Notes under the pieces: model-generated
Database searches by the model: none
What the model was told of the DNA's origin: nothing
The model's input: only the letters and a program-made list of their open reading frames with translations
Shown: piece by piece, positions 1 through 37,717 of the stretch
How positions within the stretch are numbered: the first letter of the stretch is position 1
How the letters are laid out: each line of letters starts with the position of its first letter
Translations under genes and position numbers: made by a program
IMG/VR virus record: IMGVR_UViG_3300034022_000315
Coordinates: 1-37,717 of that record
DNA length: 37,717 nt
Source of the DNA: a virus
Direction: 5' to 3' (one strand)

Positions 1-157
1 ATATTATCTTCTGGAATATCATTATTATAAGTATTGATATGGCATAACACATGACCATTTGAACCACTAACGTGAGTTTTGGTGATGTTAAGGCCATTAA
101 GATAATATCGTATATCAGGTTTTTTAGGTGCTGCGCTTAGTGCTAGTCTTAAGTCTT
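1..157. repeat. Left copy of the terminal overlap (circular contig)
   Basis: These bases recur at 37561-37717 in the same orientation with one difference, G at 31 against A at 37591. A gene reads straight through the joint, so this is most simply the overlap of a circular or circularly permuted genome of 37,560 bp. A genuine short terminal repeat is possible but would cut a gene in half. Confidence 0.9.
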
Positions 158-167
158 TAATTTTCAT
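1..167 (-). CDS. DnaN-like sliding clamp fragment protein, N-terminal part (gene crosses contig ends)
   Basis: This is the 5' part of a 181-residue gene; the rest lies at 37182-37717. ATG at 167 follows an AAGAGA ribosome site. Residues 18-25 read DIRYYLNG, matching the DVRYYLNG signature that opens domain II of the bacterial DNA polymerase III beta clamp, and 36-40 (SNGHV) sit where DnaN has TDGHR. DnaN is a ring of two subunits with three domains each that tethers the polymerase to DNA; this protein keeps domain II and part of domain III (see the right-hand part). It is co-directional with and 12 bp downstream of the 81-residue gene. The two copies of the overlap differ in codon 46: Thr here, Ile on the right. 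Homology is seen directly; a clamp function is inference. Confidence 0.85.
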   Translation of the reverse strand, partial: MKIKDLRLALSAAPKKPDIRYYLNGLNITKTHVSGSNGHVLCHINTYNNDIPEDN

Positions 168-179
168 TTTAGTTTCTCT

Positions 180-425
180 TTAGTTCATTACAGAGTGTTT
201 AAAAGTGAAGTAGTAGCCATTGTCGTCACTACCGTAACCCATGTTATCTATATCAACCTGCAAGTCATGTTTAGCTACTAACGCTTTGACTGCTTGAAAA
301 TGGCATACTTCATAACTTAACTCATAAGGATATGGAATAGTGACGCTAAATTTATTCATTGACGCTTTTATGCGTGATCCTCTGGAATTAGTTGGCCCGA
401 TATATTTTGTTTTGATTACGTTCAT
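180..425 (-). CDS. Small conserved phage protein, unknown function
   Basis: This is an 81-residue soluble protein with ATG at 425 and an AAGG ribosome site about 10 bases upstream. The N-terminal stretch TKYIGPTNSRGSRIKA resembles a motif I know from small uncharacterised phage proteins; no catalytic motif is visible. The C-terminus is rich in Gly, Asp and Tyr (GYGSDDNGYYFTF). It sits between the membrane micro-peptide and the clamp-like gene in the same leftward operon, 12 bp before the clamp start, so it is presumably expressed with the early or replication set. I cannot assign a function. Confidence 0.75.
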   Translation of the reverse strand: MNVIKTKYIGPTNSRGSRIKASMNKFSVTIPYPYELSYEVCHFQAVKALVAKHDLQVDIDNMGYGSDDNGYYFTFKHSVMN

Positions 426-459
426 TTTAGATTACCTTTAGTTTATTTTAGCGAGTGAA

Positions 460-537
460 TTACATTAAATAGTTCATTAAATTTTCTACCAGTGCAACAA
501 ATAGCACTAACAATCCAACGGTTATTATTTGATTCAT
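460..537 (-). CDS. Putative 25-residue membrane peptide
   Basis: ATG at 537 opens a 25-codon frame ending TAA at 460-462. The product (MNQIITVGLLVLFVALVENL, then MNYLM) is almost wholly one hydrophobic helix with an N-terminal polar cap. An AAGAGA ribosome site lies about 8 bases upstream, and a consensus-like promoter is at 570-598, so it would be the first gene of the leftward operon. Such single-helix phage peptides may be membrane effectors, but nothing here proves expression. The clear ribosome site and promoter placement are the main support. Confidence 0.5.
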   Translation of the reverse strand: MNQIITVGLLVLFVALVENLMNYLM

Positions 538-1044
538 AGTTTTTTCTCTTTTTGGTTGATGTTGGGTTAATCTTAATAGTTTAATTAGTAATTGTCAACA
601 TGTATATTCTGTATAACTTAAAAACAAGTTATACATATGATACATATGTATCATCTGTATAAAGTATGTATCATTGTTTTTGGGCGGTTTGATACATACA
701 CGAGCCTATAAATAGCGGGGCGTGTAGCTTATATGTATAATATGTATTAGTAGTTATTATATTAAAAAATTTTAAATATATATATATAGAATATTTGTAC
801 AGAATTTCAGCCAGAAAATGTTACCAGCTATCAACCTGAAACATATGCCCATTTGATACATAAACTCTACAGCCCCCGAATAATAAGGGAAGTGTATGTA
901 TCAAAGTTATACATGCCCAAAGCTAGTAAAAAAACTCCGCTTCCTTTATGTATCAAATGTATAGTTTAATTTTACTCTATACATGTATAAGTTGTACTAA
1001 ATGTATAACATGATAAAATTAAGCCTTTTATTAAGGCGGATAAA
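538..1044. other. Gene-free regulatory stretch, very AT-rich
   Basis: I see no gene here. The stretch holds the leftward promoter (570-598), seven copies of the octamer TGATACAT/ATGTATCA, many looser TATACAT/ATGTATA steps, and a long run of A and T at 755-790. A short GCCTT/AAGGC inverted repeat lies just before the gene at 1045. It could be a control region or a replication origin with iterons. Confidence 0.6.
570..598 (-). promoter_or_regulatory. Putative sigma70-type promoter of the leftward operon
   Basis: On the minus strand a perfect TTGACA (593-598) is followed, after 17 bases, by TAAGAT (570-575). Transcription would begin about 26 bases before the ATG at 537. The octamer palindrome at 638-653 lies about 40 bases upstream of the -35 box, so a bound protein could act as activator or repressor. 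Confidence 0.6.
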
Positions 1045-1307
1045 ATGATTAAATTAATAGATTTACGATATGCAAGTAAAGAACACCTGGTGAATGATTT
1101 ACAAGCGCTGCAGCTCAAGCCTAAACAATACACTTCAACAATGTTATGCTTACGCCAACATATAGGGTCAAGAATAATTATTAAGCGGCGTAAACAAGCG
1201 GGAACGCTTTACATTGATATTATTAATGATGGTTTAACTTTGCATACCCAAGTATCCGCCAATGGAGTGCAGATACCCATTCAATATGAATGATACATTT
1301 GATACAT
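638..1307. repeat. Array of nine octamers TGATACAT / ATGTATCA
   Basis: Exact copies start at 638, 646, 666, 690, 854, 896, 948, 1291 and 1300. The first two form a perfect 16-bp palindrome, TGATACATATGTATCA (638-653); the last two are direct repeats one base apart, the first of them overlapping the stop codon of the gene at 1045. An 8-bp word is not expected nine times in 670 bp by chance, so these look like operators of a phage regulator or origin iterons. Confidence 0.75.
1045..1293 (+). CDS. Small basic protein embedded in the octamer array, unknown function
   Basis: This is an 82-residue protein with ATG at 1045, preceded by AAGGCGG about 6 bases upstream. It is basic in the middle (RIIIKRRKQ, about residues 44-52), with a beta-rich C-terminal half (TLYIDIINDGLTLHTQ). 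I do not recognise the family. The gene is isolated between blocks of TGATACAT octamers, one of which covers its stop codon, and it is transcribed away from the leftward operon. By position it could be a regulator that controls its own expression and the divergent operon, but it shows no clear helix-turn-helix or ribbon-helix-helix pattern, so this is only a contextual guess. Confidence 0.55.
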   Translation: MIKLIDLRYASKEHLVNDLQALQLKPKQYTSTMLCLRQHIGSRIIIKRRKQAGTLYIDIINDGLTLHTQVSANGVQIPIQYE

Positions 1308-1540
1308 AACTTAAAAGTGTGTACTAAATCGTGTACTTTTATAAAGCACCTATGCAAAACATTAATGATAACAATAACTTGCGATGCTATTCAAGTCCTG
1401 CCTCCGTTCTTGAATGGCTATCAGACTCAATACTAAAACCGTAAACTGTATATGATTCAATAGCTTAGACTAGAATGGTATGTCATAACGTATCCAGGCG
1501 TGTTTGATGGGGGGGTATAGGGGGGATTTTGAACCGTCCG

Positions 1541-1569
1541 TTGACCATGTCCACCCCCCGCAGTAAATT
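1541..1569 (+). promoter_or_regulatory. Possible promoter for the terminase/virion genes
   Basis: TTGACC (1541-1546), a 17-base spacer and TAAATT (1564-1569) make a fair sigma70-like pair on the plus strand about 180 bases before the small terminase gene. The spacer carries the C-run. It is a prediction from two imperfect hexamers. Confidence 0.35.
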
Positions 1570-1650
1570 TTTTTTAGAATGAAAACTAAACCCACGAGAA
1601 ATTTTTTTTTAGAACGAAAATTAGACCCCACGAGAAATTTTTTTTTAAAA
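1565..1650. repeat. Direct repeats of about 35 bp with poly-T tracts
   Basis: A unit beginning AAAT(8-9), then AGAAYGAAAAYTARACCC and CACGAG, occurs at 1565-1598 and 1599-1634; a third, partial unit with the poly-T tract starts at 1635. T-tracts spaced about 35 bp, near three helical turns, could bend DNA in phase. The place just before TerS suits a packaging or promoter element. Confidence 0.6.
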
Positions 1651-1747
1651 AAATAAGTTAACCCCTAAAAACTAAATGGTGAAGATGTAAAAAACTTTAC
1701 TACTAAATGGAAATGATGTTAAATACAACTTTACACAAGGACAGACG

Positions 1748-2260
1748 ATGATTTCGATTCCCTTCACTCCAAGAGAAGTGCAAGCCACCGAATGGCGTTT
1801 GCAACAAATATATGACGCTGCCGCCTTAGGGTTGAAAGGTGACAAGCTTGCCTTAGCCGCAGGAATGTTACCTTCCGAATATCGACAGTTATGCCAGCTC
1901 GACCCCGTTGCTGAAATGGCAGCGTTGAAAGGCGCAGCTGATGGAGAATTGGAAGCGTCAACCCAGTTAAGAGAAGCTGCCAGAAACGGGGACGCTAAAG
2001 CGGCGCTGTCAATCCTGCAACACGCTCATGGTTGGACTGCCAAGCAGGAAATATCCATGTCAATTGAAACTATCAATATACAATCTGCCCTAGATGAAGC
2101 GCGTAGCCGCGTCATGGAAAAGATGGTGATTGACGTTCTACCTACACCCGCACCATCACGAACACTTACTAAGGACATTAATGGCACAACAACCAATATA
2201 CCGACCAGACGAAGAACAGACGTTGATGGTGGAGTTATGGTCGCCAAAGATAGCGGATGA
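1748..2260 (+). CDS. Terminase small subunit (probable)
   Basis: This is a 170-residue protein directly before the large terminase; ATG at 1748 has AAGGAC as ribosome site. Residues about 15-50 (QQIYDAAALGLKGDKLALAAGM, then SEYRQL) look like the helix-turn-helix DNA-recognition domain of small terminases, followed by a helical oligomerisation stretch rich in Ala and Glu and a polar tail. In this family the protein forms a ring that recognises the packaging site and hands DNA to the large subunit. The frame overlaps the TerL gene by 80 bases (2181-2260), suggesting translational coupling. The call rests on position, size and fold pattern rather than a signature motif. Confidence 0.75.
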   Translation: MISIPFTPREVQATEWRLQQIYDAAALGLKGDKLALAAGMLPSEYRQLCQLDPVAEMAALKGAADGELEASTQLREAARNGDAKAALSILQHAHGWTAKQEISMSIETINIQSALDEARSRVMEKMVIDVLPTPAPSRTLTKDINGTTTNIPTRRRTDVDGGVMVAKDSG

Positions 2261-3710
2261 TCCCGAAGCGTTCGTGCTGTTCGTGTTTCCTTGGGGGAAG
2301 AAGAACACCCCATTAGAACACTTTCACGGGCCGAGGAAATGGCAACGTGAAGTGCTAAGGGATATTGCTAACCATATTAAGGAGAATAAGGGCGAGATCG
2401 ACATGTCAACTCTGCGGTCTGCTGTCTCCTCAGGACGAGGGATTGGTAAGTCTGCGCTAGTGGCGTGGTTGATATTGTGGATGTTGACCACACGGGTAGG
2501 CTCAACGGTAATCGTGTCGGCTAACTCAGAGAGTCAGCTAAAGTCCGTGACTTGGGGGGAACTCTCACGTTGGTACGCTATGTCTATCAACACGCACTGG
2601 TTTGAACTGTCTGCTACTAAGATGGCTCCTGCTACATGGTTGACCACGCTGGTGGAAAATCAACTGAAGAAGGGTACACGTTATTGGGGCGCTGAAGGTA
2701 AGCTATGGAGCGCAGAGAACCCCGACAGTTATGCGGGTGTTCACAACCATGACGGAATGATGCTGATCTTTGATGAAGCATCAGGTATTCCTAATGAAAT
2801 ATGGTCGGTAGGAGCTGGTTTCTTTACTGAGAACATTCTTGATCGGTACTGGTTTGCTTTTAGTAACCCTAGACGGAATGAAGGGTACTTTTTTGAGTGC
2901 TTTCATGGTAAACGAGCGTTTTGGAAAAGTCGGACAGTGGACGCAAGAACTGTCGAGGATACCGACAAACAAGTGTATGAGCAGATCATCGCGGAATACG
3001 GTGAAGATTCCTCCCAGGCACGAGTGGAAGTGTACGGTGAATTTCCGTCAGCGGGTGAGGATCAGTTCATTTCACCTGACATTATTGAAGATGCGTTTCA
3101 GCGTCCTCAGTATAAGGATACAACTGCACCTATCGTTATCGGTGTCGATCCTGCACGAGGTGGGGCTGATGCAACGGTGATTGTGGTCAGGCAAGGGCGT
3201 GACATCATTAATATTAAGCGCTACTCCGGTGAAGATACGATGGCGATTGTTGGACGAGTGATCGAGGCGATTGAGCAGTACCGCCCCACACTGACGGTGA
3301 TCGATGAAGGGGGGCTGGGGTATGGTATTCTTGATCGCTTGGTGGAGCAACGGTACAAGGTCAGGGGCGTGAATTTTGGTTGGAAGGCTACTAATGCTAT
3401 CATGTGGGGCAACAAACGCGCTGAGATGTGGGGAACCATGAGGGATTGGTTGAAAACTGCCAGCATTAAGGAGGATAGGCAACTGAAGTCAGATTTAATA
3501 GGGCCTATGAAGAAACCTAATTCGTCAGGTACAATCTTCTTAGAAGGTAAGAAAGAAATGCGGTCTAGGGGCCTAGCCTCACCTGATGCAGCGGACGCAT
3601 TAGCGGTTACTTTTGCTTTCCCTGTCGCTCAACGCGAACAACGGGAGCAACGTGAACAACGACCAAACAATTCATCCGGGGGCAGCGGTGGTTCTTGGAT
3701 GGGCGCTTAA
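2181..3710 (+). CDS. Terminase large subunit (packaging ATPase/nuclease)
   Basis: This 509-residue protein is read from ATG at 2181 (AAGGAC ribosome site 5 bases upstream); an upstream TTG at 2130 would add a His-rich stretch with no support. Walker A is GRGIGKS (85-91) and Walker B is LIFDEA (195-200, D198/E199). The RNase H-like nuclease has IGVDPARGG (D323), TVIDEGG (D375) and SPDAADAL (D469/D472). It drives DNA into the prohead through the portal and cuts the concatemer. The C-terminus is a QRE repeat followed by a Gly/Ser tail ending WMGA. It overlaps TerS by 80 bases and is followed by the portal gene 21 bases later. Length and motifs are complete. Confidence 0.95.
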   Translation: MAQQPIYRPDEEQTLMVELWSPKIADDPEAFVLFVFPWGKKNTPLEHFHGPRKWQREVLRDIANHIKENKGEIDMSTLRSAVSSGRGIGKSALVAWLILWMLTTRVGSTVIVSANSESQLKSVTWGELSRWYAMSINTHWFELSATKMAPATWLTTLVENQLKKGTRYWGAEGKLWSAENPDSYAGVHNHDGMMLIFDEASGIPNEIWSVGAGFFTENILDRYWFAFSNPRRNEGYFFECFHGKRAFWKSRTVDARTVEDTDKQVYEQIIAEYGEDSSQARVEVYGEFPSAGEDQFISPDIIEDAFQRPQYKDTTAPIVIGVDPARGGADATVIVVRQGRDIINIKRYSGEDTMAIVGRVIEAIEQYRPTLTVIDEGGLGYGILDRLVEQRYKVRGVNFGWKATNAIMWGNKRAEMWGTMRDWLKTASIKEDRQLKSDLIGPMKKPNSSGTIFLEGKKEMRSRGLASPDAADALAVTFAFPVAQREQREQREQRPNNSSGGSGGSWMGA

Positions 3711-3731
3711 CATTTTAATAGTTTAGGAATT

Positions 3732-5921
3732 ATGATGAATAAAGATATAGATTCAATAATGGCTTCCTTTGAAGATGCGGATGTGGAAGTTGAGGAAACA
3801 GACCAAGATCAAATGGATGAAGATACACTAAAGGACATACGCGAACGCTTTAGTTCAGCCATAGAGTTTACGGCTACAAATAGACAGGAAATGTTGGATG
3901 ACATTCGTTTTGCACGCTTAGGCGATCAATGGCCTGAGTCTGCAAAATATGACCGTAATCGCCCAGGTAAAGAAAGACCGATGCTGGTGATTAACCGTTT
4001 GCTTCAGTATCGTGATCGAGTGGTCAATGAGATTCGTCAGAATACTCCCAGTATTCGTATTCGTCCGGTCAACGATGAAGCCGATCAGGAAACAGCGGAA
4101 GTGTTGCAAGGGCTGATTCGTCACATTCAGGACAACAGCAATGCGGGTATGGCTTACGATACTGCTGTGGAATCACAAGTGGATATGGGTATTGGCTATG
4201 TGCGTATTCGTAACGACTGGGCTGATGATGATTCATTTGACCAAGAGATTTACATTGACCGGATACCTGACCCTTTTAAGGTGTACATGGATCCGCACAG
4301 CAAATCACCCGATGGCTCTGATGCCGAATGGTGTATTTTAGCTGAAGAAATATCTAAAGATGAATTTGAGCGATTGTACCCAGGTGTTGAAGAAACGCAT
4401 TTTGATGATGCGGGTAACGGCGATGCTCAAGGTTGGTTTACCAAGGACAGTGTTCGTATTGCTGAATACTATTATATAGAGCATGAAGAAGTCGAGATAA
4501 CTGACCCACAAGACCCAACGCAAGTGCGTATAGCGGATAAAAAACGCTGTATGTGGTGTAAGGCTACTGGCGATACTATTTTAGAGCGCGGTGAGCTTCC
4601 TACGAAGTTTATACCAATTGTTCCAGTCATCGGGCATGAATTATGGCTACAAGGTAGACGCTATTTATCAGGATTAATCCGTAATGCTAAAGATGCTCAA
4701 CGCCTATATAACTATTACCTATCTGCTAATGCTGAAAATGTTGCTTTATCTCCTAAAGCTCCATTTATAGGGGTAGCAGGGCAATTTGAAACTGACCCTA
4801 ATTGGGGAAGGGTAAACAAAGAATCAGTCGCATACCTCGAATATGACCCCGTATCGATAGCTGGAACACCTGTTGGCTCACCTCAACGGGCAATGCCGCC
4901 ACAATCAAGCCCAGCGATCATGCAAGCTATTCAATTAGCTGAAAATGACATTATGCAAAGCATGGGGATTTACCAACCAACGCTAGGCGCTCAGTCTAAC
5001 GAAACGTCCGGTAGAGCCTTGTTATTAAGGCAAAAACAGGCTGACATTAATACGTTTCATTATCAGGACAATTTGTCACGTTCAGTGCGTCAAATTGGAC
5101 GTGTCGTGTTGGATATGATTCCTAAAGTCTACGATCGTCCTAGAGTTGCGCGTATTTTAGGTGAAGATGGAACGCCAAGAACGGTTCAGCTTAACCCTAA
5201 CATTCAAACACCGTCTGCTAATACTGAAAATAGCGCTATTGATTCGATATTTAATCCGACTATTGGACGTTATGACGTGGTTTGTGATGCTGGCCCTTCT
5301 TATGCAACTAAACGCGATGAAGCCGCCACAATGATGTTGACTTTAACCCAAGCGAATCCAGCGCTATTTAACATCATTGGTGATTTGATGTTGAAGAACA
5401 TGGATTGGCCTGGTGCTGAAGAAATTAGTAAGCGTTTGCAAGCAATGTTACCTCCACAATTGCAAGCTCAAGCTAAGAGCGGGGATAAGATCAGCCCCGA
5501 AGTTTTACAAGCTCAACAAATGATGGATCAATTAGCAGGGCAAATGGAACACATGGGTCAAGAAATAGCCCAACTCCGTGACCAACGCTCGATTGAACTT
5601 CAAAAACAAGAACGTGAATGGTTTGAAGCCCAAACTAAACGTATGGATGTGGAAGGTAAAATTATGATGACTGATAGCCAATTACAGGCTGCGGTTAGAG
5701 AGAATTTAACATTAATGATGGGGATGGGAACTCAAGAATTAATAGAAAATAATGCAGAATTTGAACGATTAGAAATGCAAGCAACTGAACAACCTATGCA
5801 ACCACAAGGTATGCCTCAAGGTCAAGCACCACAAGGTCAGCCTATGCGACCCGGTGCTATGCGGAAGGAACCCGATATTGCAGCATTAACAAGCGAAGCT
5901 AAACCAGGAGAATCTATATGA
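3732..5921 (+). CDS. Portal protein, P22 type
   Basis: This 729-residue protein is close to the 725 residues of the P22 portal. Early residues have the family look: LDDIRFARLGDQWP, then RPMLVINRLLQYRDRVVNEI and IRIRPVNDEAD, followed by EIYIDRIPDPFKVYMDP. The C-terminal 130 residues are Gln/Glu/Met-rich and predicted helical, as in the P22 barrel, ending in PQG repeats. Twelve copies would form the DNA channel at one vertex. AGGA at 3725-3728 fits the second ATG (3735) better than the first (3732), so the first Met may be absent. It overlaps the scaffold gene by ATGA (5918-5921). Confidence 0.93.
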   Translation: MMNKDIDSIMASFEDADVEVEETDQDQMDEDTLKDIRERFSSAIEFTATNRQEMLDDIRFARLGDQWPESAKYDRNRPGKERPMLVINRLLQYRDRVVNEIRQNTPSIRIRPVNDEADQETAEVLQGLIRHIQDNSNAGMAYDTAVESQVDMGIGYVRIRNDWADDDSFDQEIYIDRIPDPFKVYMDPHSKSPDGSDAEWCILAEEISKDEFERLYPGVEETHFDDAGNGDAQGWFTKDSVRIAEYYYIEHEEVEITDPQDPTQVRIADKKRCMWCKATGDTILERGELPTKFIPIVPVIGHELWLQGRRYLSGLIRNAKDAQRLYNYYLSANAENVALSPKAPFIGVAGQFETDPNWGRVNKESVAYLEYDPVSIAGTPVGSPQRAMPPQSSPAIMQAIQLAENDIMQSMGIYQPTLGAQSNETSGRALLLRQKQADINTFHYQDNLSRSVRQIGRVVLDMIPKVYDRPRVARILGEDGTPRTVQLNPNIQTPSANTENSAIDSIFNPTIGRYDVVCDAGPSYATKRDEAATMMLTLTQANPALFNIIGDLMLKNMDWPGAEEISKRLQAMLPPQLQAQAKSGDKISPEVLQAQQMMDQLAGQMEHMGQEIAQLRDQRSIELQKQEREWFEAQTKRMDVEGKIMMTDSQLQAAVRENLTLMMGMGTQELIENNAEFERLEMQATEQPMQPQGMPQGQAPQGQPMRPGAMRKEPDIAALTSEAKPGESI

Positions 5922-6733
5922 GCGATGAAGTTGAAATTGAAAGTCCAGTAGAGGTTCAAGAAGTTGAAACTCAAGAAGTTGAATCTGAGGCGGTAGAGTT
6001 GTCTGAAGAAGTTGCCGAAGCTGACCCTTGGTATAAAAAACGGATTGATGAACTGACTAAAGATAAGCATGATGCCAGAAGGCAAGCTGAACGCTTAGAG
6101 CAAATGCTTGAAAAACAAGAGCAAATCCTTAGACAGTATTCACCTATTCAAGATCAAGCGCCTTCCTTAGCCCCGCCTGAACCATCGCAATTTGCTGGAG
6201 GTCAGTACGATCCTCGGTATATGGACGCAATGATGCAATATACCCGTGAATCTGCGGTTATGGAGGCTAAACAAGCGGTTGCTCAGGAATATGAACAAAG
6301 AGCAAGAGCGCAAACACAGCAAGTTGCACAAGCGAAATTAGAAACTGCTGAAGCCGCAGCTCGTGTTAGATATGCGGATTATGATTCAATTATTGAAAGA
6401 ATCACTTCCGATCCGATACTGGCTCAGAACCAAACTATTAGAGAAGCTATATTAGGAATGGAAAATGGCCCTGATATAGCCTATCAATTAGGTCGTAATT
6501 TGGATGTCGCCTATGAAATATCTAATATGTCGCCTATACAAGCTGGAATGAGATTAGCGTCAATTATAAGACAAGACGCTAAATCAAGCACAGCGCCTAA
6601 GCCTATTAGACCGATTAACGGTACTGGGGGTACAAACAACGTTAAATCCTATTCTGAAATGTCTACTTCAGAATATATAGCTGCGCGTAATGCTGAAGAT
6701 AGAGCAAAATTAGTTGCTCGCATGAAACGATGA
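5918..6733 (+). CDS. Scaffolding protein
   Basis: This 271-residue protein lies between portal and coat genes, the place of the scaffold in P22-like phages. The N-terminus is very acidic (Val/Glu repeats to residue 36). Then comes a charged coiled coil (YKKRIDELTKDKHDARRQAE, onward to about residue 70), a Gln/Ala-rich helical middle, and a short basic C-terminus (RAKLVARMKR) like the helix-turn-helix end by which P22 scaffold binds coat. It would guide prohead assembly and leave before packaging. Start by ATGA coupling with the portal; a strong terminator follows 8 bases after the stop. Confidence 0.85.
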   Translation: MSDEVEIESPVEVQEVETQEVESEAVELSEEVAEADPWYKKRIDELTKDKHDARRQAERLEQMLEKQEQILRQYSPIQDQAPSLAPPEPSQFAGGQYDPRYMDAMMQYTRESAVMEAKQAVAQEYEQRARAQTQQVAQAKLETAEAAARVRYADYDSIIERITSDPILAQNQTIREAILGMENGPDIAYQLGRNLDVAYEISNMSPIQAGMRLASIIRQDAKSSTAPKPIRPINGTGGTNNVKSYSEMSTSEYIAARNAEDRAKLVARMKR

Positions 6734-6741
6734 CCCCACTC

Positions 6742-6773
6742 ACCGCCAATAAAACCTATTGGCGGTATTTTTT
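6742..6773 (+). terminator. Rho-independent terminator between scaffold and coat genes
   Basis: A 10-bp perfect stem (6742-6751 with 6757-6766), a 5-base loop and the tail ATTTTTTAT form a classic terminator. Its place inside the head operon implies partial read-through plus a separate promoter for coat. Confidence 0.85.
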
Positions 6774-6797
6774 ATGTACATCTTAAATAGTTTATGG

Positions 6798-6937
6798 TAT
6801 ATAATATTCCCACGTCTATTTAAGCTTTTGCCTGCTTAGATAGTTAGGCAACCTCAGTACAGATAATTCGAGGGATTGGCTCCCATCTGGAATAAAATCA
6901 GGCTAAACACCTTTTTCTTTTCATTTGGAGTATATAA
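6798..6937 (+). promoter_or_regulatory. Probable coat-gene promoter and structured leader
   Basis: TATATAAT at 6798-6805 is a good -10 box, though no good -35 is seen at 16-18 bases. A leader of about 125 bases follows, with complementary words: TGCCT/AGGCA (6829-6833, 6846-6850), CCTC/GAGG (6852-6855, 6870-6873), GGGA/TCCC (6872-6875, 6881-6884) and an alternative GCCTG/CAGGC (6830-6834, 6899-6903). GGAG at 6927-6930 is the coat ribosome site. Confidence 0.45.
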
Positions 6938-8191
6938 ATGGCTAATCAGCTGCTTACCATAAGCATGATTACAAACGAAGCATTGCGGGTCTTGACCAAC
7001 AGCTTAGTTTTTACTCGTGCAATCAGTCGTCAATATGATGACAAATTCGCTATTGAAGGCGCAAAAATCGGCACTACTATTAACTTGAGAAAACCTCCTC
7101 GTTATGTTGGTAGAACTGGCCCTGCACTTCAAATTGAATCATCTGTTGAAACTTACGTTCCATTGACTCTAAACACTCAGTTTGGTGTTGATATGGCGTT
7201 TACAACTCAAGATTTGAGCTTAAACATTTCTGACTTCTCAGACAGATTTATCAAACCAGCTATTGCGGCAATTGCTAACAAGATCGATTATGATGGTCTG
7301 CAACAATTCCTAAATGTATATAATATGGTTGGTACTCCTGGTCAATTGTCCGGTACTCCAACTCAAGCTCAGTCTTTAGCTACAATCTTAGCTGCTCGTG
7401 CTAGATTGAACCAAGAAGCTGCGCCTGTTGATGAACTCCGTCACATTGTTGTCGATCCTACTATTGATGTTGGTCTAGTTTCTGGTTTGACTAACTTGTT
7501 CAACCCACAAGGTGTTATTTCTGAAATTTTCAAGAAAGGCGCAATGGGCGACAGCACTTTAGGCTTCAACTTTGCAATGGATCAAAACGTAGGTAACTTT
7601 ACTTCAGGAACTTTCATCGTTGGTACTGATACAATCGCTGTAGCTGCACAAGCTGGCGGTGCTGTTCAAACTAACGCTGCAACGACTTTCGGTTTAACTG
7701 CTACTATTTCAAACGGTAAAACATTAACTCAAGGTACTGTTTTCACAATACCTGGCGTTTATGCTGTGAACCCACAAAACCGTCAATCAACTGGTACACT
7801 GCGTAATTTCGTAGTAACTGCGTTGACTACTGGTACTGGCTCTGCACAAACTGTTCAAGTATCACCAACACCTGTCTTTAGTGGTCAATTCCAAAACGTA
7901 ACTAGCACTGGCGGTACTATTGCTTCTGGCAATGCTACTGTAATTTCTGGTTCTGCTAGTGCAAGTTATGCTAACGCTATCGCTTTCCATCGCGATGCTT
8001 TTGCTCTTGGTACTGCTGATCTGTTATTGCCACAAGGTGTTGATATGGCTGGCCGTGCGTCTGCTGATGGTATGTCAATTCGTTTGGTTCGCCAATACGA
8101 TATTAACTCTGACCAATTGCCGACTCGTCTTGATGTACTTTATGGTTTCAGCACAGTTTATCCTGAGCTGGCTTGCCGTATCACAGGTTAA
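6938..8191 (+). CDS. Major capsid protein, P22 coat family
   Basis: This 417-residue protein (P22 coat is 430) begins MANQLLTISMITNEALRVLT, and then has GTTINLRKPPRY, FGVDMAFTTQDLSLNISDFS and the helix IKPAIAAIANKID, all typical of the P22 coat family with an HK97 core. The central part (about 225-330) is Ser/Thr/Gly-rich and probably forms the inserted I-domain. GGAG ribosome site; own promoter and leader upstream, following a terminator, which suits a product needed in several hundred copies. The codon pattern is regular, and the next gene starts 12 bases downstream with another GGAG. Confidence 0.92.
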   Translation: MANQLLTISMITNEALRVLTNSLVFTRAISRQYDDKFAIEGAKIGTTINLRKPPRYVGRTGPALQIESSVETYVPLTLNTQFGVDMAFTTQDLSLNISDFSDRFIKPAIAAIANKIDYDGLQQFLNVYNMVGTPGQLSGTPTQAQSLATILAARARLNQEAAPVDELRHIVVDPTIDVGLVSGLTNLFNPQGVISEIFKKGAMGDSTLGFNFAMDQNVGNFTSGTFIVGTDTIAVAAQAGGAVQTNAATTFGLTATISNGKTLTQGTVFTIPGVYAVNPQNRQSTGTLRNFVVTALTTGTGSAQTVQVSPTPVFSGQFQNVTSTGGTIASGNATVISGSASASYANAIAFHRDAFALGTADLLLPQGVDMAGRASADGMSIRLVRQYDINSDQLPTRLDVLYGFSTVYPELACRITG

Positions 8192-8203
8192 TAGGAGTTT
8201 AAA

Positions 8204-8578
8204 ATGAGTAATCCAGGCCCTAATGTAGTTGCAGTTACGTCAATACGTGCTACAGCTATTGTATCGTTAGCAGTAACTCCTGTTGCGGTTTTAACTATCA
8301 CAACCGCTGAACAAGATTTTACTCTTGCTGGCGTTGCGGTAGGTGATTTTGTATCGGTATCAACTACAGCGGCTCAAACTGCTGGCGTTGCTATAGCTGG
8401 TGCAAGAGTAAAATCTGCTAACACTATCAGTATCACTTATGTAAATCCAACTGCGGCATCTAAAACGCCTGCTGCGGATACATATTTAGTTCAAATTGTC
8501 CGTTCTTATCCTGTTGTTACTGACTTCATGTCAACATCACCAAGTAACTACGGCGCAATTCCAGCTAATAACCCATAG
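8204..8578 (+). CDS. Small head protein, possibly capsid decoration
   Basis: This is a 124-residue protein made almost entirely of Ala, Val, Thr and Ser beta-strands (AVTPVAVLTITTAEQDFTLA, then GDFVSVST). It directly follows the coat gene (12-base gap, GGAG ribosome site), as head decoration or stabilising proteins often do. No signal peptide or catalytic motif is seen. The phrase TTAEQDFTLAGVAVGDFVSV resembles small capsid-associated proteins in other phages, but I cannot name a family. A terminator-like hairpin follows at 8586-8618. Confidence 0.65.
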   Translation: MSNPGPNVVAVTSIRATAIVSLAVTPVAVLTITTAEQDFTLAGVAVGDFVSVSTTAAQTAGVAIAGARVKSANTISITYVNPTAASKTPAADTYLVQIVRSYPVVTDFMSTSPSNYGAIPANNP

Positions 8579-8585
8579 TAAGCTG

Positions 8586-8618
8586 AAGGTGGGGGGTAAA
8601 ATCCTCCACCTTTTCCTT
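8586..8618 (+). terminator. Terminator-like hairpin after the coat-proximal gene
   Basis: AAGGTGG (8586-8592) pairs with CCACCTT (8606-8612), with extra G-C pairing inside, followed by TTCCTTT. The T-tract is interrupted, so termination may be partial. Confidence 0.5.
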
Positions 8619-8629
8619 TAAGGTGAAAT

Positions 8630-8806
8630 ATGGCAATCGATTATCCATGCTCGATGCACAAAGACTCATACGCCAATTCAACAATTGCCGTTGATGAGCA
8701 AGAATATAAAGCTTTATCCAAGGACGGATGGCTTACTTCCCAAGAATGGGATGACCAGGGTAAAACCCCTAAAAAACGTATTAGAAATACCCCATTTGAG
8801 GAATAA
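8630..8806 (+). CDS. Small protein of unknown function (58 residues)
   Basis: ATG at 8630 follows AAGGTG; the frame ends TAA at 8804-8806, three bases before the tailspike start. The product (MAIDYPCSMHKDSYANSTIA, then VDEQEYKALSKDGWLTSQEW...) is polar and charged. The segment EYKALSKDGWLTSQEW resembles short phage proteins in which a residue pair before GW is followed by a charged tail, found beside head genes, but I know no function. Its stop codon lies next to GAGGAA, which is the ribosome site of the tailspike gene, so the two are probably coupled. Confidence 0.65.
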   Translation: MAIDYPCSMHKDSYANSTIAVDEQEYKALSKDGWLTSQEWDDQGKTPKKRIRNTPFEE

Positions 8807-8809
8807 CGA

Positions 8810-10792
8810 ATGTCTAGCCTAGCGAATCAGCAACAAAATCTATCCTTTCCAGGCTTATTGCAGGTTCCTGGTGGCATTACTTCAGCACTTCAACAAGTTC
8901 AAGATGGAAATGGAAATGCTACAGGCTTAAGTTTAAGCTCTGCGGGCGCGTCTGTTACTACATCAAGCACTTTTCAGGCATCTAAAAACGGAATTACATT
9001 AGTTGGGGCTGTTGCTAGATTAATCAGCGATGGTTTTGGAGATTTGCCAACAGTTAAAGATTTTGGCGCAGTTGGCGATGGCGTTACGGATGACACAGCC
9101 GCTTTTACTGCGGCTATTGCTGCCAGCCCTGCTGGTGTAGCTGTTCCGGCTGGAAGTTATAAAATTATAGGTACAGTTACAGGCGCTTTTTATAGTTTTG
9201 GTACAGTTACTGTAATTACAGGAACTGTTACATCGATTCAAAATTTAACAAATTATCTTACTGCATCTAATGGGTCAACCTTAGTAGGAACTATTCAAAC
9301 TGGTACTGGCGCAACCGCCAGAACAGTAGCAGCTAAAGTAAACGATATTGTTTCTGTCAAAGATTTTGGTGCTGTTGGTAATGGTACTGCTGATGATACT
9401 ATAGCTATTCAAGCGGCTATGGATGCAATCCCTTCTACTGGGGGAAGTTTATATTTTCCTGCGGGAACATATATATTAACAGATGTTGTTACTATTACAG
9501 ACAAGCCCATTACATTACATGGCGATGGTATGAATATATCTGTCCTAAAATGGACAGGTGTAGGCATGACAGGGGTAAATGGTATTGAATATACTGCTAC
9601 ACAACAGCGCGTATTCACTATGTATGATCTAAGTTTAGAAGCCGTACCAAATTTATTGTCGGCAGCTACGTTAGCTGGATCAGCTATAAAACTAATTTAT
9701 CCTTCACAATTAAGTGTATTTGAAACCACTATTCAATTTCAACGCGTTTATTTTTCCCCTTTAAGAACTGGCAATACTTGGGCGCCTATTTTAACTGGTG
9801 GTTGGACTACTTGCGTTGAGTGTTTTGATTGCAACTATGCAAACTTTACAAATTGCACTTTTTTGAATACTGGTGTTGGGACTATTGGCGTAGACTTTAC
9901 TACGGCTTTAAACGCTAATTACACGGTTTTTGGAAAATGTAATTTTATTGGTTGTAATACCGCGCTTAAATTTAACGGTATTTCTGGCGGGTCTTGCGGC
10001 GGCATTGTTGTAGAGGGTTGCGATATTTTGTCTGTTGGTATTGGAATTGACATAACTGTTCCTACTGATTTGCTTCAAGTCTACGGAAGCTATTTCAAAT
10101 TTTCACAATTTGGCATTCGTAGTTTAGCTAGAAATACAACTGTTAGCGGAAGCCGATTTGATTCGGGCGATAGTTCAATTTACCCTGCGGCAGAAATTGA
10201 GGGCATACGAATTAGTTTAGGTGTTGGTGGCCCGTTTGATGGAAACATCATTAGCAATAATACATTTAATGACAACTCTATTTCTCCATACGATGGTATT
10301 GTTTTAGATAGCGCGTGTGTGTATTCATCTATTACTGGAAATACATTTGGCACTAATATTTCGTATGGCGGTGTTATGCGACGAGGCGCGTTTTTCAAAA
10401 CTGGCTCTAGTCAAAACAGATTTACTAATAATGTAGCTGTTGCTGTTACTTCTTTGTGCTACGACCTTGGGTCTAATAACATTGTTTATGACAACGCTGG
10501 CGGTAATTCAATAATGCCAATTAACGGTGCTACGCCTAATTTAGTTTCAGGGCAGTTCGATAAAGTGCTTGGAAATATGGTTACGATAGCTCAAACAGGC
10601 CCAACTAACGTAACAGACTTACTTAACGGCTTTGAGGGGCAAGAAATTACTATTGTTGCGGATGATTCAAACAGCACAATAATTGCAAATACACATTTTT
10701 TAATCGGTACCAATTTTGCTATGACGATAAATAGTTCGATTACTTTAAAATTTGACGGTTCTGCATGGCGGCTAGTTTCAAGATTTGCCTAA
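8810..10792 (+). CDS. Tailspike/fibre with pectate-lyase-like beta-helix
   Basis: This is a 660-residue protein. Two copies of the motif that opens pectate-lyase-type right-handed beta-helices are present: VKDFGAVGDGVTDDTAAFTA (about 82-101) and VKDFGAVGNGTADDTIAIQA (about 183-202), the second followed by PAGTYILTDVVTITDKPITL. The middle shows rung-like repeats with Asn/Gly turns, and the C-terminus (about 590-660) is a separate beta-rich cap. Such proteins trimerise and bind or cut capsule or O-polysaccharide. The first motif seems to belong to a short, truncated helix start. The gene lies between head and neck genes, unlike P22 where the tailspike is distal. Start ATG 8810 with GAGGAA. Confidence 0.85.
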   Translation: MSSLANQQQNLSFPGLLQVPGGITSALQQVQDGNGNATGLSLSSAGASVTTSSTFQASKNGITLVGAVARLISDGFGDLPTVKDFGAVGDGVTDDTAAFTAAIAASPAGVAVPAGSYKIIGTVTGAFYSFGTVTVITGTVTSIQNLTNYLTASNGSTLVGTIQTGTGATARTVAAKVNDIVSVKDFGAVGNGTADDTIAIQAAMDAIPSTGGSLYFPAGTYILTDVVTITDKPITLHGDGMNISVLKWTGVGMTGVNGIEYTATQQRVFTMYDLSLEAVPNLLSAATLAGSAIKLIYPSQLSVFETTIQFQRVYFSPLRTGNTWAPILTGGWTTCVECFDCNYANFTNCTFLNTGVGTIGVDFTTALNANYTVFGKCNFIGCNTALKFNGISGGSCGGIVVEGCDILSVGIGIDITVPTDLLQVYGSYFKFSQFGIRSLARNTTVSGSRFDSGDSSIYPAAEIEGIRISLGVGGPFDGNIISNNTFNDNSISPYDGIVLDSACVYSSITGNTFGTNISYGGVMRRGAFFKTGSSQNRFTNNVAVAVTSLCYDLGSNNIVYDNAGGNSIMPINGATPNLVSGQFDKVLGNMVTIAQTGPTNVTDLLNGFEGQEITIVADDSNSTIIANTHFLIGTNFAMTINSSITLKFDGSAWRLVSRFA

Positions 10793-10825
10793 TAAGCTTA
10801 AGTCTTAATTTGGAGTAAAAAGTAT

Positions 10826-11929
10826 ATGAGCCGTTATTTTACTATTGATTTAGTGCCTCAATTAGGGGGTCAATTAGGGTTGATCTCCGCAGAAGTTAAA
10901 TTTGCTAATACTGCATCTGCGGCCGCGATCTTCCAAGATGAAGCTATGACTACACCTATAGATAACCCTATAGTAATTACTAGCGGATATAATATTTCGT
11001 TTTGGGTAGCTGACGGCACACAAGAATATGATATTCAATTGATAGGTGGTAATCTCATATCAACTGTTTTCATTAATGATATTTGGACATTGCCAGGGCC
11101 TATATGGGGTAATCGATCAGTTTTTTGGAGTAATGCTCCAGAAGAATGGGCGCATATTTCACCATATACTATTGCTGTTTCAATGGTCAGCAATGTCGGT
11201 CAGCTTTATACCGCAAATGATTTAGTACGCGCCGCAATGCGATTAATCCAAGTATCATCTGTAGATACTGATTTAACTGCAAACGAGCTTAAAGACGGTA
11301 TAGAATCGCTTAATCGCATGTTAGATTCGTGGTCTGCTGATGAATTGATGCTTTATCAGATCACTAGAGAAACATTCCCTTTAACCTCTGGTACTAACCC
11401 TTATACTATAGGGTTAGGGGCTACATGGAATACCATCAGGCCAAGCCGAATTATTGATGCTTATTTTACTATCTATACCGGAAGTATCCCTGTTGATTAT
11501 CCCATGCAAATTATGGAATGGGATGATTACAACGCAGTAAGACTTAAAAGTTTACAAACTAATTTCCCCGGCTATTTATTTTACGATAGAGGCTTTCCTA
11601 TCGGAAACGCATATATCTATCCAATATGTTCATCAAGTAATGAAACTATTACTCTGACATCTTGGAAGCCATTTACAGTTGTTAATGACCCTACTGCGTA
11701 CATTAGCCTTCCTCCAGGCTATTGGGAAGCCATAGTGTTTAATTTAGCTATTCGTATTGCTGAAGAATACCAATTTGATATTAGACAAACTTCTGTTGCA
11801 TTAGCTCAAAATGCTATTAAACGCATTAAGAGAATTAATCAACGAACTCCTACCCTTAGTACGGATGTAGCGCTTATGAGTACCAGCCAAATGAGATACA
11901 ATATTTATAGCGATGGGTATGGACGATAA
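10826..11929 (+). CDS. Tail accessory/head-completion protein (P22 gp4-like) with N-terminal fibre-type domain
   Basis: This 367-residue protein starts at ATG 10826 with a GGAG site. Residues from about 130 (YTANDLVRAAMRLIQVSSVD, then ELKDGIESLNRMLDSWSADE) match the gp4 head-to-tail adaptor family, including the LNRMLDSWS motif and a C-terminal helix pair; P22 gp4 is only 166 residues. The first 100 residues are different: FQDEAMTTPIDNPIVITSGY, then WVADGTQEYDIQL, resembling the N-terminal segment of the collar-domain fibre at 23248 and tailspike head-binding domains. It thus looks like a fusion. It overlaps the next gene by one base (TAATG). The gp4 role is well supported, the role of the extra domain is inference. 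Confidence 0.8.
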   Translation: MSRYFTIDLVPQLGGQLGLISAEVKFANTASAAAIFQDEAMTTPIDNPIVITSGYNISFWVADGTQEYDIQLIGGNLISTVFINDIWTLPGPIWGNRSVFWSNAPEEWAHISPYTIAVSMVSNVGQLYTANDLVRAAMRLIQVSSVDTDLTANELKDGIESLNRMLDSWSADELMLYQITRETFPLTSGTNPYTIGLGATWNTIRPSRIIDAYFTIYTGSIPVDYPMQIMEWDDYNAVRLKSLQTNFPGYLFYDRGFPIGNAYIYPICSSSNETITLTSWKPFTVVNDPTAYISLPPGYWEAIVFNLAIRIAEEYQFDIRQTSVALAQNAIKRIKRINQRTPTLSTDVALMSTSQMRYNIYSDGYGR

Positions 11930-12456
11930 TGCCAGAAGCCATTGTACTACCTATATTAGGGGCTGGCATAGCCGGGCGATCTAAAGCTGTTTCTGCTCAA
12001 AAAAGACAGAATCTTTTTCTTGAAGTTAAGCCTGAAAAAGATAAAACAAATTTAGCCGCCTATCCAACACCAGGGCTAACTTTATTTGCTGATGCGGGTA
12101 ATAACCCTTCGCGTGGATTGTGGTGGCTACAGGCATTAAACTTACTTTATTCAGTAAATGCTAATAAGCTATTAGAGATTGATAAAAACGGCGTAGTTAC
12201 GGAAAGAGGAACGCTTTCAACGGCTGAAGGCACAGTATCGATTTCGGATAACGCTCAGCAAATCATAATTGTAGATGGCGAAAACGGATATATCTATGAG
12301 CCTAAAACGCTTCAGTTAAGCTATACATATCCTGCTAATTCGGTTTCAAATGTTTATAGCCGTACAGGATTAACTATCACCGTTTCAGGTTTTGTTAATG
12401 CTGGCATTGCTGGCGATACTGCTACCATTACTACTAATGGTGGCGATGTCCTTTAA
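11929..12456 (+). CDS. Packaged-DNA stabilisation protein (P22 gp10-like), N-terminal part before an in-frame TAA
   Basis: This is a 175-residue frame ending in TAA at 12454-12456. It begins MPEAIVLPILGAGIAGRSKA, and has SAQKRQNLFLEV and AAYPTPGLTLFADAG, the typical opening of gp10-type tail accessory factors that close the portal after packaging. The next lines (GNNPSRGLWWLQALNLLYSV) give the first blades of the propeller-like fold. The last 40 residues (GLTITVSGFVNAGIAGDTAT...) belong to an inserted domain. Downstream of the TAA the same frame stays open for 654 codons and carries the rest of the protein, so this is half of one gene. Either read-through, a real nonsense variant or a base error explains it. 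Confidence 0.8.
   Translation: MPEAIVLPILGAGIAGRSKAVSAQKRQNLFLEVKPEKDKTNLAAYPTPGLTLFADAGNNPSRGLWWLQALNLLYSVNANKLLEIDKNGVVTERGTLSTAEGTVSISDNAQQIIIVDGENGYIYEPKTLQLSYTYPANSVSNVYSRTGLTITVSGFVNAGIAGDTATITTNGGDVL
12454..12456 (+). other. In-frame TAA interrupting the gp10-like gene
   Basis: The codons run GTC CTT TAA GGG GAC TAT ACA. Reading through gives NGGDVL-X-GDYTIATATQG, an unbroken beta-rich stretch; one base change (for example TCA to TAA) restores a sense codon. No frameshift is needed, since both sides are in the same frame. Confidence 0.9.
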
Positions 12457-14421
12457 GGGGACTATACAATTGCCACAGCTACTCAAGGTAGTTGGACTTT
12501 CGCTGTTGTTTTACCATCATTGCAAACTCCAATCCTAGCAACTGCATTAGTAGCAGGATCAAAATATGTTGTTTTAACATTGGGAACTTCGGATTTTACT
12601 ATTGCAGGCGCAGCGGCTAACGTATTAGGCGCGGTTTTTACAGCTACTAAAGCGGCTACTGGCACAGGCACAGCGGTTCCAGCAACTATTGATGTTAATG
12701 TTCTCGCAACATCTTTAGTAGTGGGGCAAAAATATATAATTTTAATTATTGGCACTACAGACTTTACACTCTATGGAGCCGCAACCAATACTGTAGGGTT
12801 GGTATTTACTGCCTCATTACCAGTTGTTAATGCCACAGCTTTAGTAGCTAGTACAATTTATCAAATTCTAACATTAGGCACTACAGACTTTACACTTTAT
12901 GGGGCCGCAACTAATACTGTAGGCACTATATTTACTGCAACTGGCGTAGGTATTGGTACGGGAACAACTTATGAAATGCCTATTGGCACAGGCGTAGTCA
13001 TCAATAATAGCGCTAGTGGATTGCTTACCTATACGCAAAACGGTATTGTTGCAGTAACTGAAAATGCAACTAATCGCCACTCTAATGAAGCTGTTGAAAT
13101 TTTAAAAACCGCAGGGCCTGTACCTTCAGGTAACTATGTTGTTAATTTTCCTTTGACCGCCGCTACAGCATTAGTTGTTAGCACTCAATACGTTATCAAT
13201 AGTGTAGGTACTTCAAATTTTCAATTAGTTGGCGCTATAAATAATGAAGTTGGTACTTCTTTTGCAGCTACTGGAACTACACCAGGAACTGGCACATGTA
13301 CATTAGCTAATGAATGGACATTTAATGTACCTAATACTACTCCTGCTGGTGCGGGCGGTTTAGAGGTAGTTAATAATTTTAGGGCCATTACAGCAGAGGG
13401 CTTCCCTGGCGGCAATACTGTAACTTTCTTAGATGGGTATTTCATTGTTAATTCACCTAATACACGTCAATTCTATTTATCCCAACTATATGACGGCTTC
13501 ACTTGGAACGCTTTATCATTCGCCAGTAAAGAAGCTTATACCGATACTTTAGAAGCTGTTGCGGTTGATAATAGCTGTTTAGTTTTATTAGGTTTTATTT
13601 CGCAAGAATACTGGCAGGATATAGGTGCATTTCCCTTTCCATTATTAAGAATACCTGGATCACCTACCGATATGGGCGTGGCTGCACGATGGAGTGTTGC
13701 GCGATGTAATGGTGAATTAATCTATTTAGGCCGAGCAAGACGGGGCGGTTTATCAGTTGTAACGATCCGAAATTATCGACCTGTTACCGTGTCAACGCCC
13801 GACTTAGATTTTCTATTCAATGAGTATGTAAATCCTGGTGACGCTATTGCATTTAGTTATCGTCAAAATGGACATGAATTTTATCAGATAAGCTTTCAAC
13901 AACAAGGTGTTACTTGGCTTTATGATGCAACTTCAGAAGTCTGGAGTACATTATTATCAGGTGCTACTACCAGACATTACGCAAATTTTGGCTGCCAGTT
14001 TGATTTCCATGTAATGGTATCGGATTATCGTAATGGTAATTTGTATATTCTTGATCCCGCATCATATACAGACAATGGCGATTTAATAGCTAGAGAATTA
14101 ATCACCCCTCATTTCTTTGTAAACACCTCGTTTAATAAGCTTCATATTTATAGACTTCGATTAGATATGGAACAAGGGGGAGGGCTTAATGATGGTCAAG
14201 GTCAAAATCCTCAAGTCATGCTACAAGTAAGTCGAGATGGTGGGTATACTTGGGGCGATGAAATGTGGGCGACTTGTGGAGCGCAAGGTGATTTCTTAAG
14301 CCGAGCTGAATGGCGTAGATTAGGCGTATCCCGTAATTATGTCTTTAAATTTAGAATAACTGATCCAATTAAGACAGTTTTAATTGGTGCTGCGGCTTAT
14401 GCGACACAGGCATCTAAATAA
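12457..14421 (+). CDS. gp10-like packaged-DNA stabilisation protein, C-terminal part after the TAA
   Basis: This frame is open for 654 codons directly after the TAA; the first TTG is at 12520, but no good ribosome site is seen, so it is probably not an independent gene. Residues up to about 13310 are four copies of a 40-residue repeat plus spacers. After that the gp10 fold resumes: TAEGFPGGNTVTFLDGYFIV, then FASKEAYTDTLEAVAVDNSC, SQEYWQDIGAFPFPLLRIPG, and GVAARWSVARCNGELIYLGR, ending AAYATQASK. P22 gp10 is 472 residues; the joined frame here is about 830, the excess being the insert. It overlaps the fibre gene by TAATG (14421). Confidence 0.8.
   Translation, partial: GDYTIATATQGSWTFAVVLPSLQTPILATALVAGSKYVVLTLGTSDFTIAGAAANVLGAVFTATKAATGTGTAVPATIDVNVLATSLVVGQKYIILIIGTTDFTLYGAATNTVGLVFTASLPVVNATALVASTIYQILTLGTTDFTLYGAATNTVGTIFTATGVGIGTGTTYEMPIGTGVVINNSASGLLTYTQNGIVAVTENATNRHSNEAVEILKTAGPVPSGNYVVNFPLTAATALVVSTQYVINSVGTSNFQLVGAINNEVGTSFAATGTTPGTGTCTLANEWTFNVPNTTPAGAGGLEVVNNFRAITAEGFPGGNTVTFLDGYFIVNSPNTRQFYLSQLYDGFTWNALSFASKEAYTDTLEAVAVDNSCLVLLGFISQEYWQDIGAFPFPLLRIPGSPTDMGVAARWSVARCNGELIYLGRARRGGLSVVTIRNYRPVTVSTPDLDFLFNEYVNPGDAIAFSYRQNGHEFYQISFQQQGVTWLYDATSEVWSTLLSGATTRHYANFGCQFDFHVMVSDYRNGNLYILDPASYTDNGDLIARELITPHFFVNTSFNKLHIYRLRLDMEQGGGLNDGQGQNPQVMLQVSRDGGYTWGDEMWATCGAQGDFLSRAEWRRLGVSRNYVFKFRITDPIKTVLIGAAAYATQASK
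12538..13302 (+). repeat. Four copies of a 40-residue repeat inside the gp10-like gene
   Basis: Copies begin near 12538, 12705, 12832 and 13162. Shared pattern: ALV-x(4)-Y-x-I-x(3)-GT(S/T)-(D/N)F-x(3)-GA-x(2)-N-x-(L/V)G-x(2)-F-x-A(T/S), usually then GTGT. Copies 2 and 3 match at 44 of 47 bases between 12751-12797 and 12877-12923, showing a recent duplication; copies 1 and 4 are more diverged. Confidence 0.85.
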
Positions 14422-17400
14422 TGGCTATCTCCCAACCTCCATTCCAGTCTACTTTAGTTGATGCTGATGATCGAGTGCAAACTCCTTGGGCGCAATGGTT
14501 TAGCCAATTACAACCTATTCTGCAATCAGTTGTAGCTAGTGGCCCTACATCAGGTAGACCAACTCAAAATCTTTACATAGGGTATCCTTATTTTGATACA
14601 ACAATAGATCAAATGGTTTATTGGAATGGCGTCATTTGGGTAACTTATGCACCTTCTACAACTGGAACCAGTATTTTAAAAGGTAATGGATCAGGTGGAT
14701 TTAATAACGCTGTAGCAGGCGTTGATTTTGCTCCTGCAACTTCTGGAAGTGCTATTCTTTACGGTAATGGTGGCGGTGGATTTAGTTCAGTTTCTATTGG
14801 TTCAGGCGTTACTTTTGCAGGCGGTGTTTTATCAGCTTTAGGTTCCGGCGGTACAGTAACTTCAGTTAGTGGAACGGGTTCAGTTAATGGCATCACCTTA
14901 ACTGGAACGGTTACTTCATCTGGAAGCTTGACATTAGGTGGAACGCTAGGTGGTATCGGTAATAGCCAGTTAACTAATTCTTCAATTACGATTAACGGTT
15001 CTACAGTTAGTCTTGGTGGGTCAACTACTGTAACAGCTACAGCGACAAATGCACTAACCATTGGTACAGGTTTAAGCGGTACGTCTTATGATGGATCGAC
15101 TGCCGTTACGATTGCTAATACTGGCGTGTTATCAATTACAGGCACAGCGCTACAAATTACGGCTTCAGCTTCTACAGGTGCAGTTACTTTAAGTTTACCC
15201 AGTTCAGTTAACGTAAATACAACAGGGTATGCAGCTGGACTAGCTGGCGGTGGGGCTAATTATGTACCTTATCAGACTGCGGTTAATACTACAGGTTTTG
15301 TATCTCCTGGTGTAGTAGGACAAGTATTTACTTCAACAGGATCAGGAAGCGCTCCTAATTGGCAGAACGCTACTAGTCCTCCAGGTTCACCAGGCTATTA
15401 TGGCGCATGGCATGATACGACTACCGTTACAGCAACCAGTACAACGACTGCTTATGTAATGGCTATCGGGTCTATTGACTTGGAGAATGGCACAAGCATT
15501 GTTGGTGGAACTAAAATAACAGTCGCTAATACTGGGGTGTACAATCTACAATTTAGCGCACAATTATCTAACCCTAATGCTGCAATTGCAGATGTATCTA
15601 TATGGATACGTCTTAACGGCGTTAATGTAACTGATGGAGCTGGCACAAATGGCGTTCCTGCTAAACACGGGTCAAATGACGGATTACAGATTATTAGTTG
15701 GAACTACATTCTTGATTTAACGGCTGGCGATTATGTAGAATTAGTATGGCGCTCTGATAAAACAGGTGTTCAGCTTATTACATTTCCAGCTACAACTAGC
15801 CCCGCTACTCCTGAATCACCCTCACTTATCGTTACTATTCAAACAGTAACTCAGATAGGTATTGGGTATCAGGGTTTAACGTCAGCGACATCTACGCTTA
15901 TTGCAACAGGTTCTAAAGTCTTTACAACTAATTTTACTAACTCACAAACAGCTTTTGCTATTGGAACTAGAGTTCGAGTAGCGTATTCATCTACTCCGGC
16001 CAATTTCATGGAAGGTATAGTTACTGCATTTAGTGGAACTACTTTCACAGTATTAGTTGATTCTATTGGCGGATCAGGTACTTTTGCTAGTTGGACAATT
16101 TCAGTTGCAGGTATTCAAGGTTCTAATGGTGTTACATCCATTATAGGTACAGCTAATCAAGTTATTGCATCAGCTTCAACAGGTGCAGTTACATTAAGTT
16201 TACCTCAAAGTATTAATAGTGGAGCAGCGCCTACATTTACAGGGACTAATTTTACTGGTATACCTAATGCAGGATTAACCAATTCATCCATTACTATTAA
16301 TGGTTCATCGGTCAGCCTTGGGGGATCAACTACAGTTACAGCTACAGCGACTAACGCGCTTACAATTGGAACTGGGCTTTCAGGAACTTCCTATAATGGT
16401 TCAACCGCAGTTACGATTGCTAATACTGGGGTTTTATCTTTTTCAGGTAACTCTACTGGATTAACTCCTGCTACAGCAACCACAGGCGCAGTTTCACTTG
16501 CAGGAATATTAGTTGGTGCTAATGGAGGAACAGGCGTAGCTAACACTGGTAAGACGTTTACTATAGGGGGTAATTTTACTACTTCAGGCGCGTTTACTAC
16601 GTCATTAACTGTCACAGCTAATACATCCTTAACTTTACCTATTAGTGGAACAGTTATCAGTTCAGTAACTGCGCCAGCAGCTAACCCTATTACAGGTACA
16701 CCTTCAGCTTCAAAATATTTACGCGGCGATGGAACTTGGGCTACATTTACATCCGGTACAGTTACTTCAGTTGCAGCTTCAGTTCCAGCGTTCTTATCTA
16801 TATCTGGAAGCCCTATTACATCTAGCGGTACTTTAGCTATTACATTATCAGGTACAGCGTTACCTGTAGCTAATGGCGGTACAGGATTAACAACTTTAGC
16901 TACAGGATATATCCCCTACGGTAACGGCACAGGTGCTTTAAGCTCTAATAGTAATTTTAGTTATAATGGGACAACAGTATTACACACAACTGCCGCAGCA
17001 GGAGGAACAACTACAAATTTAATTTCTTTCCAAAGCGTAGCGGGGGGTGATGGCACAGTTATGCGAATCGCTGCATCGCCATATACCGGAAATACTGCAA
17101 CAGCTATTGATTTTATACAGAATAGCGCCAGTAATTTTCAATCTCAATTAGTGTTTAGCACTAGCGGAGGGGCAGGCGCAGTAGAACGTATGAAAATCGC
17201 CTCCGGAGGCATCATTACTATGAGCGCTTATGGTGCAGGGGCAGCTACATTTTCAGCAGCGGGGGTTATTAGTTCTGTTTCCGATGAAACTTGGAAAATA
17301 AAAGATGGTGTCCCTAATAATCCTGATGATATGCTTCAAAAATTAAAGCCGGGGTATTGGTTTTATAATGATGAAAAAGCGCCTATATTTGGCGCTGAAA

Positions 17401-17639
17401 GACAATTAGGTTTTTATGCTCAAAATGTTAATCAAGCAATAGGTATAGAAGCTGCGCCAATACCTGAAACATATTTAGAAACTGATATTAATGGCGTTGA
17501 AAGTATTAAAACTAAACCTTGGGGGTATTACGATAGGTCAGTTTTAGCAGTTGCAGTTATGTCTTTACAAAAAGCATTGACAACAATTGAATCATTAACA
17601 GCCCGTATTTCTTTATTAGAAGCGAAAAAAAATGATTGA
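14421..17639 (+). CDS. Long tail fibre with C1q-like domain and C-terminal S74 chaperone
   Basis: This is a 1072-residue protein. The N-terminus (to about 80) has the PTSGRPTQNLYIGYPYFDTT, YWNGVIWV form found in virion-attached ends of fibres. Ser/Thr/Gly-rich beta repeats follow. About 340-475 (GVYNLQFSAQLSNP, then DVSIWIRLNG, AGDYVELVWRSD) looks like a C1q/TNF jelly-roll. A 55-residue block at 184-238 recurs at 619-673. From about 950 is a peptidase S74 intramolecular chaperone: SDETWK gives the Ser954/Lys959 pair used for self-cleavage, then LGFYAQNVNQAI and a terminal coiled coil (ALTTIESLTARISLLEAKK). The chaperone should release itself after trimerisation. It starts by TAATG overlap with the gp10-like gene and overlaps the sulfotransferase gene by 8 bases. 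Confidence 0.88.
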   Translation: MAISQPPFQSTLVDADDRVQTPWAQWFSQLQPILQSVVASGPTSGRPTQNLYIGYPYFDTTIDQMVYWNGVIWVTYAPSTTGTSILKGNGSGGFNNAVAGVDFAPATSGSAILYGNGGGGFSSVSIGSGVTFAGGVLSALGSGGTVTSVSGTGSVNGITLTGTVTSSGSLTLGGTLGGIGNSQLTNSSITINGSTVSLGGSTTVTATATNALTIGTGLSGTSYDGSTAVTIANTGVLSITGTALQITASASTGAVTLSLPSSVNVNTTGYAAGLAGGGANYVPYQTAVNTTGFVSPGVVGQVFTSTGSGSAPNWQNATSPPGSPGYYGAWHDTTTVTATSTTTAYVMAIGSIDLENGTSIVGGTKITVANTGVYNLQFSAQLSNPNAAIADVSIWIRLNGVNVTDGAGTNGVPAKHGSNDGLQIISWNYILDLTAGDYVELVWRSDKTGVQLITFPATTSPATPESPSLIVTIQTVTQIGIGYQGLTSATSTLIATGSKVFTTNFTNSQTAFAIGTRVRVAYSSTPANFMEGIVTAFSGTTFTVLVDSIGGSGTFASWTISVAGIQGSNGVTSIIGTANQVIASASTGAVTLSLPQSINSGAAPTFTGTNFTGIPNAGLTNSSITINGSSVSLGGSTTVTATATNALTIGTGLSGTSYNGSTAVTIANTGVLSFSGNSTGLTPATATTGAVSLAGILVGANGGTGVANTGKTFTIGGNFTTSGAFTTSLTVTANTSLTLPISGTVISSVTAPAANPITGTPSASKYLRGDGTWATFTSGTVTSVAASVPAFLSISGSPITSSGTLAITLSGTALPVANGGTGLTTLATGYIPYGNGTGALSSNSNFSYNGTTVLHTTAAAGGTTTNLISFQSVAGGDGTVMRIAASPYTGNTATAIDFIQNSASNFQSQLVFSTSGGAGAVERMKIASGGIITMSAYGAGAATFSAAGVISSVSDETWKIKDGVPNNPDDMLQKLKPGYWFYNDEKAPIFGAERQLGFYAQNVNQAIGIEAAPIPETYLETDINGVESIKTKPWGYYDRSVLAVAVMSLQKALTTIESLTARISLLEAKKND
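14970..15133 (+). repeat. Direct repeat in the fibre gene, copy 1
   Basis: It encodes LTNSSITINGSTVSLGGSTT and onward to ANTGVLS (residues 184-238). Copy 2 at 16275-16438 gives nearly the same protein but many third-base changes, so the duplication is old or kept by selection on protein. Confidence 0.85.
16275..16438 (+). repeat. Direct repeat in the fibre gene, copy 2
   Basis: It matches copy 1 at protein level except for conservative changes (for example T to S, D to N). The two copies flank the C1q-like domain, which could have been inserted between duplicated shaft segments. Confidence 0.85.
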
Positions 17640-18108
17640 TTTTATGGTTTTAGCACTTCCTAGATCGGGAACAGCTTGGGTTGCTAATCTTTTAACGACT
17701 GATACATCACTTTGTATCCATGAAGCATTTATGGATCACTCCATTGATGATCTGGATACTCGATCTTACGATGGACTGTTAGGAATTGCTGAAACCAGTG
17801 CATTTACCAAAGTGGACGAGATTAATCAGCACTCTGCTAAAAAGCTCGTTATAGAGCGACCATTGAACGAAGTGAATGAATCAATAGCAAAGCTAGGCTT
17901 TAAAGCGATGCCAACGAATTCAGATGATTTGATGATTCAACTTAAAGGGTATAGAATAGCTTTTAAGGACTTGTTTAATTACGATATTATGGCTGAAGCG
18001 TATTATTATTTACTGCGTAAAGAGCTTAACCAAGAACGGCATCGGATGTTATGCCAAATGAATATTGAAAACACCGTAGCTATTGAACGTGTCAGAGGGT
18101 TAGTATGA
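17632..18108 (+). CDS. Sulfotransferase-like protein (PAPS-dependent), short form
   Basis: This is a 158-residue protein. It opens MIDFMVLALPRSGTAWVANL: PRSGTAW (10-16) is the 5'-phosphosulfate-binding loop of sulfotransferases. ERPLNEVNES gives R76 and S84, the same 8-residue spacing as the pair that holds the 3'-phosphate of PAPS in eukaryotic cytosolic enzymes. The family usually has 250-300 residues, so the protein is short, though both cofactor motifs are present. It overlaps the fibre gene by 8 bases and the hydroxylase gene by 4 bases (ATGA). It might sulfate a sugar, lipid or virion protein; the substrate is unknown. Fold call is good, activity uncertain. Confidence 0.72.
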   Translation: MIDFMVLALPRSGTAWVANLLTTDTSLCIHEAFMDHSIDDLDTRSYDGLLGIAETSAFTKVDEINQHSAKKLVIERPLNEVNESIAKLGFKAMPTNSDDLMIQLKGYRIAFKDLFNYDIMAEAYYYLLRKELNQERHRMLCQMNIENTVAIERVRGLV

Positions 18109-18680
18109 ACAACATTATGGCTATTGCTAAGGTAGATATTACGCAAATACTGTTACAGTTGAAGCGTAATCCTCAGCTTTGGAATAGAAATCCTATTAGA
18201 ACTAATACACCTTCTAGCCCTCATTATGGATTTGAAGATATACATGTTAGATTCCGCGATCTTGCTGAGTATGATGGTGGTGATTGGACTAAGTTCAATG
18301 GTGAACATCGTTCATGCTGGTATAAAGAAGCGGATAGCCTTCCAGCTATTAAAGACTTAGCCTTTCAGTTAATGACTACCGTGAAAGGTGAAGAGCTAGG
18401 TGGAATTTTAATTTCTAAAATCCCTCCAGGCGGATTATGCAAACCCCATACTGATACTACTTGGCACGCCAAGTATTATGACAAATATGCAGTACAGTTA
18501 GAAAGCCATCCAGATCAAGCGTTCTGTTTTGAAGAAGGAGAGCATATATCTCCACCAGGTGAAGTCTATTGGTTTAATAACCAAGCCGTTCATTGGGTGC
18601 GTAATAATTCTCCGGTTGACCGGATCACATTAATTTTCTGTATTAAATCAGATAGGAGGTTTTCATGCCTTGGGGAATAG
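18105..18680 (+). CDS. Aspartyl/asparaginyl beta-hydroxylase-like 2-oxoglutarate/Fe(II) oxygenase
   Basis: This 191-residue protein has ISKIPPGGLCKPHTDTTWHA (H115-x-D117) and later WFNNQAVHWVRNNSPVDRIT (H163 and R173). This is the 2-His-1-carboxylate iron site plus the arginine that binds 2-oxoglutarate, in the order and spacing of the Asp/Arg hydroxylase family. It would hydroxylate a protein side chain or a small molecule using O2. It overlaps the sulfotransferase start by ATGA and the next gene by 16 bases; an AGGAGG within its end (18656-18661) serves that gene. The tight coupling to fibre and ejection genes suggests a late, virion-related or host-surface role; the substrate is not shown. 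Confidence 0.8.
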   Translation: MNNIMAIAKVDITQILLQLKRNPQLWNRNPIRTNTPSSPHYGFEDIHVRFRDLAEYDGGDWTKFNGEHRSCWYKEADSLPAIKDLAFQLMTTVKGEELGGILISKIPPGGLCKPHTDTTWHAKYYDKYAVQLESHPDQAFCFEEGEHISPPGEVYWFNNQAVHWVRNNSPVDRITLIFCIKSDRRFSCLGE

Positions 18681-19456
18681 CAGCAGCAGGCGCAATAGGT
18701 GGTTTAGCACAAGGTGAAGGTGAAAAAGCAGGCGCAGCAGCTCAAGCAGCGAACGCCGCAGCGCAATTAGCTTGGACAAAGAAAGTCTATGAAAACGCTC
18801 AAAAAGGCATAGAACCATACACGCAGTTAGGTGAAGTAGGCGCTAAAGGTTATGAAGCTAATCTACCTTATTTAACATCGCGTTATGGTATGGAGGACTA
18901 TAGACAAAGTCCTTTATACACACCGATGGTCAGTAACTTAGCAGAACTGCAAGCAACACCAGGGTATCAATTTCAATTGCAACAAGGTTTGCAAGGGGTT
19001 CAGCAAGGTGCAGCTGCTAAAGGTGGATTGCTATCTGGTGCGGCTGGTCAAGCCATGAACAATTATGCTCAAGGTCAAGCAGCTCAAGGTTATCAATCGG
19101 CTTGGGAAAGAGCGCAAAAAGCTTACGGTACAGCATTTACTCAAGATTTAACCCAAAAAGCACAGATTGGTCAAATGTATTTAGAACCCGCCAAGTTAGG
19201 CCAAAGTTCGGTACTAGGTTTAGGTCAAATCGGTGTAGGTGCAGCTGCAGCAATGCAACCTGCTTATGCAGCTTTAGGCGCTGCTAACGCTGCTTCAGCA
19301 ATGGCTCCTTACGGACAAATTTCTAGCTTGGCTGGAACCGCTGGTAGCTTATTTGGCGGCGGAGGTATTGGCTCATTAAGTAATTATTTTGGTGGTGGAG
19401 GCGGTGGCGGAAACTACGGAACCCTCAATACTTCTTTTGCAGGATTAGGAGGGTAA
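18665..19456 (+). CDS. DNA transfer/ejection protein (P22 gp7-like)
   Basis: This is a 263-residue protein with a strong AGGAGG ribosome site. It is Ala/Gly/Gln-rich with helices (GAAAQAANAAAQLAWTKKVY), the segment GYQFQLQQGLQGVQQGAAAK, then GLLSGAAGQAMNNYAQGQAA, a combination common in the smaller ejection proteins of podoviruses. The C-terminus has Gly runs (GGGGGGGNYG). Such proteins ride inside the capsid and leave with the genome to build the channel across the envelope. It is the first of three or four genes in the ejection block, with one base before the next gene. Confidence 0.75.
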   Translation: MPWGIAAAGAIGGLAQGEGEKAGAAAQAANAAAQLAWTKKVYENAQKGIEPYTQLGEVGAKGYEANLPYLTSRYGMEDYRQSPLYTPMVSNLAELQATPGYQFQLQQGLQGVQQGAAAKGGLLSGAAGQAMNNYAQGQAAQGYQSAWERAQKAYGTAFTQDLTQKAQIGQMYLEPAKLGQSSVLGLGQIGVGAAAAMQPAYAALGAANAASAMAPYGQISSLAGTAGSLFGGGGIGSLSNYFGGGGGGGNYGTLNTSFAGLGG

Positions 19457-19457
19457 A

Positions 19458-20900
19458 ATGAGTGATTTAACTGATTTATACAAATTTTACGGTGAGAAAT
19501 TCCCCGGTGCCTTAAAGACTGGACAAGAAGCTCAAGCTAGCGCTATTGCTTTAGATAACGCCCGTAGAGCGCAACAAGAGCGTATGGACTTGAAAGCGCT
19601 ATACGCTCAACAAGTTCAACCTTCAATGGCGCAATTAGGCGCAGTTAGCCCTGAATACGCTCAAGCAGCAAGGAAAAATGAATTAGAGATGCAACAAGCC
19701 ATAATTGGTATGCAGCATCAACAAGCTCAGACGGGCGATATACAACGTAAAGCTATTGAAGATCAATCAAAACTAAGAGCGCAAGCAGTAGTTCCAATTG
19801 TTGATAAGTATAATGAAATGAAAGCTTCTGGTATGCCTGAAGAGCAAGCGAGGGCATGGTTTCATTCTGCAAGCGGTCAAGCCATAGCGCAGCTTCAACA
19901 ACAAGGTTTAATTCCTGAAAATTTTTCTTACGATGCTAAATCTATAACGCCAGAAGATGCTGAAAGAACTTCTGCTGGATTAGGGTTACTTTCGCGTAGA
20001 CTTCAAGCTTTGCAGGAATCATCAAAAACAACTGCTGAATTACAAGCAAGAATTGATACTGGTGTTCCAATGACTTCGGAGCAACAGTATGGGTCTGTAG
20101 AAATAGATCCCCTTACAGGATTACCATTTAAAAAACCAGCGCTTTCTGCACCAATTCAGCATGAAATTTCAGTTGCTCCTGGTGAAGTTAATCCTGTAGC
20201 AGATTATGAAGCTATTATGAATTCTCCTACTGCACCTAAAGAATTAAAAGATTTTGCAACTCAACAAATTGAAAATCTAGTAAAAAAAGCGCCTTCGCCA
20301 TTTGCAACTCCTGATCAATTACAAACTAAAAGAGTTGAGCAAAAAGCTAATGAAGAATCTGCAATAAAAACAGCGCAAATAGAAGCTACTGAAAAAGCTG
20401 CTGATAGAAAAGCCATAGAAACTTATTTTAGAGGCCCAAAACCTGAAGCAATAAGAAAACTTATTAATGAATCTATTGAAGGTGATGTTCAATCAGGGCT
20501 TGCTAGATTAGGTAAATTTTTTGGTGTTGCAGTCCCTGGTGGCGATGCTTTAGCAGCATTAAAAGTTATCCAACAACAAATGGCAAGATCGCTTCCTTAT
20601 GCACCTGGAGCATCTTCAGATATAGATGTCAGAAATAGATTAGAAATGATATCTAACCCTGCTACTGATGAACCTATTGTAAATAGACTTCGAGCTTTGG
20701 AGGAAGTTATTAGAGATGCAGAAGCATATGTTGTTCAAAAAGGTGACTTTTTATCTGAAGATCAAATTCTTGATTCCATTCAAAATGGGTATTTATCTGA
20801 AGCTAGTGCATTAGAAATGCTTAGTAACAGAATGCTTAATAAAGGAAAACCAATTTACGCCCCGACGCAAGGTAACAAAACTTCAACTGGAGTAAAGTAA
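19458..20900 (+). CDS. DNA ejection/internal virion protein (gp20-like by position)
   Basis: This 480-residue, mostly helical protein is rich in Gln, Ala and Glu, with long coiled-coil stretches (NARRAQQERMDLKALYAQQV; IKTAQIEATEKAADRKAIET). A more globular C-terminal part (GLARLGKFFGVAVPGGDALA, then QQMARSLPYAPGASSDIDVR) follows. GGAGGG precedes ATG 19458. No enzyme motif is visible. Composition and order (after a gp7-like protein, before a large membrane-active one) point to an internal ejection protein. Confidence 0.65.
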   Translation: MSDLTDLYKFYGEKFPGALKTGQEAQASAIALDNARRAQQERMDLKALYAQQVQPSMAQLGAVSPEYAQAARKNELEMQQAIIGMQHQQAQTGDIQRKAIEDQSKLRAQAVVPIVDKYNEMKASGMPEEQARAWFHSASGQAIAQLQQQGLIPENFSYDAKSITPEDAERTSAGLGLLSRRLQALQESSKTTAELQARIDTGVPMTSEQQYGSVEIDPLTGLPFKKPALSAPIQHEISVAPGEVNPVADYEAIMNSPTAPKELKDFATQQIENLVKKAPSPFATPDQLQTKRVEQKANEESAIKTAQIEATEKAADRKAIETYFRGPKPEAIRKLINESIEGDVQSGLARLGKFFGVAVPGGDALAALKVIQQQMARSLPYAPGASSDIDVRNRLEMISNPATDEPIVNRLRALEEVIRDAEAYVVQKGDFLSEDQILDSIQNGYLSEASALEMLSNRMLNKGKPIYAPTQGNKTSTGVK

Positions 20901-20901
20901 A

Positions 20902-22734
20902 ATGGGTATGACAATAGAAGATTTACGCGCAAAAATAGCACAAAGAGAAGCAACTCAACCCAATGAAGCTATGAGGAAAGCGGTAGCTAATGCTGCTGCA
21001 AAATGGAAAGCTTCACAAATGCCTGAGCCTAGTAATTTTGAAAAAGGGTGGCGTTCTATGGCAGGTGCAGGTACTACTGCTGCGTTAGGAGTTAAAGAAA
21101 AATTATTGGGGTTATCTCCTGAAGAAGAAACACGTAGGGAGGAAATCAATCAATACATTAATAAAGCAGGATGGCCGGGTATAATTGGTTCAGGCGTAAC
21201 CGAAGCTGTTAATTTAGCTCCTGCTGCGGTTTTTGGCGCACCAGCAGCTATGGGCGCTTTAGGCCGTTCAACGCTTGCATCTGGATTAGCATCATTGTAC
21301 GCGCCAACAAATGAACAAGCTGAAAGTGCTAAAGAAGCATTTTTTGGGCAGCTTGGAGGAGAAACGCTTGGTAAAGCAGTTCCTTATATTAAACAAGGGA
21401 TTAATAAAGTTAAAGAAGGCATAACAGGTTTATTTGATGCGCCTACAGGTGCAGCTCAAGAATTAAGCCGTTTTGCAGAATCAACTGGTCAAGCACTTCC
21501 AGAAACTGTTAATCTATCTCGTACATATGAAAATATTCCTGATATACGTCCAACTTTAGGAATGATGGTTCCCGAAGACCAAAAAGCGTTGATTGATCTT
21601 GAAAATTTAGTGCGAGTAGGCCCTGGACGAAGCACTTTATCTGCATCGGATTTATATAATCAACAAGCTATATTAAAAGGGCTTCAAGAACGCGCATTTA
21701 ATCCAGAACGTGTAGCTGAGGAAATGGCTTTATTAAATGCTGAAACTGGAGCTTTGCGTAAAACAGCTTTTGAAAAGGCTAGAGAAAAATCATCTGCTGA
21801 ACTTGCAGCGCCTATAATGCGTGAAACATCTGCAATTAGAACTCGCCCAGGTGAAACTGGTTTAGGTTCTCCAGAAGCGCAAACGCTTGCATCTGAAATT
21901 GAAAGACGAGCTTTAGGCCCCGTAAGTAAAAAATCAATTATTGGTGCTGAAGGTTTAGCAGTTGATGTCCCTGTATTTGCAAGGCAAGTTGATCCTGCCA
22001 ATCTTTACGCAGCAAGAAAACGAATTGATGATATTTTGAGAGGCGCTGCTGGTCAAAATGATGAACTTGCAAATGCTGTAAAATCAAATAAAGTAACCGC
22101 AGGTCAATTAAAAGGCGCAATTGATGAAGCGTTAAAAAATGCAAGTGCTGGAAATTGGGAAAAATATCTTGATACTTACATAGAAAAGATTAAGCCTATT
22201 GAAGAAGGTAAAGCTTTTCAAGGAGTTTTAGATTTATTTAAAAATGCCCCTCGTGTACCGGGGACAGATTTGGCAAGTATTAGTCCTTTTGGTATGCGTA
22301 AAGCTGCTGGAAAAGCCACATATAAAGAATTAGGGACTTCATTAAAAGATATGCTTTCACCAGAAGGTAGAACATTTTTAGATGAAGCTGCTAGCGCAAT
22401 GTCAGCTATTGAAAATACTCGTAAAGGACTTCGAGCAATTGAAGGTTCACAAACTGAGCCTTTAAAACAAGCTTTAGCTAGAAATGTAACTCGAATATTT
22501 CCTAGACTTGCTGGTGAAACAATGCAAGCTTTTGGTGAAAATGCAAAAAGCCGATCTGAAAAGCTACTTGTTGAAGCAATAAGAAATCCTGAAGAATTTC
22601 AATCTATTTTAGATATATATAATCAAAAATATAGGGGCAAAATACTTCAAGGCATGAAGCCTTCTGAAACTGAAGCTTTAGGATTACAAAAATTATTTGG
22701 TACTTTAGGCGCAGCACAACAAGGTAGAAGATAA
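20902..22734 (+). CDS. Large DNA ejection/internal virion protein (gp16-like by position)
   Basis: This 610-residue protein starts with a helical N-terminus (MTIEDLRAKIAQREATQPNE). It then has one amphipathic/hydrophobic zone at about 95-135 (GSGVTEAVNLAPAAVFGAPA, then MGALGRSTLASGLASLYAP) able to insert into membrane, and a long helical remainder with many Arg/Glu pairs. No lytic transglycosylase motif is seen. It follows the previous gene by one base and overlaps the next by one (TAATG). In P22-like phages the third ejection protein enters the host membrane and helps DNA entry, which suits this pattern. Confidence 0.65.
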   Translation: MGMTIEDLRAKIAQREATQPNEAMRKAVANAAAKWKASQMPEPSNFEKGWRSMAGAGTTAALGVKEKLLGLSPEEETRREEINQYINKAGWPGIIGSGVTEAVNLAPAAVFGAPAAMGALGRSTLASGLASLYAPTNEQAESAKEAFFGQLGGETLGKAVPYIKQGINKVKEGITGLFDAPTGAAQELSRFAESTGQALPETVNLSRTYENIPDIRPTLGMMVPEDQKALIDLENLVRVGPGRSTLSASDLYNQQAILKGLQERAFNPERVAEEMALLNAETGALRKTAFEKAREKSSAELAAPIMRETSAIRTRPGETGLGSPEAQTLASEIERRALGPVSKKSIIGAEGLAVDVPVFARQVDPANLYAARKRIDDILRGAAGQNDELANAVKSNKVTAGQLKGAIDEALKNASAGNWEKYLDTYIEKIKPIEEGKAFQGVLDLFKNAPRVPGTDLASISPFGMRKAAGKATYKELGTSLKDMLSPEGRTFLDEAASAMSAIENTRKGLRAIEGSQTEPLKQALARNVTRIFPRLAGETMQAFGENAKSRSEKLLVEAIRNPEEFQSILDIYNQKYRGKILQGMKPSETEALGLQKLFGTLGAAQQGRR

Positions 22735-23246
22735 TGGCATCATTATACGATTTATTACAAGGTCAAAATGAAGAAGATGCATATAATAGATTAGCTGCTA
22801 TGAGGCAATCATATATGCCTAGTCAATTTCAACAAGCCGCTACACCGATGAACTATAGAGTTAATGCTAACCCTATGGTTCGAGGTATGCAAAACGGTCA
22901 ACCTAATTATGGATATGGTAATCGTTATAATTCAAAGATGCCTAAAGGCACTGGATATTACGGTGAAGTAGCTAGACCTGAAGGTGGTTATTCAGGCGAG
23001 TTAAGCGTTGATACTGGTTATGGCGATATACCTTCAATGGTTCCAGGCTTAACACCTAATGAAATGCAATCGGTTTTAACTGCTGGAGAAGGTCAGCAAT
23101 TTCCTGAATCAGTATATAGAAAAGCATCTAGCCATGCTGCTTTTAGAAAGCTTAATGGTTTGGCTGCATTTGCTGGAATAAACGATCAACCTTCTTTATT
23201 ACCAAGTAGATCAGGCACGTTGATGGCTGATCTTTATAGGAACTGA
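22734..23246 (+). CDS. Probable virion protein, unknown function
   Basis: This 170-residue protein is joined by TAATG to the previous gene. The N-terminal 60 residues are Gln/Met/Asn-rich and look disordered (YNRLAAMRQSYMPSQFQQAA). The middle has Gly/Tyr repeats (YGYGNRYNSKMPKGTGYYGE), and the C-terminus has a short folded segment (FPESVYRKASSHAAFRKLNG LAAFAG). I recognise no family. Its position between the ejection genes and a fibre gene suggests a minor tail or internal protein. Confidence 0.6.
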   Translation: MASLYDLLQGQNEEDAYNRLAAMRQSYMPSQFQQAATPMNYRVNANPMVRGMQNGQPNYGYGNRYNSKMPKGTGYYGEVARPEGGYSGELSVDTGYGDIPSMVPGLTPNEMQSVLTAGEGQQFPESVYRKASSHAAFRKLNGLAAFAGINDQPSLLPSRSGTLMADLYRN

Positions 23247-23247
23247 A

Positions 23248-24195
23248 ATGACTCAAGCTTACTTATCACCGATTTTACAAAACGCGCAGTTTAGCGATGA
23301 CGGTACTTTCTTAAATGGAGGTCTTATTTGGTTCTACGCGGCTGGCACTTCGACACCTTTAACTGCTTATCAAGATGGTGCTGCTACAACGCCTTGGCCT
23401 AACCCTATAATATTAAACGCTAGGGGCGAAACAGGCGGTGAACTTTGGTTAGATGGCATCTACAAATTGGTATTGCAAGGCGCTCCTTTAGTCGGAGAAA
23501 CTAATGGCCCTGCTATCTCGACATTTGATAACATTTACGGTATCAATGCTCCGACATCGTTTGCACCTCCTTATGTGTTTGCTGGCACGTCAACTTCACA
23601 ATCTAACACCGACATCTTCATGGGATGGAATGGGGTTAATTTTACTGCTTCACAAGACACTACGGATTTTGGTGCTAACTGGCCTATCAATATCACAGGC
23701 GTTGCTGGCCCTATCGGTCATGTAGCTGCTTACGCTGGCAATGTAGTACCTTTAGGATACTTAGAATGTAATGGTGCTGCGGTATCAAGAACAACTTATG
23801 TTAATCTGTTTGGTGTTTGTGGCATCTTATACGGTGCAGGCGATAGCACAACGACATTCAACCTTCCTGATTTAAGAGGCTATTTCGTCCGAGGGTGGGA
23901 TGATAGCGCTGGTGTGGATGTCGGACGTGTCTTAGGTTCTACCCAAGCAGATTTAGTTGGGCCTGTTACAATTACCGATCCTGGGCATACGCATACTGAC
24001 GCGGGGCATACACATTCATATACTAATAATATGGGTGGGGGAAATGGGGGTTCGTCAGGATCAGCATCACCTACTGGCGCAACTACAGGTTCAGGCGTCG
24101 CCGATATTCAATCCAGCGTAACTGGTATTCTGATTGCGTCAGGCGCTGAAACACGTCCTAAAAACGTAGCAATGATGTACATCATAAAAACATGA
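23248..24195 (+). CDS. Tail fibre protein with phage tail-collar domain
   Basis: This 315-residue protein is the second fibre. Residues 1-110 (NGGLIWFYAAGTSTPLTAYQ, then ATTPWPNPIILNARG, WLDGIYKLVLQG) form an attachment-type domain like the N-terminus of the gp4-like protein. From about 155 it has a collar domain: VAAYAGNVVPLGYLECNGAA, then DSTTTFNLPDLRGYFVRGWD, and His-rich repeats (DPGHTHTDAGHTHSY) that in related fibres bind metal. It ends ETRPKNVAMMYIIKT, the usual close of this domain. AGGA ribosome site. It overlaps the holin gene by ATGA (24192-24195). Confidence 0.87.
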   Translation: MTQAYLSPILQNAQFSDDGTFLNGGLIWFYAAGTSTPLTAYQDGAATTPWPNPIILNARGETGGELWLDGIYKLVLQGAPLVGETNGPAISTFDNIYGINAPTSFAPPYVFAGTSTSQSNTDIFMGWNGVNFTASQDTTDFGANWPINITGVAGPIGHVAAYAGNVVPLGYLECNGAAVSRTTYVNLFGVCGILYGAGDSTTTFNLPDLRGYFVRGWDDSAGVDVGRVLGSTQADLVGPVTITDPGHTHTDAGHTHSYTNNMGGGNGGSSGSASPTGATTGSGVADIQSSVTGILIASGAETRPKNVAMMYIIKT

Positions 24196-24398
24196 GTACT
24201 TTATTAGGTTTTTTTATATGGTTAAAAGCAAGGCTATCTGAACCTAGCACAATGGCTTCTATAGCCGCTGTTTCTGCTCTAGGTGGGGTTAATGTTGATC
24301 CTGGTGCAGTACAAAACGCCCTTAATATAGGTACAGTTGTATTCGGTGCTTTGGGGTTCTTTGTAGCTGAAGCAAAACCAAAAACTATAGTTAATTAA
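24192..24398 (+). CDS. Holin-like membrane protein
   Basis: This 68-residue protein begins MSTLLGFFIWLKARLSEPST, followed by hydrophobic segments at about 21-36 (MASIAAVSALGGVNVD) and 43-60 (NALNIGTVVFGALGFFVA), and a charged tail (KPKTIVN). Two membrane helices, small size and position two genes before the lysozyme fit a class II holin, which would permeabilise the inner membrane and time lysis. It is translationally coupled with the fibre gene by ATGA. It has no sequence signature beyond topology and context. Confidence 0.7.
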   Translation: MSTLLGFFIWLKARLSEPSTMASIAAVSALGGVNVDPGAVQNALNIGTVVFGALGFFVAEAKPKTIVN

Positions 24399-24411
24399 AG
24401 GAACTGACAAC

Positions 24412-24642
24412 GTGGACGACATATTAAGCAGAGTGGCAAAAGTGGAAGAAAGATTAGATGGATTATGTAAGGATATTTACGTTGAAAGAGAAGATGCGCG
24501 CAGACGATCTGATAGGATTTTTACCGCACTTGATGAATTACAGAAAAACGCGCACTCAAACAAAGGCTTCTTTGGGGGGGTGGTATTCAGCGTAAGCGCG
24601 ATCTTTGCTTTCTTGGCGTATATTTTTTCTAAAGGCACTTAA
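24412..24642 (+). CDS. Coiled-coil protein with C-terminal membrane anchor, lysis region
   Basis: This 76-residue protein reads from GTG 24412, which has AAAGGAA 8 bases upstream. Residues 1-45 form a charged coiled coil (ILSRVAKVEERLDGLCKDIY), then one transmembrane helix at about 52-71 (GFFGGVVFSVSAIFAFLAYI), a layout like the XhlA-type haemolysin or accessory holin proteins. Position between holin and lysozyme supports a lysis-related role, such as an accessory holin or spanin-like partner; it lacks a lipobox or signal peptide, so it is not a typical spanin. The family call is tentative. Confidence 0.65.
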   Translation: MDDILSRVAKVEERLDGLCKDIYVEREDARRRSDRIFTALDELQKNAHSNKGFFGGVVFSVSAIFAFLAYIFSKGT

Positions 24643-24646
24643 ATTA

Positions 24647-25081
24647 ATGTCGGCTTTAGAGATAGTTCTTAAGCTCATTAGAGATAGTGAAGGTTGTAAA
24701 TTAACTGCATACCAATGCAGTGGGGGCGTGTGGACAGTGGGTTGGGGATATACTGGCGCTGAAGTAAAGAAAGGTGTTTGCTGGACACAAGAAAAAGCTG
24801 ATGAATGTTTGTTAATAACGGCTATGGCGGTGCTTGACAGAGCGGTGAAGTATTCCCCCATACTAGCAACGGCTAACATTGAAAAATTAGCTGCTATCGC
24901 TGACTTCATTTATAATCTGGGGGTTGGTAACTACGCCAAGTCGACACTAAAGAAACAAGTCGATGCGGGTAACTGGTCAGCGGCTTCATCCGAAATAAAG
25001 AAATGGAACAAAGCAGGCGGTAAGGTCTTAAAAGGTCTTACTATTCGTAGAAATAAAGAAGCAGAATTATTACTCTTATGA
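24647..25081 (+). CDS. Lysozyme, GH24 (endolysin)
   Basis: This 144-residue protein is read from ATG 24647 with AAAGG upstream; an alternative TTG at 24605 would add 14 hydrophobic residues and overlap the previous gene. Motif E15-G-C-K-L-T-A-Y-x-C24 followed by VWTVGWGYT (T30) keeps the spacing of Glu11, Asp20 and Thr26 in T4 lysozyme, with Cys in the Asp position. Later DFIYNLGVGNYAKSTLKKQV is the usual conserved helix region. It cuts peptidoglycan between N-acetylmuramic acid and N-acetylglucosamine. There is no signal sequence, so export needs the holin. The stop overlaps the next start by ATGA. Confidence 0.9.
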   Translation: MSALEIVLKLIRDSEGCKLTAYQCSGGVWTVGWGYTGAEVKKGVCWTQEKADECLLITAMAVLDRAVKYSPILATANIEKLAAIADFIYNLGVGNYAKSTLKKQVDAGNWSAASSEIKKWNKAGGKVLKGLTIRRNKEAELLLL

Positions 25082-25233
25082 TTAACTTAGAATTAGAACT
25101 AGAAGAAATTAACATCATTATGAACGCTTTAGGTGTAGGCCAATTCGTTCAAGTAGCTGGCGTTATCAAAAAGATTCAAGAACAAGCAGGCCCACAAGTT
25201 GCTGCGATGCCTGCTGAAGAAGAAATTATTTAA
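25078..25233 (+). CDS. Small phage protein of unknown function (51 residues)
   Basis: ATG at 25078 overlaps the lysozyme stop (ATGA); the frame ends TAA at 25231-25233. The product starts MINLELELEEINIIMNALGV and continues GQFVQVAGVIKKIQEQAGPQ, an acidic helical protein with a Pro/Glu tail. The pattern of a short beta strand, a helix with NAL or EAL, then a second helix ending in Gln-rich tail is common in tiny proteins at the end of phage late operons. Function unknown. Its end overlaps the convergent leftward gene by 8 bases. Confidence 0.65.
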   Translation: MINLELELEEINIIMNALGVGQFVQVAGVIKKIQEQAGPQVAAMPAEEEII

Positions 25234-25522
25234 TACCTGGTATTGGTGGGATAGGAACAACTAGCATAGCAGGCGCTATTTGTTTCATCGGCGTTACTAC
25301 TGGAACCACATCAGGTGTAGTAATATTTGTACCTAATGCCATGCGGTTAATCACCATCCCATTAGTACAGGTAGTTTGCGTACCAAAAGTAGTGCAGTTA
25401 ATTGTTTCTGCTGATGCCACATTAACCATTAGTGATATGATTAACGCTATAGTAAGATATAAATTAATCATTCTAGCTTTATAAAGTTTAGTTTCTAATT
25501 CTTCACAGTTGTAAAAGATCAT
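25226..25522 (-). CDS. Small exported or membrane-anchored protein, unknown function
   Basis: This 98-residue protein begins ATG 25522 (GGAG site inside the preceding gene's end). Residues about 18-38 (MINLYLTIALIISLMVNVAS then A) form a hydrophobic helix ending in ASA, which resembles a signal peptide. The exported part has CTTFGTQTTCTNG, two Cys that could form a disulfide, and a Pro/Val-rich tail (VVPIPPIPGIK). A second start at residue 18 would give a cleaner signal peptide. It is the last gene of the leftward operon and converges on the late operon with an 8-base overlap; a short AATACC/GGTATT palindrome lies there, but no good terminator. Confidence 0.6.
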   Translation of the reverse strand: MIFYNCEELETKLYKARMINLYLTIALIISLMVNVASAETINCTTFGTQTTCTNGMVINRMALGTNITTPDVVPVVTPMKQIAPAMLVVPIPPIPGIK

Positions 25523-25701
25523 TATTGTTCTCCAAATAATTGATTGCGCTCCCTAGCCATTCTCAGGGTGCAAAAGCGTTGATGTAGACGTATCAATACC
25601 ATTGCACGTCTAGCACCTACTTTTTCTTTCTCAAGAAGGGAAAGGACTTCTTTTTCATCTAAATCTATTAATACTTCATTCAGCTTTCGCCAACTTAACA
25701 T
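25522..25701 (-). CDS. Small basic helical protein next to the helicase
   Basis: This 59-residue protein is read from ATG 25701, which has GAGGAAC 8 bases upstream; a longer start at 25740 lies inside the helicase gene and lacks a site. Sequence VLIDLDEKEVLSLLEKEKVG then RRAMVLIRLHQRFCTLRMAR is highly charged and helical. Proteins with a terminal RLHQR-x3-LR-x2-RER pattern are often found beside phage SNF2-type helicases, so a partner role is possible, though not shown. It overlaps the helicase stop by 7 bases and ends TAATG at the next gene. Confidence 0.65.
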   Translation of the reverse strand: MLSWRKLNEVLIDLDEKEVLSLLEKEKVGARRAMVLIRLHQRFCTLRMARERNQLFGEQ

Positions 25702-27041
25702 TTTGAAAGTTCCTCGATTGCTATTTCTGATAAGGTGCATTTCTCCTGCAAAACAGAGTAGATGCGTTCATCTATCGTTTTATCGGTCAGCATGACGTAA
25801 CACCACACTTCCCGCTTTTGACCGCTCCTATGGATACGCCCTATTGCCTGTTCGTACAGCTCCCGCGACCACGGTAGCGATAAGAACACTATCTTATTGC
25901 CATGATGCTGAAGATTCAGGCCATGTCCTGCGCTCTTAGGGTGCGCCAACAACAACTCAATCTGCCCCGTATTCCAACGCTCAACAGCGTTATGGTCATC
26001 TAAAGTTTGCGCATGGGGGTATCTGCGCTTCAGTTCTGCTAACTCCTCCTTGTAGGTGTAAAAAATCATTGTACAGTCTCTCTGATTTTCTGCAAGTAAT
26101 TCTTCTAACCTATCGAATTTATGACTGGAAAACCAAATCGATTCAGTAGATGAATCATACTTCCCCGGAGTCTTAGCAGGCGTAGTAGTCGTATGGTACA
26201 CAAAGCCAGAACTCATTTGTTGCAGTTTGGTTGTTACGACTGCCGAATTAACCGCAACGGCTGTCACGCTAGGAAACTCCACTACAAAATCTTTCTTCAT
26301 GGTGTTGTAGAGTTCCAATTCCATCTGGCACTTCACTTCAACAATGTGCAATGGCGGCATTAAGTCAGTATAATCCCCTGCGTCTAATAGATATGTCGCT
26401 GGGCGTATCGCTTTCATTATCTTAGGTAAGGAATCAGAACGTGCCGCCCATTCTCCATAATCTCGATTCATCAGTACGAAATACTTTTCTAAGAACGCAC
26501 CTTTGCTTCTGCCTAGCAATGTTTGGTCTACTACTTTACATTGCCCAAAGACATCTTCTAAACCATTGCTAGTAAACGATCCGGTCAAACCCCAACGTAT
26601 CTTGAACAGATCAATTACTTTGAACAACGCTTTAAAGCGTGACCCAGACGGGTTCTTCAAACGTGTCAATTCATCGAAAACGATCCCGTCAAATTTCAGC
26701 AGCTCTGGATGTTCACGGCAAAGCCATAGCAGATTGTCGTAATTCGTTACGATGACATTGGCGCTGCATTTAAAAGCGTCCAATCTGTTCTTAGCTGTAC
26801 CAACAGCTACTTCAATGTATAGATTAGAAGCCCATTTAAGCCCTTCCTGCCTCCAAACATCTGTACACACACGCTTGGGTGCAAGCACTAGAAATCGTTT
26901 AACATGCCCGTCCTGAATCATCGCCTGCATAGCTGTTAAAGTGATGGCCGTCTTGCCAGCACCAACTGGCGCAAGAATCATCGCTCGATCACGGCTATAC
27001 AGGAAGTCAGCAGCCTCATCCTGATACGGTCTTAAAACCAT
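25695..27041 (-). CDS. SNF2-family DNA helicase/ATPase
   Basis: This 448-residue protein is a compact superfamily 2 enzyme. Motif I is APVGAGKT (24-31), motif Ia LVLAPKRV, motif II FDELTRLKN (D123/E124), motif III LTGSFTSN, and in the second RecA-like domain HGLNLQHHGNKIVFLSLPWS and motif VI QAIGRIHRSGQ (about 400). This set marks the SNF2/Rad54-like group, which translocates on double-stranded DNA. Phage versions usually stand near replication and recombination genes. It lacks accessory domains. The start ATG 27041 overlaps the previous small gene by 10 bases, with no separate strong ribosome site, so translation is probably coupled. Confidence 0.9.
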   Translation of the reverse strand: MVLRPYQDEAADFLYSRDRAMILAPVGAGKTAITLTAMQAMIQDGHVKRFLVLAPKRVCTDVWRQEGLKWASNLYIEVAVGTAKNRLDAFKCSANVIVTNYDNLLWLCREHPELLKFDGIVFDELTRLKNPSGSRFKALFKVIDLFKIRWGLTGSFTSNGLEDVFGQCKVVDQTLLGRSKGAFLEKYFVLMNRDYGEWAARSDSLPKIMKAIRPATYLLDAGDYTDLMPPLHIVEVKCQMELELYNTMKKDFVVEFPSVTAVAVNSAVVTTKLQQMSSGFVYHTTTTPAKTPGKYDSSTESIWFSSHKFDRLEELLAENQRDCTMIFYTYKEELAELKRRYPHAQTLDDHNAVERWNTGQIELLLAHPKSAGHGLNLQHHGNKIVFLSLPWSRELYEQAIGRIHRSGQKREVWCYVMLTDKTIDERIYSVLQEKCTLSEIAIEELSKC

Positions 27042-27163
27042 TGCCTTGTCCAGTTCAAGTAGGCTTTACACGGAGTGCTTCCAAAACCTTTAATCTCATA
27101 AGGCCCAATGCACAGCCACATATTACCTACACGTTTAATTCTAGGTTTAATGTTCATATTCAT
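27032..27163 (-). CDS. Small phage protein of unknown function (43 residues)
   Basis: ATG at 27163 (or 27157) to TAA at 27032-27034. The product reads RIKRVGNMWLCIGPYEIKGF then STPCKAYLNWTRQWF. The pattern RIKRVG-x-MW-x-C-x-G, a glycine turn, then a short helix with AY-x2-W recurs in small phage proteins; I take it as a real, conserved gene. Function is unknown; two Cys might bind metal or be incidental. It overlaps both neighbours (17 bases with the one before, 10 with the helicase). Confidence 0.6.
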   Translation of the reverse strand: MNMNIKPRIKRVGNMWLCIGPYEIKGFGSTPCKAYLNWTRQWF

Positions 27164-27344
27164 GCGCGTTGCGCCAGTCTATAAATAAGGTACATTCAAG
27201 TTCTTTTATTTCTTTCTTTGCGTCCATGCGCCACATAAAGTCCTTAGTATCTATCTCGATAGTTAGATAACGAGCGCAGTCTTGTTTTTTTTCGCAGTTA
27301 CTTCCAAGACAACGGGCGTTTTCATTTGGTAATGGATATTTCAT
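27147..27344 (-). CDS. Small cysteine-rich protein (paralogue of 28558-28761)
   Basis: This 65-residue protein has RCLGSNCEKKQDCARYLTIE (Cys12-x4-Cys17-x5-Cys23) followed by DTKDFMWRMDAKKEIKELEC (fourth Cys). Four cysteines suggest a small metal site, perhaps a zinc ribbon. The protein at 28558-28761 shares the pattern CLGSNC-x-KK-x2-C-x-RYL-x-IE-x-DTKDF, so the two come from a duplication within this operon. Start ATG 27344 has GGAG 8 bases upstream, inside the codons of the preceding gene; the overlap is 23 bases. Function unknown. Confidence 0.65.
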   Translation of the reverse strand: MKYPLPNENARCLGSNCEKKQDCARYLTIEIDTKDFMWRMDAKKEIKELECTLFIDWRNAHEYEH

Positions 27345-27501
27345 TATTTACTCCGTGCATCTTTTCTGCAAACTTAACCCCAGCCCAGAAGCTTTCAGCG
27401 TTAATTGCATCTTCATTATCTCTAAAGCCTTGAGAGATTTCTTCACGAGTTAAACCTTCTCGTAATTCTTCTCGTAAATCTTCTCGTAAATCTTTACTCA
27501 T
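27322..27501 (-). CDS. Small charged protein with LREE repeats, cassette family
   Basis: This 59-residue protein is read from ATG 27501, which overlaps the previous stop (ATGA) with GGAGG in the previous gene's last codons. It starts MSKDLREDLREELREGL, encoded by a 12-base direct repeat near GATTTACGAGAA. It ends in FWAGVKFAEKMHGVNNE, the same (W/F)AEK-x-HG element as the neighbouring genes 27498-27878 and 27871-28239. The 19-residue frame at 28761-28820 is a shortened version of this gene. Function unknown; it appears to be a product of repeat-driven shuffling. Confidence 0.6.
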   Translation of the reverse strand: MSKDLREDLREELREGLTREEISQGFRDNEDAINAESFWAGVKFAEKMHGVNNEISITK

Positions 27502-27878
27502 TCCCCACCTCCAATACCGTGTTCTTTTTCTGCCCACTTAACCCCATCTTTAAACGCTTCTCTTGTGACATTTAGCATTGATTGATTGCCAACACTTATT
27601 TGTTGCGGTGTTAAAGGCTCACGTTTTGGCGGTGCTGCGTAAAGTGGTGAGGTGTATATCTTAGTGCCAACTGGTAGTGCTTCTAATTTTTTTGCGTCCT
27701 CAAAAGATACTCTGAATGATTGAAATTGTGGTGTTTCTAACTTTGTTGCCACGGGTTGGTCTTGTTCAGGTTGGGCGAGGAGTTCTTGGATTTCTTTGTA
27801 CAGTGTATGACCAATAAACCAATCCCCGTCATCATCTTCAACCATAGCTCTTTTCAGTAACTCCCTTTCTTTACTCAT
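27498..27878 (-). CDS. Cassette-family small protein (RELL...PEQ...LYAAP...AEKxHG)
   Basis: This 126-residue protein is read from ATG 27878 (AAGGAG 8 bases upstream) rather than the ATG two codons before. Order of elements: MSKERELLKR (1-10), ELLAQPEQDQPVA (about 34-46), SPLYAAPPKREPLTPQQI (about 79-96), NQSMLNVTREAFKDGVKWAE (about 100-119), then KEHGIGGGE. The last codons contain GGAGGTG, the ribosome site of the next gene. It is clearly paralogous to 27871-28239. Proteins with an LYAAPP segment are common uncharacterised phage products; I cannot assign a role. Confidence 0.65.
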   Translation of the reverse strand: MSKERELLKRAMVEDDDGDWFIGHTLYKEIQELLAQPEQDQPVATKLETPQFQSFRVSFEDAKKLEALPVGTKIYTSPLYAAPPKREPLTPQQISVGNQSMLNVTREAFKDGVKWAEKEHGIGGGE

Positions 27879-28239
27879 TATCAAAGCTCCTTATACCGTG
27901 TGCTTTTTCTGCAAACTTAACGCCTTTCCTAAACGCCAATCTAGTCACCTCTAATAATGATTGATTAGCCAGACATATAAAATACTCACTCAAAGGCTTA
28001 CGTTTTTGTGGTGCGGCGTATAAAGGTCTTAAGTTAAATGGTTGCGTTGACTCGCCTTTAAATGGTTTTTCACTCCCACAATATGCTTGTGTTGACTCAA
28101 GGTCATTCTCGTACCACTCATACATCCAAGCCACAGGCTCTTGCTCAGGTTGGTCGAGGAGTTCTTTGATTTCATCAGCAAGCTCTCCTTCCCACATATA
28201 ATCTAGTATTCTCTGCAACAACTCTCTTTCTTTACTCAT
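27871..28239 (-). CDS. Cassette-family small protein, paralogue of its downstream neighbour
   Basis: This 122-residue protein is read from ATG 28239, coupled by ATGA to the previous gene with GGAGGTG upstream. It has MSKERELLQR (1-10), ELLDQPEQEPVAWMYEWYEN (about 27-46), RPLYAAPQKRKPL (about 81-93), NQSLLEVTRLAFRKGVKFAE (about 102-121 region), then KAHGIRSFDNE. It is similar to the 27498-27878 product at both ends, with a different middle (AYCGSEKPFKGESTQPFNL). The C-terminus lacks the GGGE ending but the next gene has its own AAGGAG. Function unknown. Confidence 0.65.
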   Translation of the reverse strand: MSKERELLQRILDYMWEGELADEIKELLDQPEQEPVAWMYEWYENDLESTQAYCGSEKPFKGESTQPFNLRPLYAAPQKRKPLSEYFICLANQSLLEVTRLAFRKGVKFAEKAHGIRSFDNE

Positions 28240-28568
28240 TCCCCACCTCCAATGCCGTGTGCTTTTTCTACGCTTCTTATCCATCTAATGACGTATCTGA
28301 CTTGATGATCGTCCATATTTTCAACAATCCCTTCTTTATCAAGAGCATATATAACATCTTCTGTTAATGGTTTGGGTGGTGCAAACTCATTGACCCCTTG
28401 TCTAAACCCTTTCCCATACCATTCAATCTTTGTTTCTGCTAAAAGAGGCTCTTGATCTTGCTCAGGTTCGGCAAGACACTCTTTTATATCATTGAACAAA
28501 CTGACCACATCTTCTTCTGTTTTCAGTTCAGTCATAAACCTTTTAAGCAACTCTCTTTCAATAGTCAT
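28236..28568 (-). CDS. Cassette-family small protein with divergent centre
   Basis: This 110-residue protein is read from ATG 28568 with AGGGATG about 10 bases upstream. It begins MTIERELLKRFM, has ECLAEPEQDQEPLL (about 30-43), APPKPLTEDV, and ends VEKAHGIGGGE, but its centre (EDVIYALDKEGIVENMDDHQ, then VRYVIRWIRS) is not shared with the other family members. The final codons hold the GGAGGTG ribosome site of the following gene. It overlaps the previous gene by 11 bases. Function unknown; mosaic make-up suggests recombination between cassettes. Confidence 0.62.
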   Translation of the reverse strand: MTIERELLKRFMTELKTEEDVVSLFNDIKECLAEPEQDQEPLLAETKIEWYGKGFRQGVNEFAPPKPLTEDVIYALDKEGIVENMDDHQVRYVIRWIRSVEKAHGIGGGE

Positions 28569-28761
28569 AAAAATTAACATCCCTAAAATCTATAAAAAAA
28601 CTACAATCCATTTCTTTTAATTCTTTCATTGCATCCATGTGAAAAAAGAAATCTTTTGTATCTACCTCAATGCTTAAGTATCTGGAGCAGTTTTCTTTTT
28701 TGTCGCAGTTGCTACCTAAGCAACGTGCTGTGTCGTCAGACAGTGGGCGTGTCATTTTCAT
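28558..28761 (-). CDS. Small cysteine-rich protein (paralogue of 27147-27344)
   Basis: This 67-residue protein starts at ATG 28761 with GGAGG 6 bases upstream, in the end of the 19-residue frame. It has RCLGSNCDKKENCSRYLSIE and DTKDFFFHMDAMKELKEMDC, the same four Cys as the paralogue. The pair (short LRED protein, then Cys protein) occurs twice in this operon, here and at 27501-27147, so a two-gene unit was copied. Function unknown; a small zinc-binding fold is plausible. Confidence 0.65.
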   Translation of the reverse strand: MKMTRPLSDDTARCLGSNCDKKENCSRYLSIEVDTKDFFFHMDAMKELKEMDCSFFIDFRDVNFYDY

Positions 28762-28820
28762 TATTTACCTCCAATGCCGTGCATATCTTCTCGTAAATCT
28801 TCTCGTAAATCTTTACTCAT
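28761..28820 (-). CDS. 19-residue remnant or micro-gene, shortened form of 27322-27501
   Basis: ATG 28820 (ATGA overlap with the HTH gene, GGAGG upstream) to TAA 28761-28763. The product MSKDLREDLREDMHGIGGK joins the first 11 residues of the 27322-27501 protein to its MHG ending, as if the middle were deleted. It keeps both ribosome sites, its own and that of the next gene, so the frame may serve mainly to pass ribosomes along. Confidence 0.45.
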   Translation of the reverse strand: MSKDLREDLREDMHGIGGK

Positions 28821-29059
28821 TTCCTACCTCCAATAGTAATATGATCGCCTACTCTTGGAGGCGTTTCACCTGTCATTTTCAGCCAGTAATCCAATAAGTT
28901 AATGGCTTCCTGCCATCCTGCTGGTGGTCTTTTGGTTTCCTGTTTGACGCATGACAGGGTGCTTACTGCGGTATCGGTCTTTCTAGCTAGTTCTGCCAGG
29001 CTAACCCCTTTTCCATATAGCACCTGAATCATCAAGGCAAAGTCTATATCTCTAGCCAT
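28817..29059 (-). CDS. Small helix-turn-helix DNA-binding protein
   Basis: This 80-residue protein has GVSLAELARKTDTAVSTLSC (about 18-37), a good helix-turn-helix of the Cro/XRE kind: a helix with ELA, a turn, then a recognition helix after TAVSTLS. The remainder (WQEAINLLDYWLKMTGETPP) gives one more helix. ATG 29059 has GGGAGGT 6 bases upstream, and it overlaps the previous gene by 8 bases. The final codons (IGGRK) contain the ribosome site of the next frame. It may regulate this operon or act in replication; no operator is identified. Confidence 0.7.
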   Translation of the reverse strand: MARDIDFALMIQVLYGKGVSLAELARKTDTAVSTLSCVKQETKRPPAGWQEAINLLDYWLKMTGETPPRVGDHITIGGRK

Positions 29060-29522
29060 TTTTAGACCTCCCGTCCATCATTCTGCGTCTGGCTTCATCG
29101 CAGTACAGTTCCATGTCCTTACTGCGGTGCATGAACTGAACGATCTGTGCAGACATTCCAGTCAACTTAATGACCGGGCGTTTATACATGAACGCGCACA
29201 TTTCTCTTATGTACGGTAGCCAATCCATGATCTCAGCGCGGTTATAAAGGACTGTTCCGTCCATGTGAGTGCCAGTATGCTTAGGCATACAATAGCGCGC
29301 GTCTTTGACGATCTTGTCGAGTGTTAAGGCTTTAATACCGATCAGCGTTAAGATTTCTTTTTTGGTGATGTTAGCTTGAGCAATAGGCCGGATACCATCT
29401 ACACTTAAACGAGTGTTGAGGCGTTTCAATCGGACACGCTCATTGATAGCAATTCGGTTCTTGTCGTAGTAGGCAAAGCTCCTTTGCCGTTGTAATTCGT
29501 CACGTTGCGTCTTTGTGTGCAT
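29052..29522 (-). CDS. Basic protein of unknown function, possible DNA-binding
   Basis: This 156-residue protein is read from ATG 29522 with GGAGC 6 bases upstream, overlapping the DUF3310 gene by 23 bases. The N-terminal 45 residues are very basic (KTQRDELQRQRSFAYYDKNR, INERVRLKRLNTRL). The segment ITKKEILTLIGIKALTLDKI could be a helix-turn-helix like those in excisionase-like proteins, followed by NRAEIMDWLPYIREMCAFMY. A nucleic-acid role seems likely from charge and context; no named family is recognised. Confidence 0.6.
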   Translation of the reverse strand: MHTKTQRDELQRQRSFAYYDKNRIAINERVRLKRLNTRLSVDGIRPIAQANITKKEILTLIGIKALTLDKIVKDARYCMPKHTGTHMDGTVLYNRAEIMDWLPYIREMCAFMYKRPVIKLTGMSAQIVQFMHRSKDMELYCDEARRRMMDGRSKNG

Positions 29523-29712
29523 AGTCTAGCTCCAAGATTAGTTCACAGTAGTGTATGATTTTTTTAATGTCCTCTGCGCCATTCTTACTTCGATGACGCG
29601 TGATGTACTTTACGATGTTGCCTTCCATGAACGGTAGTTTGTTGGCATGGATGTAAACAACGGGCTGAATGGGCAACAAATAGTGATCCCCTCCAACCAT
29701 CTTAGTAGTCAT
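29500..29712 (-). CDS. DUF3310 family protein
   Basis: This 70-residue protein reads MTTKMVGGDHYLLPIQPVVY, then LPFMEGNIVKYITRHRSKNG and EDIKKIIHYCELILEL. The GGDHY start, the EGN-x-VKY-x-x-R(H/Y) centre and the closing ED-x-KK helix are the hallmark of DUF3310, a short domain found alone or fused in many phage nucleotide-metabolism genes; its role is not firmly known. ATG 29712 is coupled to the previous gene by ATGA and has GAGGTT upstream. Confidence 0.85.
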   Translation of the reverse strand: MTTKMVGGDHYLLPIQPVVYIHANKLPFMEGNIVKYITRHRSKNGAEDIKKIIHYCELILELDYAHKDAT

Positions 29713-29882
29713 ACCATAACCTCTTTAAAAGCTTTAGTTCTAGCGGAAGCTGTGGTTAAGCCGTCCATGCGTTTGTAGCGGCTGACTAAGTATTCAAATT
29801 CATCTTCCTGCTTGTCAGTTGGCCGTTTAAGCCCGCCTTTTACTACTTGTTCGTACAACCAATCTATATCTTGATCTATCAT
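29709..29882 (-). CDS. Small charged protein of unknown function (57 residues)
   Basis: ATG 29882 has AGGATA about 8 bases upstream; TGA at 29709-29711 overlaps the DUF3310 start. The product begins MIDQDIDWLYEQVVKGGLKR and continues PTDKQEDEFEYLVSRYKRMD, then GLTTASARTKAFKEV: charged, helical, no Cys, no motif. Tight coupling on both sides supports a real gene. Function unknown. Confidence 0.62.
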   Translation of the reverse strand: MIDQDIDWLYEQVVKGGLKRPTDKQEDEFEYLVSRYKRMDGLTTASARTKAFKEVMV

Positions 29883-29891
29883 TTCAATATC

Positions 29892-30179
29892 CTAAATGTG
29901 AGTCCCCAAATACTCTAAAGCCCAGTTATCAATCTGTTCGACTGTCCAAAGACAGGCGTAGTTTTGATTAAGCCGGAGCATTTCTTGTGCAAATAATTTT
30001 TGTAATTCCGATAAGCGTCCACCTTTTGTTTTTAATTCTACAAACCAACATTTTCCATCTGCCAGACAAGCAATTCGATCTGCTACGCCTCGCTGGGTAG
30101 GTGAAGTAAACTTGAAGGTCTTGCCTCCGTGTACATCAACTACCCATTTGAAATGCTTTTCAATATCACGCTCTAGCAT
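29892..30179 (-). CDS. VRR-NUC domain nuclease
   Basis: This 95-residue protein has E3-x-DIEKHF at the start, HGGKTFKFTSPTQRGVADRI (about 17-36) with D34, and CWFVELKTKGGRLSELQ (about 44-60) with E48-x-K50. This is the PD-(D/E)xK core of VRR-NUC domains; the RGVADR and ELKT motifs are clear. Stand-alone phage versions are thought to act as structure-specific nucleases or Holliday-junction resolvases. The TAA of the preceding gene directly abuts its ATG, with GAGAGA upstream. Length fits a single-domain member. Confidence 0.88.
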   Translation of the reverse strand: MLERDIEKHFKWVVDVHGGKTFKFTSPTQRGVADRIACLADGKCWFVELKTKGGRLSELQKLFAQEMLRLNQNYACLWTVEQIDNWALEYLGTHI

Positions 30180-30389
30180 TTAATCTCTCAGCGTCACAAA
30201 AGAAGTGACATTAGTTGGCAGTTCCAATACCTGGTAAATACGTTCATCACCTTTTACACCTTTGTCGATGATAAACATGCCGCTGCCAGTTTTATGAATT
30301 ACTCGTCCTTCTTTTGTAAAGGTTGCACCGATAAAGCCACCTAATGTAAAAGCAGATAAGATTAATATGATTGCTGTTTTATTGTTCAT
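30180..30389 (-). CDS. Small N-terminally anchored membrane protein, first gene of the leftward operon
   Basis: This 69-residue protein begins MNNKTAIILILSAFTLGGFI then GATFTKEG: one hydrophobic helix (about 5-24), then a polar beta-rich part (RVIHKTGSGMFIIDKGVKGD). The helix could be an uncleaved anchor or signal peptide. It is the first gene after the divergent promoter region; its leader carries the ACGAGAG box that mirrors ACGAGAA before the opposite gene. Function unknown. Confidence 0.6.
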   Translation of the reverse strand: MNNKTAIILILSAFTLGGFIGATFTKEGRVIHKTGSGMFIIDKGVKGDERIYQVLELPTNVTSFVTLRD

Positions 30390-30505
30390 TTCATTTACTC
30401 TCGTTTCGTTTAGTGAGGTGACAGCTTACCACTGTAAAAAACATTTGTACAATATATTTTTCTGTGAAATAATGTACCCACTTTAAACGAAACGAGAATA
30501 AATTA
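30390..30505. promoter_or_regulatory. Divergent promoter region with a 14-bp inverted repeat
   Basis: TCTCGTTTCGTTTA (30399-30412) and its exact complement TAAACGAAACGAGA (30484-30497) lie in the leaders of the two divergent genes. Between them, rightward, TTGTAC (30445-30450), 17 bases and AATAAT (30468-30473) resemble a promoter; TTGTACAA is itself a palindrome. The arms sit 8-20 bases before the start codons, so they probably also supply the ribosome site (GAGA). Confidence 0.6.
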
Positions 30506-31612
30506 ATGGCACACTCAAAGATTGTTGGTGGATCAACTGCCAAACGTGTTATCAACTGCCCCGGTAGTGTTGCGCTATGTAACGCTGCACCTGAAAAGCC
30601 TTCCAGCTCTTACGCTGAAGAAGGTACACTTCTCCATAACACCATCGCTGAATGGCTTGCGGATGGAAAAAAGCCTATTGCTAATGATATACTGACGCAA
30701 GACCTAATTGACGAAAAGTACGCTGTTGCTTTGGAGTTGCTTAATGAAATTGATCCCGAATTTGGTATGGACTACGCGGTGGAAGTTGAAGTCGGTTTCG
30801 GTGATTTCATTCCTGACGTTTTTGGTAGCTGTGATTTGCTTGGTCGTTTGGATAACCGCGCTATTGTATTGGATTGGAAGTTCGGTAACGGTGTGGCGGT
30901 TGATGCGATAGAAAACGAGCAGCTAATGTTCTACGCGGCTGCTGCAATGAGGACTGAGAAAGCGCAGTGGGCGTTCAAGGATGTACAAGAAGTCGAGCTT
31001 ATCATTATCCAGCCTCCAATGATTAAGCGTTGGGTAACGACAATAGAACGCATCAAAGCGTTTGAACAGCAACTGTTAAGTGCTGTTAATGCCGCATCTA
31101 AGATTGATGCGCCCCTTCGTGAGGGTAGCCATTGTAAATGGTGTGCGGCTAAGCCTACCTGCCCGTTAATGACAGGTGCAGTTGATCGCGCGTTGAAGGT
31201 AAAGATAGATGCTATTGATGCACCTACTATAGATGCGTACCTTCAGAACGCTGAGATTCTGGAAGAATGGATAAAAGACTTGCGGGCTTTAGCGTTCACT
31301 ATGCTAGAATCAGGTCGTGATTTACCGAATTACAAGCTTGTTGCAAAACGCGCAACACGCAAATGGTCAGATGAAGTTGAGGCTAAGAAAGCTTTACTTG
31401 CAACTGGCTTAACAGAATCTGATGTGATGGAAGCATCGTTTATCTCTCCTGCACAGGCTGAAAAGAAGCTCAAGAAGCTTAAACTGCCCCTGCCAGAAGG
31501 ATCAACCGTTTCTATCTCGTCAGGTAGCACTATGGCACATGTGGACGACCCTCGTCCTGCTGTGTTACTTATCGGTCAGCAATTAACGGCTGCCCTCACT
31601 AAACTTCAATAA
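30506..31612 (+). CDS. RecB/Cas4-like PD-(D/E)xK nuclease (DUF2800-type)
   Basis: This 368-residue protein starts at ATG 30506. It has EEGTLLHNTIAEWLADG (about 38-54, the helix before the core), GSCDLLGR (D110), VLDWKFGNG (D123-x-K125) and ENEQLMFYAAAA (Gln of the last helix): a complete PD-(D/E)xK site. Cys18, Cys25 near the start, and Cys210-x2-Cys213-x5-Cys219 (HCKWCAAKPTCP) could hold an iron-sulfur cluster as in Cas4 and AddB. It would process DNA ends in replication or recombination. It is the first gene of the rightward replication operon, followed after 11 bases by the ssDNA-binding candidate. Confidence 0.85.
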   Translation: MAHSKIVGGSTAKRVINCPGSVALCNAAPEKPSSSYAEEGTLLHNTIAEWLADGKKPIANDILTQDLIDEKYAVALELLNEIDPEFGMDYAVEVEVGFGDFIPDVFGSCDLLGRLDNRAIVLDWKFGNGVAVDAIENEQLMFYAAAAMRTEKAQWAFKDVQEVELIIIQPPMIKRWVTTIERIKAFEQQLLSAVNAASKIDAPLREGSHCKWCAAKPTCPLMTGAVDRALKVKIDAIDAPTIDAYLQNAEILEEWIKDLRALAFTMLESGRDLPNYKLVAKRATRKWSDEVEAKKALLATGLTESDVMEASFISPAQAEKKLKKLKLPLPEGSTVSISSGSTMAHVDDPRPAVLLIGQQLTAALTKLQ

Positions 31613-31623
31613 GGTATATTAAT

Positions 31624-32256
31624 ATGTCAAATTTAGTTGCGTTCTCTGGTTCTAACCTTCCTTCTGTCACTTCACTTTCTTCTGCGCTTCGTTCTTTGGA
31701 AACAGAAGTTGGTGGCTCTGCTGGCTCTGCAATCCTTAAAATGGATCGTACTGGTCATTGGGTGTTTGGTGCAGGCGAATCTGAAGTGGAATCAGACTCT
31801 ACATGGGCGGTTAATCCGTTCTCTTTCGTACACGGTTTTATTTGCTGGGGTGAAGGTGAAGTGTTAGGTGAAAAGATGGTCGGTATTACTCAACCATTGC
31901 CTGAACTTGATGCTGCACCTGCTGGCGGTAAGCGTGGATGGGAAACCCAAGTCGGCATGAGCTTAAAATGCTTGTCCGGTGAGGACAAAGGTTTGGAAGT
32001 TCGTTACTCAACTACTTCGGTAGGTGGTAAGCGTTCCGTACAAACTCTTGCAGTTGCAATTGCTACGCAAGTTGATGAAGATCAAGGTAAGCCAGTTCCA
32101 GTCATCAATCTCAAGAAAGAATTTTACCAGCACAAAGCGTACGGTAAGATTTACACTCCTGTGTTTGATGTAGTTGAATGGGTTGGCTTAGATGGTGAAG
32201 CTAAGGATGAAGATGGTGTACCAGCCGAGACTGGTAGACGTAGGCGCTCAGTCTAG
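31624..32256 (+). CDS. Probable single-stranded DNA-binding protein (by context)
   Basis: This 210-residue protein lies between nuclease and polymerase. It is beta-rich with conserved-looking aromatic positions (KMDRTGHWVFGAGESEVESD, then WAVNPFSFVHGFICWGEGEV, KRGWETQVGMSLKCLSG). Acidic stretches and a final basic RRRR are present. In phages with DUF2800-type nucleases an ssDNA-binding or annealing protein commonly follows; composition (Gly, Val, Trp, Tyr) agrees. I see no single proven motif, so the role is contextual. A terminator hairpin follows 9 bases after the stop. Confidence 0.6.
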   Translation: MSNLVAFSGSNLPSVTSLSSALRSLETEVGGSAGSAILKMDRTGHWVFGAGESEVESDSTWAVNPFSFVHGFICWGEGEVLGEKMVGITQPLPELDAAPAGGKRGWETQVGMSLKCLSGEDKGLEVRYSTTSVGGKRSVQTLAVAIATQVDEDQGKPVPVINLKKEFYQHKAYGKIYTPVFDVVEWVGLDGEAKDEDGVPAETGRRRRSV

Positions 32257-32264
32257 TTAAGGAG

Positions 32265-32286
32265 AAGGCCCGAAAGGGCCTTTTTT
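32265..32286 (+). terminator. Terminator hairpin immediately before the polymerase start
   Basis: AAGGCCC (32265-32271), GAAA loop, GGGCCTT (32276-32282), and six T (32281-32286). It is a near-ideal intrinsic terminator with a stable GNRA-type loop. The polymerase ATG is at 32291, only 5 bases after the T-run, and the only Shine-Dalgarno-like AGGAGAAGG abuts and enters the 5' arm. Confidence 0.88.
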
Positions 32287-32290
32287 AGCC

Positions 32291-34162
32291 ATGCTATTTA
32301 TCGATTTTGAAACAAAGAGCGCCTGTGACTTGAAGAAGCATGGGGTTTACAATTACGCGCAAGACAGAAGCACTGAGGTGCTGTGCATGTCTTATGCTTT
32401 TGATGACGATGTCCAGACTTGGACACCGGATCAACCATTTCCCGAACGTGTCAGAAATTACAAAGGTGAGATAAGGGCGCATAACGCTACCTTTGAGCGC
32501 CTAATTTTTTGGTATGTGTTAGGCATTAACTTCAAGCTGGAACAATTCTACTGCACGGCTACCCAAGCTAGGGCTAATTGTCTGCCTGGTAGTCTTGAAG
32601 ATATTGGCCGTGCTATGTCTGCTAAGATGAAGAAAGATCATCGTGGTAAGCAGCTTATCCGTCAGTGTTGTGTGCCTCCTTATAATATAGCCCTACTTCC
32701 AGAGCTGATTCATTATTGTGAACAAGATGTTCGGGCTATGCGTGAAATTAGCCTGGCGCTACGTCAGTTAGATGCTGATGAACTGCTTGACTATCATATT
32801 AATGAGCGCATCAACGATAGAGGTTTGCTGATTGACGTACCGTTATGTCATGCCGCTATTGGTTACGCTACGGCTGAACTGGAGGACATCCAGACGTTAG
32901 TGAAAGATATAACAGGTATTGCCTCGGCTAGATCGCCAAAGCTTAAACAGTGGGTTGCTGACCGGATTGATCCTGAACTGATGATGGTTGAGGATAAGTT
33001 GTCGCTTAACAAAGCTACGCGTACTGCGTTACTGCAAATGGATTTACCCAACGAAGTGTTGGACGTTGTTCAATGTATTGATGACATTAGCGCTTCCTCG
33101 GTAGCTAAGTTCAAGCGTATGGGTGAGCTGGCGGATGTTGAAGATCACCGCGTTCGTGGTGCGTTTGTCTTTAACGGTGGCTCTGCTACAGGCCGTAGTT
33201 CCTCATACGGAGTCCAATTACAGAACATGGCTCGTGTGTGTGCTAAAGACCCTGTTGCGGTGCGTAAAGCTATGATAGCTGGTGATTCCTTAAGCGCGTT
33301 CGGTAATCGTGTGACAGACGTGCTGAAGGGCATGATACGTCCTGCTATCATTCCTGCACCCGGCAATGTTTTAATTGTAGCTGACTGGGCGGGTATTGAA
33401 GCACGTTGTAATCCGTGGTTAGCTAAACAACCTTCATCGGAGGCCAAGCTGGACATCTTCCGGTCTGGTGGCGATGTGTATGTTGAGAACGCCAAGTCTA
33501 CATTCAATACAAAAGAAGTCACCAAAGAGCAACGTTTCGTGGGCAAAGTTCAAGAACTCGCTTTAGGCTATTCCGGGGGAGCTGGCGCGTTTGCGTCAAT
33601 GGCGCGTATCTATGGCCTTAACATGCCCGAACACCAAATCAAGCGCATGATTAACGGGTGGCGTGTGGCTAATCCGTGGTGTATCCCGTATGGCCAAGAG
33701 TTGGAACGCGCTTACATGAGCGCAATGCGTCACAAAGGACATGAGTTCTCTGCTGGACGGGTAACGTACTTGTTTGACGGAAATCATCTTTGGTATATTT
33801 TACCGTCAGGGCGTATACTCAACTACCCATTTGCTCGGATTGAAGATGGCGCTGTCACTTACCTTAAGGCTGCGTTCAAGCCTGCTTCTGACGCTGTTGA
33901 ATGGCCTCGCGCTAGATTGTGGCAAGGCATTGCACAAGAAAACTGCGCACAAGCTACTGCAAATGATTTACTAAGATACTCACTCCGGCAACTGGATGGC
34001 GTTATAGCGCACATCCATGATGAAATCGTTGTCGAGTGTAGAGAAGATGAAGCTGAAAGCATAACAAAAAGAATGACATCCAGCATGTGTAGTGCGCCAG
34101 TTTGGGCTGACGGGCTACCACTGGATGTCGAAATAGCAACAATGTATCGATATGGAAAATAA
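32291..34162 (+). CDS. DNA polymerase, family A, with 3'-5' exonuclease
   Basis: This is a 623-residue protein. The exonuclease domain opens MLFIDFETKS (D5, E7) and includes RAHNATFERLIF and HYCEQDVRAM. In the polymerase part motif A is LIVADWAGIEAR (D365), motif B RFVGKVQELALGY (R415, K419, Y427) and motif C AHIHDEIVVE (H576, D577). All catalytic residues are present; the 5'-3' nuclease of E. coli Pol I is absent, as usual in phages. It replicates the phage genome, probably with the primase-helicase next to it (11-base overlap). The start lies just after a terminator hairpin and lacks a free ribosome site. Confidence 0.93.
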   Translation: MLFIDFETKSACDLKKHGVYNYAQDRSTEVLCMSYAFDDDVQTWTPDQPFPERVRNYKGEIRAHNATFERLIFWYVLGINFKLEQFYCTATQARANCLPGSLEDIGRAMSAKMKKDHRGKQLIRQCCVPPYNIALLPELIHYCEQDVRAMREISLALRQLDADELLDYHINERINDRGLLIDVPLCHAAIGYATAELEDIQTLVKDITGIASARSPKLKQWVADRIDPELMMVEDKLSLNKATRTALLQMDLPNEVLDVVQCIDDISASSVAKFKRMGELADVEDHRVRGAFVFNGGSATGRSSSYGVQLQNMARVCAKDPVAVRKAMIAGDSLSAFGNRVTDVLKGMIRPAIIPAPGNVLIVADWAGIEARCNPWLAKQPSSEAKLDIFRSGGDVYVENAKSTFNTKEVTKEQRFVGKVQELALGYSGGAGAFASMARIYGLNMPEHQIKRMINGWRVANPWCIPYGQELERAYMSAMRHKGHEFSAGRVTYLFDGNHLWYILPSGRILNYPFARIEDGAVTYLKAAFKPASDAVEWPRARLWQGIAQENCAQATANDLLRYSLRQLDGVIAHIHDEIVVECREDEAESITKRMTSSMCSAPVWADGLPLDVEIATMYRYGK

Positions 34163-36461
34163 GATGAACTTTATTGACTACCTAATTAGTATAGCTCCTT
34201 CTGAAGAAACAGTATTATTTGTAAAACAAATTCCTAAACCTGACCTTTTTCACAAAGATGGCGCTCAACAATGCGCTTGGCCAGCCTATCTTCCTTCTAA
34301 GTATGACGGTAAAGGTGCTTGGTATTGTAACACTGCCAGTTTCATTATTAACCGTTTCAAAGATGGTAAACCGAGTGCTTCTGCAACTAATTGTGAGTTG
34401 GTAGCGTTCTTGGTGCTGGATGATGTTGGTACGAAATCAAAAACACCTGATCTAGCACCGACTTGGATCATGGAAACATCGCCAGGCAACTTTCAGTACG
34501 GCTATACCTTTAGCCTTGAAGATCAACCGACAAAAGGAAATTTCAGTGCAGCTATTAAATCTATTGCTAGTGCGGGCTATACAGACGGTGGGGCTATTAA
34601 TGCTGTGCGTAATTTTCGGCTTCCAAACAGTGTTAATTATAAGCCTGATCGTGGCGGCTTTCTTTCTCGGTTAGTGTCGTTCAATCCTGAAAGAGAGTTC
34701 ACCCTTCCGCAAATCTGCGACGCCTTAGGCGTTACTCCTGCGGAAGCAGACACCGCCAGCGTGAAGCGTATCGATTTGCTGGACGATGGTACTGATGATG
34801 TCTTAACGTGGCTTGTTGGGCGTGGCGACGTGATCGAAGGTGCTAATGGTGAAGGCTGGGTTGGTGTGACGTGCATCAACGCTGGCGCTCATTCGGACGG
34901 TAATCCTATGGCGCGTTATCATCCGGTTAATCGCTCTTACATGTGCTTTCACGAGTCTTGTCAGCACTTAGACAGTAAGACCTACCTTGAGTGGGTACAG
35001 GCTGAAGGTGGGCCTAAGCATTCTCATGGTTTGCGTGAAGAATTGTTAGCGTCCGTCATGAATGACACCTTAGCCAAACTCGAACCATCGGACATGTTTA
35101 CTAATGACGCGATTACTGCCATCGCTGAAGTAGATCGTAAGGAGCTAGGCAGACTGGAAAAAAAAGACTGGTTTAGCAGGTTTGCTTACATTCAGGTAGA
35201 CGAGTCCTATTTTGACTTGCAAGCTAGACGTGAAGTCAGCCGTGCTACTTTCAACGCCTTGTTTCGACATGTCGAGTGCAAGTCCATACACTCAGGTCGT
35301 AAGATAGAAGCTTCTATTTGCTATGATGAGAACAGACAGGCGATGGGCGCTCATGCTTTAGTTGGCATCACCTATGCGGCAGGTGATACGATGCTGACCG
35401 CGCTTGATGGTGACATGTACGGCAATCGCTGGCGTGACGCTCGCCCGGATGTGTCGGGTAAAGCGGGCAATGTCACCCGTTGGCTTGACCACTGCAAGAC
35501 CTTAGTACCTAATGAAGCTGAATTGGCGCATATCTTCAACGTCATGGCGTACAAAGTTCAACACCCCAATGTTAAGATCAACCACGCCATTCTGCACGGT
35601 GGCGATCAAGGAGCTGGTAAGGATACCATGTACGCGCCGTTCATTTGGGCGGTGTGTGGCCCTCACCTTAAGAACCGAGGCTTGGTTGATAACGATGGTA
35701 TTGCTTCACAGTTTGGCTACGCCCTTGAGTCGGAAATCCTTATCATTAACGAACTGAAAGAACCGGACGCTAAAGAAAGACGTTCGTTAGCCAACAAACT
35801 CAAGCCTGTCATTGCAGCGCCACCAGAAACCTTAACGATCAACAGGAAGGGCTTGCACCCTTATGATATGGTCAATCGTATCTTCGTGCTAGCGTTCTCT
35901 AATGATCCCGTCCCTATTCAGTTGGAGTCACAAGACAGACGATGGTTCTGCGTTTGGTCACACGCCCCTCGCATGTGTCCGGAGGAAGCACGGTCTATGT
36001 GGGATTGGTTCAAAACCGGAGGGGGTTACGAAGCTATAGCATCTTGGTTGCTGGTGCGTGACGTTAGCGCGTTCAACCCTGGTGCTACACCCATGATGAC
36101 GGAGTTCAAACTGAACCTAGTTGAGCAGGGCATGTCAACTGCCGAGTCGTACCTTGTAGACTTGATGCGCTTGCGTGTCGGTGAGTTTGCATCGGGAGTG
36201 ATAGCGTCCCCCTTCCATGCGCTTTGTGATCGTTTAGCTAATAGCGCACCAGGTAATGTTAAAGTTCCTCAAGCTGCATTACTTCACGCCCTTAAAGAAG
36301 CTGGCTGGAATGATAATGGACGGTTAAAGTCTACGGATTTTCCTAGCCAAAAACATATTTACAGCGCCCCTAATGACGAAGCAATTAACGCGCTGAGTAA
36401 GTCAGACCTTAGAAGAATGGTTGAGCCAGACAGAAACAGAAAACTGACACTTGTGAATTAG
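34152..36461 (+). CDS. Primase-helicase, D5/DUF5906 type
   Basis: This 769-residue protein has three parts. About 60-200 resembles an archaeo-eukaryotic-type primase (CELVAFLVLDDVGTKSKTPD, then GAINAVRNFRLPNSVNYKPD). About 241-272 holds a Cys/His set (C241, H247, C265, H267, C270, H272), likely zinc-binding. About 480-620 is a superfamily 3-like ATPase: Walker A GGDQGAGKDT (K490), Walker B ILIINEL (about 529-535), then NRIFVLAFSNDPVPIQLESQ and DRRWFCVW. The protein would unwind the replication fork and make primers for the polymerase. It overlaps the polymerase gene by 11 bases and is the last gene of the operon. Confidence 0.88.
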   Translation: MENKMNFIDYLISIAPSEETVLFVKQIPKPDLFHKDGAQQCAWPAYLPSKYDGKGAWYCNTASFIINRFKDGKPSASATNCELVAFLVLDDVGTKSKTPDLAPTWIMETSPGNFQYGYTFSLEDQPTKGNFSAAIKSIASAGYTDGGAINAVRNFRLPNSVNYKPDRGGFLSRLVSFNPEREFTLPQICDALGVTPAEADTASVKRIDLLDDGTDDVLTWLVGRGDVIEGANGEGWVGVTCINAGAHSDGNPMARYHPVNRSYMCFHESCQHLDSKTYLEWVQAEGGPKHSHGLREELLASVMNDTLAKLEPSDMFTNDAITAIAEVDRKELGRLEKKDWFSRFAYIQVDESYFDLQARREVSRATFNALFRHVECKSIHSGRKIEASICYDENRQAMGAHALVGITYAAGDTMLTALDGDMYGNRWRDARPDVSGKAGNVTRWLDHCKTLVPNEAELAHIFNVMAYKVQHPNVKINHAILHGGDQGAGKDTMYAPFIWAVCGPHLKNRGLVDNDGIASQFGYALESEILIINELKEPDAKERRSLANKLKPVIAAPPETLTINRKGLHPYDMVNRIFVLAFSNDPVPIQLESQDRRWFCVWSHAPRMCPEEARSMWDWFKTGGGYEAIASWLLVRDVSAFNPGATPMMTEFKLNLVEQGMSTAESYLVDLMRLRVGEFASGVIASPFHALCDRLANSAPGNVKVPQAALLHALKEAGWNDNGRLKSTDFPSQKHIYSAPNDEAINALSKSDLRRMVEPDRNRKLTLVN

Positions 36462-36809
36462 AAATCTGAAATTTTTGAAAACCAAATCCAATCGGATTAA
36501 ATTGGGTTTGGTCTAGAAATAGTTGGGAATTTTAACTTTTAGCTTGATGGAGCATTCAACCTACGGATTTTCTCAGTGGCTTTTTAATATCGATTCGCTA
36601 TCAAATCCAAGCGGGAATTTAATCGATTTTAAGCACGTTCTTTTTTAAGGCTATGTAAGTATTACTTTTACATAATCAGGCCTTAAAACGTGTTTTTTAA
36701 GGCTAGCTTATTGACTTAATAGCTAGGTTATAGGCGGGAACACTGGAACACAAGACAAAAAAAAGGCCGCTTATTAGGCGGCCGTGTTAAGTTATTAAGT
36801 TAAATTAGT
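36462..36809. other. Gene-free convergent region rich in inverted and direct repeats
   Basis: No gene is seen. A 12-bp hairpin with one G-T pair (36481-36492 with 36501-36512) lies just after the primase-helicase stop but has no T-run. A nested inverted repeat follows (TTAAGGC 36645-36651 with GCCTTAA 36680-36686; TATGTAA 36652-36658 with TTACATA 36668-36674). TTTTTTAAGGCTA occurs twice, at 36641-36653 and 36693-36705. A leftward terminator ends the stretch. It may be a termination zone or replication origin. Confidence 0.55.
36757..36783 (-). terminator. Strong terminator of the leftward clamp operon
   Basis: On the minus strand GGCCGC (36783-36778) pairs with GCGGCC (36770-36765) around a 7-base loop and is followed by eight T (36764-36757). 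It lies 27 bases after the stop of the ribbon-helix-helix gene. Confidence 0.85.
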
Positions 36810-36968
36810 CTAAGGTGTATCGTTAAAATGTTTAGTTAAAAGGTATTGTACTAACTTACTTTTATTTTTCGTATCTTTTAACCGCTGCACTTGCCATCTT
36901 TTTAGGCTGAAAGTTGCAAGTATGTTTTTTTCATCATCTGGTATTGATGGCCTACCTGGTAACTTCAT
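36810..36968 (-). CDS. Ribbon-helix-helix type DNA-binding regulator (52 residues)
   Basis: ATG 36968 overlaps the previous stop by ATGA; TAG is at 36810-36812. The product MKLPGRPSIPDDEKNILATF then SLKRWQVQRLKDTKNKSKLV and QYLLTKHFNDTP fits the Arc/CopG pattern: a short beta strand (ILATFSL), helix A (KRWQVQRLKD), a turn with NKS, helix B (KLVQYLLTKHF). Such proteins dimerise and bind short palindromes, so the octamers at 638-1307 are a candidate target. It is the last gene of the leftward operon. The fold is a reading of the pattern; the operator link is inference. Confidence 0.6.
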   Translation of the reverse strand: MKLPGRPSIPDDEKNILATFSLKRWQVQRLKDTKNKSKLVQYLLTKHFNDTP

Positions 36969-37177
36969 CTTAAGCACTCAGTTAAAAAGGTTAGATAATC
37001 TTTTACTGATAACGCCATGTTACTTGAATACCTAACATTATCGATTGATAATATTTGAACCCATGTATTAAAAGCTTTATAAGATATTTTTAATTCTTCA
37101 TCTCTAAAATATACCCACTTTTCTTTATTCATTTTTCGAAGCTTGTTTAAATGATTAATTAATTCTTGTTTGTTCAT
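36965..37177 (-). CDS. Small protein of unknown function (70 residues)
   Basis: ATG 37177 is preferred, with AGGTG 10 bases upstream inside the end of the clamp-like gene; a longer start at 37222 lies deep in that gene. The product MNKQELINHLNKLRKMNKEK then WVYFRDEELKISYKAFNTWV and NMALSVKDYLTFLTECLR is charged and helical, with no clear motif. It sits 4 bases after the clamp-like stop and overlaps the regulator gene by ATGA, so the three are translated together. Function unknown. Confidence 0.6.
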   Translation of the reverse strand: MNKQELINHLNKLRKMNKEKWVYFRDEELKISYKAFNTWVQILSIDNVRYSSNMALSVKDYLTFLTECLR

Positions 37178-37181
37178 AATC

Positions 37182-37717
37182 TTAGCACCTACAAGGCATA
37201 ATGACATATATAACCTCATCACTAGGCATCATATAGCCAGCCAACTCACAACTATATAAACGTTTAGGCGTGGTATTACCAAAATACTTACAAAGTGCAT
37301 CATTGGCAAGGGCAACATATGACCAGTTAAATTGATGCTGTATAGCGTTTAAATTTTTATCATGGTCATTTAACTTTATCGGATCAATTATCTTATTAAA
37401 GCTTGGATACTTATGGTCAATAGGTGTGAACACTTCTAGTTCAGTATCAGAAATAGCTATCTCGTAACGGCCATTAATTAAAAATATACCTACGTCAATA
37501 AGGTCATGTTTTGTCCCAACTTTTTTTAATAGCGCTTTTATTGTTTCGATTGGAACGATAATATTATCTTCTGGAATATCATTATTATAAATATTGATAT
37601 GGCATAACACATGACCATTTGAACCACTAACGTGAGTTTTGGTGATGTTAAGGCCATTAAGATAATATCGTATATCAGGTTTTTTAGGTGCTGCGCTTAG
37701 TGCTAGTCTTAAGTCTT
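37182..37717 (-). CDS. DnaN-like sliding clamp fragment protein, main part (5' end truncated by the contig end)
   Basis: This is the continuation of the gene starting at 167; here the frame is open to the contig end, ten bases short of the ATG. Across the whole 181 residues: DIRYYLNG (18-25), SNGHV (36-40), IIVP then IKALLKKV (56-70), IDHKYPSF (103-110), FNWSYV (133-138) and the terminal YVIMPCRC (174-181). E. coli DnaN has, in the same order, DVRYYLNG, TDGHR, VIVP, VDGRFPDY, FNVSYV and the final YVVMPMRL. So it keeps domain II and the last half of domain III; domain I and the first half of III are missing (DnaN is 366 residues). YVVMPMRL lines the pocket that binds polymerases. Ring formation with so few domains is unproven. 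Confidence 0.85.
   Translation of the reverse strand, partial: DLRLALSAAPKKPDIRYYLNGLNITKTHVSGSNGHVLCHINIYNNDIPEDNIIVPIETIKALLKKVGTKHDLIDVGIFLINGRYEIAISDTELEVFTPIDHKYPSFNKIIDPIKLNDHDKNLNAIQHQFNWSYVALANDALCKYFGNTTPKRLYSCELAGYMMPSDEVIYVIMPCRC
37561..37717. repeat. Right copy of the terminal overlap
   Basis: It matches 1-157 except A at 37591 (G at 31). The difference changes codon 46 of the clamp-like gene (Ile here, Thr on the left), indicating two variants in the source population or a base error. Confidence 0.9.

Follow-up and report, generated by a model that had tools for sequence, protein, structure and literature searches.

An octamer array in a P22-like podovirus is a probable replication origin whose repeats change with the predicted wing of the phage primase-helicase

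An iteron origin with a cognate initiator is a known kind of replication module. In P4, the large primase-helicase alpha (777 aa) has the C-terminal domain 1KA8, and the repeats annotated as ori type 1 are octamers (TGTTCACC) that lie on both strands, with a 9-bp pitch in crr, directly downstream of the alpha gene. The C-terminal domains of SaPI Rep and SCCmec Cch2 read iterons downstream of the gene (PMC7581432). The initiators of PLE satellites have a RepA_N domain that covaries with the ori iterons, modules are swapped repeatedly, and the ICP1 nuclease Odn copies the RepA specificity and cuts the PLE origin (PMC8263062). What is new in the locus described here is a code between the wing of the initiator and the octamer of the array. 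No paper describing such a covariation was found in literature searches, and the paper on a named relative, DSL-LC05, makes no mention of a replication origin or repeats.

The window, which is the whole stretch of DNA analysed (37,717 nucleotides), belongs to a P22-like podovirus with a P22-type portal. Its ends (1–157 and 37561–37717) overlap by 157 bp with one mismatch, and the genome is therefore a circle of 37,560 bp; a leftward gene (37185–179) crosses the seam, and 37182–37610 gives a weak RusA-like match in PHROGs. An array of the octamer TGATACAT is found with leftward small genes on one side and rightward terminase genes on the other, downstream of the primase-helicase gene. Nine exact copies had been claimed by the sequence-only reading, and all are present (638+, 646−, 666−, 690+, 854+, 896−, 948−, 1291+, and 1300+). 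A genome-wide count gave 10 copies against 1.44 expected, a number reached in 0 of 100 shuffles, and the single copy outside the array is a stray at 17700. When 590–1320 alone was subjected to 2,000 dinucleotide shuffles, TGATACAT occurred in 0.07 copies on average (maximum, 2) and the best of any octamer in at most 4, compared with the 9 observed. The set is larger than nine, because 14 octamers of the form T[GT]ATACAT, TTATACAT copies included, can be found at 629–1307, and same-strand neighbours are often exactly 9 bp apart in direct pitch.

The left iteron cluster (600–753) contains the exact copies at 638+, 646−, 666−, and 690+, TTATACAT-type copies at 629+ and 733−, and degenerate copies at 600 and 742, and the same positions carry another octamer in relatives with another wing. 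Two abutting octamers within it form TGATACATATGTATCA (638–653), confirming the perfect 16-bp palindrome reported earlier. A GC-rich block between iterons (697–732; ..GCC..TATAAATAGCGGGGC..) is conserved in the alignment while the octamers change, and a candidate unwinding element is seen at 721–810, where 60-bp windows from 721 and 751 are 85–88% A+T. Array copies flank this stretch, with the right cluster at 854–1008 made up of the exact copies at 854+, 896−, and 948− and TTATACAT-type copies at 907+, 983−, and 1001−. The tandem pair TGATACATTTGATACAT on the plus strand (1291–1307; 9-bp pitch) also exists as first described, the TGA of its first copy being the stop codon of an 82-aa ORF. The locus has what is expected of an iteron origin, namely short repeats clustered far above chance beside an A+T-rich stretch. 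The array is at least 1.7 kb from the initiator gene, with small genes in between, which counts against the origin reading. GC skew in the window follows gene direction and is uninformative; it does not single out the array as an origin. The iteron pair ATGTATAATATGTATTA at 734–750 encloses a TATAAT box, and a promoter might therefore be shut off as well when the initiator binds.

To compare the array across phages, scans were carried out with the terminase, the initiator, and the 82-aa protein, which returned several hundred loci. Relatives contained a clustered octamer array in the same interval, often of a different octamer. Arrays of TGATACAT were found in the window, L009, and L013 (ten copies in the last), and arrays of TGTACACA in L014 and L018, whereas L010 carries a TGCATACA/GCTTACAT array although its terminase large subunit is 100% identical to that of the window. 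More distant relatives have TATTGCCA, TGACTACA, TGCCTACA, TGACCCAA, or other octamers. When aligned, the relatives keep the same frame and the GC-rich block, with one octamer replaced by another where the iterons sit. Octamers were counted from seeds, because EM motif finding settled on low-complexity sequence. Picking the top octamer automatically also went wrong, in L131 and L140 because of tandem repeats and in L114/L115 because of other repeats. Tandem repeats lie directly beside the arrays of L131 ((GCCCTT)n, 10468–10530) and L140 ((CAGT/CAGC)n, 10575–10700). In L080-clade loci (e.g. L282, L302, and L309), a second octamer, TCACTAAC, recurs; in several phages whose wings differ it ranks first among the clustered repeats, and it may be another control element.

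The array was at first read as either an operator system or origin iterons, with three small proteins offered as binders; origin iterons are the better supported part, and none of the three proteins fits. Apart from the window, the 82-aa ORF inside the array (1045–1293, plus strand) is found in L009 alone; L013, which has ten TGATACAT copies, lacks it. The RHH protein has an identical β-strand (ILATFSL) in phages with TGATACAT arrays and phages with TGCATACA arrays. In the HTH protein, L013/G002 (TGATACAT) and L014/G003 (TGTACACA) share 87% identity. As a separate observation, this HTH-like protein (28817–29059) is only 60% identical to the L010/G001 version, where most neighbours are at least 91% identical.

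A protein that reads the array should change with the array and not with the general kinship of the phage. All proteins of the window were therefore compared gene by gene with those of five relatives (G001–G005). In this set, almost every protein, the terminase, portal, RHH, and HTH proteins among them, groups by kinship. In the 769-aa primase-helicase (34152–36461, plus strand), residues 722, 728, and 729 agree only between the window and G002, both of which have TGATACAT; over the last 500 residues of this protein, the window and G001 are nearly identical outside the wing patch. Other positions shared only by the window and G002 are one RHH residue outside the β-strand, one polymerase residue, and residues scattered in three ORFs of a fast-shuffling block (about 27.5–28.8 kb), whose gene families are exchanged between phages, and in its neighbour. 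Judged from the sequences, array type is tracked by a single protein, the 769-aa primase-helicase, and within it by a predicted C-terminal β-wing at residues 720–733 (hypervariable segment NDNGRLKSTDFPSQ; 36309–36350, plus strand).

This protein, the proposed initiator, contains Pfam DUF5906 at residues 481–597, and its helicase core has the fold of D5-like/SF3 primase-helicases (P4 alpha, SaPI PriRep, and D5). Foldseek matched the core to the NrS-1 C-terminal region (E 1e-15), MPXV E5 (1e-8), and SaPI5 PriRep1 (4e-7; 7pds/7ola), and hmmsearch matched it to 6k9c (7e-11). The C-terminal helicase of the phage NrS-1 primase-polymerase is the best match by both sequence and fold, but stops short of the wing domain; the SaPI5 PriRep1 match covers the helicase core. 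AlphaFold2, run with alignments of relatives, predicted a winged helix at residues 663–756 (36138–36419, plus strand), with a pLDDT of about 91 at the variable patch, which in the model lies beyond the putative recognition helix and comprises the strand and loop of the wing and the first part of the strand that follows. The winged helix alone gave only generic winged-helix matches in Foldseek and VIA-align, and 1KA8 was not among the matches listed. No sequence homology to P4 alpha was detected by profile comparison (hhalign probability, 0.2%), so the protein may be said to work like P4 but not to be P4 alpha. A scan of bacterial genomes found no relative of the initiator.

Patch classes were fixed on six genomes and then applied to newly fetched phages. 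As expected from its class A patch, L113 contained 12 copies of TGATACAT, and L116, L117, and L124 (class B) contained TGCATACA. In L114 and L115, where a class C patch sits on a window-like backbone, TGTACACA was found, though in just three exact copies. The patch of L136 is A-like (KSADYPSQ) and its backbone distant, and this phage has 10 copies of TGATACAT. For L129, L131, L133, L135, and L140, the class D patch predicted GCTAACAT, which was found in 5–8 copies, these arrays having been sought from the wing after the automatic call took another sequence. Overall, the wing class gave the right array for 30 of 31 relatives on different backbones, and the backbone tree of these relatives needs 8 wing and 9 array changes. 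The exception is L143, in which a hybrid array (8004–8620) has C-type octamers in its left half and B-type octamers in its right half, with other sequence between; the left half is of the type matching its own patch. This hybrid may be a stage on the way from one origin type to another, or a chimera of the assembly.

A larger set of 113 loci with arrays of at least 6 copies was compared over ten wing residues; the pairs are non-independent, and the following figures are descriptive. Where backbones are at least 90% alike, the array is common to 294 of 306 pairs with identical wings (96%) and to 2 of 15 pairs with no more than 5 of 10 wing residues matching (13%). Where backbones are 75–90% alike, the same array is found in 26 of 26 and 44 of 305 pairs, respectively. 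Each single contrast amounts to 2–4 independent pairs, all in the expected direction. The wing KSR[ED][FY]D.K goes with TGTCCACA and KSR[ED][FY]D.R with TGCCCACA in all 30 scorable loci (L290 had neither octamer, and L144 was mixed, 5 to 4), and two independent switches are required by the tree, both of which fit. Array calls were unclear or mixed in some clades whose wings are of the ASREF/ASREH or GMC.SRS type. A rule by which an Arg in the wing would mean a site beginning with TG seemed attractive at first but did not hold cleanly. The repeats can be matched, by covariation only, to the DNA-binding domain of an initiator encoded on the same replicon. The octamer is literally not conserved where the region is otherwise conserved, a pattern that the sequence-only reading had named as evidence against its proposal; since the octamer switches along with the initiator wing, its lack of conservation instead becomes evidence for function.

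The array is very probably the replication origin of the phage, with TGATACAT as an iteron that its own primase-helicase recognizes through the wing of the C-terminal winged helix. The array, its position, the wing–octamer covariation, and the fold predictions form the observed base, from which we infer binding, unwinding, origin activity, and a reason for the diversification, with the mechanism taken from P4 and SaPI. Several copies of the winged helix would bind octamers through the wing, cooperatively at the 9-bp pitch. Hexameric, self-loading helicase rings would then load and open the A+T-rich stretch, and the A-family DNA polymerase encoded in the same operon (32291–34162, plus strand) would begin synthesis after helicase loading. 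Each domain would prefer its own site, the window type a TGATACATTTGATACAT duplex and the L010 type a GCTTACATTGCATACAT duplex. Because wing and octamer change together between phages, each type would have a private origin.

The same array could be a multi-site operator by which a small repressor (the 82-aa, RHH, or HTH protein) controls divergent transcription. Tandem boxes are a possible target of RHH proteins, the gene blocks on either side of the array are divergent, and a TATAAT box sits within an iteron pair, but none of the three proteins covaries with the octamer, as the repressor of an operator array should and as the initiator wing does, which makes this explanation highly unlikely. 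That the repeats are functionless, fast-mutating simple repeats whose covariation reflects shared ancestry is scarcely credible: tandem repeats do lie beside the array in relatives such as L131, but near-identical backbones differ in array when the wing differs, different backbones have the same array when the wing matches, and the copies occupy both strands at a 9-bp pitch with their positions kept.

It is also conceivable, if unlikely, that the initiator binds the array mainly for transcription regulation, segregation, or packaging, and not to start replication. Identifying a binder does not in itself prove origin function, and the array is immediately next to the terminase operon, where promoters may overlap it. 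Against this, the fold class of this helicase-primase is one whose members load at iteron origins (PMC7581432), and the layout of array and A+T-rich stretch matches the P4 ori/crr. P4 is also similar in the size of the protein (777 aa in P4 and 769 aa here), and its octamer resembles TGTCCACA/TGTACACA of some relatives. Unlike here, where there is one array downstream of the gene, the P4 sites are split between ori and crr, and here the octamer differs between near-identical phages. SaPI Rep/PriRep share the D5-like SF3 helicase, but the SaPI and SCCmec systems belong to Staphylococcus elements and not to P22-like podoviruses.

A more specific proposal, to which we give equal credence and doubt, is that the wing, not the recognition helix, reads the octamer, and that steps of a few residues shift it by a readable code (D.K, TGTCCACA; D.R, TGCCCACA; PSV, TGTACACA; KSTDFPSQ, TGATACAT), giving at least 12 mutually private origin–initiator pairs within a single group of phages; satellites, co-infecting relatives, or origin-directed nucleases may be the driving force. 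By analogy with PLE, Odn-like targeting or competition among co-infecting relatives could drive the diversification. Among the loci searched, no Odn-like nuclease or decoy with the wing domain was found, only initiators or their fragments. PLE RepA_N belongs to an unrelated initiator family and involves whole-domain exchange among five PLEs, whereas here a wing of approximately 11 residues changes across dozens of phage types.

These phages bear on the question of how the specificities of an initiator and its origin can change jointly without a lethal intermediate. In this natural series of some hundred phages, the switch comprises roughly eleven residues plus the octamer, phages on its two sides have near-identical backbones, and a single hybrid origin appears to be caught between two types. 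The series allows direct and cheap tests of a protein–DNA code and provides a set of candidate orthogonal origins. If the origin reading is true, it places the replication origin for a large group of uncultivated freshwater podoviruses.

Two further features of the window were noted. A 210-aa protein adjoins the A-family polymerase and the helicase (31624–34162), a set that resembles the polymerase–SSB primase pairs of mobile elements (PMC10061031). Tandem small ORFs with a common module (LLxQPEQEPVA..., PPKREPLSD..., and KAHGIGGGE) occupy 27322–28580 and are strongly shuffled between phages that are otherwise at least 95% alike.

Follow-up and report, generated by a model that had tools for sequence, protein, structure and literature searches.

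An open reading frame that runs across the joined ends of a phage contig encodes a homologue of the bacterial clamp DnaN, confirmed here by profile and structure comparisons, that consists of domain II and the second half of domain III. The pocket that binds clamp-binding motifs (CBMs) is the preferentially conserved part of this protein, which we call the mini-clamp, and both ring-closing faces of the clamp are missing from it. We propose, with about even confidence, that it would be a ring-less pocket mimic that captures host clamp-binding proteins, as a decoy or as an adaptor. The window, by which we mean the whole stretch of DNA analysed, is IMG/VR record IMGVR_UViG_3300034022_000315, positions 1 to 37,717 (37,717 nucleotides).

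Results

The mini-clamp gene across the contig ends

The window has a 157-bp terminal overlap, in which positions 1-157 repeat 37561-37717 with one mismatch. This single-base difference, at 31/37591, gives Thr or Ile at the same codon and suggests two population variants or an assembly end effect. When the ends were joined, a single ORF of 181 amino acids was obtained whichever overlap variant was used, on the minus strand, with its ATG at 167 and its stop at 37182. The main part of the gene (37182..37717, minus strand), identified by the ORF, the profile matches and the structure, holds residues 4-181 and the stop codon; the 5′ end (1..167, minus strand) holds the ATG and residues 1-4 (158-167), after which comes the 157-bp overlap present at both ends. 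On the minus strand the start context reads AAGAG...ATG, the position of the start is the same in homologues, and the intact homologues have the N-terminus MK(L/I)xDLRLAL in common.

The gene was unbroken in the nine IMG/VR loci that we fetched first (68-83% identity) and later in 50 loci, the homologues with an intact gene being 50-83% identical overall. Since the homologues carry it uninterrupted, the joining of the contig ends is correct and an assembly artefact at the junction is ruled out. An earlier note, made from the sequence alone, had read a 181-residue product across the ends, and both the overlap and the intact homologues bear it out.

Upstream of the mini-clamp lies an 81-aa ORF that belongs to phrog_3199 (180..425, minus strand); its stop is 12 bases before the mini-clamp start, and it holds this place in three of the 24 relatives checked. 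The 55-aa ORF found downstream in the ORF list and in relatives (36810..36977, minus strand) usually accompanies the mini-clamp, even where the PolA/primase module is missing or different (L017, L031 and L038), and the two proteins possibly form a functional pair. Elsewhere, at 27147-28761, the window contains a repeated cassette of tandem paralogous small ORFs, with four MSKERELLxR... proteins and two MKYPLPNENARCLGSNC / MTRPLSDDTARCLGSNC proteins.

Homology to DnaN and domain anatomy

The DnaN signatures that the earlier note had listed (DIRYYLNG, SNGHV, IIVP, IDHKYP, FNWSYV and YVIMPCRC) are all present and in DnaN order, and the profile search against DnaN domains that it had named as a check gave matches to PF02767, TIGR00663 and E. 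coli beta. As a single query, the window protein matched TIGR00663 (E 4.4e-4), the phrog_947 'processivity factor' (E 1.3e-4), the beta clamp of PDB 8xla (E 1.9e-6) and PF02767 (E 0.0056, a match below Pfam's cut-off). A profile of 38 family members found E. coli beta by hmmsearch at E 1e-22, with the match split into two collinear blocks (138-264 and 316-366), and hhalign of the family against DnaN gave 99.3% probability and an E-value of 1e-20. PF02767 was matched by 32/38 members.

The two-block match also agrees with the anatomy that had been suggested from the sequence, domain II plus the second half of domain III only. The first half of domain III (beta 265-315) is missing and replaced by a short spacer, which between P242 and FN measures 16-24 aa in the family versus 76 in E. 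coli; the single outlier, L060, was judged by eye to be a false regular-expression match and was left out of this range. Domain I is also missing, and the mini-clamp is about 180 aa long compared with 366 in DnaN. We considered, and rejected, that the clamp is split and that the phage encodes domain I at another site, as domain I (PF00712) was absent from the family-bearing records tested (22 and 18, in overlapping sets). According to the alignment with E. coli DnaN, the first half of domain II, with the DIRYYLNG and SNGHV pocket motifs, is encoded at 37574..37717; the second half of domain II (the IIVP helix and the basic KALLKK), together with IDHKYP and the start of the spacer, at 37368..37573; and the end of the spacer with the second half of domain III (the FNWSYV helix and the YVIMPCRC strand) at 37182..37367. 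All three segments are on the minus strand and their limits are approximate.

A weakly supported hhalign extension would assign the tail to the first half of domain III, but the FNxxY and VIMPxR motifs favour the second half. The member from E. coli phage Bas78 matches PF02768 only at positions 71-121 of 121, which is the second half of that profile, and the structural alignments described below end at residue 366; we therefore assign the tail to the second half of domain III.

The AlphaFold2 model of the window protein had a pLDDT of 88.6 and a pTM of 0.85, and that of a divergent member (L058) had a pLDDT of 88.4. The comparison of a predicted monomer with DnaN, also proposed in the earlier note, found the clamp fold: VIA-align placed the window model on Acinetobacter baumannii DnaN with Z 14.2 (161 residues, rmsd 3.1), and on E. 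coli beta with Z 12-13.7, where model residues 1-177 lie on beta 138-366 with 161-164 residues aligned. The L058 model aligned with DnaN at Z 17.6 (165 residues, rmsd 2.5) and spans beta about 126-366. Both models superpose on DnaN as a single unit, passing over about 65-75 residues of domain III, and because they do so over these spans the third half-domain is predicted to have the same packing on domain II as in DnaN.

A widespread family under a misleading label

The earlier note had presented the protein as a trait of one small phage, which does not hold, as it belongs to a widespread catalogued family present in hundreds of phage records. The window protein matched phrog_3007 over its full length (E 3e-19, residues 2-177 on profile positions 10-186 of 190), as did 38/38 members, and searches of named phages with three family queries returned 99, 224 and 76 records under differing E-value limits. 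Bcep781 gp15, the protein of Vibrio phage X29, Dhillonvirus EP23 p08 and TheodorHerzl gp07 are members of the same family, in which the window protein is a divergent one. In one bacterial genome (G082, at L228:4382-5035) a mini-clamp homologue of about 215 aa stands beside the genome's own full-length DnaN, probably in a prophage.

The public label of phrog_3007 is 'RusA-like Holliday junction resolvase', a name that has also spread as a product name through RefSeq phage records, for example NC_004333.2 (gp15) and NC_016566.1 (EP23p08). These names are all that speaks for a resolvase, a reading that we consider extremely improbable and have rejected. None of the 38 members matched the RusA Pfam family PF05866. 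Bcep781 carries both a mini-clamp (gp15) and a genuine RusA (gp22, PF05866 E 1e-16), and gp22 showed no profile similarity to the mini-clamp family, with an hhalign probability of 0.1% against the value near certainty obtained for DnaN. Some depositors had noticed the DnaN likeness, naming Bcep781 gp15 a 'DNA Pol III b subunit fragment' and the X29 protein 'similar to DNA clamp'. In the literature searched we found no analysis of the architecture or function of the phrog_3007 family.

As a truncated homologue, the mini-clamp might be taken for a decaying, functionless remnant of a phage DnaN, but this is very unlikely, given that the same architecture is found in 38/38 members with identities down to <30% and that dN/dS lies at 0.09-0.24 between the window and seven relatives and at 0.05-0.24 across comparisons. 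Such purifying selection indicates that the function of the mini-clamp matters.

Ring closure

From the contacts in the clamp, where domain II meets IIIb at the pocket and IIIa meets Ib′ at the dimer interface, the half-domains can be deduced to alternate b-a around the ring. The model of the mini-clamp matches domain II and IIIb of DnaN and has too few residues for two full clamp domains; in alternative VIA alignments it lies on beta 13-239 with about 65 residues skipped, and IIIb stands where IIb is. With two b halves and one a half (b-a-b), a native-type homo-ring should be unable to close, and a beta-type homo-ring of the mini-clamp looks geometrically excluded. Closure would call for b-b contacts of a new kind or for a heterologous partner. 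The claim that the protein must form a different ring is thus unsupported. We regard the mini-clamp, which probably derives from a bacterial (or phage) DnaN, as falling outside the sliding clamps proper, a class that ring closure defines.

These results bear on the possibility that the mini-clamp is a true processivity clamp that tethers a polymerase, its protomers of one and a half domains being assembled into a ring by contacts of a new kind between half-domains or together with host DnaN. The DnaN homology and fold are in its favour, and four protomers of 1.5 domains would make six domains. Against it stand the half-domain count, the absence of both halves of the beta dimer interface, and the behaviour of a monomeric beta variant, which still binds DNA and neither tethers Pol III processively nor supports processive synthesis (PMC11139829). 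Taking into account also the loss of R197/K198 and the gene exchange described below, we consider this explanation unlikely. The working form of the mini-clamp is most likely the monomer, and if it does assemble, probably not into a ring of the beta kind.

The pocket is kept and the dimer interface is lost

In E. coli beta, subsite I of the CBM pocket comprises R152, L155, T172, G174, H175, R176, L177, P242, R246, V247, V360 and M362, subsite II comprises H175, N320, Y323, V344, M362, P363, M364 and R365, and the dimer interface sets I78/F106 against I272/L273 (PMC11139829). All of the pocket positions fall in segments that the mini-clamp retains and all of the interface positions in segments that it has lost; almost the entire pocket remains. 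In the alignment, DIRYYLNG covers E. coli R152, Y154 and L155, and SNGHV covers T172, G174 and H175. IDHKYP is the pocket element around P242-V247, the FNWSYV helix corresponds to N320 and Y323, and the C-terminal strand YVIMPCRC to V360-R365.

Because pocket retention might merely mirror where conserved residues lie, we compared equally constrained sites, taking those with a conservation of 80% or more across 20 non-redundant DnaN sequences and examining them in 16 non-redundant mini-clamps. The DnaN control set was phylum-wide; a genome contig scan with DnaN had returned only enterobacterial clamps. The mini-clamps agreed with DnaN at 77% of pocket sites versus 31% of the others (Mann-Whitney p = 6e-5). 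R152, L155, G174, P242 and R365 were present in 16/16 mini-clamps and M362 and P363 in 15/16, and the pocket-edge residues R176, M364 and V344 varied. Part of this conservation may serve the fold; the CBM pocket is nevertheless the preferentially conserved part of the mini-clamp. The earlier note was right about the retained C-terminal pocket strands, and right to give partner binding the greatest interest.

A more basic helix face

The three channel-type helices carry an average net charge of +4.0 in mini-clamps compared with +1.2 in DnaN (p = 1.4e-5). E140 is replaced by K/R in 14/16 mini-clamps and lysines are gained at 148/149, 201, 206 and 329, and the universal DnaN channel residues R197/K198 are not kept, K198 being D/E in 15/16. 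An acidic residue at 140 with lysine at 198 is a tendency in DnaN, and mini-clamps combine K/R at 140 with D/E at 198; this looks like a charge-swapped pair between two domain II helices that marks the mini-clamps as a distinct clade.

The channel of beta is lined by helices (PMC11139829) and these are more basic in the mini-clamps, so a DNA-facing role is possible and the basic helix face may contact DNA. For a processivity clamp these data cut both ways, since the face is more basic than that of DnaN but R197/K198 are lost.

The mini-clamp is not tied to a phage polymerase

A PolA match was found in 6/17 named phages, and neither PolB nor Pol III alpha was found in the 17 examined; the mini-clamp gene is thus also present in phages in which no polymerase was detected. 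Compared with the window, the primase, PolA and exonuclease of L028 are 96-98% identical (dS 0.30-0.43) and its mini-clamp is 69% identical (dS 1.11). In L020 the mini-clamp is 74% identical (dS 0.71), against 97-98% for the primase, the exonuclease and nt9528 and 89% for PolA. L017 is without a window-type PolA and primase, yet its mini-clamp is 79% identical (dS 0.77). The mini-clamp gene moves between phages on its own, separately from those for PolA and primase. Coupling to a phage polymerase was rejected on the grounds of this distribution of polymerase families and of the absence of phrog_17 from L017-type records, which also weighs against a processivity clamp.

Other genomes show varied surroundings. 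The gene adjoins a DNA polymerase gene in BcepC6B and in Xanthomonas phage PhiXhv-5, an arrangement that favours a processivity clamp and counts against a mimic directed at host partners. It lies near SSB, methylase or primase genes in X29 and IME279, and it is a lone opposite-strand gene in the head/tail module of Bcep781, TheodorHerzl, EP23, Shewanella phage 1/41 and SE1.

A phage partner with a canonical CBM was likewise rejected: in 14 phage proteomes we found 10 CBM-like motifs versus about 13 expected from shuffles, which is no excess, and there is none in the PolA or the primase of the window. QLSLFG, a strong CBM look-alike, occurs in the portals of mini-clamp phages (residue 390 in Acinetobacter phage ZC3 and residue 443 of Bcep781 gp17), and may reflect chance or portal homology.

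The mini-clamp could also be a non-ring accessory factor of phage replication or repair, with its basic helices on DNA and a phage protein held in the pocket through a non-canonical motif. The helix charge and the replication-module neighbours in the window, BcepC6B, PhiXhv-5, X29 and IME279 agree with such a role, but the phage proteins have no CBM excess, the gene moves independently of polymerase and primase, and in other phages it stands alone among structural genes. We regard this explanation as improbable, much as we do the processivity clamp.

Discussion

The mini-clamp keeps the part of beta that grips CBMs and drops both faces that close the ring. The division between retained and discarded parts coincides with that between the two functions known for beta, which supports the reading of the protein as a ring-less pocket mimic. 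Its pocket would bind the CBMs of host partners such as Pol III alpha, the clamp-loader subunit delta, Hda, Pol IV, MutS/MutL and similar proteins. Host CBM proteins are the likely partners, since the CBM pocket is conserved, phage proteins show no excess of CBMs and there is no fixed phage polymerase. As a decoy, the mini-clamp would titrate these partners from host beta, with the result that host replication or clamp loading would be inhibited, or RIDA or repair disturbed; as an adaptor, it would bring them to phage DNA, perhaps touched by the basic helix face. Taken separately, the decoy is a rather doubtful proposition and the adaptor a somewhat more doubtful one, which leaves the decoy slightly ahead. 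The strengthened basic helices, which a protein decoy would not need, count against a pure decoy.

The affinity of delta for beta is about 50 times higher when beta is monomeric than when it is dimeric (PMC11139829). Given this preference, host delta is an attractive target that a ring-less pocket could trap. A point against this reading is that the 5-residue loop of beta that delta contacts presumably falls in the lost half of domain III. Deleting that loop costs beta only about 5-fold or less (PMC11139829).

Several known systems help to place the mini-clamp. It shares with DnaN, the Pol III beta subunit of E. coli and A. baumannii, domain II, the second half of domain III, the predicted fold and the residues of the CBM pocket, and unlike DnaN it is without domain I, the first half of domain III, the dimer interface and R197/K198. 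The full-length DnaN proteins of Rhizobium phage RR1-A and Microcystis phage Mae-JY28 are also phage-borne, but they have all three domains and 370-375 aa. E. coli beta* is a UV-inducible short DnaN that arises from an internal start, without domain I and with the pocket kept; it is a host-encoded isoform that retains all of domain III, whereas the mini-clamp is phage-encoded and retains the second half. The PCNA-type clamps, among them the phage-encoded T4 gp45, resemble the mini-clamp in having a clamp fold smaller than DnaN and differ from it in having two full domains per protomer, which close as trimers, against one and a half.

Phage N4 gp8 acts on delta. N4 gp8 and Twort gp168, the latter seen bound to beta (PDB 7evp), are unrelated folds that block the clamp or its loader, whereas the mini-clamp would imitate the clamp itself, and the outcome shared with both would be phage interference with the host clamp or clamp loader. 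Waterfoul gp48, a phage sliding-clamp subunit toxic to Mycobacterium smegmatis, is a distant lead only. We did not find it stated in the literature searched that both ring-closing faces are missing from this family, that its pocket is constrained or that the gene is exchanged independently of the polymerase.

Stated at its broadest, our proposal is that a widespread class of phage proteins mimics the peptide pocket of the host clamp alone and captures delta, Pol III alpha, Hda and Pol IV, so that host replication would be shut off or redirected. We advance this only tentatively, and the same caution applies to the part of it in which clamp mimicry would be exchanged among phages like other host-takeover genes. 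Should the mini-clamp be a pocket-only mimic, it would represent a natural minimal clamp-binding module and a new route by which phages seize host replication proteins, and it would offer a tool or a lead for blocking the CBM pocket interactions at which griselimycin and similar antibiotics are aimed. Hundreds of phage records, including those of E. coli phages in the BASEL collection, are at present wrongly labelled as RusA-like resolvase or misleadingly as DNA polymerase III beta subunit, and even if the protein were an adaptor or an odd clamp, the corrected annotation alters how the replication modules of these phages are read.
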